From a virus, in the IMG/VR virus record IMGVR_UViG_3300032288_002935, positions 1 to 64,000 of that record: a stretch of 64,000 nt of DNA; one strand, given 5' to 3'. The translations under genes and the position numbers were made by a program. The first letter of the stretch is position 1. Every line of letters begins with the position of its first letter. The notes beneath the pieces were generated by a model, which worked only from the letters and a program-made list of their open reading frames with translations, made no database searches and was not told the DNA's origin. This document shows, piece after piece, positions 1-64,000 of the stretch.

Positions 1-2
1 CT

Positions 3-146
3 AAAAAAGGTCTATACGAAAATATTCATGCTAAAAGAAAGCGCATTAAAAATGGTTCCGGGGAAACTATGAAAAAACCTGGAACCAAAGGTGCGCCTAC
101 TAAAAAAGATTTTATTAAGTCTGCTAAAACTGCTAAAAAAAATTAA
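3..146 (+). CDS. Small basic phage protein, C-terminal part (start outside window)
   Basis: An open frame runs from the window edge to a TAA at 144-146. The visible 47 residues are rich in Lys, Arg and Gly, with a segment reading HAKRKRIKNGSGETMKKPG. Similar small Lys-rich proteins are common among structural genes of Bacteroidetes and other phages, but I know no firm function for them. It lies just upstream of two more tiny basic proteins and the capsid genes, so a virion or DNA-condensing role is possible, though this is inference only. The reading frame and stop are clear; the true start cannot be seen. Confidence 0.6.
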   Translation, partial: KKGLYENIHAKRKRIKNGSGETMKKPGTKGAPTKKDFIKSAKTAKKN

Positions 147-148
147 TC

Positions 149-271
149 ATGGCTGCAAAGAAAATTAAAAAAGAAAATACTGATTGTGCTGTAAAAACCA
201 AAAAAGCTTTTCAAGCAGGATTAAGTATAGGGCGCAATATGAAAAAATCTACTTCTAAAACTAAAAAGTAA
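149..271 (+). CDS. Tiny lysine-rich protein (40 aa), function unknown
   Basis: ATG at 149 follows two bases after the stop of the previous gene, and the TAA at 269-271 overlaps the ATG of the next gene. The 40-residue product begins MAAKKIKKENTDCAVKTKKA and has many lysines spread along it. There is no recognisable domain. Tight packing between two other small basic genes is the main argument that it is real. It may belong to the head module, but nothing in the sequence fixes a role. Confidence 0.5.
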   Translation: MAAKKIKKENTDCAVKTKKAFQAGLSIGRNMKKSTSKTKK

Positions 272-441
272 TGGCACAGGTTAAAAAAGGAATGGGTTTT
301 AAAGCAGCACAAAAAAACATTGCAAAGAAGCAGGGTGTATCAATGGAAAGTGCTGGTGCTATATTAGCATCTGCTGCTAGAAAAGCATCACCAACTGCAA
401 AGAAAAAAAATCCAAACCTTAAAAAAGTTAAAGGGAAATGA
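271..441 (+). CDS. Small basic conserved phage protein (56 aa)
   Basis: The start ATG overlaps the upstream stop (TAATG), and its own stop overlaps the next start (ATGA at 438-441), which indicates translational coupling. The product begins MAQVKKGMGFKAAQKNIAKK, continues with an Ala-rich helical stretch, and ends in a Lys-rich tail. Proteins of this look (a short helix-turn segment followed by ARKASPTAKKKNP) recur in phage head modules, but I cannot name a function. It is probably part of the same late operon as the downstream connector-like gene. Confidence 0.6.
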   Translation: MAQVKKGMGFKAAQKNIAKKQGVSMESAGAILASAARKASPTAKKKNPNLKKVKGK

Positions 442-1139
442 CAAACGATACTATTCAAATAAAAGTAAAACAGCGCATCAATAAGCTGGCAAGTAATGAT
501 TTTGATAATATCATGCCTTGGCAAATAATTGAAGCTTTTAATAAAGCTCAATCTGGTTGGTGCAGAAGAAATTTAATGGGAACTAATTTAACCAAGACTG
601 GTGATGAAAGTAGTAAAAGACGTATAGATGATTTACAGATTTTGCTAACTGAAAAAGCATTACCTATGGTTAAAAAAGATTTATATTATATTTCTCCTAA
701 ATTGCCTACTGATTATTTTGAATGGAAATCATTATCTACAAGTGGTACTACCGCATGTTGTCCTAAAAGAAGATTCATGGTGTATTTAGCTGAAGAAGCA
801 AATATTGGTGAATTACTTAGAGATCATAACAAGCGACCAAGTTTTGATTGGTCTGAAACTTTTTGTACAATTGCAAACAACAAAATAAAAGTTTTTACAA
901 ATAATGAGTTTGATGTTGTTGATACTACATTGACTTATTACAGACAACCAAGAAGAATTGAAATCACAGGTGTGTCAGATCCATACACTGGACTTGTTTC
1001 TACAGCTAATGTAGAATGTGAGTTTAAAGATGATTTAGTAGAGTTATTTATAGATGAGTGTGTAAAAATTCTAGCTGGTGATCTTGAGGATGTAAACACA
1101 AGTCAAATTGCAGATAATTCAGTTGAAACTAATAATTAA
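438..1139 (+). CDS. Putative head-tail connector / ring protein
   Basis: This 233-residue protein sits upstream of the Dps-like gene and the major capsid gene. It opens with a helical region and has a mixed central part containing TYYRQPRRIEITG around residues 165-177. It ends with an acidic helix of the form DDLVELFIDECVKILAGD followed by a polar tail. This layout (N-terminal helix, small beta region, long acidic C-terminal helix) resembles adaptor or ring proteins found near the capsid gene of many Bacteroidetes podoviruses. I recognise it as a conserved structural type rather than by a named domain. It overlaps the upstream gene by 4 bases and ends 6 bases before the next. Confidence 0.5.
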   Translation: MTNDTIQIKVKQRINKLASNDFDNIMPWQIIEAFNKAQSGWCRRNLMGTNLTKTGDESSKRRIDDLQILLTEKALPMVKKDLYYISPKLPTDYFEWKSLSTSGTTACCPKRRFMVYLAEEANIGELLRDHNKRPSFDWSETFCTIANNKIKVFTNNEFDVVDTTLTYYRQPRRIEITGVSDPYTGLVSTANVECEFKDDLVELFIDECVKILAGDLEDVNTSQIADNSVETNN

Positions 1140-1145
1140 AAATAA

Positions 1146-1616
1146 ATGAATACTCCACAAAGAGGTCTGTTAAAAAGACCAACTCCACAAGCACAATCAA
1201 CTGCATCTCAATCATACACAAAACCATCAGGTAATCATTGTGTAGAAGAAACAACTGCTTGTATTTGTGAATTAATGAATGCATCTATTTCATTTCATAA
1301 ATTACATTTAAAAGTATCAGGTGTTGGTGCACATGCTATACATGTTGCATTAGGACCACTATATGAAGGTTTACCAGGTTTAATAGATGGTATAACAGAA
1401 GGTTATCAAGGAGCAGCAGAAAGAATTTTAGTTCTTACAGATTGTTGCCCTAGAACTCTTAATTCTGTAGAAGAAGCTATTATCTACATTAGAGAAATCT
1501 ATGATATGATTTGTTCATTACAAGACATTATGTGTTTCTCTGAAATTTCAAATGAATTAGATGTAGTTAAGTCATTGTTAGCATCAACAAAGTACAAACT
1601 TTTATTTTTAAAATAA
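1146..1616 (+). CDS. Dps/ferritin-like four-helix protein (DUF5856-like)
   Basis: After a polar leader of about 30 residues, the 156-residue protein shows a helix with two His (H51, H54), then GAHAIHVALGPLYEGLPGLI, then DGITEGYQGAAERIL. That spacing of His, Asp and Glu (H51, H63, H66, D81, E85, E92) resembles the Dps/ferritin-like phage family annotated as DUF5856. Dps proteins bind iron at subunit interfaces and protect DNA, but whether this copy keeps an oxidation site cannot be settled here. The N-terminus also carries a CICELM motif unlike classic Dps. It sits directly before the major capsid gene, so a virion role is plausible. The family call is by eye. Confidence 0.6.
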   Translation: MNTPQRGLLKRPTPQAQSTASQSYTKPSGNHCVEETTACICELMNASISFHKLHLKVSGVGAHAIHVALGPLYEGLPGLIDGITEGYQGAAERILVLTDCCPRTLNSVEEAIIYIREIYDMICSLQDIMCFSEISNELDVVKSLLASTKYKLLFLK

Positions 1617-1659
1617 ATAATCACAACTTTAGCAAAAAAAAATAAATAAATTACTTGCA

Positions 1660-1715
1660 TTTGTAATTTTATTTACATATATTATTATACTGTTTATTAA
1701 TTAAAAAAAAGAAAG
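1660..1715 (+). promoter_or_regulatory. Probable promoter and A-rich leader of the major capsid gene
   Basis: The 99-base gap before the capsid gene is almost pure A+T. It contains TTTG at 1660-1663 and the box TATATTA at 1678-1684, a box also seen before the genes at 5031, 11955 and 19059. The ATG is preceded by TTAAAAAAAAGAAAG, an A-rich leader without a clear Shine-Dalgarno match. No start site is proven; the call rests on position and on the repeated box. Confidence 0.4.
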
Positions 1716-3329
1716 ATGAGTTATTTCAATCATGCGTACCGCAAGTCATTTGTTGGTACGAAAGCTACACAAGCTGGTTCAGGTACAGCTAAAGCAGTTA
1801 ACAATGGTTTCTTAACGGATGCTGGTGTTCCTACTTCAGCATTAGCTGAAACTGCTGCTCCATACGCATTAGGTGTTGGAACTTATGGATTTTTTAATCC
1901 AGATACTTATGTATCAGTGAATGCTGCTTCTGCGGAAGTTATTGCAGGTAAACCTTTAGTTTTTGCTGCTGCATCATTGTTTACAAATGATAAAATTGGA
2001 CCATTCCACGGAGGGTACAAAGAGTCAAACAAATCTAAAATGATCAATCCAAGATTTGTGCACAAGTTTACTAAAATGACAGGTGCTGCTACTGAGCAAT
2101 CTATTTGGCATTTAGGGAACACAAACTGGAATGCTGATGCAATTGCAACTTTAGGTGCTCTTACAGGTGGTACTGGTTACACAAATGGTACTTATACTAA
2201 TGTTGCATTAGTAAGTACAGTTGGTGCTGGTGCTTTAGCTACTGTAGTTGTAGCTGGGGGTATTGTAACAGGTATTACAATTACTGCTCCTGGTCAAGGT
2301 TATGCTGTTGGTACTGTTTTAACTTTACCTGCTTCTGTTCCTTATACAGCTGGTACTCCTGCATCTACTTCGGTTGCTACAATTAAGTACAATGCTACTG
2401 GAAGTACAGTTTGTAAATTTGATTTTGTTTGTGGGGAAACTTACAACTTACGTTTAGATTTATGGGGTTCTCCAGTTCTTCGTTTCTTAAACCATGATTT
2501 GTACAAAACTTTAGCTGCATCTACTGGATGTTGTCCTGATGGTACAATCGTACCAGGTAATGTTGATTCAACTTTAGTTATGATCAATTGGGCTAACCAA
2601 ATTGTAAATGATTTATGGTTACAACATTTCATCAGACCAATAGTTTACACTCAAAATGGTCTTCCATTGTTTGCTACTGCTGCTGAAGCTGTTGCTGCTG
2701 GTTTCACTGCTGCTGCACCTGCTACTCCATCAATACCAGGTTCTGCGTCTATTTGGGCTAACTATGTATCTCCAGGATATATTGCTGGAACAACAGCTGG
2801 TTTACGTTTAGTTACTGCTTATGTAGAAACTAAATTTGGTAACTGTTCTTTCCAAAACTCTGATTTCTTTGAGAAAGAAGTAGTTCAAATGAATGTTTCA
2901 TTAACAGATTTATCTGGTGAACCATGTGAATTCTCTGCATTATGTGCAAACAAAGAGTATGCTGGATTTACAGGTCAAGGATTTGGTGAGCAAGTTTTAA
3001 GAGATGTTATCTTGGATGAGTCTTACTTACAAAATCATTTCTCTGATGATGTTCGTATCCGTGAGATTACTCAAGGAGATCAATACTTCACAGCAATTAA
3101 CCGTAATGCATTATATACTCGTTATGTAATTCAACACAGTGTTCCTCGTTATAACAACCCTTCAGGTGTTTATGACAATGATCAATATGCATTGAATATT
3201 TATGTACCAGCTGCTACTGCAACTGCGTTTGAAGCATTCATGGCTGTTTGGTTAGGAGCTGCTGCTGTAGGTGGTGTAGTTTCTTTAGAAACTTATGGTC
3301 ATACTGCGTATACTCCGGCTGCGCTTTAA
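1716..3329 (+). CDS. Major capsid protein, crAss-like (HK97 fold expected)
   Basis: The 537-residue protein opens MSYFNHAYRKSFVGTK and contains NDKIGPFHGGYKES, FVCGETYNLRLDLWGSP and RFLNHDLYKTL followed by TGCCPDG, all hallmarks of crAss-like major capsid proteins. The fold is known from that family to be HK97-like and forms the head shell. Residues about 147-225 look like an inserted module: Gly/Thr/Val-rich with GGTGYTNGTYTN and PGQGYAVGTVLTL, a pattern familiar from phage fibre beta-domains. It probably projects from the capsid surface. The gene has its own leader and is followed by a strong terminator, which suits high expression. Confidence 0.92.
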   Translation: MSYFNHAYRKSFVGTKATQAGSGTAKAVNNGFLTDAGVPTSALAETAAPYALGVGTYGFFNPDTYVSVNAASAEVIAGKPLVFAAASLFTNDKIGPFHGGYKESNKSKMINPRFVHKFTKMTGAATEQSIWHLGNTNWNADAIATLGALTGGTGYTNGTYTNVALVSTVGAGALATVVVAGGIVTGITITAPGQGYAVGTVLTLPASVPYTAGTPASTSVATIKYNATGSTVCKFDFVCGETYNLRLDLWGSPVLRFLNHDLYKTLAASTGCCPDGTIVPGNVDSTLVMINWANQIVNDLWLQHFIRPIVYTQNGLPLFATAAEAVAAGFTAAAPATPSIPGSASIWANYVSPGYIAGTTAGLRLVTAYVETKFGNCSFQNSDFFEKEVVQMNVSLTDLSGEPCEFSALCANKEYAGFTGQGFGEQVLRDVILDESYLQNHFSDDVRIREITQGDQYFTAINRNALYTRYVIQHSVPRYNNPSGVYDNDQYALNIYVPAATATAFEAFMAVWLGAAAVGGVVSLETYGHTAYTPAAL

Positions 3330-3350
3330 GATTATATAAATATCTTCCTA

Positions 3351-3390
3351 AAATGGAGAATGGAGGTTTTCTCTGTTCTCCATTTTTTTT
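3351..3390 (+). terminator. Rho-independent terminator after the capsid gene
   Basis: A perfect 10-bp inverted repeat, AAATGGAGAA at 3351-3360 and TTCTCCATTT at 3376-3385, encloses a 15-base loop and runs into a T tract ending near 3391. It lies 21 bases after the capsid stop codon. Partial read-through would give the capsid gene a higher transcript level than the downstream structural genes. Confidence 0.8.
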
Positions 3391-3403
3391 TAAAACTAAA
3401 AAT

Positions 3404-3964
3404 ATGGCAACAAATTCTCTAAGTTTAAATATACCAAACATAATGACAGACTGTATTCTTCGCATAGAAGATACAAGTGTTTATGAACCATTATTACCTT
3501 ATGTTTGTCCAACAGTGCAAGTATTAGTTCCAGGATATAAAGATTGTGTAACTTTTAATGATACAACTCTTCCTAAAGTTGATAAAAATTTTGTATTCAA
3601 TTTGACAGCATGTGATTTAAAAACACAAACTTCAAGTTGTGGAACTGAATTTGATTCATTGCCTGATGGAATATATGTAATTAAATATGCACTATCTCCT
3701 CATGACAGAATGTATGTTGAGTACAATCATTTAAGAGTAACAGCTTTAAGAAAGAAACTTAAAGATGAGTGGTGTAAATTAAAGTTAAGTGCATGTGAAC
3801 CAATCCCTGAAACTCAAAATAAATTTTTATCTTTGATGCAAATAACAGGTTATATAGATGCTGCTCAAGCAAAAGCTGAATACTGTTTAGATTCAGAACA
3901 AGCAATGGTATTATATAACTATGCTAAAAAATTGTTAGATAATTATTCATGTAAACTTTGTTAA
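3404..3964 (+). CDS. Structural protein of unknown role, downstream of capsid
   Basis: The frame is open from further upstream, but the terminator at 3351-3390 and the A-rich leader ACTAAAAAT favour the ATG at 3404, giving 186 residues (MATNSLSLNIPN...). The first two thirds are beta-rich, with VLVPGYKDCVTF and DGIYVIKYALSPHDRMYVEY. The last third is helical, with paired Cys and a helix ending LLDNYSCKLC. Its place directly after the capsid gene fits a conserved auxiliary or adaptor structural protein of crAss-like phages. No domain name can be given with confidence. Confidence 0.65.
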   Translation: MATNSLSLNIPNIMTDCILRIEDTSVYEPLLPYVCPTVQVLVPGYKDCVTFNDTTLPKVDKNFVFNLTACDLKTQTSSCGTEFDSLPDGIYVIKYALSPHDRMYVEYNHLRVTALRKKLKDEWCKLKLSACEPIPETQNKFLSLMQITGYIDAAQAKAEYCLDSEQAMVLYNYAKKLLDNYSCKLC

Positions 3965-3965
3965 G

Positions 3966-4106
3966 ATGGGAAGTCAAGTATGCGCAAATTGTGGAGTATG
4001 TACATGTACAGGTACTCAATTAGTTAAAGCAACAAATGGTAAATCATGTTGTACTGCTTGTGTAAACGTAGTCAATCAGCAAATTGCTGAAGGACAAATA
4101 AAATGA
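3966..4106 (+). CDS. Tiny cysteine-rich protein (46 aa)
   Basis: ATG at 3966 lies one base after the upstream stop, and TGA at 4104-4106 lies 4 bases before the next ATG. The product starts MGSQVCANCGVCTCTG and later has SCCTACVNVV, so seven of its 46 residues are Cys in CxxC-like spacing. That suggests a small zinc-binding or disulphide-rich peptide. The N-terminal pattern resembles the first 15 residues of later appendage proteins (starts at 6289, 7064, 8959 and 10327). Function unknown. Confidence 0.6.
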   Translation: MGSQVCANCGVCTCTGTQLVKATNGKSCCTACVNVVNQQIAEGQIK

Positions 4107-4110
4107 AATT

Positions 4111-4989
4111 ATGGATTTAGATTTGCTTAAAGGTTTTAGACCAAGGTTGTTATACTTTGATTTAGAAGATTATCCTACTATACCTCAATCAATTTCAGGT
4201 ATTGGAGATAAAGAACATGCTGAAGAACGCTATCAGTTAGATTGTTGTTCAACTGGTGAAACTTTTAAAGTAAATGGTTTACCTGCAGTTTTTGTATTTA
4301 AAGGAAAAGCTGCAGTAAACAATCACCCTGATGATTTAATTGATGTTGTTCTTACATCTATAAAAGACAGTAGTGGTAATTTAATCACAGGTTGTTTAAA
4401 ATTAGTTGATGCTGAATGTTATGAAGAATATGAAGAATTTGCTTGGGAAGATATATTTCTTGAAACAGAGTGTGTAAGCACTTGTCAAGAATGTTTACCT
4501 AAACCTGTTCCAGAACCATTCATTACAAATCATAAAACAATTTATCCTGATTTTAAAGTAAACAATGTTGATCCTTATGAAGCAGAACAAATATTCTGTG
4601 AATTTGGAAATGCAATGTATGAAAAAGTATTAGCATTAAAATATGGCGTACAATTCTGTTGTCCTACAGATCTAATGCAATCTACTATAGAACATGAGAT
4701 TTTAAAAATGGATATTGCAGAAGATTTAAATGCTTGTAATAATTTAACTTTTACCCCTGGTTCATGTAAAAAATATACTATTACTATACCAAGATTAAAA
4801 GAAGGATTTTTGTATTTCAAAGATTGTAATGATGTTATTAGAACAGTTGCAGTTCATTCATCAAGTCAAGACTATAACACTGTTGTATGTGGTATAACAC
4901 AACAAACAGCATCATCAATTTACTTATTAACTCTTAATCCAAGTATGATTGTACCTGTACAATTTGTTGAAGGTTTAGATTGCGAGTAA
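4111..4989 (+). CDS. Structural protein, function unknown (292 aa)
   Basis: A 292-residue, acidic, Cys-containing protein. The N-terminal half looks beta-rich (LPAVFVFKGKAAVNNHPDDL, IDVVLTSIKDSSGNLITGC). A linker holds CVSTCQECLPKPVPEP near residues 128-143, followed by a helical segment with VQFCCPTDLMQSTIEHE and a C-terminal beta region. It shares with its neighbours the habit of placing CC pairs between beta and helical parts. Position between capsid and fibre genes implies a virion protein, possibly part of a head or collar appendage; this is inference. No enzyme motif was seen. Confidence 0.55.
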   Translation: MDLDLLKGFRPRLLYFDLEDYPTIPQSISGIGDKEHAEERYQLDCCSTGETFKVNGLPAVFVFKGKAAVNNHPDDLIDVVLTSIKDSSGNLITGCLKLVDAECYEEYEEFAWEDIFLETECVSTCQECLPKPVPEPFITNHKTIYPDFKVNNVDPYEAEQIFCEFGNAMYEKVLALKYGVQFCCPTDLMQSTIEHEILKMDIAEDLNACNNLTFTPGSCKKYTITIPRLKEGFLYFKDCNDVIRTVAVHSSSQDYNTVVCGITQQTASSIYLLTLNPSMIVPVQFVEGLDCE

Positions 4990-5010
4990 GTTATTAGGAA
5001 AATTAATTAA

Positions 5011-5030
5011 AATTTTGTATATTATTAGAT
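5011..5030 (+). promoter_or_regulatory. Putative A+T-rich promoter box before gene at 5031
   Basis: The 41-base gap contains AATTTTGTATATTATTAGAT ending directly at the ATG. The core GTATATTA (5017-5024) is the same octamer as at 11946-11953 and 19032-19039. It lies only 6 bases from the start codon, so a transcript starting just after it would have almost no leader. It could instead be part of a translation leader. Confidence 0.3.
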
Positions 5031-5540
5031 ATGGGAAAGCCGACAAATACTAGAACTGCAGGATGCGCAACAACTACAAGTAACTGTGTTGTTTGGCAAG
5101 GTCCTGATTTATGCTGTATTGATCTTTGTCACGGAGATTCAATCAGTGAAGTAATAAATGAATTAGCAAAAAAGATTTGTAAGATTTTTGAATTGTTAAA
5201 TATTCAATCTTATGATTTATCAGAATTAGCTGGAACATGTGGTCCATCTAATTATATTGAGTTAATTCAATTATTAATTGATGAAATAGCTACATTAAAA
5301 AATAATACAAATACAGTTTCAACAAGTGCTTCAGGATGTCCTGATTGTGAATTAGCTGTTGCAACTTGTTTTCAATCTCAATATGGGGTTGTATTGTCAA
5401 TGACAGATTATGTAGTTGCTATTGGAAAAAAACTTTGTGATCAACAAGTACAGATCCAAACACAAAATAATGCTATTGCTCAATTGACACAACAAATAGC
5501 AAATATGCAAGTACAAATAAACTTATTAATAGCAGGATAA
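5031..5540 (+). CDS. Appendage/fibre protein with adaptor domain and C-terminal coiled coil
   Basis: The 169-residue protein has an N-terminal Cys motif, NCVVWQGPDLCC, followed by a helix with GDSISEVINELAKKIC (C19 to C50). This pattern recurs in the protein starting at 7064 and in other Bacteroidetes phage fibre proteins. The middle has SASGCPDCELAVATC. The last 35 residues form a Gln-rich heptad repeat (VQIQTQNNAIAQLTQQIANM) typical of a trimeric coiled coil. A trimeric head or tail fibre, or the stalk that other fibres attach to, is the likeliest role. The motif sharing is seen directly; the role is inferred. Confidence 0.6.
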   Translation: MGKPTNTRTAGCATTTSNCVVWQGPDLCCIDLCHGDSISEVINELAKKICKIFELLNIQSYDLSELAGTCGPSNYIELIQLLIDEIATLKNNTNTVSTSASGCPDCELAVATCFQSQYGVVLSMTDYVVAIGKKLCDQQVQIQTQNNAIAQLTQQIANMQVQINLLIAG

Positions 5541-5541
5541 A

Positions 5542-6285
5542 ATGAAAAAGAAATGTTCTACTAATGCTATTTCAATTAGCACACCAGTTCCTACATGTCC
5601 AACTGTAACTCCAGTAGTTCCTGTAGTACCTGTTGGATGTTCTGATCCATTAACTTATTTTTTTAAATTAGTTGTTAATTATTCTATTAGTCAAAATGTA
5701 AAATTTGATGTAGCTTTTGATGATTTGTTAGCAGTAGGATTGATTACTCCTACAGCTGATATAATTTGTTGCCCGGATTGTACAAATGCACCATTTTATG
5801 GTCTTATGAATGTTTCAAGGTTAAATGTTTTAGCTGGTATGTTAAACTGGCAATCAACAGAACCTAATTTAATTACTCCTTGTTGTATAAATGTTGAAGC
5901 ATCTGTTGAAAAATATAACAATTATATTACATACATGCTTAATGGAGATACACCAACTAAAGAAATACCTGAGTGTTGTGATAATAATTTTACTTCATGT
6001 CTTAAATTATATGCAGATAACTTAGATTATTTAGCATTATTAAATGATGGTATTGTTGAAGTAAATACATTAAACAATCAAAGTTCTTTGTGTAATTTAT
6101 ATAATTTGTTAGATACTTATGCTGATCAAATTACACTGACATCAACTGTATCTAATTTTATTTTAGATTTTTTACAGGGTGGGTTTGTAGTTCATTGTTG
6201 TGGTTGCAATATATTTATTGGTACAGTTAATGCATTTGAAGCTTATTTAAATACAAATATTTGTTTAGAATTAAATCCTTATTAG
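5542..6285 (+). CDS. Cysteine-rich virion protein, first of a paralogous pair
   Basis: This 247-residue protein starts one base after the previous stop. After a Pro/Val-rich, Cys-tagged leader it contains FKLVVNYSISQNVKFD, CCPDCTN near residues 77-83, CCIN, ECCDNNF and a C-terminal HCCGCNIFIGT. The next gene repeats the same landmarks in the same order at similar spacing, so the two are tandem paralogues. The regular CC pairs suggest zinc sites or stabilising disulphides. The C-terminal part ends in NAFEAYLN, as the partner ends in NTFMEFYYN. Probably part of an appendage in the virion; no named domain. Confidence 0.6.
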   Translation: MKKKCSTNAISISTPVPTCPTVTPVVPVVPVGCSDPLTYFFKLVVNYSISQNVKFDVAFDDLLAVGLITPTADIICCPDCTNAPFYGLMNVSRLNVLAGMLNWQSTEPNLITPCCINVEASVEKYNNYITYMLNGDTPTKEIPECCDNNFTSCLKLYADNLDYLALLNDGIVEVNTLNNQSSLCNLYNLLDTYADQITLTSTVSNFILDFLQGGFVVHCCGCNIFIGTVNAFEAYLNTNICLELNPY

Positions 6286-6288
6286 ATC

Positions 6289-7038
6289 ATGAGTTGTTCA
6301 AAATGCAAAACAAGCCAGTGTACATGTGAAACTTCTTTGTGTGTAAATCCTTTAATCTATATGATTAAAGAAGCTTTTTCATTAGTTGGTACTGATGGTG
6401 ATGCTGCTTCAATAAATGATGCAGAAAATATTTTAGTTGATATAACTAAAAATAATTCATATCCAGTTATACAAAATATTTATGATATACCATTAGCATT
6501 GGTTACAGTTTTAACTAATGGAATTTCACTTTCTAATAATGAAAATATCTGTTGTCCTGATTGCACAAATGGATTATATGTTATTGGTAACAGAGCTATT
6601 ATACAAGATATTATTGATAATGAAACACCTCCAAAATTATGTTGTGTTGAACATCAAAGTTCTTTATTATACTGGAACTCTTTTTTAATACAATGGGAAG
6701 AATCTTATAATACAACTAATGTTAAATGTTGCGATACTGATTTTTCTGAAGTAGTTAAATTATGGATAGCAAGTTCTAATTCAGCTTCTGCTAGTTTTAA
6801 TTTGAGTAGAGTTATAGAACTTGGTATTTTTGAATCATCTTCATTTAATGGAATGAGTGGTTTAGGTATTCTTTACAACTATATTAAAGCATTGCATCCA
6901 GATTTTACTGCTGCAGATTATTTAAATATTTTAGGAGTTATTACCAACTTAGGTATTGTGGTTGAATGCAAAGGTTGCACAATTAAAATAGCTTCTGGTA
7001 ATACATTCATGGAATTTTATTACAACAATTTACCTTAA
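6289..7038 (+). CDS. Cysteine-rich virion protein, second of a paralogous pair
   Basis: The 249-residue protein begins MSCSKCKTSQCTCETS, a compact Cys cluster. It then follows the plan of its upstream neighbour: a helical segment, CCPDCTNGLYV, LCCVEHQSS, KCCDTDFSEVVKLW, and a C-terminal ECKGCTIKIASG. Sequence between the landmarks has drifted strongly, which points to an old duplication and divergence. It differs by carrying the N-terminal CxxC tag shared with the proteins at 7064, 8959 and 10327. A virion appendage subunit is the best guess; no enzymatic motif is present. Confidence 0.6.
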   Translation: MSCSKCKTSQCTCETSLCVNPLIYMIKEAFSLVGTDGDAASINDAENILVDITKNNSYPVIQNIYDIPLALVTVLTNGISLSNNENICCPDCTNGLYVIGNRAIIQDIIDNETPPKLCCVEHQSSLLYWNSFLIQWEESYNTTNVKCCDTDFSEVVKLWIASSNSASASFNLSRVIELGIFESSSFNGMSGLGILYNYIKALHPDFTAADYLNILGVITNLGIVVECKGCTIKIASGNTFMEFYYNNLP

Positions 7039-7063
7039 TTTATAACATTAAAACTTTAACAAA

Positions 7064-8257
7064 ATGGGTTGTTCTTCTTGTCAACAAAATAATCATATAG
7101 TTCCTACAACTTCTGTAGATTCATTATGTGAATGCGCATGTGGTTGCGCAGAACCAGTATGTCCTACTCCACAACCATGTACTGAAATTACAGATGCAAA
7201 ATGTATTATTTATACTAATGCAGAAATTAAATGTGGAACTGATGTAGTAGTAACACTAAATTCTACTCTTGCTACAGCTTTAAATCAAATTGTTAATTAT
7301 TTCTGTCAACAGTTTGTAACACTAGATGTACCTGAAGATATAATTTATGATGGAGATGTAATTGTTACTGCTGGTACATCAGTAGTTGATGCTTTTCAAA
7401 CTGTAATTGATTTTATATTAAACTATCCTAATAGTTATGTTAGTGGTTCTGGTAATACTAATTTTTTACCTAAATGGACTCCTAATGGAACAACTTTAGG
7501 TAATAGTCAAATAAAAGATGATGGTACTACTGCTGGTATTGGTAGTTTTTTTGGTTCACCTATTTATAAATGGTCGGTTCTTTCAAATTTAGCCAATCTA
7601 TTTATGAATCAAGAAATTAATTCATCTATTCCTATAGCTGCTTTATATGGTATAGTTAGTGACAATACTGTTTTACCAAAAAATAATAATACAGCATGTG
7701 GTGTATATGGAATAGCAGATTCAAGTACAACTGAAAATATTGGAACATTAGGTTCTGCAAGAGGTATTGATTCTTTAATTAATATTGGTGTTTATGGTGA
7801 AGCTTCTCCAAATTTAAATTCTACTTGTATTAAATCTATAGGAGGAAAATTTTTAGCAAAAGGAGGAGTTAATAATTATGCAGTTCAATTACTTGACGGT
7901 TCAGAAGGAATAGGAAAAATTTGGACTTGTATGACTGCAACAGGTGAAGGAAATTGGCAAACACCGGCTAGTATAAATTTACAAAAAGTAATAACTGCAA
8001 CATATGCATTAACGGATGCAGATAATGATTATACTATTTTTATAAATAATGGTGCAACTGCAATTACAATATCTTTAGGTGCAATTACAATTCCTAATTT
8101 TAATGTAGGTTTTATACAAGAAGGTTCAGCTGATGTAACCTTTGTTGGTGTAACTAATCCAGTAGGTCTTAAATTAAAAGGACAAGGATACCAAGCATTT
8201 ATAGAAAGAAAACTTGCTACATCTACATATTATTTACTAGGCAACACTAAAGTTTAA
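7064..8257 (+). CDS. Tail/head fibre-like protein with Cys-rich N-terminus
   Basis: The 397-residue protein opens MGCSSCQQNN and has a very Cys-rich leader (CECACGCAEPVC). Residues about 46-81 carry an adaptor-like motif, KCIIYTNAEIKC then a helix NSTLATALNQIVNYFC, matching residues 19-50 of the protein at 5031. The middle (from about 125) is a Gly/Asn/Thr-rich beta region typical of fibre shafts, with GSGNTNFLPKWTPNGTTLGN. The C-terminus (about 300-397) is a compact beta domain, ITATYALTDADNDYTIFIN to GQGYQAFIERK, of a kind that caps phage fibres. Likely a receptor-contacting or decoration fibre. Confidence 0.65.
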   Translation: MGCSSCQQNNHIVPTTSVDSLCECACGCAEPVCPTPQPCTEITDAKCIIYTNAEIKCGTDVVVTLNSTLATALNQIVNYFCQQFVTLDVPEDIIYDGDVIVTAGTSVVDAFQTVIDFILNYPNSYVSGSGNTNFLPKWTPNGTTLGNSQIKDDGTTAGIGSFFGSPIYKWSVLSNLANLFMNQEINSSIPIAALYGIVSDNTVLPKNNNTACGVYGIADSSTTENIGTLGSARGIDSLINIGVYGEASPNLNSTCIKSIGGKFLAKGGVNNYAVQLLDGSEGIGKIWTCMTATGEGNWQTPASINLQKVITATYALTDADNDYTIFINNGATAITISLGAITIPNFNVGFIQEGSADVTFVGVTNPVGLKLKGQGYQAFIERKLATSTYYLLGNTKV

Positions 8258-8260
8258 TAT

Positions 8261-8923
8261 ATGAAAGATTTTAAAAAAAATATATACCGTATGCAAACTG
8301 ATACTATAGTTGATCCCTGTTGTTCACTTCCTGATGTAACAATTGGTTCACAAATTTGGACAGCATGCAACTTAGATGTTAAAACATATACTGATGGAAC
8401 ACCAATTCCTGAAATTCCAGGTGGTACAGCATGGACATCAGCAACTACAGGTGGATTTTGTTATTTAGGTGGCACAGCAGGTGAATGTACATTTGGATTA
8501 ATATATAATTGGTATGCTGTTGCAGGAATTTATGATGCGGCTTCATTAGCAAATCCTGCATTAAGAAAACAACTTGCACCAACAGGTTATCATATTCCTA
8601 CTCAAGCCGAGTATACAACATTAATGACAACTTTAGGAGGGCCTTCAGTAGCAGGTGGTCCTTTAAAACAAGTAGGTACAACATATTGGCAAGCTCCAAA
8701 TACTGGTGCTACAAATTCAACAGGTTTTACTGCATTAGCAGGTGCAATAAGAGATGGATCAGGAATTGGTCAATATAATTCAGGTATTGGTGGATGGTGG
8801 TTATCAAATGAGTATGACGCAGCTAATGGAGTAATATCGCAATTATTTCAAAATTCTGCATCAACATCAATGAGTGTTAAAATTAAAACAACGGGTTGTG
8901 CTATAAGATTAATAAAAGACTAA
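8261..8923 (+). CDS. FISUMP-domain fibre/adhesin protein
   Basis: Almost the whole 220-residue protein matches the Fibrobacter succinogenes major paralogous (FISUMP) domain: VTIGSQIWTACNLDVKTYTD near residues 27-46, then GTAWTSATTGGFCYL, GLIYNWYAVAGIYD, LAPTGYHIPTQAEYTTLM, and a C-terminal GWWLSNEYDAA with AIRLIKD. FISUMP domains are common in surface proteins and lipoproteins of Bacteroidetes and Fibrobacteres. No signal peptide or lipobox is present here, as expected for a virion protein. Sitting among fibre genes, it probably tips an appendage and binds host surface structures. It may derive from host surface genes; that origin is inference. Confidence 0.85.
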   Translation: MKDFKKNIYRMQTDTIVDPCCSLPDVTIGSQIWTACNLDVKTYTDGTPIPEIPGGTAWTSATTGGFCYLGGTAGECTFGLIYNWYAVAGIYDAASLANPALRKQLAPTGYHIPTQAEYTTLMTTLGGPSVAGGPLKQVGTTYWQAPNTGATNSTGFTALAGAIRDGSGIGQYNSGIGGWWLSNEYDAANGVISQLFQNSASTSMSVKIKTTGCAIRLIKD

Positions 8924-8958
8924 AAAAATAAATATTAATTTTATTAAAAATTAATTCT

Positions 8959-9585
8959 ATGTGTATAGATTGTGGAAATAACAGTTGCTCTGGAAACTGC
9001 AATGTAATCCCGAAAGGTTTAAGAGGACCAAGAGGTTACAAAGGAGATAAGGGTGATAAAGGAGAAAAAGGTGAAAGAGGTCTTACTGGTTCTCAAGGAC
9101 CTCAAGGAATGCCTGGAGCTAATGGATTACAAGGTCCTCCAGGAGGTCCTGGAACATTAGGTCTTCCTGGTCCAATGGGTCCTCCGGGAAATCCTGGATT
9201 ACCTGGTGCTAATGGTATTAATGGAACTAATGGATTACCTGGAGCAAAAGGTGATACAGGTGATACTGGACCAAAAGGAGATCAAGGTGATGATGGAAGT
9301 TCTGTTACAGCTACTGCAAATAGTGGTTTAGGTAGTTGTGGTGGATATGATATTAAAACCATTAAATTTGATGGAACTCTTTTATCAAACAATCCTTTAT
9401 ACAATGGATGTAATGGAAAATCAGGTAGAGGTGTTGCAGTATTTGTAAGAGCAACTGCTCCTACTAATGCTACACTTGCTGCAGATTATGCAGGTATTAG
9501 AGGATTTACAGCACCTGATTATATTGTTGATGGTTCATATAATGCATCACAACTAAGACCTGGAGATATTTGGATTAAACCTTAA
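8959..9585 (+). CDS. Collagen-like fibre protein
   Basis: The product (208 aa) begins MCIDCGNNSCSGNC, a Cys tag, then has 32 uninterrupted Gly-X-Y triplets (residues 20-115), starting GLRGPRGYKGDKGDKGEKGE and including many GPP, GLP and GPQ triplets. Such tracts form collagen triple helices and make rigid trimeric stalks in phage fibres. The C-terminal 90 residues form a small domain with TANSGLGSCGGYDIKT and end DGSYNASQLRPGDIWIKP. An A+T-rich 35-base gap separates it from the FISUMP gene; the next gene follows after 2 bases. It probably pairs with neighbouring fibre genes. Confidence 0.85.
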   Translation: MCIDCGNNSCSGNCNVIPKGLRGPRGYKGDKGDKGEKGERGLTGSQGPQGMPGANGLQGPPGGPGTLGLPGPMGPPGNPGLPGANGINGTNGLPGAKGDTGDTGPKGDQGDDGSSVTATANSGLGSCGGYDIKTIKFDGTLLSNNPLYNGCNGKSGRGVAVFVRATAPTNATLAADYAGIRGFTAPDYIVDGSYNASQLRPGDIWIKP

Positions 9586-9587
9586 TT

Positions 9588-10307
9588 ATGGCAGCAAAAA
9601 ATTATAAAGTTTTTGATGGAACAAACTGGGTTTCTCCATGTGATCAAGAAGTAAGAATGCTTATGCCTGATGGTGTAACTTGGCGACTTATTGATCCTAT
9701 AAATGAAGATGTAAAATACTTTGACGGTTCTTCATGGAAACCTATGATTTGCGTAGATCCATCTCCGCCAATTGTTCCTATTACATGTTCCCAAGGTTCA
9801 TTAAGCGGAAGTGGTGGTTCTGGAATATATTATATTCCAATGGTAGTTGGAGCTAATACTTGTAATCTTTCAATTACATTTAGTGTTCTTTCTGTACCAG
9901 ATTCATTAACAATTTTAAGTTCTGATAAAAGTTTAATATTGGCACAAACTGGTTATTTTGGTTCATCAGCAGTTCCAACACCTGGAGCATATACATTTGG
10001 ACCTGGATTACCTAGACAAATATATCAATATTCACCAGGTTCACCTGGAAATTTTGTAGTTAATAATATAGCTCCGGTTGAAACAATAACTATTTTACCA
10101 AATCAATTTCCTATATCAAATATTAATCCTTTAAGCATCCCTAGTTCCATTAATCCTATTGATCCAACTCAAACTGTTAGAACTATAACATGGAATAAAG
10201 GAGTTACACCTGTAGATGTAAATGTATTAATTAGAGTTGTTGGACACATAAGTGTTGGAACTGGTTGGTCTATTCAAGCACTTACTTGTACTAATTGTCC
10301 ATCTTAA
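9588..10307 (+). CDS. Fibre-associated protein with FDG-W repeats
   Basis: The 239-residue protein begins with three degenerate copies of a short beta repeat: YKVFDGTNWV, MLMPDGVTWRL and VKYFDGSSWKPM (residues about 6-54). These are spaced about 19 residues apart and resemble small sugar- or shaft-binding repeats of phage tip proteins. The rest is beta-rich, Pro/Ser/Gly-rich and lacks a named domain; it ends CTNCPS. It starts 2 bases after the collagen-like gene, so the two are probably co-translated and may assemble together. Function is inferred from place and repeat type only. Confidence 0.6.
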   Translation: MAAKNYKVFDGTNWVSPCDQEVRMLMPDGVTWRLIDPINEDVKYFDGSSWKPMICVDPSPPIVPITCSQGSLSGSGGSGIYYIPMVVGANTCNLSITFSVLSVPDSLTILSSDKSLILAQTGYFGSSAVPTPGAYTFGPGLPRQIYQYSPGSPGNFVVNNIAPVETITILPNQFPISNINPLSIPSSINPIDPTQTVRTITWNKGVTPVDVNVLIRVVGHISVGTGWSIQALTCTNCPS

Positions 10308-10326
10308 TAAATAAAATTAAAATATC

Positions 10327-11799
10327 ATGAGTGAATGTAATAACTGTGAGGGAGAATCTCAAAATAAAAATTTAAAAGGACCAAGAGGTCGTAGAGGTGA
10401 AGTTGGTCCACAAGGACCTGTTGGTCCAGCAAGTGGTTCTGTAATAGGACCGCAAGGACCACAAGGTAATCCTGGTAATAATGGTCTTAATGGTGCTCCT
10501 GGATTATCTGCATATCAAGTTTGGCTTATGTTACCTGGTAATGCTGGTAAAACAGAAGCACAATTTATTACAGCTATAACAGGAGCAGCAGGTACTCCTC
10601 CTACTTTTGTTGTAGGAACCGTAACTGCTGGTCCAACTCCAGGTGTAACTGCTGTAACTGTAGGAACAGTATGTACTTTAAATTTTGTTTTAGCACAAGG
10701 ACCAACTGGACCATCTGGTGGACCTGGACCATTAGGACCGCAAGGAGCTCCTGGACCAAATACATTAGTATATAAAAGATTAGCAAGTTCTTCAGCAGCT
10801 GGTGCTTGGAATGATGATACAGGAAATTATGATACTGCTACATTGATTAATATTTGTAAAACATCTTTGCTAGGTTATTCTGGAACTCCAGGTGCTGCTT
10901 TAAATGCGGATGATTGGAATCAAGGTATAATTGTAGATTCACTTATTCAAATTACATCAAGAGTTGATAGCACTAAATTTGGAATTTATAAAGTTGTATC
11001 AATAGTTGATAATTCAAGTTTTATGACTTACTCAGTTATTAAAATTGCAGCTAATGGTGTATCTTCTGTATTAAATGAAGAAGTAACAATTTCATATACA
11101 GTTCCTGGAGTTAATACAATTAATAACACAAGTCTTACAATTCCTGTAGGTGTTATTTGGCCTATTGGTACTCAAAATACTAAAGCCTTACCAAATGGTT
11201 TTTTATTATGTGATGGTTCACCATATGCAATTGCAACTTATCCAGATTTATTTGCTGAGATAGGAACAACTTATTCACAACCTGGTGATCCACTTACAGT
11301 TTTTAGAGTACCTGATTTAATTGATACAATACCTTATGGTTGTGCAGATGGGAATGTAGGAACACTTGTTGGTACTAATGTTTTAAGTGCGCCTGTAACA
11401 GGTTCGGCTACAGTTGCTTTAAGTGGTTCTGCTACAGTTAATATAGATGCATCAAATTTACCTCTACATACACACGGTGTATCCGGACTTTCTGTTGGTG
11501 GTGGTGGAGAACATACGCATCAAGTACAAGGTAGAGAATCTGGAACAGATGTAAGTGAAGTAAATGGAGGTGCTAATATTAATAGAGGAAATACAAGTGT
11601 ACTAAACAACGGAATGATTAATCAAAATGATGGTTCACATACTCACTCTATTAGTGGAAGTATTGATAATGCTGGTACTGCAGGTACAACGCAAGCATCA
11701 GGTTCTATTTCTGGAACCGGTTCTGGTTCAATTTCTGGAACAGCAAATGGTGATAATAGACAAAAAGGATTATCTTTGCGTTTCATGATAAAATATTAA
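10327..11799 (+). CDS. Collagen-like tail fibre with phage tail-collar domain
   Basis: The 490-residue protein has an N-terminal CxxC tag (MSECNNCEGE), short collagen-like tracts (about 18-36, 41-59 and 125-147), a beta shaft, and a phage tail-collar domain (PF07484 type) at about 275-345 with PNGFLLCDGSPYAIATYPDL. The C-terminal third has three His-x-His motifs (H381/H383, H396/H398, H438/H440) in a Gly/Ser-rich beta region and ends LSLRFMIKY. In T4 gp12 a similar HxH arrangement binds zinc along the trimer axis; here that is inference. It is the last gene before two tandem terminators. Probably a receptor-binding tip fibre. Confidence 0.8.
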   Translation: MSECNNCEGESQNKNLKGPRGRRGEVGPQGPVGPASGSVIGPQGPQGNPGNNGLNGAPGLSAYQVWLMLPGNAGKTEAQFITAITGAAGTPPTFVVGTVTAGPTPGVTAVTVGTVCTLNFVLAQGPTGPSGGPGPLGPQGAPGPNTLVYKRLASSSAAGAWNDDTGNYDTATLINICKTSLLGYSGTPGAALNADDWNQGIIVDSLIQITSRVDSTKFGIYKVVSIVDNSSFMTYSVIKIAANGVSSVLNEEVTISYTVPGVNTINNTSLTIPVGVIWPIGTQNTKALPNGFLLCDGSPYAIATYPDLFAEIGTTYSQPGDPLTVFRVPDLIDTIPYGCADGNVGTLVGTNVLSAPVTGSATVALSGSATVNIDASNLPLHTHGVSGLSVGGGGEHTHQVQGRESGTDVSEVNGGANINRGNTSVLNNGMINQNDGSHTHSISGSIDNAGTAGTTQASGSISGTGSGSISGTANGDNRQKGLSLRFMIKY

Positions 11800-11837
11800 T
11801 GATTGTCACAGAGAGGTTGGTTTATGTGGCTGACTAG

Positions 11838-11870
11838 AATTGGTCCTGGGAAAATCTAGGACCAATTTTT
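11838..11870 (+). terminator. First of two tandem terminators after the fibre genes
   Basis: A 10-bp perfect inverted repeat, AATTGGTCCT at 11838-11847 and AGGACCAATT at 11858-11867, with a 10-base loop and a following T run. It lies 39 bases after the fibre stop codon and closes the appendage transcription unit. Confidence 0.85.
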
Positions 11871-11884
11871 ACTCTTTGTATTTG

Positions 11885-11916
11885 AACCCTCTAGCAATAG
11901 GGGGTTTCTTTTTGAT
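11885..11916 (+). terminator. Second of two tandem terminators
   Basis: A 9-bp stem, AACCCTCTA at 11885-11893 with TAGGGGGTT at 11898-11906 (one T-G wobble), closes a GCAA tetraloop of the stable GNRA class and runs into TTCTTTTTG. It follows the first hairpin by 15 bases, so termination here should be nearly complete. Confidence 0.85.
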
Positions 11917-11928
11917 TTTAAATTTGTA

Positions 11929-11954
11929 TTTTTGACATTAAATTAGTATATTAT
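11929..11954 (+). promoter_or_regulatory. Putative promoter of the neck/tail operon
   Basis: Directly after the tandem terminators lies TTTTTGACATTAAATTAG followed by GTATATTA (11946-11953), the octamer also found at 5017 and 19032. A new promoter is needed here because transcription from upstream should stop. The octamer ends one base before the ATG at 11955, so either the mRNA is leaderless or the true start codon is further in. Confidence 0.45.
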
Positions 11955-12446
11955 ATGGAGGTGGATTTAAACAAGTCGCGGATTACAGAGAAGAAATCTA
12001 AGGTTATTAACTACAAGGAAGTTAAGGACTTTAATAAACTTCATTCTGGATATAATTTGACTAAAGCAGATATTATAAAAATAATGAGAGCATTTAATAC
12101 AAATATGTTGGAGGAAACAATGAATAACATTTATGGTGTTATACTTCCTGAAAACATTGGTGCTCTTTTTATAAACAATGCAGGAAAGTCTAAAACAAAA
12201 TCTGTGGACTATGCTAAATCAAAACAAACTAAAACTCTTGTGTATCATAAGAATTGGGAAACTGATAACAATGTCATGAGAATAGTTTACATTAATAGAA
12301 CAAAAAGAACCTTAGTAAAAAATGCAGGGTTGTTTACATTCAATCCTTTACAACAATTCAAAAGAAAAGCAAGTGCTTATTTTAGAAAGAATTGGGCTAA
12401 ATGTTTAACAGTCAATTATAATTCAACAGTTGACATAAAAATATAA
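11955..12446 (+). CDS. IHF/HU-like virion protein of crAss-like phages
   Basis: The 163-residue basic protein has a helical segment, YNLTKADIIKIMRAFNTNML (about residues 34-53), then EETMNNIYGVILPENIGALF, a Lys-rich beta region, and a C-terminal basic stretch with FRKNWAKCL. Proteins in this slot, just before the gp4-like and gp10-like genes, are annotated as IHF-subunit-like in comparative studies of crAss-like phages. There, an HU/IHF-type fold is thought to be used in the tail or neck rather than only for DNA bending. The assignment rests on gene order, helix-turn pattern and basic charge. It opens the operon after the terminators. Confidence 0.6.
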   Translation: MEVDLNKSRITEKKSKVINYKEVKDFNKLHSGYNLTKADIIKIMRAFNTNMLEETMNNIYGVILPENIGALFINNAGKSKTKSVDYAKSKQTKTLVYHKNWETDNNVMRIVYINRTKRTLVKNAGLFTFNPLQQFKRKASAYFRKNWAKCLTVNYNSTVDIKI

Positions 12447-12448
12447 TC

Positions 12449-13120
12449 ATGACTCCAATAAGCGAATCCATATCAAGAATAAGAAATACATTCAAAATTG
12501 TAACAGAGGATGCTTTCTTAACAGACAGATTTATCTATAGTTTGCTTCTAAAGAACTCAAAAGCTTTAATTAGAAGACAAGATGTAGAAAATAAATTAAT
12601 GCAGTATGACTCATTATTTGAAACACTGCCTTTTGTTGAACTAATTGAGGTTGATAAAATAGAAGCTGATTGTGCTAGAATTAAAACTGGATGTAAAATC
12701 ATGCGAACCAAAAACAAATTACCAAAAATTATGTCAGGTAGTTTAGGTCCTATATTTAGAACTGTAGCACCAATAGATGGTAGTGATGTATTTCAACAAT
12801 GTCTTGCTGCAGTTTATGTTCCAATGACACTCTCTACTAATTTTAAATATAACAAGACTCATTATTACTGGTATAAAAATGGTTACTTATATTTTCCAGA
12901 TATTAAATGGGAAGCAGTTTCAATTGAGGCAATGTTTGAAGAACCATTAGATGCTTTTTGTAATGAAAATAATACAGATTGTACAAGATACCAAGATAGA
13001 GATTTGACTTTACCTGATTATTTATTTACAGAAATGGAACAGTTGGTTCAACAAGAACTAATGACACTTGCTAAAATACCAGCCGACACTGGAGATAATT
13101 CACAAAACATACTAAGATAA
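12449..13120 (+). CDS. Putative neck ring/tail protein
   Basis: The 223-residue protein starts 2 bases after the IHF-like gene. It has an N-terminal helical half (SESISRIRNTFKIVTEDAFL, then NSKALIRRQDVENKLMQYDS) and a beta-rich middle with YYWYKNGYLYFPDIKW at about residues 139-154. Its acidic helical end reads LFTEMEQLVQQELMTLAKIP. The same general plan, a YKNGYLYFP beta hairpin followed by a long helix, recurs in the next protein (IKNGFIYTSF). The two therefore look like related ring-forming adaptors between portal and tail. It is placed between the IHF-like and gp4-like genes as in other crAss-like genomes. Confidence 0.55.
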   Translation: MTPISESISRIRNTFKIVTEDAFLTDRFIYSLLLKNSKALIRRQDVENKLMQYDSLFETLPFVELIEVDKIEADCARIKTGCKIMRTKNKLPKIMSGSLGPIFRTVAPIDGSDVFQQCLAAVYVPMTLSTNFKYNKTHYYWYKNGYLYFPDIKWEAVSIEAMFEEPLDAFCNENNTDCTRYQDRDLTLPDYLFTEMEQLVQQELMTLAKIPADTGDNSQNILR

Positions 13121-13121
13121 G

Positions 13122-14069
13122 ATGCCAAATACATTTCTTAATTACAGAACTTATGATCAGTTATTGGCTGAGATCCAATCTGATTTTAAAAAGTATTACT
13201 TAGAAGATTTTATTAATCCTCAAGAGTTTATTAAAGTTGCTAAAAGATGTAACTATGAATTAGGATTGAAAATTTTCAAGACTAAAGAAGTTGTATTGGA
13301 TATTGAAAAAGGAAGAGCAAAGCTTCCTAATAATTTTAATGTTTTAAATTTTACATTTCTGCTTTCACATCATTGTTCAGTTGAACCACTTATTGCTGGA
13401 ACACATGTAGAAAATATTCCACTTGGTCCAGTTTATAATCCAAGAACTTGGAACGATGCATTAAGTTGTACTCCACCTGCTGTTACTCCTACTCCAACAA
13501 TTCATACATGTGGTGATTGTGGGACTAAGATTGATGCTTGTTCTTGTAAACCAATTGGAGATGTTCAATTAAACTGTAATGGTGAATTTTCAGTATTAGT
13601 TCAACGCTTTAAATTTCATACAAAAAAATGGTCAACACTTCATGCTTTGAGAATGATTAATAGTCCAGATGTAGTTGATTATGATTGTCCAAATAAAACC
13701 TGGCAAGCAGTTAACACGGCTTACATTAAAAATGGTTTTATTTATACTTCATTTCAAACTGGAAAATTATATATTAACTACCAAGGGATGATGGAAGATG
13801 AAGATGGAAATCTTTTAGTTCCTGACCATGACATGTTAAATGAGTTTTATGAGTATGCAATTAAACAACGCATACTTGAAAATATGATAATGAATGGTGA
13901 AAATGTAAATCAAAGTCAAATTCAAATCATTGAACAAAGATTAAGAGCTGCTAGAAATAATGCTTATAGTCTTGTTAATACTCCTAACTTTAGTGAGTTA
14001 AGACGAATATGGGAGGTTAATAGAAAAGCTCAGTATCATAATTTTTACAACATGTTTAAATCATATTAA
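13122..14069 (+). CDS. P22 gp4-like tail stabilization/adaptor protein
   Basis: This 315-residue protein has an N-terminal helical region (YRTYDQLLAEIQSDFKKYYL) and a beta strand KGRAKLPNNFNVLNF. A Cys-rich loop, HTCGDCGTKIDACSC (about 127-141), looks like a small zinc site. It also has AYIKNGFIYTSFQTGKLYIN and LLVPDHDMLNEFYEYAIKQR followed by helices. The last pattern is typical of P22 gp4/T7 gp11-type adaptor proteins that close the portal and hold the tail. Position directly before the giant muzzle gene agrees. The inserted Cys loop is an elaboration I would not expect in the classic family. Confidence 0.65.
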   Translation: MPNTFLNYRTYDQLLAEIQSDFKKYYLEDFINPQEFIKVAKRCNYELGLKIFKTKEVVLDIEKGRAKLPNNFNVLNFTFLLSHHCSVEPLIAGTHVENIPLGPVYNPRTWNDALSCTPPAVTPTPTIHTCGDCGTKIDACSCKPIGDVQLNCNGEFSVLVQRFKFHTKKWSTLHALRMINSPDVVDYDCPNKTWQAVNTAYIKNGFIYTSFQTGKLYINYQGMMEDEDGNLLVPDHDMLNEFYEYAIKQRILENMIMNGENVNQSQIQIIEQRLRAARNNAYSLVNTPNFSELRRIWEVNRKAQYHNFYNMFKSY

Positions 14070-14071
14070 TT

Positions 14072-17000
14072 ATGGCTAAGAAAAAAAGTGCAAATAATTC
14101 TATAAAGTCACAAAGCACATTTGATCAATCACTTGTTACAGATACAAGTGATTTTCATTTACCAGAAAGTTCTTGGACTTATGCAAGAAATGCAATTAAT
14201 AATACTAGAAAAGGAGATATAGGAAAATTAAGTACAGAACCTGCAAATCATTTATGTACTTATGCTCCATATAATATTATTGGAGCAATTCATATTGAAG
14301 CAGACAGATGGTTAATTTTTTCTACAAATAATTTTGATTCAGAGATTGGTATCTTTAAAGAAGATAATTGCTCTTACATCAAAGTTGTCAATGATAAATG
14401 TTTAAATTTTCATTCTGATTTTTTAATTAAAGGTATTACTAGACCAACATTTGATTGTTCTTTTAATGCATACTGGGATGATGGTAGAAATGTATCAAGA
14501 GTATTAGATATTAATGCTGTTCCGTGGAAACAAACTTGTACTACAACAGATGGTTGTACTACATGTGTAAATACAACTGAACTTGATTGTGATAAATTAA
14601 GATTAGAATCTTTTATAAAAACTCCTTGTATAAAACTTACTAGAGGAAATAGTGTAGGTAGTTTATTAAATGGTTCTTATCAAGTACAAATTGCTTATTT
14701 AGTAGACCAACAAAGAGTTACTGATTATTTTATACCATCTAATCCTTTAGCATTATTTGATCATACAAATGTAAATAGTTCAATTGATATTAATATTTCA
14801 AACTTAGATACAAATTTTGAAGAGTATGAACTTATTTTAATTTCTACTATAAGTGAAAAAACTGTACCTAGAAAAATGGGAGTGTATAGTACAAGGCAAA
14901 CTTTTATTTCACTTGATTATATTGATTTAACATTACCTGAAATAAATTTATCTGATCTACCAGTTATAACTCCTGTACCAGATAAGTCTGATGCTATTTT
15001 TACTGTTGGTGATTATGCATTAAGAGTTGGTCCAACTAACAAGTTTGATTTTAACTATCAACCTTTAGCAAATCAAATTGAAACTTTTTGGCAGTCTGTA
15101 GAATATAAAAATGAATACTATAAAAATGGTGGAACCAACATTGGTTACATGCGTGATGAAGTATATGCATTTTTTATTAGATGGGTTTATAATACTGGAG
15201 ATAAATCTGCAAGTTATCATATACCAGGAAAAGCTGCTGGTGATTTTTATTTAACTGATGATTCAGGAGCTAATGCAGGTATTATTAATGAGAATGCAAT
15301 CTGCCCTTCTACAGTTAATGCAATTGAAACTCCTAGTTACACACCAAGAGTTTTTGAAGTTTATAATACAGCTAATATTACCTCTTATCCTAATACAGTT
15401 TTACCAGATGGCGGAGTTGTTTTAGCTGAAGGTAAAATGGGTTACTGGGAGTCTATAGAATTATATGATGACAATAATCCAATTGTATGGAATACTAATG
15501 ATCCAAGTCATCCTGAATGGAATTTATGTGGTAAACCAATCAGACATCATAAATTTCCTGATAACGTAATTGTTTCAGGAGGTACAACTAATTCTGTTAC
15601 TAATCATTATAAAGATGGTGGTGATAAAATTAGAATCATGGGTGTTAGGTTTGATAATATTAAACCTCCAGTTGATAATGCAGGTAAGCCAATTCCAAAT
15701 GTTGTTGGTTATGAAATACTAAGAGGAAATAGAACAGGAACTAAAAGTGTATTATACAAAGGTATAATCAATAATATGTTTCAATATACTGCTCCAAGTT
15801 TGGTAACAAGCAGAACTGCATTGTATCCTAATTATCCTTTTAATGATTTAAGACCAGATCCATTTATTTCAATGAATTCTGTGGCTACAAGTTATGAACC
15901 TGCTTATGGTGGATTAATTAATTATACACCCAATAGTCAATACAGCAAAAAAGATTTTACATTTCATTCTCCAGACTGCATGTTTGCAAGACCATTTTTA
16001 GTAGATGATGAAGTAAAAATTTATGGAGCTGCTTGGGGAGATAGTACTGGTTATTATGTAAAACCAAAAGAACATCCTAAACAAAAATTTATAACCGATG
16101 TAAGTTTTATAGTAGGTATTGTTGTAGGTTTTGGTCACGCTATTACAAAAATATTAGGTGCACGTGATGTAAAATATAACAGTTACCAATCAAAAAGTGA
16201 AGCTCCATTTGGAGGTGTAACTGTAGGTCTTGGAAATATTGGAGGTTCTGCAGCAAATGCTGGTTTATACGCAGCTCAACTTGGTCTTAATTCAACAACA
16301 GGATTGCAAGGTTTATTAGATGCATTCATTGGACAAAATATGGGATTTGGTTCATCAATTTTTAATACAAATCAAACAAATATAGCTGCATCAAATGCGT
16401 TAGCTGGAATACCAGGAACCGGTATTATTGGTGGAACAATTGAAATGACATTTAAAGATCAAGATAGTTCTCCTGGTATTATTAGAGCAGCATTGCTTGC
16501 ATTTGGAAATCCAATGTTTATAAGTTATATGGCTGAAGGTGCTGACACTACATATAATTTAATTAAATCATTAGGTTCATGGAGAGAATTTGTTTTACAA
16601 TATCAATCTTTATGTAAGTATGAAAACTTTGCAGCTCCTTATGCAAATAATAGAAGACGTAGGGTTAATGATGCAAGATATTTAAATCCAGGTATTCAAG
16701 ATTATCAAACAACTAAAGTTGTAAATAATATTTACAGAAATGAAACAGTAATGTTTGATACTGATGTAAATATAGAAGATATAACTGGTGCAATAGTTGA
16801 TGAATCAAGACCACCTCTTGCTTCTACATTACCAAAAAATAAAGAGTTGGATACATACACAAGAAGGGCATCTTCTCATTATGTAGCTTTAAAAACAAAA
16901 CTAAGAAATCAATATGGACAATTGCAATCTGTAAGACAGCTTATGGCTTCTACTTGCGTTAATCCAATTGCTTTATCAAATTCAGGAACTATCTTTGGTG

Positions 17001-18997
17001 GTGATATTTATATAGGTAAATATTCAGAAAAAAATACATTATTTTATTTTGATCAGTGGTTAAATGGAGAACCTGATGGAGCTGTATTAAATTATACTCA
17101 ACATAAAATGTTTGATTTTACAGCATTTTGGATGGATACTGATCCATTTGATTTAATGGAATTTGTACAGAGTGTTCCTACAGCATTAAAAAATGCAGCG
17201 GAAGCAGGAGGAAGTGCAGTTGATACATTTTTTACATCTCTTGTTACTCCATCAGATAAACATTGTTTTGATAGAAGAACTGATAATGGAATAGGTGAAG
17301 GTAAATTTTTATTAAAGAATGCATTTATGTATTTATTTAATTCAGGTGTAAGAGATTTCTTTGTTGAGTCTGAATTTAATATTGACATGCGTGACTGGAA
17401 TGATGAAGATGCTAAAAAGCATTATCCAATTATGTCTGATTTAAGAACCATGTTTAACTTCAATTTAATTAAAAATGATAATTTTTATAAAATAGATAGA
17501 AGTTTGTCTTGGTCATTTATGGCTAGTCAAAAAATACCTTGGGGTATTATGCAAGGTAGAGATTATGATCCATTATTATCAGCATCTTGTTACACAAAGT
17601 ATCCAAGAAGAATGTTATATTCTCTTCCGCAAGTTGCTTCTACAACTAATCTTTCATTAGCTAAAAAAGATAACTGGAGGGTATTTTTGCCAAGTAATTA
17701 TGTTGATTATGCAAGTAATGTAACATCTGTAAAATCAATAGATAAAACAGCAGCATTAATTTTATTTGAAAATCAATCTCCAGGAATGTTACCAGGTGTA
17801 GATGAAATGCAAACTAAATCAGGTGCAGCAGTTACAATTGGTGATGGTACTTTATTTGCTAGAAAGTTGCAACAGTTATCTAATTCTGAATTGTCATTTG
17901 AATATGGTTCATGTCAAAGTAGATTATCAGTTTTAAATACACCTGCTGGAGTATTCTGGATGAATTTAAATCAAGGTAAGATATTTTGTTACTCAGGTGG
18001 ATTAAAAGAAATTTCTTTGAAAGGAAATAAGTTCTGGTTAAATATTTACTTACCATATAAGTTACTTGAAGATGTACCTACTTTTTCTGTGTTGGATAAT
18101 CCAGTTGCAGGAATAGGATGCCAAACTGTTTATGATAATGAGTATGGATTGGTTTATTTCTGTAAAAAAGATTACAGGATTAAAAAAGATCTTCCTGTTA
18201 CAGTTGAATACATTGGAGGTTCTAAATTTTTAATTAATGACATTTTAGTTACTAATGTAGGTGATCCACTTTATTTTGATAATTGTTCTTGGACATTAAG
18301 TTATGATCCAAAAATTGAACAGTTTGTTTCATTTCATGACTGGCATCCAGATTTAGCTTTAGGTGCTAAGAATACATTTCTTACAACTAAGGATAATAGT
18401 ATTTGGAAACATAATGAAATATGTAGTAACTACTGTAACTACTATGGTAAGTCATATCCTTTTGAAATTGAGTTTCAATTAGATAATAAACTTGCAGTAG
18501 CAACAATGAGGAATGTTGAATTTTACATTGAAAGTTATGTTTATGATACAGCAAACTGTTATGATAGATTTCATGTTTTAGATCATGGTTTTGATGAAGC
18601 TGTTGTATATAACTCTGAACAAGTTTCAGGATTATTAAAATTACATATAGCACCTAAAAATGATTTACCTTTGATGTTATCTTTCCCAAGTATTAAAACT
18701 AATTACATTGATATTCTTTTTTCTAAAGAAGAGCAACAATATAGATTTAATCAGTTCTGGGATGTAACAAAAGATAGAGGTGAATATAGTAATGCTGAAG
18801 AACTTATATGGAATACGGAAGACAATGGTTATATTCGCAATTTAAATGCTGCAAATTTGAACTATAACAAGCAAGAGTTTCAAAGAAAAAAATTCAGACA
18901 CTTCAATAACAGAGTGATTTTAAAAAGAACTGTAAATTCAAATGTTGAAATTTTAGTGAGTTTAGCTGCAAGTAATCAGCAATTATCTCACAGGTAA
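14072..18997 (+). CDS. Giant tail muzzle / stabilization protein (P22 gp10-like slot)
   Basis: The 1641-residue protein begins MAKKKSANNSIKSQSTFDQS and, after a short basic leader, has SWTYARNAINNTRKGDIGKL and IIGAIHIEADRWLIFSTNN. These are typical of phage stabilization proteins with a beta-propeller-like N-terminal half. A Gly/Ala-rich helical segment (about residues 675-790, GGVTVGLGNIGGSAANAG) breaks the beta pattern and may enter or line the channel. The last 300 residues are beta-rich and end in a basic helix. In crAss-like phages this gene encodes the large protein that forms the lower tail tube or muzzle. It is about twice the size of typical podovirus gp10 proteins. Confidence 0.75.
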   Translation: MAKKKSANNSIKSQSTFDQSLVTDTSDFHLPESSWTYARNAINNTRKGDIGKLSTEPANHLCTYAPYNIIGAIHIEADRWLIFSTNNFDSEIGIFKEDNCSYIKVVNDKCLNFHSDFLIKGITRPTFDCSFNAYWDDGRNVSRVLDINAVPWKQTCTTTDGCTTCVNTTELDCDKLRLESFIKTPCIKLTRGNSVGSLLNGSYQVQIAYLVDQQRVTDYFIPSNPLALFDHTNVNSSIDINISNLDTNFEEYELILISTISEKTVPRKMGVYSTRQTFISLDYIDLTLPEINLSDLPVITPVPDKSDAIFTVGDYALRVGPTNKFDFNYQPLANQIETFWQSVEYKNEYYKNGGTNIGYMRDEVYAFFIRWVYNTGDKSASYHIPGKAAGDFYLTDDSGANAGIINENAICPSTVNAIETPSYTPRVFEVYNTANITSYPNTVLPDGGVVLAEGKMGYWESIELYDDNNPIVWNTNDPSHPEWNLCGKPIRHHKFPDNVIVSGGTTNSVTNHYKDGGDKIRIMGVRFDNIKPPVDNAGKPIPNVVGYEILRGNRTGTKSVLYKGIINNMFQYTAPSLVTSRTALYPNYPFNDLRPDPFISMNSVATSYEPAYGGLINYTPNSQYSKKDFTFHSPDCMFARPFLVDDEVKIYGAAWGDSTGYYVKPKEHPKQKFITDVSFIVGIVVGFGHAITKILGARDVKYNSYQSKSEAPFGGVTVGLGNIGGSAANAGLYAAQLGLNSTTGLQGLLDAFIGQNMGFGSSIFNTNQTNIAASNALAGIPGTGIIGGTIEMTFKDQDSSPGIIRAALLAFGNPMFISYMAEGADTTYNLIKSLGSWREFVLQYQSLCKYENFAAPYANNRRRRVNDARYLNPGIQDYQTTKVVNNIYRNETVMFDTDVNIEDITGAIVDESRPPLASTLPKNKELDTYTRRASSHYVALKTKLRNQYGQLQSVRQLMASTCVNPIALSNSGTIFGGDIYIGKYSEKNTLFYFDQWLNGEPDGAVLNYTQHKMFDFTAFWMDTDPFDLMEFVQSVPTALKNAAEAGGSAVDTFFTSLVTPSDKHCFDRRTDNGIGEGKFLLKNAFMYLFNSGVRDFFVESEFNIDMRDWNDEDAKKHYPIMSDLRTMFNFNLIKNDNFYKIDRSLSWSFMASQKIPWGIMQGRDYDPLLSASCYTKYPRRMLYSLPQVASTTNLSLAKKDNWRVFLPSNYVDYASNVTSVKSIDKTAALILFENQSPGMLPGVDEMQTKSGAAVTIGDGTLFARKLQQLSNSELSFEYGSCQSRLSVLNTPAGVFWMNLNQGKIFCYSGGLKEISLKGNKFWLNIYLPYKLLEDVPTFSVLDNPVAGIGCQTVYDNEYGLVYFCKKDYRIKKDLPVTVEYIGGSKFLINDILVTNVGDPLYFDNCSWTLSYDPKIEQFVSFHDWHPDLALGAKNTFLTTKDNSIWKHNEICSNYCNYYGKSYPFEIEFQLDNKLAVATMRNVEFYIESYVYDTANCYDRFHVLDHGFDEAVVYNSEQVSGLLKLHIAPKNDLPLMLSFPSIKTNYIDILFSKEEQQYRFNQFWDVTKDRGEYSNAEELIWNTEDNGYIRNLNAANLNYNKQEFQRKKFRHFNNRVILKRTVNSNVEILVSLAASNQQLSHR

Positions 18998-19029
18998 ACA
19001 TTTAATAGTTAAGATAAATAAATTATTTT

Positions 19030-19058
19030 TAGTATATTACTTTATAACATAGTATAAA
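19030..19058 (+). promoter_or_regulatory. Putative promoter and leader of the cargo-protein operon
   Basis: The 61-base gap holds TTTTTAGTATATTACTTTAT, with the shared octamer GTATATTA at 19032-19039, 19 bases before the ATG. This spacing would allow a short A-rich leader. It is the best placed of the repeated boxes for real promoter use. No hairpin terminator precedes it. Confidence 0.4.
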
Positions 19059-22016
19059 ATGGAAAATCCACAAGCTCAAATGCCACAAGGCCAACCAGGT
19101 CAGGCTCCAGAACAAATGCAACAAGGACAACCTCAACAAGGTGGTCAAGATCAACAAATGCAACAAGTTATGCAATTTGTTCAACAAGCATTACAACAAG
19201 GTGCTCAACCTGCGGATGTAGCTGCTCAACTATTACAAAGTCAAGTTCCACCAGAACTTATTATGCAAGTATTTGTTCAAATGGGTATGCCTCAAGAGGA
19301 AGCTCAAAGAAATATTGAACAAGCTATGCAAAGTGGTGGACAACAACCACAAGGTCCGGGTGAAGAAGGAATGGAAGGTCAAGCATCTAATTCGCAAGAA
19401 GAACAAATGGAAAGTTCTGAAGAAAATGAAGAAGAAGATGATGATGAAGAAAGGGCTCAACCTCAAATGGGATTTGGTGGTATCTTTAGTAATAACAGAA
19501 GAATTAAAAACAAAAAAAATACAGTTGTTAATAATTATTATGGTTACAATCCTTATGGTGGTGGTAATGGTTATCCTCAATCTAGACCAGATAACGCTTA
19601 TACAAATACAACACAAGGACAAGTTGATTTTCCATCATTGCAACCTGAATTTAATTCTAATGAACCTCCTGTTCCTTATGATCCGGCTGCTGAATTAAAA
19701 GAATACCAAAGAGGTATGGATGCAAATCAATCTGATGATTGGAATTTTGTTAGAAATGCACCATCTTCATCAAATGGAGTTTATGATGGATTTCCAAGAT
19801 TTTCTGATGGTCAATTTGGTCCTAATGGTTATATGCCTCCTTATGGGTATAAAAATGGTGGAGCAATAAATTATTATGCTAACGGTGGTTCTGTTATAGA
19901 TCAACTTAACGAAATGATTAAAAGCAATGTTGATCCAAGAGAAATAATGAAACAAGTTCAGGCTGCTGCTCAACAAGGAGCAATAACTCCTGAAGAAGCT
20001 ACAGCTATGATGGAATCATTGCAAAATATGAATACCGCTCAAGATCCACAAGCTAATGATTTAACTATGACTGAAGGTTCAAAAGATCCTCAATTGTATG
20101 ATGAAAGTATGGCTGCTCCAGATCAATCAATGGGAATTGCGGCACTTGGTGGTAAAATTAAAAGAAATTTAATAAGAGCGTATGGTGGTCCAGCGGTTGC
20201 TCCTGGTGCAGATTCTAAAAACTATGCTAAAGACAGAGCAACAATGTTTGTTAATTCTGTAAAAGGAGATATGTTTAAGGCATCTCTTGATGACGCATTT
20301 CCAAGTTTATCAGGTAAGTCTATGGCTTATGGAGGTCTTGTTAAAGCTGAAAAAGGTATAAACTTAAAAGAAGGTAAAGTAGATATTGATCCAAGTAAAT
20401 ATAATTCAGAAGAAGAATTTTTAGCAGATTTATGGAAATGGAATAGTAATCCAGAAAATGCTAAAAATTTAATTACGCCTGAACAAATTAAAGATAAGAA
20501 ATGGGTAGCACCAAAAAACACAAGTTCATTTCAAAGACCTCAAACTTACTTTGATTATCAACCAAAAATGGGTTGGAATAGAGCTAGTATGACTCCTGAA
20601 GAAAGAGCTTATGAACAAGAGTGGATTACTAACCATGGTTCTAGAATGCCTAATTACGGTTATGGTCAACAAAATCCATTTGCAGTAAACCCTGTAGGAT
20701 ACGCTAATCCATTAGCAACAGGTCCTTATGCACAATTATATGCAGGAGCATCTCCATTTGCAAGAACTCTTGCAGGTATAGGATTAGGACAAAATTATTC
20801 TGATCCAAGAATTACTGGTAGTAATCTACCAGGTGGAATGGATGCAATGCAATTTCTTGGAGCTATAGGAGGAGTTGATAAGTTAGCATCTGGTATGACT
20901 GGAAAAGTTGGTGATCAAACTTGGAGAATTAATTCTGCTGAAAAATTTAAAGAAGGTAGTATTTGGAAAGGTAATAGAAGAAAAGGTGTAAGATATAATG
21001 TTGATTGGGGTAATGCTGCTGCTATGAATCCTGCTACTGCTGCGCCTGGATATAATCCAACTGCAGCTGGTCCAGGTTTATCTGGTTACAATGCTGATGC
21101 AAATGGAAATGGTATTCCAGATTATTTAGAACTTTCAAGTTCACCTGCGGCATCTGTTAATAATGTTGTATCACCTGTTATTAATTCTACAACTAGCCCT
21201 GTTACAACAACTGCTAATACACCAGGTTCTTCGTTAAGTGTTGCTCAAGGAAAAGCTGGGTTTTTAAATCCAACTGGTAATTTTTCAGAAGAAGAATTAA
21301 GAATTCAAGATGAAATAAATAAACAAGTTGAAGAAAAAAATAAGGCTTTTGATAATTATCCAACAGATGAGAATTTGCCAAGTATGAAACCTCAGTCAAA
21401 AAGTTTATCTTATGGTGGAAGCATTGATCCTCAAGCATTACAAAATGCTATTCATTTAATTAACCGTGCATTTGGTGGTATGATACCTCAAGCTGCAAAT
21501 GGATTAGAAGTTGGTGAAGATATGAAACCTGTTGGTTTTTCTACAGATCCAAATAGTATGGTATGGAAAGATCCAAATAAAACTATGCCATCACTTGATA
21601 ATCCAAATCCGCAGAATCAAAATCAAGGTCAGGTTGAAGCATCTAATGCTAATAAATTTAAATTTAATAGTTTGTTTGGTGATCAAATGATGACATCAAT
21701 GAATAAACTTACTAATTTTGCAAACAAGGTTAATAACTATAATCCAGAAAGAGAAGCTGCTGCTAATTCTGCATTGTTTAGACCAAGAGAAGAGTTTCAA
21801 ACTATGTCACAAGGTTTATATGGACAACAAGGAGATAAGCTTGCAGATCAAATAGGTAATCAAGTATTAAATCCTACAGGTATTGCTTATAATAATCAAA
21901 GTATTAACTATGGTGCATTTGGTGGTAGAATATATGAACTTGGTGGTGATTTTGATATAGACGATGATACAAGAAGACAATTAGAAGCTGCTGGATTTAA
22001 ACTTACAAGAATATAA
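19059..22016 (+). CDS. Internal virion (cargo-type) protein, Gln-rich with GG motifs
   Basis: The 985-residue protein starts with about 130 residues of Gln/Pro/Met-rich low-complexity sequence (MENPQAQMPQGQPGQAPEQM), then an acidic run of Glu and Asp near 120-133 and disordered Gly/Asn/Tyr-rich sequence. Short tags of the form Ala/Ser-aromatic/Leu-Gly-Gly recur: ALGGK (362-366), AYGGL (423-427), SYGGS (784-788), AFGGM (804-808) and AFGGR (near 954). Similar tags occur in the next protein. Proteins in this slot in crAss-like phages are cargo proteins held in the tail and head. The repeats may be assembly or cleavage sites; this is inference. No enzyme fold was recognised. Confidence 0.65.
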   Translation: MENPQAQMPQGQPGQAPEQMQQGQPQQGGQDQQMQQVMQFVQQALQQGAQPADVAAQLLQSQVPPELIMQVFVQMGMPQEEAQRNIEQAMQSGGQQPQGPGEEGMEGQASNSQEEQMESSEENEEEDDDEERAQPQMGFGGIFSNNRRIKNKKNTVVNNYYGYNPYGGGNGYPQSRPDNAYTNTTQGQVDFPSLQPEFNSNEPPVPYDPAAELKEYQRGMDANQSDDWNFVRNAPSSSNGVYDGFPRFSDGQFGPNGYMPPYGYKNGGAINYYANGGSVIDQLNEMIKSNVDPREIMKQVQAAAQQGAITPEEATAMMESLQNMNTAQDPQANDLTMTEGSKDPQLYDESMAAPDQSMGIAALGGKIKRNLIRAYGGPAVAPGADSKNYAKDRATMFVNSVKGDMFKASLDDAFPSLSGKSMAYGGLVKAEKGINLKEGKVDIDPSKYNSEEEFLADLWKWNSNPENAKNLITPEQIKDKKWVAPKNTSSFQRPQTYFDYQPKMGWNRASMTPEERAYEQEWITNHGSRMPNYGYGQQNPFAVNPVGYANPLATGPYAQLYAGASPFARTLAGIGLGQNYSDPRITGSNLPGGMDAMQFLGAIGGVDKLASGMTGKVGDQTWRINSAEKFKEGSIWKGNRRKGVRYNVDWGNAAAMNPATAAPGYNPTAAGPGLSGYNADANGNGIPDYLELSSSPAASVNNVVSPVINSTTSPVTTTANTPGSSLSVAQGKAGFLNPTGNFSEEELRIQDEINKQVEEKNKAFDNYPTDENLPSMKPQSKSLSYGGSIDPQALQNAIHLINRAFGGMIPQAANGLEVGEDMKPVGFSTDPNSMVWKDPNKTMPSLDNPNPQNQNQGQVEASNANKFKFNSLFGDQMMTSMNKLTNFANKVNNYNPEREAAANSALFRPREEFQTMSQGLYGQQGDKLADQIGNQVLNPTGIAYNNQSINYGAFGGRIYELGGDFDIDDDTRRQLEAAGFKLTRI

Positions 22017-22018
22017 TT

Positions 22019-24598
22019 ATGGCTAAGTATAAAATAACTGGAGTACCAAATCAATCTGTTCCTGATGTAAATGTAAATCATACTTTAGGTCCAGTTGATA
22101 GAGATGTAGCTAATGTTGAAGCTGAGAAAGGTGAAACAGTAGTTACTAATATGAGTAGAGGTCTTGATAACATCTATGAAATGTATGAGATTGGTGGGAA
22201 GAAACATACAGAGGGGGGAACTCCTCTGAATCTTCCAACTGATGGTGACAAGGAAACTGATGGGACTTCTTTTATATTTAGTGACAACAAGAAGATGGTT
22301 GTAAAAGATCCTGCAATCTTGGAATACTTTGGGGTGGATCCCAAAAAGCCTAAGACTTATGCGGATATTTCTAAAACTTGGTTGGATGCTGTCAATAAAT
22401 CTAAACAAATCATCAAGGATAATGTTTCTGATAAGATTAGTAAAAAATCTGCTGAGATGTCTATGGACAACGCGGCATTTAAAATTGCGGCCTTAAAGCT
22501 GAAACAAGAAGCTCATAAAGGAATGAAAGACGGAGTGCCTAATGGTATGACTCCATTCTTTGATAAATTGCAATTAGATCCATCTGAGATGTTTGCAATG
22601 AATCAAGATGACGCTGACAAAACTGATGAAGCAGTTAAGTCTGCTTTTGGTGGTAAAGTTAAAAAAGCTGATGGTGGACCGTTGGTTAATCCGTGGTTAT
22701 ATACTTATAATCAAGGTGATGATGCACAAATAATCGGTGGAGGTGTTAATGTTGAACATAAATCAGGATTACACGGTGGTGCTAATTTAGAATTACCATT
22801 TAATAATAGAAATGCTCAACGTAGTTCTTCACAAAATATTGGTTTTGGAAAAAGTTTTGAAACTAAAAATGGTGCTAAATTTAGAGGAGATGCTACAGTA
22901 AATAATTACATGAATCCTGAAGATGGTATGTTAAATCCTTCTGCTGCATTATCATTTAACTATGAGCAACCAATTGGAGAAAATACTACTTTTGATTTAG
23001 GTATACAAAATAATATGTATCCTGGTAGTCCATTTAATCCTACAGCTCAAGCATCATTAAAATATAACTTTAGTGAAGGTGGAGAATTAAATAAATTTGC
23101 TCTTGGTGATGAAGTTAGTAAAGAAACTACTGCGCCTAAAGAAAATCCTTTGACTTGGGGTAGTGCAGATCCTAAATCTGTAAAACAATACAATTATATT
23201 GTTAATGTTTTAGCTAAAAATCCTAATTTCAAAAAAGCATTATTTGAGGAATACAAAAAAGTAGCTGCTGATGAAGGAAATTTTGGTTCTGGATATAATA
23301 AAGCATTTAAAATTGATCCTAAAAATAAAGACCTTGTTGTTAGAAAAACTGAAGACGAGGTATTTAATGATTATTTAGATTTCCAAAAAAGAAATTTAAT
23401 GTTGAAATCTCATGGCTATGAGGTTTCTAAAACAAATCAACCTGCTACAAGTAGAAAATCTGTATCAAATAAAGATATTACAGAATGGTCAGCTAAACAT
23501 GGAGTTCCATTGCCAAATATGGATAATGCAGCTGCTCAACAGTTATCTTTTATTGCATTTACTGAGTTAACAAAGAATAAAGATAAATATGATACTGAGT
23601 TAAAAGATGTAATGAAACCATTTGGTATTAACCCTTATGGTAAAAAAGATGAAAGAATTGCAGGTTCTAAAGAAGACACGGATATTTCACCTGCTGATGG
23701 TGCATATACAAATACTACTGCTGGAGAAATTAGTTGGTTTACTGAACCTACACCGGAAGATGAGAAAAAAATTGAAGCTGTTCAATCAAAGTATACTCCT
23801 AAAGCTCCAAACTATTCACATCTTAATCCTGTTACACCACTACAAAATCCTTATGGATTTAGAAGAGAAGACATAAACTCTTTACGAAGAGCTGTGCAAT
23901 CAAGATGGGAGATTCCAGAATTACACCCTTATGCTAAGTCTGCTCAATTTGTAACACCAGATAGAGCATATTATTCACCAGAAAGAGCAATTGCTGCTAG
24001 AAATGAGCAATTAAACATTATGATGAATTCTCAAAATGCTTTTGGTAATGCTCAAGCGGCTGGTGCTACAGCTATGGCTTTAAGTGGTCAAGCTTATAGT
24101 GATGTTGCAAATACTATTAGTGATTATGCAGATAAAAATGTAGGTATTTTTAATGCAGGCGAACAATATAATACTCAACTTGCAAATCAAAGAAATCAAA
24201 TGGATGCGCAATTAGCTACAAGTATTTGGGATAAAGAAAATATTTTAAAACAAAGCCTTGCAAATTCTATTAGTGCAGCTAAAGATAAAATTACACAGTT
24301 ATCTAATCAGGCATATACTAATGCTTCAAACATTTACAATCTTAATACAATGACAGAAAACTTTAAGAAAGATCCTTTCACTGGATTAATTACTAAAGTT
24401 AATGACAAACCAATGACTCCTACAACTGACAATACAAAAGCTATTGGTGAAGAGTTTAATGAATTTGCTAAACAAGTTCCTACATTAACTCCAGAGTTAC
24501 AATTTCAATTGTTTAAAGCTCACAAATCAGGTAAGTGGACAATTGAAAAAGATGACAATGTTACAAGACCAGATGAATTAAAAGATCCATATACTTAG
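22019..24598 (+). CDS. Internal virion (cargo-type) protein
   Basis: The 859-residue protein contains NVEAEKGETVVTNMSRGLDN, IGGKKHTEGGTPLNLP and DGTSFIFSDNKKMVV in its first 105 residues. This conserved block (an EaE-G-E tag, a K-H-x-GG-T-P motif, then SFIFSD) is one I recognise from large structural proteins of Bacteroidetes phages. Tags AFGGK (209-213) and FSEGGELNKF continue the pattern of the previous protein. A middle region with NMYPGSPFNPTAQASLKYNF looks beta-rich. The last 200 residues are helical and Gln/Asn-rich with long heptad-like stretches. It starts 2 bases after the upstream gene. A packaged protein ejected with DNA is likely. Confidence 0.65.
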   Translation: MAKYKITGVPNQSVPDVNVNHTLGPVDRDVANVEAEKGETVVTNMSRGLDNIYEMYEIGGKKHTEGGTPLNLPTDGDKETDGTSFIFSDNKKMVVKDPAILEYFGVDPKKPKTYADISKTWLDAVNKSKQIIKDNVSDKISKKSAEMSMDNAAFKIAALKLKQEAHKGMKDGVPNGMTPFFDKLQLDPSEMFAMNQDDADKTDEAVKSAFGGKVKKADGGPLVNPWLYTYNQGDDAQIIGGGVNVEHKSGLHGGANLELPFNNRNAQRSSSQNIGFGKSFETKNGAKFRGDATVNNYMNPEDGMLNPSAALSFNYEQPIGENTTFDLGIQNNMYPGSPFNPTAQASLKYNFSEGGELNKFALGDEVSKETTAPKENPLTWGSADPKSVKQYNYIVNVLAKNPNFKKALFEEYKKVAADEGNFGSGYNKAFKIDPKNKDLVVRKTEDEVFNDYLDFQKRNLMLKSHGYEVSKTNQPATSRKSVSNKDITEWSAKHGVPLPNMDNAAAQQLSFIAFTELTKNKDKYDTELKDVMKPFGINPYGKKDERIAGSKEDTDISPADGAYTNTTAGEISWFTEPTPEDEKKIEAVQSKYTPKAPNYSHLNPVTPLQNPYGFRREDINSLRRAVQSRWEIPELHPYAKSAQFVTPDRAYYSPERAIAARNEQLNIMMNSQNAFGNAQAAGATAMALSGQAYSDVANTISDYADKNVGIFNAGEQYNTQLANQRNQMDAQLATSIWDKENILKQSLANSISAAKDKITQLSNQAYTNASNIYNLNTMTENFKKDPFTGLITKVNDKPMTPTTDNTKAIGEEFNEFAKQVPTLTPELQFQLFKAHKSGKWTIEKDDNVTRPDELKDPYT

Positions 24599-24608
24599 CA
24601 ATAACTAA

Positions 24609-24651
24609 TTTTTGTTTAGCATATAATTAATATATTTACAATAAAAAAACA
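24609..24651 (+). promoter_or_regulatory. Possible internal promoter and A-rich leader
   Basis: A 53-base A+T-rich gap contains TTTTTG at 24609-24614 and TATATTT at 24631-24637, a weaker relative of the repeated TATATTA box. The A-rich leader CAATAAAAAAACA precedes the ATG at 24652. It may supply extra transcripts to the giant genes or only a translation leader. Confidence 0.3.
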
Positions 24652-26487
24652 ATGGCAACATATATACAAGGTCAAACGGATTATATTTCACAGATTCAGC
24701 CCACTGAACCTAATTTAGCTTTTGATGCTCAAGTTTTACAAACTAAGCAAACTAAGTATGATGCTAATCATAAGAAAGTAAGTGATCTATATGGTTCATT
24801 GCTTAATTCTGCAATGACAAGAACTGATAATATCCAGGCAAGAGATGAATTTTTTAAAATCATTAATGATGATATTAGAAAAATGGGAGGTTTGGATTTT
24901 TCATTAGATCAAAATGTACAAGCAGCATCTTCTGTATTCCAATCTATTTATACTAACAATAATATTGTTAAAGACATGGTTTGGACTAAAAACTTTGATG
25001 CTGAAGTAAATAGATCTGAAGCGTTTAAATCTTGTATTGATCCAGAAAAATGTGGTGGTCAATGGTGGGAAGAAGGTGATAGATATTTACAATATAAAAG
25101 AGAAGAATTTAAAAATGCTTCTGCAGGTGATGCATTAAATATGGCTGATCCTAAATATGTTCCATACACAAATGTAATGGACCTTGCTATAAAAAAAGCA
25201 AAAGAAGCAGGTTTAAATATTACTAAAGATTCATTTAGTCCTGATGGTCAATATATTATTACTACAAAAAATGGTGAACAATTACAATCTCCATTAACTG
25301 CTTTGTTTAATGAAACTATTGGTAAAGATCCAAAGGTTCAGGATATGTATAGAGTAAAATCATATACACAAAGAAAAGATTGGATTTCAAATAAAGTTGG
25401 TCTTGGTGAATACAAAGATGAAAATGAAGCAGCTGTTGGGTACTTTAGAGAAAGAAATGAAGCTGTTCAGAAAACTTTAGATAAACAAGCTGTTGCTCTT
25501 AATGTTGATTTAGGTTCATTGTCTGAAAAGTATGAACAATTACAAACTCGATATAAAGCTGGTAAGTTTAAACAAGGAAGTGATGAATATGCACAAATGA
25601 TGAACATTCCGCAATTAATGCAAAATGCAGCTGATGCAAAACAATATACAGATTTAATGATCAAAGCAAATCAAAATTCAAATAATCCAAGAGGATTAAG
25701 TATTATTGGAGATTATGCTGATGATCAAAATGCTGCAGATTTTTACAATGCTGATATTAATAAAGCTGCAGAAACTCTTGCTTATAAAGATTCTGAAACT
25801 AAATTTAATGCTGATGAGTTTGCATTAAAACAAAAGGCTTATGAGTATGATGTTTCTCTTGAAGGAATTAAACAGGCAAACAAAATGGCTTTAGAAAATT
25901 GGAAACTTGATAAAGGTATCTATAATGATAAGATTAATGGTTCATCTACTGATCAAAACGCAACACCTACTAAAGTTCAAGCTTATACAACTGCAACAAA
26001 TAAAGCGGAAGAGTTTGGTAAAAATTTAGAAGAATCTGCTTTTAATCTTTATAAAAAAGAACATCCTGAAAGCAAAGCTGTTTTATCTAATTGGTCAAGA
26101 AACTCAACAGATAAAGATGCTGCAGCAGCTTATGATAAAGCAATTGCTTCAGCAAAAGTTGAATATATTAAACTTAAAACAGATGCTAATGCTAAAGCAC
26201 TTGCTATAGGTGAACCAATTAAATATACAGATGTTATTTCTGCAGTTAATATAAGTAAATCAGGATTATCTGAACAAGACTTTACGGCTTATTATACAAG
26301 AATTCTTGAAAAGGCTATAAAACCAATTTCCGAAGGAGGTATGGGCTTAGATAAATATACTGTAGATAAATATGTAAATGGTTCTACTGGTACTACAGAT
26401 GATCCTATCTATTATCAATTAGAAAAACTTAGTCAGGATAGAGCTGCATATAGAGCAAAACTTGAAGCAGATAAAAAGAAAAAATAA
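24652..26487 (+). CDS. Helical internal virion protein
   Basis: The 611-residue protein starts MATYIQGQTDYISQIQPTEP, a leader form seen in phage internal proteins (a polar turn followed by QIQP and a long helix). It is predicted by eye to be almost wholly helical and rich in Ala, Lys, Asp and Tyr, with segments such as NAADAKQYTDLMIKANQNSN. The C-terminus is a Lys-rich tail (EADKKKK). No catalytic motif was seen. Placed between the two GG-tag proteins and the giant ORFs, it probably belongs to the set packaged in the capsid or tail and ejected first. Confidence 0.6.
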   Translation: MATYIQGQTDYISQIQPTEPNLAFDAQVLQTKQTKYDANHKKVSDLYGSLLNSAMTRTDNIQARDEFFKIINDDIRKMGGLDFSLDQNVQAASSVFQSIYTNNNIVKDMVWTKNFDAEVNRSEAFKSCIDPEKCGGQWWEEGDRYLQYKREEFKNASAGDALNMADPKYVPYTNVMDLAIKKAKEAGLNITKDSFSPDGQYIITTKNGEQLQSPLTALFNETIGKDPKVQDMYRVKSYTQRKDWISNKVGLGEYKDENEAAVGYFRERNEAVQKTLDKQAVALNVDLGSLSEKYEQLQTRYKAGKFKQGSDEYAQMMNIPQLMQNAADAKQYTDLMIKANQNSNNPRGLSIIGDYADDQNAADFYNADINKAAETLAYKDSETKFNADEFALKQKAYEYDVSLEGIKQANKMALENWKLDKGIYNDKINGSSTDQNATPTKVQAYTTATNKAEEFGKNLEESAFNLYKKEHPESKAVLSNWSRNSTDKDAAAAYDKAIASAKVEYIKLKTDANAKALAIGEPIKYTDVISAVNISKSGLSEQDFTAYYTRILEKAIKPISEGGMGLDKYTVDKYVNGSTGTTDDPIYYQLEKLSQDRAAYRAKLEADKKKK

Positions 26488-26510
26488 GCAAATAAATAAA
26501 CTTTTTAATT

Positions 26511-28847
26511 ATGGGATTAGATGTAAATAAATTAATGAAAAAAGCAGCAGATGATCTTGCTCAAAAAAAACCAGAGTTATTTGATAACAAAAAAGATGTT
26601 GCTGCAAGTCAATCTAATTTATCTGTTAAAAATGATACTATACAAGACAAAGCTAAAACAGATGCATATATAAAAAATTCTGTATGGAATACTAAGTATC
26701 AGCCGGTTATTGATAAAGCTGGTTTTGATGGTGCTATTAATTATAGTAATTCATTACACATGATGAAAGCTGTGAATGGAAGATATGATAATATTTTAAA
26801 TTCTAATGATGTTTCTGATGAAGCAAAACAAACCATTAAAACTTTAAAGAATTCTTCTATAGCTGCTATGGATGAAATGGTAAAGTTAACAACAGGTAAA
26901 GGTGATGTAAAATTATTTGAAAAATATAGAGGTAATGCTGACAAAGCAGAAGCTGTTTTAAAAGAACAACTTGGACCAAAAGCTGGAAAAAATTATGTTT
27001 ATGATCCAGATAAAAAAATTATTACAGATAAGATTACTTTCAAAAAAAATCATCAAGGTGTAAATAAAGAAACTAGAGAAGAAGGTTATGATAGATACAC
27101 TACTACAACTGGTGTTGGAAGTGGAGGTTCAAATCCAATGGCCGCTTATTTACAAATGAAAGATTATACAGAAAGATCAATGGCTCAAGTAAGATCACAA
27201 ACAAATCCTTTGGTTTCAGCTTGGACTAATAATGCTATAAATTTATTAAATTCAGATGATAAAGCTGCTGGTAGAATTGATCCAGATAATAGAACAAAAA
27301 CACTTGCTTATGCTAAAGATGTATTAACTTTTGCAAGTAAATATGGTACACAAACTGGAAAAAAAGGGTATGATGATGAAATTAAAGTCAAAGCTGCTAA
27401 ACTTTTAAAAGGTTTAAATAATAAAGATTTAGATTTTGCTGAAACACTTGATTATCTGAAAAAAAATACCAATGGTAAAACTAATTTTATAACCGACATT
27501 GTTAAAGATTTAGGTTATTATGGTTCTAATTATCTTTATAAAAGACATAAAGCAACTTTTAATAATGATAAATATTATCAAGGTGCTGAAAAATATTGGG
27601 GTAAAACTGATCTAATTGATCAAGAAATTACAAATCATGAAACCTATGTAAAAAATACTAAAGAAGATAAAAAACAAGCTAAAATAGAAGCTAGGATTGA
27701 GTATGGAGAAATTGTTGAAGAACCAACTGATTATACTCCAATGGTATCTGAAACAGGTGATTTTTTATATAATCTTTTTGATAAAGTAGGACTTGTTAGC
27801 AAAGCTGATGATAAAAAACGCGCTCAATATGTGTCTAGTGTAAAAAAAGATACATTTAATGCTGCTATTTCTGATGATGGAGAAATTAGAAGTTATGAGC
27901 AATTTATTAAAAACTTAGGTCCTGAATATAAAATTCAATCTGGTTTAGCTGGAGATAGAAAAATTCAAACTAAACAAGATTATAGAGATGTTGTTTATAA
28001 TGCAACTAAAGGTTTTTGGGATCCAAAAACAAATACTTTGTTTTATGAGGATGATGATTTTAATAAAGTTATGCGTAAAAACTATAATGAAATTGTTAAG
28101 ACCTATAAAAGAAGGTTCAGCAAATTAAATGATCCTAAAAAAAGAGAAACTGACATGGGTTCAGGAGATACTGCAGATTTAGTTTTATCTCATGAATATG
28201 TAAACATGGAGTTAGATAAAAATAATAATATGATTCATTCTGGAGATTATAAAGGTTCTAATGTTAATACAATTTTTAATATGATGAAAACTTCTGAAAA
28301 TGGTATTAATAAACAAGATGTAACATTGATTCCACATAATAAAATTATTATGTGGTCAAAAGCTTCAAAAGAAAAACTTAATGAGCTAAAAGCTTCTAAT
28401 GAAGAAACTTTTAATAATTTTTTTAAAGATAAGGATTTAAGTGAAATGAAAATGGTTTTTGATAGACACTCAAGTATTCCATATCATGCAACTTATACTT
28501 TTATAAATCAAAAAACTGGTAAAAAATTAGCTATGGTTGCACCAGCTAATTACATTGAAAAAAATAATGAAACCTTTTGGAAAAATACTACAATGACAGT
28601 TCCAGAAGCTAGATTTTTAAAAGCAGGTTCTGTATCTTTACCAGACAAAGATGGTTACTATAAAAATGCAGCTATTATTCAAAAAGATGGAATTAAAGTA
28701 GCTGTGTATAAATACTTAGATACAGATGGTGTTACTAAACAAGAAGAAATTCCAATTGGTGATGTACAAATTGAGGTAGCGCAGCAACAGTTTAAAGAGT
28801 ATTTTGATAGACTGATAGCTATAGAAAAAGTTTACAACAAAAAATAA
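26511..28847 (+). CDS. Internal virion protein, function unknown (778 aa)
   Basis: The 778-residue, Lys- and Asp-rich protein begins MGLDVNKLMKKAADDLAQKK. Residues 1-400 look helical. From about 400 on, segments such as PTDYTPMVSETGDFLYNLFD and VMRKNYNEIVKTYKRRF alternate with beta strands; near 630-720 it has the beta-rich HATYTFINQKTGKKLAMVAP. It ends in a helix, QQFKEYFDRLIAIEKVYNKK. I recognise no domain. It follows the 611-residue gene by 23 bases and precedes the 2462-residue giant by 10, so all are likely one transcription unit for virion-packaged proteins. Confidence 0.55.
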   Translation: MGLDVNKLMKKAADDLAQKKPELFDNKKDVAASQSNLSVKNDTIQDKAKTDAYIKNSVWNTKYQPVIDKAGFDGAINYSNSLHMMKAVNGRYDNILNSNDVSDEAKQTIKTLKNSSIAAMDEMVKLTTGKGDVKLFEKYRGNADKAEAVLKEQLGPKAGKNYVYDPDKKIITDKITFKKNHQGVNKETREEGYDRYTTTTGVGSGGSNPMAAYLQMKDYTERSMAQVRSQTNPLVSAWTNNAINLLNSDDKAAGRIDPDNRTKTLAYAKDVLTFASKYGTQTGKKGYDDEIKVKAAKLLKGLNNKDLDFAETLDYLKKNTNGKTNFITDIVKDLGYYGSNYLYKRHKATFNNDKYYQGAEKYWGKTDLIDQEITNHETYVKNTKEDKKQAKIEARIEYGEIVEEPTDYTPMVSETGDFLYNLFDKVGLVSKADDKKRAQYVSSVKKDTFNAAISDDGEIRSYEQFIKNLGPEYKIQSGLAGDRKIQTKQDYRDVVYNATKGFWDPKTNTLFYEDDDFNKVMRKNYNEIVKTYKRRFSKLNDPKKRETDMGSGDTADLVLSHEYVNMELDKNNNMIHSGDYKGSNVNTIFNMMKTSENGINKQDVTLIPHNKIIMWSKASKEKLNELKASNEETFNNFFKDKDLSEMKMVFDRHSSIPYHATYTFINQKTGKKLAMVAPANYIEKNNETFWKNTTMTVPEARFLKAGSVSLPDKDGYYKNAAIIQKDGIKVAVYKYLDTDGVTKQEEIPIGDVQIEVAQQQFKEYFDRLIAIEKVYNKK

Positions 28848-28857
28848 TTATTAGAAA

Positions 28858-31800
28858 ATGGAAAATAAAGATGTAAAACCAACTCGTTCTGAATTAATGA
28901 AAATGGCAGTGTCAGATGTCAACATTAAAAATCAAAAGAAATTAGAGGATCCATTTAATGCAGGTAGTAAAATTATTTCTGCAAAACAATTAGATGTTGA
29001 TAGATTTGGTACTTATAATTCTCAAACTTATGGGAAGTTAGGCTTTGATCCATTTAGAGATAATAATAAATTTTATAATGAAAATACACACTGGTCTGAA
29101 GATATTGGTAGAGCAACTAGAGGTATGTTTAAACTTGCAAAAGTAGGTTTTCAAGATACTTTTGGATTTGGTGTTACAGCTGATAAAGACAATTATAAAA
29201 ACTTTGAAGATGTAATGAAAAATTACTCTTCAACGCGAGGAGGTTATACTCAATTTTGGGCTAATACAGAATTATCTTCAGGTTACACTGTTGGTATACT
29301 TGGTGCTATTGCACTTGAAGAAGTAGGTTTAGCATTAACTACAGGAGGTCTTGGTAATATTGGTTCTTCAGGTTTAGTGGGAGCACAACTTGGAAAAGCT
29401 ATGAGAAATTTAGATAAGCTTAGTAGAAGTTCAAAATACATTGATAGAATTGCAGAACTTGGTCATACAGATGAAGCAGCTAAATTTTTTAGTTATAAAG
29501 GAATTGGTCAAAATTTAGCAAAACTTGGAGAAAAATTAAACCCTATAGGCGAAACTGCAAACTTTATTAGACAAACTAAACTTGATGAATTTTCAGATTT
29601 AAATTCATTACAAAAACTTTCTATTGGTGCAGGTGCATTAGCTAAAGATGCTAGAAAGATTTACATGACTCACAGTGAATCTAAAATGGAAGCTGAAATG
29701 GCTAGGTCTGAATTTAAAGAAAATCAAATTCAAAAAGCCAGGCTTGCAAGTCCAGATGGAAAATTAACAGATGCAGATGCGTTAAGAATTGAAACAGATG
29801 CTTCTAATGTATATAACTCAACCTATATGGGTAACTTAGGTTTGATATATGCTACTAATGCTTTGACATTTGATAATATGTTTAAAAGCATGCGTTATAG
29901 CAATAAAATGTTTTCAATACCAGGTAAACTTACTACAACTTTAGGAAAGGATGGTCTTCTTGTTAAAGCTGTAAAAGGATTTACTGTAAAAGGTGCATTT
30001 AAAACTGGTAAAAAAGCAGTAGTTGATTTTTCACTTAAAGAGTCATCTAAAAATGCTTTAGGTTATATTGTTAAAAATTATAAAGTAGCAGGAGCTAAAT
30101 TATTAGAAAAAGGTTTAGCAAATTCTGTAGAAGGTATTCAAGAATTAGGTCAAGATGTAATTTCTAATTCGGTACAATCATTTTATGGTAGAAACCATAC
30201 AGGTAAACAAGTTAGAGGAGGCTTTTTAGAAAAAATGTATCAAGCTGCATCAGATTTTTCATTGCAAGATGTAGGTGAAGGTGTATTAAATATGGCCACA
30301 AAAGTAGATGAAAATGGTAATCGTGTACTAAATCAAGAAGGTTTATCAACATTTGGTTCTGGATTTTTTATGGGTTCAATTGCTTCTCCATTTGGACTTG
30401 CTATTGGAGGATTACAAAATCAAATAGTTGGTGGAGGAATAAAATCTAAATACCAATATCTTACTAACAGGGCTGAATATGTTAAAAACCAAAAAACTAA
30501 ATACAAAGAAGCTGCAGCTAAAGCAAAAATTCTTACTAAAATTTTTAATGACAATTTAGGTGCGTATCTTGATCATACATCTAATCCTTTAGTTACTCAA
30601 ACTGAATTACAAGAAGAAATTTTAGATGCTGCTGAAAAAGGAGATAAGAAAAAATTTGAAGATAAAAAGAATGATTCTTTCCAACAAGGTGTAAAAACAA
30701 TGTTGAGAAATAACAGTGAAGGTATGTTTACTGATTTTCTTGATGACATGGCTAGTAACTATACTCCAGAGCAATTAAATCAAGCAATGGGTAGAACAGA
30801 TATTACTTCTGAAAATGTTGCTTCTTACAAAGCTAAATTGCAAGCTAAATCCGCAACTATTAAAGAACTTAGAAAAGTTTATGATAGAGTTAATAATGAA
30901 GTTATTAATCCTGTTAGACAAAGTGATATTGATAGACTTGATGCATCTGATCCAGAACAAAGAAAAGAAAAATTAGATTTAATGATTTATAAAAAAGCTT
31001 GGGATAATCTTAAAGATGAGCTTTTATTTAATCATGGTAAAATTGCAAATAAAGCTCAAAGAATGATTGAGCTTGAAAAACAATTAAAAAAAGAAACTGA
31101 TTTGGCTCCAACTGAAATTCAGGCTTTAATTTCTAAAGAAAGTTTGTCAAAAGAAATTAAAATATTAGAAACTCAGGTTGAAGCAAATAAAAATTTAAAC
31201 TTAAAAGGCAGAGATGCCAAAGATGCAAAAGTTGCTGAACAAAAGTTTGAAGCTTTAAAGAAATATCAAACAGCTTTAGCTGCTATTGAAAAAGCAGAAA
31301 GTGCAAGTAAAACAAATATAAATGATATTGATGCAGCTTATTCAGATTTATTTGAAGCGTATCATGAATTTAGAACTATTGATGAGGAGTATGGTAATTT
31401 TTATGGTACAATGGAACCAGAAGAAGTTAAACGTGCTATTAGTAGAAAATCATTTGATGCAATAGTTGATTATTTAGATTTAAAAGCAGAATCTCAAGCA
31501 TTACAGAGTGTTGTAAATACTTTAGTTGATACAAGATCAGCAAGTATGTGGGTTGAAAGAAATGCTGAAATGATGGCAAATCTTGATAAAAATAAAGAAA
31601 CACATATTGCAAATCAATTAAAAGCTTTTCATCAACAAGCATCATCAAGTGAGATGCTTACAGAATTACAAGAGGCTGGATTATTTTTTGATTTAAATGA
31701 AATAGATGATTTAGTTGAAAAAGGTATTATGCCTTCTCAGATTTATAACATTGAAACAAATAAACCTGCTTCTAAAGAAGAGTACCAAAAAGCTCAAGAT

Positions 31801-34800
31801 TTAATTTCTTCATTTTACAAAAACCTTACAGGTAAATCAATTACTCAAAACAAAGCAGTTCAATCTAAAACAAGTTTAAGATATGAATCTGACAAAAGAA
31901 TGGTTGAAGACTTGATGACTCAATATGGAATTGAGTTAGACAAGGAGATGGATTTATCTGATCCGGCTCAATTAACCAAACTGATTAAAAAACTTAAAGC
32001 TAGTAAGTATTTAACATACATTGATAAAGAGATACTTGATGTTGTTTCAGATTCTACACCAAAAATTAAATTTACTACTTCTGGAGAGTTTCCAATAGAG
32101 ATAAGTGAAGATGGTGTAATTACAATTGATTTAAGATATGCAGGACATGACTACAAAAATGCTTCTGTAAATTTTGAAACACTTATTTTATCTGCTTTAA
32201 CACAGGCTAAATTAACTGACAATTTAGAAAATAACAAAGCTTTAAAAACAGAGGTTGATGTTTTGATGAACCAGGCAAAAGAAGCTTTTGCTAAAAAGTA
32301 TCCAAACACTGATGTAGAAAAAATTTCTATGTTAAACAACACAGCTGAATTTTTATCTGAGTCTTTAAATAATGCATCATTTCAAAAATTCTTAGGAGGT
32401 ATAAATGATACTGTTTCCGGTACTAAAAAATCTTTATGGACATCTTTGATGGCTAAGATTATGAAAGCATTTGGACAAACATTTGATAAATCTGTATTAC
32501 AAAGAGCTGTTAGTTTAGCTAACATGGCTTTAGATGAAAATGTAGTAGATTCTATTGATGAAAAGAATGATGCTACAGAAACTACCGAAACAGAAGAAGA
32601 ACCTGAACCGGTTAGTTCTGTAGAAAAGCATGGCTATAAACTTATGGAAGTTGTTCCAGGTGTATGGCAAGTTACAGGTAAAGGTGAAGTAAAAGCATTT
32701 GATACTAAAGAAGAAGCTGAAGCTTACTTTAATGAGAAAGCCGTGCCTCCAACTAAAACTGTAAAACAAACAGTTAAAGAAAAAGTTACAAGAACTGTTA
32801 CATTAGGTAACACTGACTTTATTAAGAATGCTTTTGAAAGACCTGATATTTTTGGTGAATTTTTACATCCTGAAGTAGTTTCTAAAAACAAACAACTAGT
32901 TGATGATTGGACTCAAAAAATTGTTGCTCTTGGTACTGAATTAGATGCCGCAGGTATAACTGATTGGAATTATGGAAATGTTCGTGTTGATATTGATGGT
33001 AGATTAGTAATTGATGTTACAGCTGAAGTAAATGGTAAGCAAGTTAAGTTTTTAATGTATAAATCTACTGGAACTGGTTCCACTGCTTTATCTCTTGGCG
33101 AATGGGTTCCATTAATTGCAATTGGTACACATCCTGATGGAAAAGAATGGTTTGTAAAAGCTTATCATGAAGGTCAAGATCCAAAGTTTAACAAGTACGG
33201 AAGTCAAACATTTGCTTCTATAGATCAAGATCTTAAAAACAAAGAGAAAGAATTATTCAAAGGTAAAAAATCAACTCAGGAAATTGAAGAAGAAGTTGAA
33301 AGAGAAATTGATGTAGAAGTACCAGCTGATACAGAAGAAACTCCAGAAGAAGTTAATCAAAGAATTCTTGATGAAGAAAATGAATTAAAGAATGAAATTA
33401 ATTCAAGAAGAGAATTGCTTAAAAGAATTAATGAGCAAATCAGTTCTACATCTAAAATGAATCTTAGAAAGCGAATTAAACTTGGTAATCAAAAGAAAGA
33501 TATTTTGCTTGAGATTAAATCTTTACAAGAGAAGTTAGATTTTACTTATGGTGCATCATCTGTTATTTCTCCTGCTGGTTCAACTGAAACGCCTGGTCAA
33601 GTTCCAGTGCAAAATGAACCGGAATATGATTTAAATGACAATGTAATTATTACTCAGAATACTCCATTTTTATTACTGCCTTATAAATTACAAGAAGATT
33701 TATTGGAACAACATAGAATGGATGTAGGTGCAACTGCTGTAGGTGCAATTAGATTTAAATACAAAGACTTAATTAAAGAGTTAGAGTCTTTGAACATGGC
33801 TATGAGTCAAGCTCAAGATGATGAGTTAGATGCATTAGATGAGAAATTTGGTGAGGTTTATGATAAACTTACAAGTCAGGTTGGTCCTAATGTAAACATT
33901 AATCTTAATGAACAAGGTAAGATAGAAGTTAGTACTGTTAAGAAGGACACAGACGCAACTGCTGATGAAATTGGTGCTATAGAATCTAAGATGGCTAATG
34001 ATATTAGTTACATGAGAACTATTATTGAATACAATAAATCTCTTGAAAGTAATGAGCCAGATACTACAGTAGATACAACTTATCCTCAAGATACTCCTGT
34101 ACTTACTACAGAGGAAGAACTAGAGAGAGCTAAACGTATCAAGCAAGAAGTTATTGATAAAGCAAAAGAAACAGTAAGAGCTAGACGTTTAGCAAGACAA
34201 AAATCTTTTGTTCCTATTACTGTAGATGAAAGAGAATCTGTAGTTGATTTGTTGAAAAAGACATTTAAAGATGACTTTGATATACTGACTAAATCTGAAT
34301 TGGATTACTTGGTAGATAGCATGTTGAGTGATAGTAAATCTTTCCAATTTAAAATCCCTGATGCTATTGCTTTCTTGAATAAAAAGAAATTGGATTTAGA
34401 GGCGCGTTCACAGTTTGATTTTATAAATGAGCAATTCAGTGAAGAGTTATCTAAACTGCGTGCAGAAGAACGTGCAGAAGCTATCAAAGGTTATCAGAAA
34501 GATATATTTGAAGAAATGGTTGATAACCGTTTTGATTATAACTATGACTTTATTGAAAGTGGTGTAAAAAGCAAGAAAATTTTTAGTGTTACCTACAATG
34601 GTAAAACTCATAAATTTACTTTATCTCCTAAAGAGTTCAGAGCACTTGCTTTATACAATAATGATATTTTCAAAAAAGCAGACAGCAAAGAAAATTTGTT
34701 AATTCAAATTCATACTGTTTTAAGAAATGTAAAGTATTATGCTAACAGCTATAAAAAGGAATTAAAGTTTGAAGGTACTCCTCAAGAGGTTGAAGACCAA

Positions 34801-36246
34801 CTTATTGAAATGTATTTCATGTTAGGTAAAAAAGGTGTATTGTTGCCGTCTGTAGTAAGAGCAATAAACTATGCGTTGTACAATGCTAAAGTGAAATTGA
34901 CAATAGTTGAAAGCAATGCATTAACTGGTCAAGCATATAGCATTGAAGCAAGAGAAAGTGTTGCAAAAAAAGAACAACCTAAAACAAAGTTGGCTGTATC
35001 AAAAGAAATACTTTCAAATTTTGTTCATGAAAGTGGATCTATATCAAGTGAGTTATGGCAAGAAGCTTTAATTGCTGAATGGTTTTTTAACCCTGAACAC
35101 AGACTTCATCCTGATTTTGTAACTAATGATATAGCCAGAGGTAAATCTGAAAAAATTGCTTATAAGAGTTTTTTATCAAATAAATCTGATGTTACCACTG
35201 CTTCTGAATTAGCTGATCAAGCTGGTCAAGATTTTCAAGATAGATTACAAAATGCTGATATATCTTTAGTAGAAGCCGTGTCAAGACTATTTGGTGAATA
35301 CACTACTATTAGTGATATGGTAAACGGTATTGCTGAAAGAATTGCAGGTCAACAAGAAGATCTTGATGCAGATTTTAATCAACAATTAGAAGATGAAAAA
35401 AAGTATAAAGAATTTTTAGCTTCAGCTTTAGCCGAAGAAGAAAATGACAGACAAAAAGAATACATGAATTCTTTGGAATACAAAATTGAAACTGGTAATC
35501 TGGATACTGAAAATTTAGATTATAATTCTTTAACTGAATACCAAAAGTTTTTGTATGACAGAGCTGTAGAAGCAGGATGGTATCCTTCAAAAGAAAATCC
35601 ATCTGAAAAGAAACCTGAACAAAAACCTATTGATTTATTTGAGGAGGGTTTAAATGAAATGGCTGCTAAACAAACTTCAATTGATAAAGAAGAAATAGCT
35701 GTTCGTACTGAGTTGAGGGAAATAAAAGATTCTTTTGATAAACAGAAAGCACTGTTGGCTAAAATTAGTGATATAAACAATGATGCTAACTTAAAGATGT
35801 TTATTGCAATTTACAAAATTATAAATGATGAGCCTGCATTAAATGTTTTTAATGAACAACAAAGAAATATTTTAAATGACAGATTAAGTAAAAGACTTAA
35901 ACAAGGTGCATTTATTGGACAATCTGTTTCACTTAATGACAAAATATTCCAGATAGTTTCTTATGATGTAAACAATCAAACTGTGGAGATTGCTGACATT
36001 AAAACAGGTGAGATGGAAATCATCCCTTTTACAGATTTTGCAAATATCAAAGATGTTCATGAAGTAGGTCAAGAGATAACAAATTCAAAATTAAACACTG
36101 AAGTAAAAGACCAAGAAATAGAAATAATTAAAGATGCCTATAAGGATATTTTTAGTAATTTTACAGCTAATGTTTCTGAATATGAAACTATTGAAGATGC
36201 TGATTTAAAATCAAAAATAATTGAACAATTAACAAAATGTAAATGA
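28858..36246 (+). CDS. Giant virion protein 1 (2462 aa) with apparently dead zincin-like segment
   Basis: This is the first of three giants. Residues about 62-100 hold FDPFRDNNKFYNENTHWSED, a conserved opening in crAss-like giant proteins. Two hydrophobic segments (about 143-170, YTVGILGAIALEEVGLALT, and 498-525, FGSGFFMGSIASPFGLAIGG) could contact a membrane during ejection. Long charged coiled coils follow (about 680-870). Near 1100-1220, FETLILSALTQAKL occupies the place of a protease helix, but S1112, A1113 and Q1116 stand where HExxH would be; downstream FLSESLNNASFQKFLGG and SLWTSLMAKIMKAF match the layout of the two active-looking copies. A beta domain near 1390-1450 has STGTGSTALSLGEWVPLIAI. 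Probably structural and ejected. Confidence 0.65.
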   Translation: MENKDVKPTRSELMKMAVSDVNIKNQKKLEDPFNAGSKIISAKQLDVDRFGTYNSQTYGKLGFDPFRDNNKFYNENTHWSEDIGRATRGMFKLAKVGFQDTFGFGVTADKDNYKNFEDVMKNYSSTRGGYTQFWANTELSSGYTVGILGAIALEEVGLALTTGGLGNIGSSGLVGAQLGKAMRNLDKLSRSSKYIDRIAELGHTDEAAKFFSYKGIGQNLAKLGEKLNPIGETANFIRQTKLDEFSDLNSLQKLSIGAGALAKDARKIYMTHSESKMEAEMARSEFKENQIQKARLASPDGKLTDADALRIETDASNVYNSTYMGNLGLIYATNALTFDNMFKSMRYSNKMFSIPGKLTTTLGKDGLLVKAVKGFTVKGAFKTGKKAVVDFSLKESSKNALGYIVKNYKVAGAKLLEKGLANSVEGIQELGQDVISNSVQSFYGRNHTGKQVRGGFLEKMYQAASDFSLQDVGEGVLNMATKVDENGNRVLNQEGLSTFGSGFFMGSIASPFGLAIGGLQNQIVGGGIKSKYQYLTNRAEYVKNQKTKYKEAAAKAKILTKIFNDNLGAYLDHTSNPLVTQTELQEEILDAAEKGDKKKFEDKKNDSFQQGVKTMLRNNSEGMFTDFLDDMASNYTPEQLNQAMGRTDITSENVASYKAKLQAKSATIKELRKVYDRVNNEVINPVRQSDIDRLDASDPEQRKEKLDLMIYKKAWDNLKDELLFNHGKIANKAQRMIELEKQLKKETDLAPTEIQALISKESLSKEIKILETQVEANKNLNLKGRDAKDAKVAEQKFEALKKYQTALAAIEKAESASKTNINDIDAAYSDLFEAYHEFRTIDEEYGNFYGTMEPEEVKRAISRKSFDAIVDYLDLKAESQALQSVVNTLVDTRSASMWVERNAEMMANLDKNKETHIANQLKAFHQQASSSEMLTELQEAGLFFDLNEIDDLVEKGIMPSQIYNIETNKPASKEEYQKAQDLISSFYKNLTGKSITQNKAVQSKTSLRYESDKRMVEDLMTQYGIELDKEMDLSDPAQLTKLIKKLKASKYLTYIDKEILDVVSDSTPKIKFTTSGEFPIEISEDGVITIDLRYAGHDYKNASVNFETLILSALTQAKLTDNLENNKALKTEVDVLMNQAKEAFAKKYPNTDVEKISMLNNTAEFLSESLNNASFQKFLGGINDTVSGTKKSLWTSLMAKIMKAFGQTFDKSVLQRAVSLANMALDENVVDSIDEKNDATETTETEEEPEPVSSVEKHGYKLMEVVPGVWQVTGKGEVKAFDTKEEAEAYFNEKAVPPTKTVKQTVKEKVTRTVTLGNTDFIKNAFERPDIFGEFLHPEVVSKNKQLVDDWTQKIVALGTELDAAGITDWNYGNVRVDIDGRLVIDVTAEVNGKQVKFLMYKSTGTGSTALSLGEWVPLIAIGTHPDGKEWFVKAYHEGQDPKFNKYGSQTFASIDQDLKNKEKELFKGKKSTQEIEEEVEREIDVEVPADTEETPEEVNQRILDEENELKNEINSRRELLKRINEQISSTSKMNLRKRIKLGNQKKDILLEIKSLQEKLDFTYGASSVISPAGSTETPGQVPVQNEPEYDLNDNVIITQNTPFLLLPYKLQEDLLEQHRMDVGATAVGAIRFKYKDLIKELESLNMAMSQAQDDELDALDEKFGEVYDKLTSQVGPNVNINLNEQGKIEVSTVKKDTDATADEIGAIESKMANDISYMRTIIEYNKSLESNEPDTTVDTTYPQDTPVLTTEEELERAKRIKQEVIDKAKETVRARRLARQKSFVPITVDERESVVDLLKKTFKDDFDILTKSELDYLVDSMLSDSKSFQFKIPDAIAFLNKKKLDLEARSQFDFINEQFSEELSKLRAEERAEAIKGYQKDIFEEMVDNRFDYNYDFIESGVKSKKIFSVTYNGKTHKFTLSPKEFRALALYNNDIFKKADSKENLLIQIHTVLRNVKYYANSYKKELKFEGTPQEVEDQLIEMYFMLGKKGVLLPSVVRAINYALYNAKVKLTIVESNALTGQAYSIEARESVAKKEQPKTKLAVSKEILSNFVHESGSISSELWQEALIAEWFFNPEHRLHPDFVTNDIARGKSEKIAYKSFLSNKSDVTTASELADQAGQDFQDRLQNADISLVEAVSRLFGEYTTISDMVNGIAERIAGQQEDLDADFNQQLEDEKKYKEFLASALAEEENDRQKEYMNSLEYKIETGNLDTENLDYNSLTEYQKFLYDRAVEAGWYPSKENPSEKKPEQKPIDLFEEGLNEMAAKQTSIDKEEIAVRTELREIKDSFDKQKALLAKISDINNDANLKMFIAIYKIINDEPALNVFNEQQRNILNDRLSKRLKQGAFIGQSVSLNDKIFQIVSYDVNNQTVEIADIKTGEMEIIPFTDFANIKDVHEVGQEITNSKLNTEVKDQEIEIIKDAYKDIFSNFTANVSEYETIEDADLKSKIIEQLTKCK

Positions 36247-36247
36247 T

Positions 36248-39200
36248 ATGAATATTTGTATTACTCCGGAGTCAATAAAGCTTTTTAGTGCTTATTTTAA
36301 AAAAGAAATTCCAAATCATTTTACAAATGAAATCTCTGCAAATGCCTTATTAAACAAACTGTTTGATAAGGCAATTTCTGATTTTAAGAACATGGGTTTA
36401 ACCGAAGAGAGAACGCGTGAATTAATATTACAACATCTTTCTGTTGCACCTCAAATTATTAAAAAATACATTGGTGAAAATCCATCTGCTAATAACCCAA
36501 AATTATTAGACAGTGTAAATCTATTAAGTGGAATAATTTATGATGCTTCTCAATCAGATAACAAAAGTGATTTTCAAAATGCAATTAATAGTCTTGGACA
36601 AATTATTGGTAAATCAACTTTGGTTATTCCAGCTGCTCCAGTGGGTAATGATTTTAATGCAGTTTCTTTTGAACTACTTAAAACAGCTAATCAGGAAATG
36701 ATTTATGAACCAGGTGTTGGCTATAGAAACAACATAACTGATCCTGAAAAACAATTTGAATTTGAAGTACAAAGAGCAATCATTGCTTCTGGTAATGCGG
36801 ATAATTTACAATTAAAACTTGTACAACAAAGTGAGTTAAAAAATATTAATCAGATTAACAATACAAATAAGGATACTAATCCTGACACTTATGTTTTGGT
36901 TCCGGTTGACTCTTCAGGTAAAATTGTAAGATTTGTTGATGGAAAAGTTAATGAGGATGGCTCAACTCCTGTTTTTGTTCTTAGACAAACAATGAAAGAA
37001 TTTGATTATCTGCTTAAAGAAAAAAGCGATATTTATATTTCTCAAGGAATGTCACCAGCACAAGCTTTTGCTAAAGCAAGACAAGAGATTCAAGGACATC
37101 TTGAGTTTATTGCTAATTTAAAAAAGGATCATGCAGCAGGCAAAACTGTAAACTTTTCTATTAGTCTTGCAAACAGTTTGATGGGATTAGTTGTAGAAAA
37201 ATTGGATAGAAAAACAAGTATGCGTTCTATAACCAATATTGATGAAGTTCCAATTCATATTAAAAGAAAAGGTACACAAACTATAGCTGTAATGCATGTT
37301 CCTTTATCTGGTAGACAAGTTTTACCAAATGAAAAACCCATGTATGAAAATTCAATGATGGATGTTACGGATGAGGAGTTAGACATTCTTACAAAATTGA
37401 TCACTGAACCTAAATTAAAAAAATCAGGAATAAAAAGAAAGACTGGTGAATCTTATATGTCTGATATGCGATTTGAAGAAAGACAAAATGCAGTTTACTT
37501 TTTTCATAGAAATGCAGAAGAATTTATTTTTTATCAGAAAAAAGAATTTGATAAGTTGACTAAAAAAACAAAACAGTCATATTTTATTAGAATTAAAAAT
37601 GAAGTAATTGAAGCTACTGCAGAAAATGCTGAACAAATTAAACAGGCTTTAAAAACTTATTTTACAACAAGATCAAGTGAGTTATATGCATATTCTACTG
37701 ATTTTACAAATGTTACTCCAAAAGAATCTTTTGAAAAGACTACTGATGTAGGTCAAGTTTTTTATGGAGAAGATGGAAGAGTTTATATAACTACTGGACC
37801 AAAAAGAAATTTAAATATTCTTAATGAAACAGATGTGGAGTCAATGATTAATGTGCCTACTTCTGTTGTTGATGGTGTGGTTACTCTTGTATCTAAATCT
37901 ATAAGAAACCATATTATTGATAACACTAAAACTACAATTATTACAAATGGTAATAATGAGTTGAGAGGGTACTCTTCATACTTAGCTTTAGGTTATACTG
38001 CTGAAGATGCATCTGAAGCTATGATTGACGATAGTGTTGAACCATTATTTAGAACACTGGCCGAAACTAACTTGGAAACTGAGCCAACAGAAAAACAAAA
38101 AGAAGATGCAATGACATGGTTTAAAAACCATCCATTGTTTAAAGTGTTAAGTCTTAATGAAACTTTAAGAAATAAAATTCATGAAAAAGGTCCTAGTTTT
38201 GTTGCTGAGTTTGTAAATAGCTCAATCAATTTGTATTTAGGTTCTAACAACACGGATATATACCATGAAGCTTTCCATGCTTTTACTCAATCTATTTTAA
38301 CTTCACAGGAAAGAAAAGCAATGTATTCTGAGATAGCTAAAACTCCTGGTACATTTAAAGTAACAGTGCTTGGAAAAGCTAAGACTGTTAAATTTTCTGA
38401 AGCCAATGAGCTTGAGATAGAAGAATACTTGGCTGAAAAATTCAGAGAGTATTCAATGAATCGCGGTAAGTCAAAATTATCTGTAAGAATAAAACAGTTT
38501 TTTGATAAAGTATTAAATATGCTTCAGGGTATGTTTGGTAAAAACATGACATACAATGAAGCAATTGCTCTTAATAAATCAGCAGGTGTTGTAAACAACA
38601 TGTTTAATGCTTTGTATGAAGGAAATATTGATATTAGCAAATTCAATCCTGAAGCAACAAAAACTGCTTTGTATAAATCAACAGAGATTAATTTTCCAGA
38701 TGTAGATTTTTCAATTGAACAAATAAGTGTTTTAATGGAATCTATGCAATCACTTATGAGTGATTTTATTAATCTTGGTATTAATGGTTCAAGCAATAGA
38801 AAAGTAAATACACTTGTTGTAAATTTATTATTAGAATCTTCACAGGTAAAAGTTGATTCTAAAAGACACAAGAAAATTTTTGAGGAAATTGACAAGTTAA
38901 ATAAAAGCCATGGTGTAGTTAATGGCTATGGTGCATTTGCAATTGCTAAAAATCCTAAAATTTTAGAACTTGCTCTTACTTATGTTAAAAACAGATTGGA
39001 GCAACAAAAGAAATTAATGAAGCCTCTTTCTAAAGATGATGATGGTTTTGCATTAGACACATTGACTAAAGCTTTAAAAGCATTTGGAGATGTAACTGAA
39101 CCTAAATTATACTTAGATGAAGCTGAGAATTCAAACTTAATAAGTTTGTATTTAAATAACTACAGTAATATTAATGTTCAACAAGAAACATTAGATTATT

Positions 39201-42200
39201 TTGATAGCCTGGATGATGTAGAAAGAGGTATTAAATTTACATTTGGATTAACAGGTACTGAACAATCATTGGCTGAAGTAACTGATGAGCAAACTAGAGA
39301 AATGCTTAGTACTATTCATGCACATGCAAACAATGGTAAAGGTGCTATATTAGTGAATTCATTAGGTATTAAAAAAGTACAACCATTTATTCAGATGCTT
39401 GCTAAAACAAGTAAGATATTACGCAACACTACTGATAGAGTAGAGATGTATAATAAATTAATGGCTGCTGCTAAAACTGATTATGAGATTGCTCAAATTG
39501 TAAACAAACTTGGTAACATTAATAATCCTGAAATTACAACTGAGGAACAAAAAGCTTGGTTGAATTTTTGGCAGGTAATGAATAAAACAGATTTGTTCTT
39601 AAGAGAATTTATTATTGAGAAAGTTGTTGATACAGATAGAAAAACTAAAGAGAAAACAGCAACTTTAGAAGCAAGATCAGGTAGATCTAAATCTGCAGAA
39701 AGCAGAGTTGGAAAAGACTGGGCTGACAATTTTGTGTTTGTTTCTCACAATAGCCCTTACTTTAGTGAAACTAAAGATGGTGAAGCTTATTTAAAGTTTG
39801 ATAAAGATTCTCAAAAATATGATCTGGTAGAAGATTATGAAGAAAAAGGATTTGGATTGATTTCAGGAACTGAAGATAGTCCTGAGTTCATTACAAGTTT
39901 AGATGAAAGAATTAATAAAACTGATGTTTATACAGGTAAATTATTCAAAGCATCTGCTAATCCTTTTGAGTTTTTAAATCATATTGGTATTGACTTAGTT
40001 CAAGATCCGGTTGTATTAGATATTTTACTTAATGGTCATGCTGGTTTAGATATTCAAACTGGTATTGTTGACAACATCATGAAATCATTAATGAATAGAC
40101 AAACGGCTGTTAATGAAAATAATAAAAAAGTAACTGAACTTTCTCAATTATTCAGTGACTTTGAATACATAAATGCAAATGGAGAAAAAGTTAAACAAGA
40201 AGGTTTAAATGGTTGGTTCAATCAATTGCAGAAATTACAATACATGTTCTCTGATGAAAACTCAAGTTCAATGGGTAAAAATGCTGAAGGAGAAAACCAA
40301 AGTGAAAAGTCATATAACTCTTCATTGAGTATGATGGTTACTGCTTTGAATGATGCTAAACACTATGATGAAATTTTAGAAGGTTCTGGATTAGAAATTT
40401 TTAATGTTAAAACAAATCCATTTGCAGCGGCTTCTCCTTGGTTAGTAAACATGTTTAATTTGGAATCTCCAAATGCTGCTGTTAGAGGTACAAGGAATAA
40501 GAACTTTAAGATAACAGTTGAAAGTTTATCAGGTTCTAAAATTATTTATCAGAGTGAGGATAAAGGTGTATCTACACTTGGTCTTGATGAGAAAGCTAAA
40601 TTTTTAAGTGACTTTCATTTAACGCTAGAAGGTAAACAAGAAATTTTAAGAACAGCTGACAAATCTACATCTTTAACTGCACATGCTCCGGTAAACAAGA
40701 ATGGAAGAATTATTAAAAATGAATTAGAAGTCACTAAAGAAGATATAAATAAAATATTTTCTCCTGAATATGATGCAAATAAAAATTCTACAATTTTATA
40801 TGATCAGTTTTTTAGACACATTGAAGCGGAACTTGTAAGAATTTCTAGAATGAATGACATTACTGAAGATTTAGAATCTGAAGGTGAGATTGTTTTTGAT
40901 GCAGCTTATTTAAAAAGAGGCCGTGACTTTTACATGTTTGCAAATATTCTTACCCCAGCTACAAAAAAAGCATTATTAGAACTTAAAATTTCAGACTCTC
41001 AATCTGCAGACATTAATAACACTAGAGTTCTTAATAAACTTATCAGTGCTGAATTTAAAAAGGTAATTGACAAAGAAATAAAAGCTTATTTTGAAAAAAG
41101 AAGTGATGGTTTATTTAACAGAAAAAATAAATCTTTAGTCATTGCTGGTTCTGCTCTTAAAACTTTTCAAAAAAATTCTGAAGAGGAAGAAGATGTTACA
41201 AGAAAAAGAATGTTTAGAACATTTACTATAAACAACTTTATTCAAAATGCAAATTTTGCTACATTGTTTATTGGTGATGCAGCTATACATGATGTAAGAG
41301 GAGAAGGTTATCATAAACGTATTGCAGGTTTAATTTCAACTGGTAAAATATTTGCTAATGATTCTGCATTCTTAGCACATGTAAACAACCCAAACTTTAA
41401 TGCTTTTGGTTTTGCTGAGAAACATAACAATGCTATTACAGGTAGAACTTATAACGGTTATATTAACTCTGCTGTTATTAAAGAAAAGAAATCAGTATCC
41501 GCATACTTGCAACAATACTCAGAACTAATTGATGCAAAAGATTATGGTGCTGAAAATAAAATGAAAGAAGCAGATGGTGCTGGTTGGATTTCATTTGACA
41601 TGTACAGAATTTTAAATTTAGCATGTGGTGAGTGGAGTGACCAACAAGAAACTTTGTATAACAAAATGCTTGCAGGTGAAAAAATTTCTGAAGAAGATGC
41701 TAAGATTACTTTTCCAGTTAGAAAGTTTCAATACTATGGACAGGTAAATAATAAAGATGCTACTTACAATTTACAGATGATGGCTTTTCATAAGTATTCT
41801 TTAATGCCATTGATACCATCATTGATAAAAGGAACACCTTTACAAGATCTTCATGAAAGTATGTTAAAACAAGGAGTGGATTATGTTACTATGGAATCTG
41901 GTTCTAAACTTTCTTCAATTTCTAAAGTTGAAATGAAAGATGGAAAAGTTGTTTCAAAATTTGATGACTTTTATGATGATGAAAGAAAAACAAATGACAT
42001 TGAGTTTACTGTAAATCAAATACACTCAAAGTATTTAAAAAATCAAATTTATTTAGCTCCTGGTTATAAAAATCATATTACTTTACCTACTCAAAAAAGA
42101 AAGATGATTGCTCTTGGTTTGTTCAATGATGAGCAAATACCAACAGATTTTAAACCAAATCTTTCTAAAGATGAAAGAAAAATTAAATGGGAGTCACTTA

Positions 42201-45200
42201 AAACTGATTCTAAGAAAAGAGCAGCTTCTAAGAATTATGACTGGTATAAAAGATATGAGGTAGTTATTTCTAAAATACAGGCACATCTTAAACAAGAACT
42301 TATTGATGACTTAGGTTTAAGTTATGGAGCAGATGGTTCATTAAGCGGTAGTCCTGAAAAACTTGTTGCTTATTTAGAGAAGCAAATGAAAAGCAATGAC
42401 ATGTTAGCTGATGATATTGAATACATCACCAGTGTGTCTGTAAATGCTGAAACATTAGATTTTTCATTATCAATGTATAGTGAAAAAATTGAAGCAATTT
42501 TAATGACTCTTGCTGATAAAAAATTAAGAGCATTAAATGTTAATGGTGAAGCTTTGGTACAAGTACCAGGAACTATGTTTGAAAATAAGAAAAGAGCTGA
42601 AGAATTTGCAAAAATTGAAAAACCTACGCTTAAAGATATTCATGAGTATGGTTCAAATGGATTATCTTTCTACCATGTAACTGATAAAAATGGTGATCCT
42701 GTTTTAACTAAAGACACTAACAGTTGGATTGTTAAAAGCATGGAAGTTAAAATTTCTTTGCAGGGAGATTTTAAAAAATTACTTTATTTGAAGCATCCTG
42801 ATGGTAAAAAAATTGCTGTTTATAGTAAAGATGCTGAAGGCAAAAACATTTTAGATTATGATGAATCTCTTGCAAGATTAAATGAATCTATTAAGAACAC
42901 TGAATGGAAAACTAAATACAGTAAATTTTTAGAAATTGCGGGGGATCGTATTCCATCTCAGGGACCAAATGCATTGGAGTCAATTACTGTTGCAGAATTC
43001 TTACCTGAATGGGCTGGTCCAATTATTATATTACCAGCGGAGATTGTTGCTAAAGCAGGATCAGATTATGATATTGATAAATTGTTTACTCAGTTTCCAA
43101 ACATTGTTAAGATTGGAAATAAGATTGAATTGCAACAATACAGATCTGATGTTACAAAATCTTTAAAAGAACTGTATGCTGAGAAATCTTTTATTGTTGA
43201 TGAGTTAAAAGATGTAAGAAGTGAAATAGATGCATTGTATGAACAAAGAACTAATTTCTTTGAAGCAAGTGATGACATTGCTACAGAAGTTAAAAATCAA
43301 ATTAAGGAGCAATATAATTTAGATAAAGATTTATATAAAACTCGCAGTGAATTAACAGGATTTTTAAAAGCAGCTGAAAATGGATTATGGAAATTTAAAA
43401 ACATTCCAATTAAGCAAAGAGCTAAATACATTGCTCAGTATGAAGAACAAATGGATGCAGTAAATGAGCTAATTGATTTTCAAGAAGAGCAGCTTAAAAA
43501 AATATTATTTGAAGAACTTGGTGTAGAAAAAGCATCTGATTTCTTTAAATACAGTGATGATTTAATTAAATCACAAAAACAAAAGCAAACAGAACTGCAA
43601 AATGAATTAGAAGAAATTCAAAGAAAAATATATGGTAAGTCAATTAAAGGATTAGAAAATGAACTTTTAAGTTTATTTGCTGAGAAAATTTTAATGCCTG
43701 CAAGTATTAAAGATTTGATTACAACTAACTCTACAGATATTGCTTTACCTGTAGCTCAACAATTAGAAGAAATTATTAGAAAAAGAGATTCTGAAACAAG
43801 ATTTAATAAATATGACAGAATAACTGATGAGAATGGAGATGGTATTTCTCCAACTACACTTTTTGATTATGAGTATAACTTATTAAAACACCAGGAGAAT
43901 TCTGTTGGTAAAGACTCACTTGGTATAGCAGCTGTAACAGCAACCTATTATGCAATGTTCCAAACTTTTGGTGCTAAGTTAAATGCTGTATCTCAAAAAG
44001 AACAAACTGATTTTGATGAAGCTATGGTTGTTGTATCTAAAGTAGCAGATATTAATTATCAAGTTGAACAAATAAAAGAAGCTAATAAAGACAATATTAC
44101 TCCTGAAATTCAAAAACAAATTTCTTCTTTGCTTAAATTGCTTCCAAGAGCTGATAAAATTGAAACAGCTAACAGCACTGTAAACAGATTTAAAAATTAT
44201 ACATTTAAGTTAAATCACAATAAACTTAAATCTGAGTTAGGTGAACATATTGCTTTGGGTATTATTAACAACACTAAAGGTCAATCCATTTCAGATTTAA
44301 TTTCTCAAATGATTAATGGTTATGTAGATGTTGCTAAAGATGCTTGGGTATTCAACATGCAAGGAAATAAACAAAACACTCCGACATTATTATTTATGAT
44401 AATGGCAGGTGTTAGTTTAGAGAGTGCGGCTTATTTATCTTCTACGCCTTTGGTTATGGAATACAACCAGATTAAAAAAGAATTAAGTGGAGTTTATGCA
44501 AACTTAGGACTAGATCCTGAAATGAGTCCAATAGTTGAAACTCAAAGAATAAACAAAAAAGCTCAAGAAAAATTATTTGAAAATCATGAACAGGAGTTTA
44601 AAGCAAATGGATTAGAAACTTTTAATTACAACAGTATTGCTAATAAAAATGCAAGTGAGTTTACTGAATCTGAATTACTTGGTTTGGTTAAACAAAAAGC
44701 AATTGATATGCGTCAAATCCAGGCATTAGCTGAATACATACACATTGAAAAAATTGCAAGTGATGTTTCTAAATTCCAACAACTTACAAGATTTGATACA
44801 AATAAAATTGCTACAATTTCTGAGGCACAAAAAAGAAAAGAGGATATTCTTGAATTTATTTCAAGAAAAACTTATGTTCCTCAATCATGGTTCTCTGCTG
44901 AAGGAATTGGTAATACACCTGTAGGACAATTTAATAATGATGAGTTTTTGGTTAATTTATTTGAAAGATATTTCAGTTTAAGAGATAACCCTGCATTGGT
45001 AAAAACATCATTAGACAAAGTTATTAAAGACAACAAACCAAAAACAGTTGTTGATGTGGTAATGAGAACAGATTTTAAAAATGATTTTATTTGGTTTTTA
45101 TATCAAAATTCATTGTTTAAAAAGAATACTTATGATGGATACACATTTAAAGTTTTAAGTGATCCTAAAGCTGAATTCAGTATTAATGAAGAAACTAAAG

Positions 45201-47980
45201 TTGTTACATTTAGCAGCAATATTTTAGGAAATGATATTAATAATCCTAAGTTAGGATTAAGTCACATGATGCATAATTTTCCAACAGCTGATCAATATGT
45301 AAGATTTAAAATTGAGTTGAGCAAATTAGAAAATGAAGATGCTTATAAACTAAGAAAAGAATATTACTTCTTGGATAATGCAAAAAATAAAGTAACTGAC
45401 TTGTGGTTAAAAAATAAAATTGCATTATACAAATCAAGAAATCAAATAGCTTATTTCTATGGTCCAACCAGTGTAGGAAACATGTTTAAAAGATTTAAAC
45501 AGGAGCATCCTGATTTGGCTAAGAAATATGCCATCATTAGAGATATGAAATTCAGCAATGATAAAAAAACATATAAATCTAATATGTATCTTCCTGATAT
45601 TTCAGATGTTAATTTAAGAAAGCAATATAAAGAAAATCTTGCGGATCTTAAAAATGATATTGCTAGACCTGAAATAGCTGAGTTTTTTGGATTGTTTAAC
45701 AATATTGCAATGATGCAAACTGGAGTTAATAGAAGATCGCAATATGACCTTGGTAAAATCATTGACGCAGACCATCTGCATAATGTAATTGATAATGGAA
45801 TTGGTATTGGTAAAATCATCAATGAATTAAATCAAATAAATGACAATATTGAAGCAGCTAGAATACATAATTTAAATAAAGACAATGCACCAATGATTCC
45901 TGATCTTCAGTTATTAGATCAGTTTAAAGAACTATTCATTGGTATGATGGAATCTAGTTACAAAACAAGAGTAAGAGGATACAACTATGAAGTTCAAAAT
46001 TTGAATTTTGGTAAACATAAAGAGCTTGGTGAAACAATTTCATCATTTAATAATGTGGTTGTTTTAAATTCACTTGTTGGTGCACCTAAAGATAGATTAG
46101 CATTAACAGCTTCATTATTTTTTGATGAAGATGGTGAATACACTCCTGAAGAATTTGCTGAATCAATTAAAGATGAAAAAATTGCAATCTTAAATAAAAA
46201 ACTTGTTGCTCCTGCTGGAGAAGACCAAGCAAAATTAGATAAGTTGCTACTTGATTATTTAGGTATAAACAATTCTGGAAACTTTCCAATCTTAGAGTAT
46301 AAATCTAAAACTGTAAAAGAAGGATTTTTATCTATTGCTGGTTTAGGATTAAAATTAATGCCTGAACATTCTGTAAAAGATGAAGCAATGGCTAATGCTT
46401 CTACAGTTGCTATAGGTCAAGCTACTATTGTAAATCCTAATGCAATGTCTTCAAGTCAAAATTATGTAGATGAATTAACTGCAAAGTATCCAGGAAAACT
46501 TGCTGATTCAAAAACTAAATTTAAATCAACAGATAAAGTTTGGGTTTTTGGTAGTGGTGTATTTGCAAGCAGAATTAAAAATGTTACAGTTGAAGAGTTT
46601 GATATTGCATTAAATAAAACATTTGATACATATCATAAACCTGCTATAAACAAAGCAATTAAAGCTGGTGTTAAAACATTTAATGTAGGTACTGCTTCAG
46701 GTATTGATAAAATGGCTTCAGACTATTTAGAATCTCAAGGTTATATTAAAGTTCCTATGTATGCTCCTATTGGTAAGTATTATGAAATGCGTAAAAGTGA
46801 TTCATCATTTGAAGATTTAAACTATGATAACAATGCTGTTGTTGTAAACAAAGATACTTTAGAGGCAGGTGATTTAATGAGTTTTTTATTTAATGACAAT
46901 AAAGCAAACAACTGGTATACTAATTTAAGTGAAAAACAAAAATTTGAGAAAGGTGTTTCTGTTGTTTATGATAAAATTGTAAATCAGTTGAATAAAAATA
47001 CTATGTATAAAATTCAATTTGGTAATAGACTAGTTGCTCAAAAAGGTCAAATTAAAATTGGTGACTCTCCATTGTCAGCTGCAATTGAGCAAGCTCTTTA
47101 CAAAATGAGAAATGATATAATTAATCATAGACAATCTAAATCTGTAGCAGCACCAGTTGTTAATCAGCCGTTATCATTTGATATGGAGATTGGTTCATTT
47201 GTTAAATACCAAGGTTCAACTTATATCATTACTCAGTTTAATGATAACGGAACAGTTCAGATTTATAATCCAACATTGGAAGGTGCTTCTGCAAAAATTC
47301 CTGTTGCTAAAAGAAATTTAGAAGTTTTGAGCAGCAAAGCTAAAATTGTAAATTACAAAGACACAGATTACATTGTTACACCAAAAGGAACAATTATTTC
47401 ATTGACATCAAATAAAGCTATGAACTGGGCTGAAAATGATGGAAACCGTGTAGCAATTTTAGAAAAAGCTAAAGCAAGATCTAATCAATCATTTGCTAGT
47501 GTTAAAGTAATTGCTACAAGTATTCCGCAAAACAGAATATCTGGAATTGAATCCATGGGTTCTACACAACAAGCTGCAGCAAATGTAAAACAAGTATTAG
47601 GAAGTTCTCCTCATTCTATTGATATGATAGATGCTGATTTTAGAACTAGAACTACAAGAAGTGTAGGTGAAATGCAAAAATATCAAGTTAAAGTTGGGGA
47701 TATAGTAATTCAATCAGGAAAGTCTTCTAATGGTTTGATTAAAAATATTTTTACAAAAATAACTGCTATACATCCTAAAGGAACTCCGGGTTATTTAGGA
47801 ACATGGAATAAAGAAGGTTGGTCACAAGAAGGTATAACTGAAATAGAAAGATATAAAAATGGAGCTGCTGCAATTGAGTTCGAAGTAATTAGATATACTG
47901 GAACTATGCCAATAAAAGAATTCTTATCTTTACCTTTGGAGAAACAAACAGTCATAATCGAACAACAATTAAAATGCTAA
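36248..47980 (+). CDS. Giant virion RNA polymerase protein (3910 aa) with zincin and SLOG-like domains
   Basis: The RNA polymerase core lies at about residues 1650-2300. It includes FIGDAAIHDVRGEGYHKRIA (about 1674-1693), KFQYYGQ from K1826, LPTQKRKMIALG (1946-), RIPSQGPNALES, and the metal-binding loop GSDYDIDKL with D2273, D2275 and D2277. This matches the single-chain virion RNA polymerases of crAss-like phages (phi14:2 gp66 type), which transcribe early genes after ejection. An HExxH zincin motif (HEAFH, 673-677) with a downstream EEYLAEKFREY lies towards the N-terminus. A SLOG-like Rossmann domain (about 3430-3520) has VWVFGSGV and GTASGIDKMA. The C-terminus (3798 on) has FRTRTTRSVG and KVGDIVIQSG. 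It starts one base after the upstream stop. Confidence 0.85.
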   Translation: MNICITPESIKLFSAYFKKEIPNHFTNEISANALLNKLFDKAISDFKNMGLTEERTRELILQHLSVAPQIIKKYIGENPSANNPKLLDSVNLLSGIIYDASQSDNKSDFQNAINSLGQIIGKSTLVIPAAPVGNDFNAVSFELLKTANQEMIYEPGVGYRNNITDPEKQFEFEVQRAIIASGNADNLQLKLVQQSELKNINQINNTNKDTNPDTYVLVPVDSSGKIVRFVDGKVNEDGSTPVFVLRQTMKEFDYLLKEKSDIYISQGMSPAQAFAKARQEIQGHLEFIANLKKDHAAGKTVNFSISLANSLMGLVVEKLDRKTSMRSITNIDEVPIHIKRKGTQTIAVMHVPLSGRQVLPNEKPMYENSMMDVTDEELDILTKLITEPKLKKSGIKRKTGESYMSDMRFEERQNAVYFFHRNAEEFIFYQKKEFDKLTKKTKQSYFIRIKNEVIEATAENAEQIKQALKTYFTTRSSELYAYSTDFTNVTPKESFEKTTDVGQVFYGEDGRVYITTGPKRNLNILNETDVESMINVPTSVVDGVVTLVSKSIRNHIIDNTKTTIITNGNNELRGYSSYLALGYTAEDASEAMIDDSVEPLFRTLAETNLETEPTEKQKEDAMTWFKNHPLFKVLSLNETLRNKIHEKGPSFVAEFVNSSINLYLGSNNTDIYHEAFHAFTQSILTSQERKAMYSEIAKTPGTFKVTVLGKAKTVKFSEANELEIEEYLAEKFREYSMNRGKSKLSVRIKQFFDKVLNMLQGMFGKNMTYNEAIALNKSAGVVNNMFNALYEGNIDISKFNPEATKTALYKSTEINFPDVDFSIEQISVLMESMQSLMSDFINLGINGSSNRKVNTLVVNLLLESSQVKVDSKRHKKIFEEIDKLNKSHGVVNGYGAFAIAKNPKILELALTYVKNRLEQQKKLMKPLSKDDDGFALDTLTKALKAFGDVTEPKLYLDEAENSNLISLYLNNYSNINVQQETLDYFDSLDDVERGIKFTFGLTGTEQSLAEVTDEQTREMLSTIHAHANNGKGAILVNSLGIKKVQPFIQMLAKTSKILRNTTDRVEMYNKLMAAAKTDYEIAQIVNKLGNINNPEITTEEQKAWLNFWQVMNKTDLFLREFIIEKVVDTDRKTKEKTATLEARSGRSKSAESRVGKDWADNFVFVSHNSPYFSETKDGEAYLKFDKDSQKYDLVEDYEEKGFGLISGTEDSPEFITSLDERINKTDVYTGKLFKASANPFEFLNHIGIDLVQDPVVLDILLNGHAGLDIQTGIVDNIMKSLMNRQTAVNENNKKVTELSQLFSDFEYINANGEKVKQEGLNGWFNQLQKLQYMFSDENSSSMGKNAEGENQSEKSYNSSLSMMVTALNDAKHYDEILEGSGLEIFNVKTNPFAAASPWLVNMFNLESPNAAVRGTRNKNFKITVESLSGSKIIYQSEDKGVSTLGLDEKAKFLSDFHLTLEGKQEILRTADKSTSLTAHAPVNKNGRIIKNELEVTKEDINKIFSPEYDANKNSTILYDQFFRHIEAELVRISRMNDITEDLESEGEIVFDAAYLKRGRDFYMFANILTPATKKALLELKISDSQSADINNTRVLNKLISAEFKKVIDKEIKAYFEKRSDGLFNRKNKSLVIAGSALKTFQKNSEEEEDVTRKRMFRTFTINNFIQNANFATLFIGDAAIHDVRGEGYHKRIAGLISTGKIFANDSAFLAHVNNPNFNAFGFAEKHNNAITGRTYNGYINSAVIKEKKSVSAYLQQYSELIDAKDYGAENKMKEADGAGWISFDMYRILNLACGEWSDQQETLYNKMLAGEKISEEDAKITFPVRKFQYYGQVNNKDATYNLQMMAFHKYSLMPLIPSLIKGTPLQDLHESMLKQGVDYVTMESGSKLSSISKVEMKDGKVVSKFDDFYDDERKTNDIEFTVNQIHSKYLKNQIYLAPGYKNHITLPTQKRKMIALGLFNDEQIPTDFKPNLSKDERKIKWESLKTDSKKRAASKNYDWYKRYEVVISKIQAHLKQELIDDLGLSYGADGSLSGSPEKLVAYLEKQMKSNDMLADDIEYITSVSVNAETLDFSLSMYSEKIEAILMTLADKKLRALNVNGEALVQVPGTMFENKKRAEEFAKIEKPTLKDIHEYGSNGLSFYHVTDKNGDPVLTKDTNSWIVKSMEVKISLQGDFKKLLYLKHPDGKKIAVYSKDAEGKNILDYDESLARLNESIKNTEWKTKYSKFLEIAGDRIPSQGPNALESITVAEFLPEWAGPIIILPAEIVAKAGSDYDIDKLFTQFPNIVKIGNKIELQQYRSDVTKSLKELYAEKSFIVDELKDVRSEIDALYEQRTNFFEASDDIATEVKNQIKEQYNLDKDLYKTRSELTGFLKAAENGLWKFKNIPIKQRAKYIAQYEEQMDAVNELIDFQEEQLKKILFEELGVEKASDFFKYSDDLIKSQKQKQTELQNELEEIQRKIYGKSIKGLENELLSLFAEKILMPASIKDLITTNSTDIALPVAQQLEEIIRKRDSETRFNKYDRITDENGDGISPTTLFDYEYNLLKHQENSVGKDSLGIAAVTATYYAMFQTFGAKLNAVSQKEQTDFDEAMVVVSKVADINYQVEQIKEANKDNITPEIQKQISSLLKLLPRADKIETANSTVNRFKNYTFKLNHNKLKSELGEHIALGIINNTKGQSISDLISQMINGYVDVAKDAWVFNMQGNKQNTPTLLFMIMAGVSLESAAYLSSTPLVMEYNQIKKELSGVYANLGLDPEMSPIVETQRINKKAQEKLFENHEQEFKANGLETFNYNSIANKNASEFTESELLGLVKQKAIDMRQIQALAEYIHIEKIASDVSKFQQLTRFDTNKIATISEAQKRKEDILEFISRKTYVPQSWFSAEGIGNTPVGQFNNDEFLVNLFERYFSLRDNPALVKTSLDKVIKDNKPKTVVDVVMRTDFKNDFIWFLYQNSLFKKNTYDGYTFKVLSDPKAEFSINEETKVVTFSSNILGNDINNPKLGLSHMMHNFPTADQYVRFKIELSKLENEDAYKLRKEYYFLDNAKNKVTDLWLKNKIALYKSRNQIAYFYGPTSVGNMFKRFKQEHPDLAKKYAIIRDMKFSNDKKTYKSNMYLPDISDVNLRKQYKENLADLKNDIARPEIAEFFGLFNNIAMMQTGVNRRSQYDLGKIIDADHLHNVIDNGIGIGKIINELNQINDNIEAARIHNLNKDNAPMIPDLQLLDQFKELFIGMMESSYKTRVRGYNYEVQNLNFGKHKELGETISSFNNVVVLNSLVGAPKDRLALTASLFFDEDGEYTPEEFAESIKDEKIAILNKKLVAPAGEDQAKLDKLLLDYLGINNSGNFPILEYKSKTVKEGFLSIAGLGLKLMPEHSVKDEAMANASTVAIGQATIVNPNAMSSSQNYVDELTAKYPGKLADSKTKFKSTDKVWVFGSGVFASRIKNVTVEEFDIALNKTFDTYHKPAINKAIKAGVKTFNVGTASGIDKMASDYLESQGYIKVPMYAPIGKYYEMRKSDSSFEDLNYDNNAVVVNKDTLEAGDLMSFLFNDNKANNWYTNLSEKQKFEKGVSVVYDKIVNQLNKNTMYKIQFGNRLVAQKGQIKIGDSPLSAAIEQALYKMRNDIINHRQSKSVAAPVVNQPLSFDMEIGSFVKYQGSTYIITQFNDNGTVQIYNPTLEGASAKIPVAKRNLEVLSSKAKIVNYKDTDYIVTPKGTIISLTSNKAMNWAENDGNRVAILEKAKARSNQSFASVKVIATSIPQNRISGIESMGSTQQAAANVKQVLGSSPHSIDMIDADFRTRTTRSVGEMQKYQVKVGDIVIQSGKSSNGLIKNIFTKITAIHPKGTPGYLGTWNKEGWSQEGITEIERYKNGAAAIEFEVIRYTGTMPIKEFLSLPLEKQTVIIEQQLKC

Positions 47981-47984
47981 TAAT

Positions 47985-50900
47985 ATGTTTTGCGTAAACA
48001 CTTCACATCCACAATTTAAAGCTCTGTTAGAACAAACAGAGCTTCATCCTGATTTATTAAAAGCAGAAGTTAGTATCTGGATGGACCAAAATAATTCTGA
48101 TTCTTTTCCTACAGTTGAGGAATTACAGTTAGCAAAAATTGCAGAACAAGAAAGAACAATTGATCCGTTAGCAGAATGGTTAGATGAATTTGATTCATTT
48201 GAACCAGTATATGAAAATATACCTGAAGAGGGTTTGATTGACAATTTTTATAGTGATATTGCTGAATGGGAACATCCAACTGATAAAGATCAGACATCCG
48301 TGTTAGATGATTTCACATTATTTAATTTAATGAATAATCCATCTGTTCCAATTTCAAAAGAGAACAAAGCAAAACTTAAACTTCTTTCTAAAGTTGTAGG
48401 TGAAAAAGAAGCTTATAGAGATTACTTTGAACAGAATGAAGTAGTAAGACCAGGCAGTGTTGTATTAGATAAGTTAGATGAAAGATATACAGAACTTCCT
48501 GAAAATGTTTTTGAAGAAACAACTGAGGAAGATGCTTTATTAGAACAAGATTTAATCAAAGATATTGAAAACATTGTTAAAGCTGAGAATTCTAAAATTG
48601 CATTAGATAAAATTCAAAAACTATCTAATCAGTTAGGTATTGAGGCAGAAATAATTTCTTCAGAAGATTTAGAAAAAGATTTTGGTATTACACAAACAGG
48701 TGTAAAAGCATTTTTTAAAAATGGAAAAGTTTATTTGGTTGATGGTCTTTTTGATGAGAATGTAGTATTCCATGAATTTTGTCATCCAATTATTAAATCT
48801 ATAGCAAAAGAAAATCCTGAGTTATTCTTATCATTATATGAAGAGGTTTTAAAAACTCCGGAAGGTCAAGAGTTATTTAAATTAATATCTACAAAGTCAA
48901 CTGATTATGCAGTTAATTCTCCTGAATTTATGGAAGAGATAATTGTAAAATCATTAGATGAAAAAAATAGAATTAAAAAATCTACAATTCAAAACATACT
49001 CTTTCATATAAAACAATTTTTGAGAAAGATGCTTGGTAAGAAAATCAATATATCTAAACTAGATGCTAATACACCTTTGATAGATTTATTGAATATGATT
49101 AATGAGGGAGGAGAATTTATTTTAGATAAAGATTTTCTTAATGCAAGTGATGCAATAATGTTTGATAGAGAATATCAAGATGCTGTAGATATTATTGCAA
49201 AGGACTCAGCTGTAGCAACACAATTGATTATCAATGACTACTACAACATGATTTCAACTCAACTTGGAAACCTTCTTAAAGATGAAAGTATCTACAAAAA
49301 TTTAAAAGAAGATCTTACCACTGAAAATTTTGATGGAGAATTACAAGTTCTTAGAAAAATGTTAGATGCATTAACAACATCTGATAAAACTAAGATGGCA
49401 AATTTACCATTATCAACTGTTGAAAAACAAGATTTTGAATTATTCCAGGATAGATTAAATGCTTTTGTTAACACACTTGTACAAGGAGGGAAAGTAGTAG
49501 AAAAATTTGATAAAAAAATTAATGACCTTATTAATAATGGGGTTGAAACAAATGATGACTTTGATGCATTATTTGCTTTAGAAACTTATGTAAATGATTG
49601 GAATAAATTTATAACTGCTCTTAAACAATCAAAAACAATTATACAATCTAAAACTGGTTCTACACCAGAAGTAATGCTACCTGTTAGTTATTTAGATATT
49701 AATAATCCTATTGGTTTAAAAATTGCAAGTCTTGGTTCTCAAATTAACTTGGTATCTGAAAAAATAAACAATTTAAAAATTAAATCAACTACTGATTTAC
49801 TTTATAAAAACTTAGAAAAAAGATATGAAGGGATAAGCAATACTTATCTTAAAGGCATGCAAGCTGCACAAGATGCAGGTGATTTAGCTCAGTATGATAT
49901 AATGCATGAAGATTACTACGGTTTGACTTTAGAAGAGATGAACGAGATGAATTTTTTAAAAACTCAGCCGTCTTCTGTTGAAAGAGATAACCGCTTAAAT
50001 TTTTTAAATGATAAATATTTAGGAGGAAGAGAAGCTAAAAGAGATGCTATTGAAGCAACTTTAAAAAATCAATTGCAAGATTCCACATGGATGAATGGAA
50101 TGTTTGAATCTTACATGAATAATCAAGATAAAATTGTAGGTAATTTTGCTGATTATGTAAATTCTTTTTTACAGGATGTAGCAGGTAATGTTAATGCAAT
50201 TGAAGCTGATTTCTTGGAAGGCCTTAGACCATTACTTAAAGAAGCTGGATTTAATAATTCAATTTTTGGAGAAGCTAAATTAGGTAAAGCTATTCAACAT
50301 ACTAATGTTACTTATCAAAATGATAAAGATGGAAATGTTGTTGAATTTGAAGAGTATGCTTTCATTAGTAATTTCACTGGACATGAATATGAAAAAGCAA
50401 AACTTGAACAACTTGTAAGAAGAGCTAAAGAAAAATGGCAATCAACTGCAGATGATGCAGATTTTACGGCTTATATGCAAACTGAATTTGATTTAGAAGA
50501 TTTTTTAATTGATTACATGCATCAAGCTAACATTCCTGAATACTATAAACCAGCCATGGTTTTTAGAACTCCTGTTGGAATGGAAGCAAAAAAAATGAGA
50601 GATGATATTTTTGAAGAGATGCGTCTTCAAAGAGCCAACTTTGATAAAGATCCAACAAGTTTAGCACCGGCAGATTCTATAAAAAAATTATGGTTTGAAT
50701 ATCAACAACTTCAAAGTCGCTATGATTTAAATGGAGATCTTAAAACAAATTCTTATGTTGATGCTAATGGTAATACAGTTATTACAAATGATTTAGCAAT
50801 TGCTGAAGTGTTTCAAGAGTATGCTGAAAAAACAAAAGATTTTCATGAGTATGAGGAAATTCCAAATTTGTTTGATGATCAATTAGAAGCTTTTGAAAAT

Positions 50901-53900
50901 TACTTAATCAATGTAGAGAATTTAACAAAAGGTTCAGTTGCTTATGAACAAAAAAGAAATGACTGGATTAAATTTAATACATCTGTAGAAGTAGAGGAGG
51001 CTTATTTTGATAATAGAAAAGCTCTTATAGAAGAAAGGCAAAGAATTTTAGAAAATATGACCAGGGTTAATAATACTATTGCTGATCCTGCTGATTTATA
51101 TGAAAAAATATATGCCATTTTAAGAAAAACAAAAGATGATACTGGTGATTTTGATGGTAATCTTTTAACTAAAAATGAACAATCTACTATTACAGATTTA
51201 CATGATCAGATTTTAGAAATTGAAGAACAGTTGTACACTGTACCTACTATGGGTTTAACCAAAGAAGAATATAGACGTTTTAATGAACTAAGGGATTATT
51301 ATGATTATTATAATAAACACCGCAACATTACAACTGAGCAAGAATATAATAACTTAGAAGCAATGATGCGAGTAGGTTTGTTCAAATTTAAAATTACTCC
51401 TGCACAATTTAACAGATTGCAAGAATTAAATAAAGAATTAAGGTCATCTGTTAGAAGTGAATCTACTGATGCATACATAAATACTTTTTTAGAACTGATT
51501 AAAAAAAATGATGAAGCATTTGAAATATTAAATAAAGCTGTTTATGATTTAGATGGAACAACATTAGAAGATGATGATCCATTATTACATGAACACTTAT
51601 CTAAAATTTTAGAAGATGTAAATCTATTGAATGTAATTTCAAAAAAGAATAAAGATTTTGAAGAATGGTTTGATAGAAATCATTATATGACTACTATACC
51701 ATATAGAGATGAAGATGGGAATGTAGATGGTGAAATAGAAATATATAGAAAATCTGCAGCTTGGCAATTTACTAAGCCTTCAGATCCTAATATGTACAAA
51801 AAGAAACCAATGTATTCTAAAACAACTGGTGGATTAATTGGATTTTTAGAAGTGGATGGAGTGTTTAGAGTTCCAAACATTAATTTTAAAAAGAGAGTTG
51901 TTAAACCTGAATATCAAACTCCTTTGATTGAAAGAGATTACATTGATGCTAGTGGTAATTTAGTATTAGCAACTGTTGATAACAGAGGTAGATTTTTACC
52001 TAGAGAAAATGCAAAGGATACAAAGTTTATTGATGCCAACTATAAACAAATGTTTGCAACAAATAGAAAGTTATTCAACTTAATGCTTTACATTAAAAAT
52101 CAATACCTGGACAATCAAAAAGGATTGGATGCTCCACAAAAAAAATATTTATCTTATCCGAGTTTTAGAAGAGGAAGACTTGAAGGTTTTTCTACAGGTA
52201 AAGCTTTTATGAAAAGAACTATTGAAAATATAACAAGTATTTTTGGTTCAAGAGTTGATGATTTTGAGGAAGGTTTAAGAATGAGTGGTACTGATAATCA
52301 AGATGCATATAACACTTTAACAAGACCAATCTCAGGTAACTATAAGTTAGATAAAGACTTTGTTAGTTTGAATATTATAAAGTCTATGGGATTACAGTTG
52401 TATTCAATAGAACATTTTAAAGCACTTGCTAAAACAAATAGTTTTGCAAACATGCTTAAATCTTCTTTAGAACAATTTGGTTTATCACCAGCGGTTAATA
52501 GCTATAAAAACAAACTTAAAACTTTATTAAGATTTACTGAAAAAGGAGATACTGTTAGATCAAACAGGTTAAAACAAGTAACTTCTATTATAGACAAAAA
52601 TTTTAAAGGTCGCCAGTTAGTTGCTGTAAATAGTAAAGCTGTTAGATTTGCTAACTTATTCATAAGCAGATCATCAGCTCTTGCATCATTTAGTGCATTT
52701 GCTTTAAATATAACATCTTCTACTAAAAACTTTTTTGGAGGTTCAATAATGATGTTAATAAAAGCAGCATCCGATCCTAAGATATTTAATGTTGCAAATC
52801 TTACTGCTGCACAAATCCCTGCATTAAAAGCAATGAAAAAGATTATCAGTTCGTCTTTTTCTAATAAACAAAAACCTGTTGAATTACAACTTGTTTATAT
52901 TATGGATGCTGTTCCTGGTTTATATGAAAGAAGAGTTGGTGGTGCAGGAAGTAGAACACTTTCTAAATCTTTTAAATCGGGTGAGATGCTTACTGCTGAC
53001 AGAAGAACTCTTCAAGATTCAACTGCTCTTTTACAGTTCTTTGCAATTTTATTAAAAAACAAGTTTGAATTAAATGGTAAAAAAACACCATTGCATAAAG
53101 CTGTTGAGTTGGTTAATGGTAGAATTCAAACTAAAGCTGGAACACCTAAAGAATTTAGTATTAGTTATGATGCAGAAGGTAAAATAGTATTAGGCTCAGA
53201 AATTAAACGCATGATGAATATTCATCAAGGTATGTTAATTAAAACTATTGGTCAAGCAAATAACTTTTCAAGACCTGAATTATTCAGATACACATTAGGA
53301 AGATTTGCCATGCACATGATGACATTTATTACAGGTATGTCACCAGATAAATATCAAATGACTTTTAGTAAAAAAGGTTTTAAAAATCTATTAAAAGGAA
53401 GAGTAAATAAAAGAGTAAACATGTATACTCAAAGAGAAGAGATAGGTACTTTTATTGCTGCTTTAGAATCTGTTAAAATTCTTTTACAATCAAGGTCATT
53501 TAAAAGACTACCTTATGTAAATCAAGTTGGTATTTTAGCTACAGTTGTTGGAATGGCTGTAAAAATAGCATTAGATGCTTTTATAAGAAAAGGTATAACA
53601 TTCAATACAGATGATGATGATAAAGGTTTATCATTTAGTTATGATCCAGAAGATAAACATATATTTTCTAAATTGAATACAACAACCGGTGTACCAAAAT
53701 TACCATTTGTTTCTCCTGGATATACTACAGCAGGTAATGTTAGATTTGATGCATCAGATTATTGGAAACTTCAAGGTTTAAGATTAGCACTTGGTGTTCA
53801 ACAAGAGGTTGAAACATTTGATCCATTAAATTTATCAAACACATTGATAGATTTAGCATCTTTAAAATCCCCCTTACAAGAAGGAGGATTATTAAAATTT

Positions 53901-54089
53901 GTGGATTTAATTGAATATACAACAGGTGAACCTGATACTTATGAAAAAGCAGCAGGTCCACTTACATGGCAGCAAAAATATGAAGATAAAAAGTATAATG
54001 TATTCTTTAAACTTTTAGGCATCAACGGTAAAGAAATATCACCTGCCTATGGTATTGAACAAGATTATAAAGGTATCAACAAGAAATAG
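47985..54089 (+). CDS. Giant virion protein 3 (2034 aa) with zinc-metalloprotease motif
   Basis: The third giant opens MFCVNTSHPQFKALLEQTEL, an opening I associate with crAss-like polymerase-region proteins. After acidic helices it carries VVFHEFCHPIIKSIAKENPE with HEFCH at 263-267, then FMEEIIVKSLDE as candidate third ligand, then IKQFLRKMLGKK. That order (HExxH, EE helix, basic FLRKML helix) matches the zincin segment of the 3910-residue protein. Residues 400-1300 are long coiled coils. A moderately hydrophobic stretch, VGILATVVGMAVKIALDAFI (about 1848-1867), lies near the C-terminus. Likely packaged and ejected; it could process its neighbours, which is inference. It ends 14 bases inside the convergent gene. 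Confidence 0.65.
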   Translation: MFCVNTSHPQFKALLEQTELHPDLLKAEVSIWMDQNNSDSFPTVEELQLAKIAEQERTIDPLAEWLDEFDSFEPVYENIPEEGLIDNFYSDIAEWEHPTDKDQTSVLDDFTLFNLMNNPSVPISKENKAKLKLLSKVVGEKEAYRDYFEQNEVVRPGSVVLDKLDERYTELPENVFEETTEEDALLEQDLIKDIENIVKAENSKIALDKIQKLSNQLGIEAEIISSEDLEKDFGITQTGVKAFFKNGKVYLVDGLFDENVVFHEFCHPIIKSIAKENPELFLSLYEEVLKTPEGQELFKLISTKSTDYAVNSPEFMEEIIVKSLDEKNRIKKSTIQNILFHIKQFLRKMLGKKINISKLDANTPLIDLLNMINEGGEFILDKDFLNASDAIMFDREYQDAVDIIAKDSAVATQLIINDYYNMISTQLGNLLKDESIYKNLKEDLTTENFDGELQVLRKMLDALTTSDKTKMANLPLSTVEKQDFELFQDRLNAFVNTLVQGGKVVEKFDKKINDLINNGVETNDDFDALFALETYVNDWNKFITALKQSKTIIQSKTGSTPEVMLPVSYLDINNPIGLKIASLGSQINLVSEKINNLKIKSTTDLLYKNLEKRYEGISNTYLKGMQAAQDAGDLAQYDIMHEDYYGLTLEEMNEMNFLKTQPSSVERDNRLNFLNDKYLGGREAKRDAIEATLKNQLQDSTWMNGMFESYMNNQDKIVGNFADYVNSFLQDVAGNVNAIEADFLEGLRPLLKEAGFNNSIFGEAKLGKAIQHTNVTYQNDKDGNVVEFEEYAFISNFTGHEYEKAKLEQLVRRAKEKWQSTADDADFTAYMQTEFDLEDFLIDYMHQANIPEYYKPAMVFRTPVGMEAKKMRDDIFEEMRLQRANFDKDPTSLAPADSIKKLWFEYQQLQSRYDLNGDLKTNSYVDANGNTVITNDLAIAEVFQEYAEKTKDFHEYEEIPNLFDDQLEAFENYLINVENLTKGSVAYEQKRNDWIKFNTSVEVEEAYFDNRKALIEERQRILENMTRVNNTIADPADLYEKIYAILRKTKDDTGDFDGNLLTKNEQSTITDLHDQILEIEEQLYTVPTMGLTKEEYRRFNELRDYYDYYNKHRNITTEQEYNNLEAMMRVGLFKFKITPAQFNRLQELNKELRSSVRSESTDAYINTFLELIKKNDEAFEILNKAVYDLDGTTLEDDDPLLHEHLSKILEDVNLLNVISKKNKDFEEWFDRNHYMTTIPYRDEDGNVDGEIEIYRKSAAWQFTKPSDPNMYKKKPMYSKTTGGLIGFLEVDGVFRVPNINFKKRVVKPEYQTPLIERDYIDASGNLVLATVDNRGRFLPRENAKDTKFIDANYKQMFATNRKLFNLMLYIKNQYLDNQKGLDAPQKKYLSYPSFRRGRLEGFSTGKAFMKRTIENITSIFGSRVDDFEEGLRMSGTDNQDAYNTLTRPISGNYKLDKDFVSLNIIKSMGLQLYSIEHFKALAKTNSFANMLKSSLEQFGLSPAVNSYKNKLKTLLRFTEKGDTVRSNRLKQVTSIIDKNFKGRQLVAVNSKAVRFANLFISRSSALASFSAFALNITSSTKNFFGGSIMMLIKAASDPKIFNVANLTAAQIPALKAMKKIISSSFSNKQKPVELQLVYIMDAVPGLYERRVGGAGSRTLSKSFKSGEMLTADRRTLQDSTALLQFFAILLKNKFELNGKKTPLHKAVELVNGRIQTKAGTPKEFSISYDAEGKIVLGSEIKRMMNIHQGMLIKTIGQANNFSRPELFRYTLGRFAMHMMTFITGMSPDKYQMTFSKKGFKNLLKGRVNKRVNMYTQREEIGTFIAALESVKILLQSRSFKRLPYVNQVGILATVVGMAVKIALDAFIRKGITFNTDDDDKGLSFSYDPEDKHIFSKLNTTTGVPKLPFVSPGYTTAGNVRFDASDYWKLQGLRLALGVQQEVETFDPLNLSNTLIDLASLKSPLQEGGLLKFVDLIEYTTGEPDTYEKAAGPLTWQQKYEDKKYNVFFKLLGINGKEISPAYGIEQDYKGINKK

Positions 54090-54636
54090 TTTCTACTGGT
54101 ACTTCATAATCTTGAGTTAATTCTAAATATACTTTTTCACTTACACTGAGTATCTCATTTTCAAAATCTGGAGGTGAGATTAACTCAGTGTTTTTGATTT
54201 CTTCTTCAGGATGTTGTAGTAATTCAGCAACTTCCTTGTAGTAATATTCAGGATTGATTCCAACCATTGCTTTTTCATCACTGCTTTTATGAATAAGAAT
54301 CTTAGCAATTTTGGAAAGTTTGGAGTATTCTCCATTATAAATGCGCATGTAATCTTTTTCAATTGGACTCAAATCAAAAATGATTATATCAAATTCTCCA
54401 TCTGTAACAAAGAAATCATAGAACTTATTCTTTTGAATTTCTGCTAACAGTTTAGGATAGTCTTTATCTTTGTTGTAATACAACATGATAAATGCGCAAT
54501 CATTGCATAATTTTAAACCTTTAATACCAAGATAACAACCAATACTTTCTGGTCCTTTTGGTAAGTTTAACAGGGGTAATACAAAAAGTTTACTCTTTTG
54601 AGCATACTCTTTCATAGCTTCTAATCTTAATTTCAT
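54076..54636 (-). CDS. Last gene of the early operon, unknown (186 aa)
   Basis: The 186-residue protein begins MKLRLEAMKEYAQKSKLF and has alternating strands and helices: FVLPLLNLPKGPESIGCYLG, CAFIMLYYNKDKDYPKLLAE, FFVTDGEFDIIIFDLSP. The second half is acidic and helical. The pattern hints at an alpha/beta domain, but I recognise no family or active site. It is the terminal gene of the minus-strand run; its stop codon lies inside the 3' end of the oppositely directed giant gene, with no hairpin between them. It starts 2 bases after the MazG-like gene, so the two are likely co-translated. Confidence 0.6.
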   Translation of the reverse strand: MKLRLEAMKEYAQKSKLFVLPLLNLPKGPESIGCYLGIKGLKLCNDCAFIMLYYNKDKDYPKLLAEIQKNKFYDFFVTDGEFDIIIFDLSPIEKDYMRIYNGEYSKLSKIAKILIHKSSDEKAMVGINPEYYYKEVAELLQHPEEEIKNTELISPPDFENEILSVSEKVYLELTQDYEVPVETISC

Positions 54637-54638
54637 AA

Positions 54639-55022
54639 TTACAATTTTAATATGTCTTTTAATTCAACTTTTTTAAATCCTTCAGGCTTAATAATTTTAC
54701 CATCTTCTCTGATGACAGCTTCGCCATCTGGACCTAACTTTGACATATTATTTTGATGAACTAAATCAAATGCTCTTTCAATATGATTTTGTAAACCGTG
54801 TTTGCAGATTGTTCCAAAAATAATGTAAAGTTGATCTGCTAATGCATCAAGAACTTCTACTAAATCTTCTTCACCAGCTGCGACAATATATTCATCCAGT
54901 TCTTCTTTACCAAGATTATATCTTAATAATGATTCTTTTTTACTTAACAAAGTCGGTCTTTCATTTTGAGTCTGTTTGAATTTGGTGTGAAAAAATTCCA
55001 CCATTTTAATTTGCTTTTGCAT
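54639..55022 (-). CDS. MazG/HisE-like nucleotide pyrophosphohydrolase
   Basis: The 127-residue protein has the all-alpha NTP pyrophosphohydrolase layout: MVEFFHTKFKQTQNERP, then RYNLGKEELDEYIVAAGEED with an ExxE pair, then LVEVLDALADQLYIIFGTIC with an ExxD pair. Those acidic residues bind magnesium in MazG and HisE-type enzymes, which hydrolyse nucleoside triphosphates to monophosphates. In phages such enzymes may clean nucleotide pools or lower alarmones. The C-terminal part, DLVHQNNMSKLGPDGEAVIR, is typical of phage phosphoribosyl-ATP pyrophosphohydrolase-like proteins. The chosen ATG follows an A-rich leader, TTAAAAAAAAACATAT; an internal ATG at 55004 is possible. Confidence 0.8.
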   Translation of the reverse strand: MQKQIKMVEFFHTKFKQTQNERPTLLSKKESLLRYNLGKEELDEYIVAAGEEDLVEVLDALADQLYIIFGTICKHGLQNHIERAFDLVHQNNMSKLGPDGEAVIREDGKIIKPEGFKKVELKDILKL

Positions 55023-55045
55023 ATATGTTTTTTTTTAAGTTACAA

Positions 55046-55270
55046 TTATAAACCTGCTTTGCTATAAAAATATTTAGCAACTTCAGGTATATGTTTTTTA
55101 TAATAAGGTTGATTCTCTTTGCACCATTCTTTAATATCTTTTTTACATATAAAAGGTTTAGTCCAACCATTTCCGCGCATTATGGTATCAAATGTTGGCT
55201 GAAGACTTTGTATAAAATCTTTTACAGTCCATCCTTCCCATATATGTTTGTTGTAATCTATTTTACCCAT
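55046..55270 (-). CDS. Small conserved-type phage protein (74 aa)
   Basis: The frame extends 10 codons further up, but the ATG at 55270 overlaps the stop of the previous gene in the usual tight way (ATGGGTAA), so I prefer it. The product begins MGKIDYNKHIWEGWTVKDFI and contains WTKPFICKKDIKEWCKENQP and YYKKHIPEVAKYFYSK. It is basic, Trp-rich and mostly helical. Proteins with this KHIWEGWTVKDFI opening look familiar from Bacteroidetes phages, but I cannot assign a role. It lies in a run of small early genes, a typical site for host-takeover or counter-defence proteins. Confidence 0.6.
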   Translation of the reverse strand: MGKIDYNKHIWEGWTVKDFIQSLQPTFDTIMRGNGWTKPFICKKDIKEWCKENQPYYKKHIPEVAKYFYSKAGL

Positions 55271-55532
55271 AAGCTTTAATAAATCTGTTATATGCACCAA
55301 CTATGTATCTGCTGGCCCATGTGTAATTCTTTTCTTCTAAAGCTGCTTCTAATGCAGTGTAGGCAAAGTAATTATTAGACACTAATGTATCATCACTTCT
55401 CCTGAACATAATAGTATTTGCATTGTTATCACCTTCTTTGTAGCAACTATAGAAATAAAAGTCCTCTGTGATTATTGATAATCTGAACAGAGAACCTTTA
55501 ATTGTTTTGGTTTTTGGAAGTTTTATAAGCAT
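55263..55532 (-). CDS. Small unknown early protein (89 aa)
   Basis: The 89-residue protein begins MLIKLPKTKTIKGSLFRLSI and continues with a beta-rich part, EDFYFYSCYKEGDNNANTIM. It ends in a helix with ALEAALEEKNYTWASRYIVG. Its stop overlaps the next gene's start by 8 bases, and its own start is one base from the upstream stop. No domain was recognised. It belongs to the tightly coupled small-gene run of the early operon. Confidence 0.55.
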   Translation of the reverse strand: MLIKLPKTKTIKGSLFRLSIITEDFYFYSCYKEGDNNANTIMFRRSDDTLVSNNYFAYTALEAALEEKNYTWASRYIVGAYNRFIKAYG

Positions 55533-55533
55533 C

Positions 55534-55752
55534 TTATATTTTTTTATAACCTTTACTTAATGCTACATCTGATATTGTCAAATGTATTTGTTCAACAATC
55601 CATTCATTTGTTAATGCGTCATCTAATACTTCTTGAGCATCTTCATTATCATGAACAACATAGGCATCTTTAACATCATTTACATGCCATAAGTTATCTA
55701 CAAAGTATCCAGCTTTACGCAAAACCTCTTTTGCTTTTTCAATTTCACTCAT
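55534..55752 (-). CDS. Small conserved-type protein (72 aa)
   Basis: The product begins MSEIEKAKEVLRKAGYFVDN and continues LWHVNDVKDAYVVHDNEDAQ, then a helix with VLDDALTNEWIVEQIHLTIS. The opening (helix, GYFVDNLWHV, acidic helix, NEWI) is a form I recognise from small proteins in many Bacteroidetes genomes and phages, without a known function. It overlaps the end of the upstream 55-residue gene by 8 bases. It is acidic and probably a compact alpha/beta fold. Confidence 0.6.
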   Translation of the reverse strand: MSEIEKAKEVLRKAGYFVDNLWHVNDVKDAYVVHDNEDAQEVLDDALTNEWIVEQIHLTISDVALSKGYKKI

Positions 55753-55912
55753 CTGCTTTTTCTTTTAGTTCTTCAGCACTAATTTTAAATTTTGATTGTT
55801 CATTGCTATCTGCATAATGAACTAAGTAGTAATCTTCATACTCTGATACTGAATCAATTACAACTTTTTGGTTATTAAAATAACCTTCTACAATTTTGAT
55901 TTCTTTTTTCAT
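55745..55912 (-). CDS. Very small unknown protein (55 aa)
   Basis: Reading the minus strand, an ATG at 55912 opens a frame of 55 codons (MKKEIKIVEGYFNNQKVVID...) ending at TGA 55747-55745. It fills what would otherwise be an unusual gap in a densely packed operon and overlaps the next start by 8 bases. The protein has a beta-hairpin look (KIVEGYFNNQKVVIDSVSEY, then DYYLVHYADSNEQSKF) and ends in a charged helix. Its size, a 6-base spacing from the upstream stop and an A-rich leader support it. No function known. Confidence 0.55.
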   Translation of the reverse strand: MKKEIKIVEGYFNNQKVVIDSVSEYEDYYLVHYADSNEQSKFKISAEELKEKADE

Positions 55913-55918
55913 AATTTT

Positions 55919-56242
55919 TTACCTTGAAGTTAAGCAATTTTGACAAAAGTTGTCCATTGTTTCATCATATTTATGACCACATTTTGGACAATTTTCTTGT
56001 ATTCTTTCTGATATTAATTCAACATCTGATGGATCATATTCAGTATCATCATCTTCATCATGTTCAGAAATAAAACCTGGTATATAACCACATCTGTCTA
56101 AAAGAGATTGAGGTGTTTCTTTGATTAAGCCGGTTGAATATAATTCAGAAATCATATTCTTTCCAAAACTTTCAATGTCTTCATGATCAGAAAAATACCA
56201 ATCTAAAAATCTTGATTCTTTTACTCTAACTTTTTTAGCCAT
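55919..56242 (-). CDS. Small protein with C-terminal zinc ribbon
   Basis: The 107-residue protein has a basic N-terminus (MAKKVRVKESRFLDWYFSDH), an acidic middle (EHDEDDDTEYDPSDVE) and a C-terminal CPKCGHKYDETMDNFCQNC. The two CxxC pairs there, 12 residues apart, fit a short zinc ribbon. Such ribbons often bind nucleic acid or protein partners. Its start overlaps the end of the upstream gene by 8 bases. A regulatory role in the early operon is possible but not shown by the sequence. Confidence 0.6.
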   Translation of the reverse strand: MAKKVRVKESRFLDWYFSDHEDIESFGKNMISELYSTGLIKETPQSLLDRCGYIPGFISEHDEDDDTEYDPSDVELISERIQENCPKCGHKYDETMDNFCQNCLTSR

Positions 56243-56549
56243 TTTTTTCTTTATTTAAATATGTATATTTAGATATAAATTTAGACCAAGTTGAACCTAA
56301 AGTTGATCTTATAGTTTTATAAGTTTCTACATGATTTCTTACAAATTTTTTTTGTTGTGCTTTTGCTTCAATCCGAAACCCAACTTCTTTATATTCAGCT
56401 TTTTCTACATTTGGATAAACCAAATTCATTTCTCCACTTTCTTCAAGATGTCTGTGTATATCTTTTTTCCATTTATCACCAGCAATCTCTAATTCAAAAA
56501 TGTATTCTTTTTCATATACAATAGTATATTTTATTTCTATTTTACTCAT
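56235..56549 (-). CDS. Small unknown early protein (104 aa)
   Basis: The 104-residue protein begins MSKIEIKYTIVYEKEYIFEL and looks beta-rich for the first 60 residues, with YKEVGFRIEAKAQQKKFVRN, then a basic helical end (RSTLGSTWSKFISKYTYLNK). It overlaps both neighbours by 4-8 bases. No domain was recognised. The strong Lys and Tyr content matches the neighbouring early proteins. Confidence 0.55.
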   Translation of the reverse strand: MSKIEIKYTIVYEKEYIFELEIAGDKWKKDIHRHLEESGEMNLVYPNVEKAEYKEVGFRIEAKAQQKKFVRNHVETYKTIRSTLGSTWSKFISKYTYLNKEKNG

Positions 56550-56755
56550 TCTGATAATTTGTTTATTTTGTACAACACTTCTTTTAAATCTTGAGCTGCT
56601 CTTTTAATTGCTGCTCTTTCTTTTACTCTATATGGCTCACAATCTCCAATCATTGCCGCAGCAATTCTATTTTTATAATCTAAAAACTTTGACTGGAACC
56701 TTTCTAATTCAGGTTCCAGTTCTCTAATTACATCCAAGTCTTTTTTAAACTTCAT
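56546..56755 (-). CDS. Small helical protein (69 aa)
   Basis: The frame is open to 56782, but the ATG at 56755 gives MKFKKDLDVIRELEPELERF and overlaps the end of the upstream gene by 11 bases, as is usual here. The 69 residues form a likely helical hairpin (ELEPELERFQSKFLDYKNRI, then RAAIKRAAQDLKEVLYKINK). A coiled-coil or protein-binding role is possible. No family recognised. Confidence 0.5.
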   Translation of the reverse strand: MKFKKDLDVIRELEPELERFQSKFLDYKNRIAAAMIGDCEPYRVKERAAIKRAAQDLKEVLYKINKLSE

Positions 56756-56918
56756 TTTTATTTTTTTGTAAATCATGTACACATAATCTTGCTAGATATT
56801 GTGAGCATTTGTATTTAATTTGAATACGCTTTTCTAAAGCTTTAGGAACAAGTGTAGAATAGTCTATGCTAGATTCTATTACAGCTTGAACAATTACTCT
56901 CCGTTTAGTTGAAATCAT
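56745..56918 (-). CDS. Very small unknown protein (57 aa)
   Basis: An ATG at 56918 on the minus strand opens a 57-codon frame (MISTKRRVIVQAVIESSIDY...) ending TAA at 56747-56745. It lies 10 bases after the radical SAM gene stop and overlaps the start of the next gene, matching the packing of the operon. The product is basic, with YKCSQYLARLCVHDLQKNKN at its end. No domain; supported mainly by context. Confidence 0.45.
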   Translation of the reverse strand: MISTKRRVIVQAVIESSIDYSTLVPKALEKRIQIKYKCSQYLARLCVHDLQKNKNEV

Positions 56919-56928
56919 GCAGTTAAGA

Positions 56929-57801
56929 TTAAAAACAGTATCTAATAGTATTCCAGGGTATTATTTCATTATGCAATGCAGCAAACTGTTCAATGTATTC
57001 TTTTTTAATCTGGTGCTTGTATCTAATATTATTGCCTCCAAACTGAGATACTTTTGCTTCTTGAATTTTTGGATTCCATAATAAGACTTCTCCTGGTAGA
57101 TTATTGTCTACATTGTATTTGTGTTTATCTGCATTGTGTGTAAGAAAAATCACTTCAGATTTTACACCTTCTTTCCATCCAAAATGATATTTTGCTGCTT
57201 GTATATGCTTAAATAATTCTCTATAATCATCTAACCAATTCATACCTACTATAACAGGACTAAAATTTAAGTGCACATCATAACCTGCATCTTGAAACTT
57301 TTTAACAGCATATATTCTATCTTTTATTGGACTTGTGTTAGGTTCAAGAATTTGTCTATACTCTTCCGGCATAAGGCTAAATCTTATTCTTACTTTACCT
57401 TGAGGGTTAAACTTTAATAAGTCTTCATTAAAATACTTAGTAGCAAATGAACCCATTGCTCTTGGATGCATAGCAAAGAAATCAAATATTCTTTGCCACT
57501 CATGGTATTTAGCATGTAGTGCAAAATCTTCATTGCACGAAATATCATATGTGATATATTCTTCATGGGTTTGATTAGGTTTTACTACATCTGCAAACCA
57601 TACATGACTGTTTATTGCTGTAAGAATATCTCTAAAATTTGTTGCAATAGATAAACCTGTAGGTTTATTTCTTTTCATATAGCAGTATGTACAATTGTAC
57701 AAACAACCGTGACCAAAGGAAGGAGTAATAAAATCCGTACTCCTTCCACTTGGTAATATACGCATACTTTTTCTATAAGTGTTTGTAATTAATTTATTCA
57801 T
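56929..57801 (-). CDS. Radical SAM protein, spore photoproduct lyase (SplB)-like
   Basis: The 290-residue protein carries FGHGCLYNCTYCYMKRNKP, with cysteines at 33, 37 and 40 in the CxxxCxxC pattern that holds the radical SAM iron-sulphur cluster. The sequence around it (RILPSGRSTDFITPSFGHGC) and the later VRIRFSLMPEEYRQILEPNT and VHLNFSPVIVGMNWLDDYRE match spore photoproduct lyase and related DNA-repair radical SAM enzymes. That family reverses UV thymine damage without light. The usual start is the ATG at 57801; a TTG two codons upstream is less likely. It overlaps the upstream gene by 8 bases. Repair of phage DNA is likely, but another base-modifying role cannot be excluded. Confidence 0.8.
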   Translation of the reverse strand: MNKLITNTYRKSMRILPSGRSTDFITPSFGHGCLYNCTYCYMKRNKPTGLSIATNFRDILTAINSHVWFADVVKPNQTHEEYITYDISCNEDFALHAKYHEWQRIFDFFAMHPRAMGSFATKYFNEDLLKFNPQGKVRIRFSLMPEEYRQILEPNTSPIKDRIYAVKKFQDAGYDVHLNFSPVIVGMNWLDDYRELFKHIQAAKYHFGWKEGVKSEVIFLTHNADKHKYNVDNNLPGEVLLWNPKIQEAKVSQFGGNNIRYKHQIKKEYIEQFAALHNEIIPWNTIRYCF

Positions 57802-58069
57802 TGTCAATTAACCATTGTGCTAATTTGTGTCTTATTTCACTTGGACCTATGTATTCAAACACATCTTCAGGTTTTATAAGATGAGTACATAAAATTTTAG
57901 TAATGTCATTAACTTGACCTAAATATTTAATGATTTCATTTAATGGTATTTCATCTAACATATCACAAATCTGAGATGGATTCATGTGTAACCTTAAATC
58001 TATCTCTTTATTTGCACGCGGTTCAATATTTGCAGAACTGGCAACTACATCTATGATTATATCATTCAT
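57794..58069 (-). CDS. Small acidic helical protein (91 aa)
   Basis: The 91-residue protein begins MNDIIIDVVASSANIEPRAN and is largely helical and acidic (MNPSQICDMLDEIPLNEIIK, then FEYIGPSEIRHKLAQWLIDN). It ends 8 bases inside the radical SAM gene and starts 5 bases after the preceding gene. No known domain. It could bind the neighbouring repair or helicase proteins, but this is only a guess from position. Confidence 0.5.
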   Translation of the reverse strand: MNDIIIDVVASSANIEPRANKEIDLRLHMNPSQICDMLDEIPLNEIIKYLGQVNDITKILCTHLIKPEDVFEYIGPSEIRHKLAQWLIDNE

Positions 58070-58074
58070 ATTAT

Positions 58075-58350
58075 TTAATATTCATCAAGATTTTCACTGT
58101 TGTGATAAATAATATCACCATCTGAATTATAAAGTTCTTGTGTTGCACTTCCACCATTTTCATTTGGAAGCATAGGTTCTTCATATGCTTGATCAGGACC
58201 ATCCTGAACAAAATAAACTCCTTCAATATTTATTAAATCATATACTTCATCAGAGTCTGATTCTTTAAGTCTTTTGATAACTTCATCTACTTTATCATCT
58301 GGAATATACATTCTTGTCCAGGTTGTTACTTTGTAATCTAAATGTGCCAT
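58075..58350 (-). CDS. Small acidic protein (91 aa), unknown
   Basis: The 91-residue protein begins MAHLDYKVTTWTRMYIPDDK and continues VDEVIKRLKESDSDEVYDLI, then a loop-rich acidic C-terminal half ending YHNSENLDEY. The first 50 residues read as strand-helix-strand. It starts one base after the helicase stop codon, so it is translated from the same message. No function recognised. Confidence 0.5.
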   Translation of the reverse strand: MAHLDYKVTTWTRMYIPDDKVDEVIKRLKESDSDEVYDLINIEGVYFVQDGPDQAYEEPMLPNENGGSATQELYNSDGDIIYHNSENLDEY

Positions 58351-58351
58351 T

Positions 58352-60193
58352 TTAATTAATTTTTAAATACTTGTTATTAGTAACTTCTACTTTGCATTTA
58401 GCTCTTGTAATAGCTGTATAAAACCATTTTGCTGCATCCCATACTGGCATAAGCCATCCTGCATCAATGTAAACATTGTCCCATTCTTGACCTTGAGCTT
58501 TATGACAACTAATTGCATAACCATAAGTGGAAATTGTTATATCTTTATTAAAGAAATATCTAGTTTTACCATTACGCGGAGTGTATTCACTTACAAGTAG
58601 TCTGTATAAATTATCAGGAATTGAGTTATTTCCTTCTCTGATTGCATCTACAATTTGTTTGCCGTGCATTGATGCTTCAACTAAATCTGGAATAAGTAAT
58701 GTCATTTGTCCATCATGCCTGTATATTAACATTTTGTATTTTTTTATTTTATCATCTCTGGTTTCTACACTGAGATCAAAGTCATGCATAAGCATTGCAT
58801 TTTTTAGCTTATAAATCTCTCCGTTTGAATACATTGATGAGTTTGATACAGATACAATGATGTCACCTTCTTGCGCATAACCTGTAATAGTCTTGTTGCT
58901 GAACAAGTAAGCTCTGATCTTTTCATTGTATTGAACTCTTCTTTCATTAGTTGATGTAAGAACTACATAATTACCATCTGCTTTTATGTCTTGTGCAAGA
59001 CTTTTACTAAATTTTGGTACTGATGTAAGATCTGATTGCTCTGGTTGCTTAAATGATGCTTTTTTACAGGTCCTAATGTCTGTTGCAATCTTTAACAATG
59101 AACCATCATATCTTTTAACTTCAGTTAATTCATATCTGTTATGAGGTAAGAAGTTTTCAGGATAGCTTTGTTCCCAATTAAAAATCTTCGGATCATCTCC
59201 TACTGGTTCCAATTGGAAACTATCTCCCATGAATATAATCTTACATTTTTTTTCAATTGCTTGCTTCATTAATACCTCAAGGACATACTTATCAATCATT
59301 GAACATTCATCTACAATATAAGTACCTCTAACTTTAAGTGTTTTGTCTACAAAAAATGTATTCTTTTTGTCACCAGCTGAGAATAATGCTGAGTGAATGG
59401 TACTAAAAATTAATGCCGGATTGTCAATTTTTTCTTTTAATCTGTTTACTGCTGCATTTGTTGGTGCAAGTAGCGAGGCTCTAGTAGCATTTGCTATGTT
59501 TTCTGCAATAGTTGTTTTACCACAACCTGAGTAGCCTGCAAGCAAGAAGAATGTATCTTCTGTTTGTAGGAATTTAAACACTTTGTTTAGTGCTTGTTTT
59601 TGGCCATCTGTAAAATCTATTGCCTTTTTTCTGGCATTGAATAAGTCACTTAATGTCATGTTTATTTTTTTTAAATAGTTTTGGTAAGCTTCAGCTGCAT
59701 CTAATTCTTCTTTATACAATCCTAAGTATATTAATTTTCCGTTGTGCAAAATTTTTGATTCATAAAACTTTGCATTTTTGTTAAAAGACACACCTGTATA
59801 TTTAGAAGAACCGTGTTTTTCTTTGCTGGTATTTTCTCTGTTTGTAAGTAACTGTAGATTACAGACTCTGTTGTCAGTTTTAATATTATTTATGTGATCT
59901 ACCACAATTGACAATTTGTTTAGAGTGTGGTTTAAAAATGCTATTGCAATAAGCTGATGTACTTTTAGAGTTATCTTCTTTTTATTTAAAGATACATTTA
60001 CTTTGTAATATCCATTTTTATGAAGACTTGGCTTTAATACAGTTATTTTATTGAAATAATTAGAGCGTATGTTACCCAATGTTGAAGCCTCATATTTTTC
60101 ATATCCAGGTATAACTTTCCATATCTCTGTTTCCATTTGCTTTGTGTTAGCGAGTGTGATGATAGTAACCGCATTGCTGCGATTACTACCCAC
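58352..60193 (-). CDS. HNH homing-endonuclease module fused to Dda-like SF1 helicase
   Basis: One 613-codon frame joins two proteins. Residues 20-60 form a NUMOD4 domain (METEIWKVIPGYEKYEASTL), about 76-125 an HNH domain (IVVDHINNIKTDNRVCNL), and about 128-175 an AP2-like DNA-binding domain (KYTGVSFNKNAKFYESKI). From M179 a complete SF1B Dda/RecD2-type helicase follows: Walker A GYSGCGKTT (220-228), DE at 295-296, GDSFQLEPV (323-331), ELTEVKR, and a final FYTAITRAK. The ATG for M179 (59659) has its own A-rich leader, AAAAAAAATAAAC, so helicase may also be made alone. Likely starts for the fusion are GTG 60193 or ATG 60136. Confidence 0.85.
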   Translation of the reverse strand: MGSNRSNAVTIITLANTKQMETEIWKVIPGYEKYEASTLGNIRSNYFNKITVLKPSLHKNGYYKVNVSLNKKKITLKVHQLIAIAFLNHTLNKLSIVVDHINNIKTDNRVCNLQLLTNRENTSKEKHGSSKYTGVSFNKNAKFYESKILHNGKLIYLGLYKEELDAAEAYQNYLKKINMTLSDLFNARKKAIDFTDGQKQALNKVFKFLQTEDTFFLLAGYSGCGKTTIAENIANATRASLLAPTNAAVNRLKEKIDNPALIFSTIHSALFSAGDKKNTFFVDKTLKVRGTYIVDECSMIDKYVLEVLMKQAIEKKCKIIFMGDSFQLEPVGDDPKIFNWEQSYPENFLPHNRYELTEVKRYDGSLLKIATDIRTCKKASFKQPEQSDLTSVPKFSKSLAQDIKADGNYVVLTSTNERRVQYNEKIRAYLFSNKTITGYAQEGDIIVSVSNSSMYSNGEIYKLKNAMLMHDFDLSVETRDDKIKKYKMLIYRHDGQMTLLIPDLVEASMHGKQIVDAIREGNNSIPDNLYRLLVSEYTPRNGKTRYFFNKDITISTYGYAISCHKAQGQEWDNVYIDAGWLMPVWDAAKWFYTAITRAKCKVEVTNNKYLKIN

Positions 60194-60200
60194 TCTTGAG

Positions 60201-61838
60201 TTATTGTTTATCTACTGTGAAGAACTCACTTGAGTCAAGCATTACAATTACATGGTCTGTACCATCTATTGTATTTGTAACTGTTCTTTTATTATTATAT
60301 CTATCTACAAGAATAGACATAACTTCTTCTCTTACATTATCAGGAATAAGATTAGGTGCACTTGTGAATTTTTCGTCAGGATTTTCATCTGTGAACCATG
60401 GAACATCGTCTATTGATTCATCATCTGCACCATCATCCATTAAGTCAAATAGGTCTTCAGGGTTTGGAGCTGTAGAAGCAATTAATCCTTCATAAGGATC
60501 TTCTTCTTTTTCTACAACATCATGTTCTTCTTTGATGTTATCAATTTGCTCTTTGGACATAATTGCTTCTTCTATTCTTTCTTCAATAGTTTCAATTACT
60601 GCAGGCATTTCATCAAGATTATATTCACCTTCTAAATCAGATAAATCAATTAGTTCATCTTTCACAAATTCAGGAACACCTGCATGTTCTAATAATTCTA
60701 CATCATCATCTTCAATGAATTCAGTTAAATCTTGCAACTCAACAAGTTCACCATAACTTACACTTTCATCTTGAATTGATTCTCTGATTTCTTCTAATCT
60801 TTCTTTCTTAGCATCAACTGCATCAAACAATGATGGTTCTTCTGGTTTGAATAATGTTTTTTCTTTTACCAGATTCTGTGCTTGAATAAGATTTTCTACT
60901 GATTCCATTTCATCTTTTTCGGATTCTACAGAATGACCTGCACACGGAGCAATTACACCTTTGGCTTCAAGTCTATCCCATTCAGCATCTTCTTCTGCAT
61001 CAAGATCTATAACTTCAGATTCATCAACAGGTATCATGTCTAACTCATCTGTTGCATAGACTTCTTCTACAGCTTCAAAGTCTAATTGATTAGCTTGTTC
61101 TTCATTAGCAATTTCTACTTTAGCAATGTTGTACATTACTTGAATGTAGTTATTGATTTTAATCTGTTGAGAATACCAACCTCTTGGTGGCTGATCAGAT
61201 ATACCATGCATCATGATTTTGTAAGCTTCCCAAAGAGTTCCTTTATCATTGTAGTTAAATGATGGTTTATCATACTCTTTTCTAATCAAACTTGCTTGAG
61301 TAGGAGCTATGATTAATTTATCAAAATACAACAAGCCCATCAATTTTGCAAACTCTTTTCTTGATAGTTCAATTTCTCTGAACCTTTCTTTCATTTTTAC
61401 AATTTGCTCAAAGTGTTCTTCAGCAGAAGCAATCATTGATTCAATGATGTCAAGTGTTTCATCTAATGCAACTCCTGTATGTTTTCTATTCCAGGTAGCT
61501 TGAGTATCAGATGTAATGAATGGAACTTCATTATCATAAATAAAACCTCCAATTGAACATTTAAATCTTACCATTTTGTTGTAAGAGTTTGTCCAATAGA
61601 AAGTCATTGCCATATCAGGATCAGTTACTTTTTCAATTTTCATCAAACCATAAGCAATATCTCCACTATGTTCTGATTTGTATTCCTCACTTAATATAGC
61701 AAACCCATGCTTTTCAAGCATATCTCTTGCAGTATCTATAACAACACCGTGTGCAATTACAGTATATGATTTAGTTTCTTCTGGTAATTTTGTTTTTCTT
61801 AAATAATCTTCTGTCTGTGTTTTAACTGAACTTGTCAT
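60201..61838 (-). CDS. DUF932-like phage protein with acidic C-terminus
   Basis: The 545-residue protein begins MTSSVKTQTEDYLRKTKLPE. Residues about 20-220 resemble the DUF932 family of phage and plasmid proteins: ARDMLEKHGFAILSEEYKSE, WTNSYNKMVRFKCSIGGFIY, ATWNRKHTGVALDETLDIIE and then a long helix. The second half is strongly acidic and disordered (AEEDAEWDRLEAKGVI, then many Glu/Asp runs), a feature often used to bind basic partners or mimic DNA. The stop of the polymerase gene overlaps its start (ATGA). Role in replication is inferred from the neighbours; DUF932 has no established activity. Confidence 0.65.
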   Translation of the reverse strand: MTSSVKTQTEDYLRKTKLPEETKSYTVIAHGVVIDTARDMLEKHGFAILSEEYKSEHSGDIAYGLMKIEKVTDPDMAMTFYWTNSYNKMVRFKCSIGGFIYDNEVPFITSDTQATWNRKHTGVALDETLDIIESMIASAEEHFEQIVKMKERFREIELSRKEFAKLMGLLYFDKLIIAPTQASLIRKEYDKPSFNYNDKGTLWEAYKIMMHGISDQPPRGWYSQQIKINNYIQVMYNIAKVEIANEEQANQLDFEAVEEVYATDELDMIPVDESEVIDLDAEEDAEWDRLEAKGVIAPCAGHSVESEKDEMESVENLIQAQNLVKEKTLFKPEEPSLFDAVDAKKERLEEIRESIQDESVSYGELVELQDLTEFIEDDDVELLEHAGVPEFVKDELIDLSDLEGEYNLDEMPAVIETIEERIEEAIMSKEQIDNIKEEHDVVEKEEDPYEGLIASTAPNPEDLFDLMDDGADDESIDDVPWFTDENPDEKFTSAPNLIPDNVREEVMSILVDRYNNKRTVTNTIDGTDHVIVMLDSSEFFTVDKQ

Positions 61839-63811
61839 AATAATAATTGGGTTTGTGTAGCAGGTTCAATCTTTGTGATTTCTTTTCTGATTTCTCTCAA
61901 GTAATAAAGAGTATCAATTTCATAATCATCAAATGATTTTTCTACATACTTATTCATAATTCTTTCTAAACTTTTTGATGCTTCAATCTTAATGACTTTA
62001 TCATCTTTAACTTTTAAAATCTTACATCCTTTCTTGGACATATAATATCTTAGTGTTTTCTGTACAGAACTGTTATCCAGTCTACCATCTGTGTAACAAG
62101 TAAGATTAAATTTCCAACCACCAATGGCTCTTGTACCACCACAATAATCATAGATGTTATGATTTTCCTGCAATGTTTTTTCAGGATCTTGATTGTGTAC
62201 AAAGTAATAGTAGTAAGCAATTCTTTTAATTCTGAAACTTTTGTTTTTATGAAGTGGTTTATCAACTTCAAATCTTCCTTTACTCTTTGTATTAAACAAA
62301 AAATATTTATCATCTTTTGTTCTTTTAATTAAGGGTTTTGGAAACTCTGTTGTAATTTTCTTAATTGCATCTTCTTTGGGAATTTCTTTACCAGCAAAAA
62401 TACCTATGTAATTATTTACATCAGGAATAATAAGTTTTTCATAAACCTCAAATTCTAATTGGAGTTTTGTTAAGGCCTCCCACTTGTCACATATCTGATG
62501 ATATAGTTCTTCATATTCTCGCGGAATAATAATCTCACCACCATCAGTATTTACCATTATTGGTCTTGCACCTGGTATGGACTCACACAACTCTTCTAAC
62601 AACATGACTAATAACAACTGACCATTGCAAGTTATTCTCATGGTGAATAGACTATCTTTAAGAAAAGAATTATCTTCATTGGACAAACCATAAGTAGAAT
62701 TCAGCAAAATTTTGTATACATAATTTAATGGATCTTTTTTACTGTATTTCTTTCTGTCTTCAAAGAAACTTTCATAGATTTCACAAAAGGCTTCCTTGTT
62801 TATATGACCAGGAGCCCAGTTGTTTCTAATTGAAAGATTAGGATAGAATGATGTTACATCAAATGATTTGATAACGAAATTTTTATCAGAGGTATAGATG
62901 CCTTTTTTAGCACCGTGAATACCACCTAATGCAAATGATAATGTCAATCCTTTGTAAGTCAATTCATGTTTGAATGAACCTTTTAGATTTTCTCCATCCA
63001 GTTTTAATTTCTTAAACTTGGACAATGTGGCTTTTAACTCAGGAGTTTTAAATTCTATATATGGCAGGATTGCCTCATTAAGATTTATAACTTTCCTGTA
63101 AGTCTTTTTCTTTTTAAGTTCATACTCAGGAATGTTTAACTTCTGAGATAATAGCTTTAGGAAAATACTTTTAGCCAACTTTGGTTCAGAATGGTTTGTC
63201 AAATTCATCTTGAAATGTTTTGACAAATTTGTTCTAAGTAATATCTCAGCTTTGTTTCTAAAGAACAATTCCCTTGTAGATAAGCAGTCATTAATGCAAT
63301 ACTTCAGCAACATTAATATATCCTGTTCATTATGATTTTTGCTATGATCAGTACTCATGTCTTCAACATTATGCCAATCCATGCTATACTGTAGCCATTT
63401 AAGACTACAGCGTTTAGCAGGATTATCATAGTTGTTTATAGCTAGAATGTCACATTCTTTAAAAGGATTGTCTTTAGGATGATACAATGGAAACTCTTTT
63501 GAGTTAGCTCTCTTAATAACTTCTTGTGCTATCTGATATACATTATTAGCAATATCTCCACCATTATATCCAAAGTAATTAGTCTGGTATAAAAATCTGG
63601 ATATTTGATTATCAAATTTTAAACCATTGTAAGAGATTAGTGTTGTTTTTTTATCAATACATTGTTGTAAAAATGCAACATATTCTTTGTATTGATTTCT
63701 ATATGTACTTACCTCAAATGAAATAATTTCATCAGGGTTTTGTACATTTATGAAGACAGCTAAAAAGCAATTTGCAACTGTTTCATAGTCATATACATAT
63801 CCTTTAGCCAT
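61835..63811 (-). CDS. Family B DNA polymerase with 3'-5' exonuclease
   Basis: The 658-residue enzyme has exonuclease motifs at D8-Y-E10 (VYDYETVANCF), N62-D67 (SYNGLKFDNQI) and Y171-D175 (YCINDCLS). Its polymerase motifs are A at 316-324 (SFDVTSFYP, D318), B at 367-375 (KILLNSTYG) and C at 420-425 (VNTDGG). Motif C reads N-T-D-G rather than the usual D-T-D-S, keeping the second Asp (D423). It is a short member of the family, with only about 40 residues between motifs A and B. It replicates the phage genome; the helicase downstream is its probable partner. The ATG at 63811 follows the upstream stop by 11 bases. Confidence 0.9.
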   Translation of the reverse strand: MAKGYVYDYETVANCFLAVFINVQNPDEIISFEVSTYRNQYKEYVAFLQQCIDKKTTLISYNGLKFDNQISRFLYQTNYFGYNGGDIANNVYQIAQEVIKRANSKEFPLYHPKDNPFKECDILAINNYDNPAKRCSLKWLQYSMDWHNVEDMSTDHSKNHNEQDILMLLKYCINDCLSTRELFFRNKAEILLRTNLSKHFKMNLTNHSEPKLAKSIFLKLLSQKLNIPEYELKKKKTYRKVINLNEAILPYIEFKTPELKATLSKFKKLKLDGENLKGSFKHELTYKGLTLSFALGGIHGAKKGIYTSDKNFVIKSFDVTSFYPNLSIRNNWAPGHINKEAFCEIYESFFEDRKKYSKKDPLNYVYKILLNSTYGLSNEDNSFLKDSLFTMRITCNGQLLLVMLLEELCESIPGARPIMVNTDGGEIIIPREYEELYHQICDKWEALTKLQLEFEVYEKLIIPDVNNYIGIFAGKEIPKEDAIKKITTEFPKPLIKRTKDDKYFLFNTKSKGRFEVDKPLHKNKSFRIKRIAYYYYFVHNQDPEKTLQENHNIYDYCGGTRAIGGWKFNLTCYTDGRLDNSSVQKTLRYYMSKKGCKILKVKDDKVIKIEASKSLERIMNKYVEKSFDDYEIDTLYYLREIRKEITKIEPATQTQLLL

Positions 63812-63822
63812 AGTATTTTATT

Positions 63823-64000
63823 TTAACAAGAAGCCCAACCTATAAATCTATATAAGCCTGGTTTTTCTTTTTCAGATTTTTTATATGTAATCTTTGCGCA
63901 ATTTTGATTACCAACAACTATGTCTTTTGTAATAATTACTGTAAGTGAAATTTCAGGATTTCTTTCTACAAATGCTCTTGCTTTTTTAATACATGCTGTT
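63823..64000 (-). CDS. C-terminal part of a small unknown protein (start outside window)
   Basis: On the minus strand an open frame enters from the window edge and ends TAA at 63825-63823. The visible 59 residues include ACIKKARAFVERNPEISLTV, then IITKDIVVGNQNCAKITYKK, and end YRFIGWASC. It is basic with a helix-strand-strand look. No family recognised. It lies just upstream of the polymerase gene in the same direction. Confidence 0.5.
   Translation of the reverse strand, partial: TACIKKARAFVERNPEISLTVIITKDIVVGNQNCAKITYKKSEKEKPGLYRFIGWASC

Follow-up and report, generated by a model that had tools for sequence, protein, structure and literature searches.

How a homing endonuclease comes to share one uninterrupted reading frame with a replicative helicase is the question raised by a viral DNA stretch of 64,000 nucleotides (positions 1 to 64,000 of IMG/VR record IMGVR_UViG_3300032288_002935, hereafter the window). 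There, a single frame on the minus strand at 58352-60193 stays open over 613 codons with zero internal stops, and the endonuclease passes into the helicase at the junction ...KIN-M with neither a stop nor a linker in between. The same fusion, with the same 477-nt insert length and the same junction, was found in a 117-kb contig (L001), in which identity to the window is 80% for the endonuclease and 76% for the helicase. Since this contig comes from another metagenome and has the identical frame and junction, the fused junction is, on this comparison, no assembly accident. An earlier note on the window had proposed the in-frame fusion and had read the last endonuclease codons as running into the helicase Met, and both proposals were borne out by the open frame and by the junction shared with L001.

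The open frame as called mechanically reaches back to a GTG at 60193, which we rejected as the true start because the leader frames are not conserved between the window and L001; the same hairpin DNA translates as NAVTIIT in the former and KCGYYHH in the latter. As the hairpin leader is read in differing frames and is hence non-coding, ATG 60136 is most likely the start of the endonuclease and of the fusion, and the DNA between this ATG and the stop of the upstream gene is, by the same comparison, a non-coding leader. Counted from ATG 60136, the fused gene (58352-60136; like its leader and its neighbour, on the minus strand) comprises 159 endonuclease and 435 helicase codons, 594 aa in total. 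The upstream neighbour (60201-61838) encodes 545 aa without a family match and also lies before the helicase in relatives, whether or not these carry the insert. A strong hairpin (60152-60195; ...GCGGTTACTATCATCA...) ending in GGTTACTATCATC lies 3' of the stop of this neighbour. It is conserved, with both sides of its stem varying between genomes, and is found at about 1782 in L001 and at 3969, 3967, 2091 and 2971 in the relatives L002, L004, L033 and L035; a variant form occurs in L125. In L033, the hairpin remains 3' of the upstream gene although the helicase sits three genes off. Possible roles of the hairpin are those of a promoter, a processing site or a regulatory site.

The endonuclease module (59660-60136) has no stop codon. 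Pfam placed NUMOD4 at residues 23-67 of the 613-codon frame (59993-60127; PF07463, 3.9e-13) and HNH_3, with the motif VVDHINNIKTDNRVCNLQLLT...N, at residues 97-121 (59831-59905; PF13392, 1.1e-6), and both pass their curated cut-offs (49.8 bits vs 23.4 and 28.6 vs 24.8, respectively). The AP2-like DNA-binding domain at residues 130-178 (59660-59806; E 0.0018) stays under its curated cut-off with 18.9 bits vs 33.3 and is tentative; Foldseek matched AP2 structures in fold (probability 1.00, E 0.05-0.3), and DSSP gave its last helix. The HNH family phrog_99 spans residues 17-178, including the AP2 region (PHROGs, 7e-28). The earlier assignment of residues 20-175 to a NUMOD4-HNH-AP2-like endonuclease holds by separate Pfam and PHROGs matches, with the AP2 part tentative. 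The closest solved structure is I-HmuI (sequence 3e-8, fold 2.5e-6), the fold matches to AP2 domains being weaker. A 594-residue AlphaFold model was poor over residues 1-108; the endonuclease (pLDDT 83) and the helicase domains were modelled separately, and no domain arrangement is claimed from the 594-residue model.

Homing endonucleases often decay after invasion, and this commonness of decay speaks for a degenerating relic, in which the endonuclease is dead and forms a mere N-terminal extension of the helicase. The module is full length, its D/H/N residues are intact (D80, H81, N93 and N102 are invariant across 27 endonuclease homologues), and its dN/dS of 0.17 between the window and L001 indicates purifying selection; we consider a relic the least probable of the explanations weighed here. 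The I-HmuI type (PDB 1u3e) has NUMOD4 and HNH_3 in common with the fused enzyme. I-HmuI, however, sits in a group I intron, whereas the fused endonuclease has no intron, has an AP2-like C-terminus and is joined to its neighbour. A group I intron endonuclease was rejected, with the helicase uninterrupted and the Rfam scan of 55000-64000 giving no intron match at E ≤ 1. An intein was rejected as well, because the insert lies wholly before the first codon of the helicase, the helicase is uninterrupted and no intein family appeared in the Pfam and PHROGs scans.

The rest of the frame (58352-59659, 435 codons) is a Dda-like SF1B helicase with an ATG of its own at 59659. It is matched completely by phrog_325, which spans residues 190-611 (1.2e-71), and Pfam found AAA_30 and UvrD_C_2 in it. 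The Walker A motif (GYSGCGKTT) and the DECSM motif are present and invariant among relatives. T4 Dda (PDB 3upu) was among the best PDB profile matches (1.3e-18) and was the top fold match (1.4e-21); it represents the closest helicase family, but Dda carries no nuclease domain. ATG 59659 is the first helicase codon, as relatives with an empty site begin there. The earlier view that this is a full SF1 helicase with its own ATG is thus confirmed by the complete family match and by the starts of these relatives.

These relatives reveal what was added. We compared six helicase genomes with aligned starts; L003 is a duplicate of L002. In L004, L002/L003 and L035, the hairpin leader directly abuts the helicase ATG with no insert, whereas L033 lacks the endonuclease and has other genes before its helicase, joined to it by a TAATG overlap. 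L004 is insert-free though its helicase is 98% identical to that of L001 (dS 0.24), so the pair is polymorphic for the insert at a site that is otherwise identical, occupied in L001 and empty in L004. The note had named an N-terminal domain shared by all sister phages as an argument against a recent in-frame insertion, and this check favors the insertion: L002/L003, L004, L033 and L035 lack the domain, and their helicases start at the equivalent of M179, while L001 has the identical fusion. Because the sister of L001 and three further relatives do without it, the endonuclease part is, by alignment, a removable insert, and it is probably mobile. Its position is exactly between the helicase leader and the start codon. 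A stretch at 60137-60150 (CTAACACAAAGCAA; CTAA-CACAAAGC) is extra in the occupied alleles only (the window and L001; not L004) and likely forms the insert's left end. The earlier note had taken the A-rich DNA before ATG 59659 for the helicase's own leader, which is wrong as to origin, as this DNA represents the last codons of the endonuclease. The original leader of the helicase is the conserved hairpin leader which, by comparison with the empty sites, now lies before the endonuclease; the A-rich stretch may now act as a leader in its place.

We thus favor, with a probability of roughly 0.8, that a free-standing I-HmuI-like NUMOD4-HNH-AP2 gene invaded the exact start of a Dda-like helicase gene and became fused to it in frame, the fusion being due to the missing stop codon of the endonuclease. 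The endonuclease would nick or cut insert-free helicase alleles near the leader/start-codon junction, and its gene would be copied into the cut allele by recombination. Placed behind the helicase's leader, it would be translated from that old leader, and the helicase would survive as the C-terminal portion of the fused 594-aa protein. It would also be kept as a probable free protein of 435 aa started at ATG 59659, the A-rich initiation region for which would be encoded by the last codons of the endonuclease. The nicking site, the homing and the two products are the parts of this explanation that we infer.

Free-standing homologues of the endonuclease, 40-54% identical to it, have their stop codon right after the residue at which the fused module ends, as in L017, which reads ...EYQKALNKIN and then TAA. 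Together with the empty sisters, this supports the history suggested before, namely that a homing gene was inserted before the helicase and that its stop was lost or never present. Among those non-redundant free homologues with a callable next gene, 55 of 69 lie within -30 to +21 nt of the start of that gene; the same range holds 25 of 63 on their upstream side and 192 of 415 adjacent same-strand pairs in general. The genes downstream of them include terminases, a primase/polymerase, exonucleases and structural genes. Among 83 non-redundant homologues (the window copy excluded), L001 is the only one fused to its downstream gene, which makes two fused examples with the window included; the missing stop may be under selection or neutral. 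The gap 5' of free endonucleases (loci L008-L117) clusters at about 80-170 nt (29 of 63), which suggests a kept leader or a structured 5' region before free endonuclease inserts. At L026:4001-5861, a homologue of the HNH enzyme with an additional N-terminal segment lies 10 nt before the next gene, the N-terminal part of which resembles the gene upstream of the L001 helicase (start L001:100).

Since most free homologues form tight pairs with the next gene, one may suppose that the window, too, has two genes, and that a one-base change in an A8 run, by transcriptional slippage or as a sequencing indel, only makes them appear as one. The window junction reads TTTAAAAAAAATAAACATG, and removal of one A gives an in-frame TAA (KK-TAA), with the ATG two bases on. 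In L001, however, the run is interrupted (AAACAAAA), yet the same fused frame and 477-nt length are found, and we regard such a two-gene arrangement as very unlikely.

Around about 80 Dda-like helicase loci in viral contigs, an HNH gene upstream or in frame was seen only in L001; none of 50,697 phage records covers 80% of the fusion query; and a scan of genome contigs for further fusions gave just generic Dda/RecD-type helicases. Two plasmid records counted as covering at least 80% of it were not confirmed as fusions; the best of them, from Chryseobacterium oryzae, has no NUMOD4 or HNH Pfam match. Between the window and L001, the dS of the endonuclease (0.70) is the lowest of the compared gene pairs (others 0.8-2.3, the attached helicase 2.28), the fourfold-site test being weak (p = 0.046). 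This fits a later horizontal spread of the endonuclease and is suggestive only.

To judge whether a free helicase could be produced, we examined the start context of ATG 59659. From the 32 assigned ATG starts of the window phage, which are A-rich and have no Shine-Dalgarno sequence, we built a position-weight matrix (PWM) and scored these starts by leave-one-out. ATG 59659 scored 8.86, topping all 32 leave-one-out starts and all 339 internal in-frame ATGs, and its equivalent in L001 scored 8.00 with the same rank. The two endonuclease ATGs scored poorly (-6.4 and -4.7); most helicase starts at empty sites also scored poorly, yet are predicted to be highly accessible behind the hairpin. The predicted accessibility of ATG 59659 falls in the top 1.6% of 312 internal ATGs. 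On the basis of score and predicted accessibility, we regard ACTATTTAAAAAAAATAAAC (59660-59679) as a candidate internal translation-initiation region. Like its counterpart in L001, it has A at -3, -6, -12 and -13, and adenines at these positions raise initiation in Flavobacterium johnsoniae (PMC6847099). The 3' ends of the endonuclease family are A-rich in general (A makes up a mean 0.60 of the 20 nt preceding the downstream gene), and for this reason the strength of the start context could follow from coding for an A-rich AP2-type C-terminus. The start context and the predicted accessibility support, rather than prove, that both the fusion and the free helicase are products, and the free 435-aa helicase is probably made from ATG 59659. 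The note also proposed that a replication helicase would target the endonuclease, which the present results neither favor nor oppose. More tentatively, and with some doubt, one may imagine a class of phage homing endonucleases that spreads by seizing the leader of its target and returning a start signal encoded by its final codons; the essential gene which it abuts or is fused to would then not be silenced, and the fusion and the free helicase would come from one message.

The fusion could instead be a domesticated nuclease-helicase, whose nuclease module now works as part of the helicase and whose functional form is the 594-aa protein; recombination and the exclusion of rival phages are examples of what it might do. 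Two phages that have diverged (helicase dS 2.3; HNH dN/dS 0.17) both retain the open frame and the two domains, and in the endonuclease model the final AP2 helix (residues 144-158) stops one residue short of the helicase Met, leaving no room for a linker. That the frame has stayed open in two genomes is weak evidence, because few codons can turn to stop without harm to the enzyme. Moreover, the insert is missing from L004, with its 98% identical helicase, and from other relatives, its end is the end of free homing enzymes, and the start context of the helicase is retained. Domestication is thus unlikely.

Compared with known systems, invasion of the start of the helicase gene has several partial likenesses. 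Homing endonucleases are already known beside replication genes of phages, as are intron endonucleases fused in frame to exons. In Escherichia phage U1G, an HNH gene overlaps a Dda-like helicase gene by 11 nt and, like the fusion, lies before the helicase start, and the sister phage G7C is without this HNH gene; the U1G genes, however, are separate with their own stop codons, and the U1G enzyme has no NUMOD4 match. In Salmonella phage PVP-SE1, an HNH gene overlaps a primase/helicase gene by 4 nt, again as separate genes with their own stops. These are unrelated phages; homing may repeatedly target the start of the helicase gene. The seg and mob genes of T4 are likewise selfish homing genes between phage genes with translational overlap, and five of the free-standing T4 endonucleases overlap the upstream gene, which is thought to hold their translation low (PMC2988022). 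They thus overlap the gene upstream, whereas the fused endonuclease comes first and uses the leader of its target. In 'core creep' (PMC10448965), endonucleases of mitochondrial introns share a reading frame with the exon upstream. As in our case, a homing endonuclease is joined in frame to a gene of its host, but those enzymes are intron-borne and spliced, whereas the phage endonuclease is intron-less and N-terminal. Our search of the open-access literature found no report of an HNH endonuclease in frame at the N-terminus of a phage helicase. The arrangement would represent a third lifestyle by which a selfish endonuclease, needing neither intron nor intein, resides at a replication gene: insertion exactly at the start codon, with the leader borrowed and the frame left open. 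With L001 occupied and L004 empty, this pair offers a direct means of testing homing, leader capture and internal initiation. Annotation pipelines would name one protein of 594-613 aa where two functional products may exist.

The window belongs to an uncultured phage whose host is likely a member of Bacteroidota, because a 1641-aa structural protein has matches in the Cellulophaga phages phi17:2/phi4:1 and in Flavobacterium phages and the starts are without Shine-Dalgarno sites. In view of these matches, and of a 537-aa protein at 1716-3329 without a match among phage records, a crAss-like identity was not adopted. Three giant genes of 2462, 3910 and 2034 aa occupy 28858-54089, the latter two without a PHROG match. 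In L033, a spore-photoproduct-lyase-like gene (L033:4843-6689), homologous to that at 56929-57807 of the window, is split by a two-piece intein-like sequence, and the intein-like pieces are overlain by an HNH-like ORF (4991-5875) that runs on the other strand.
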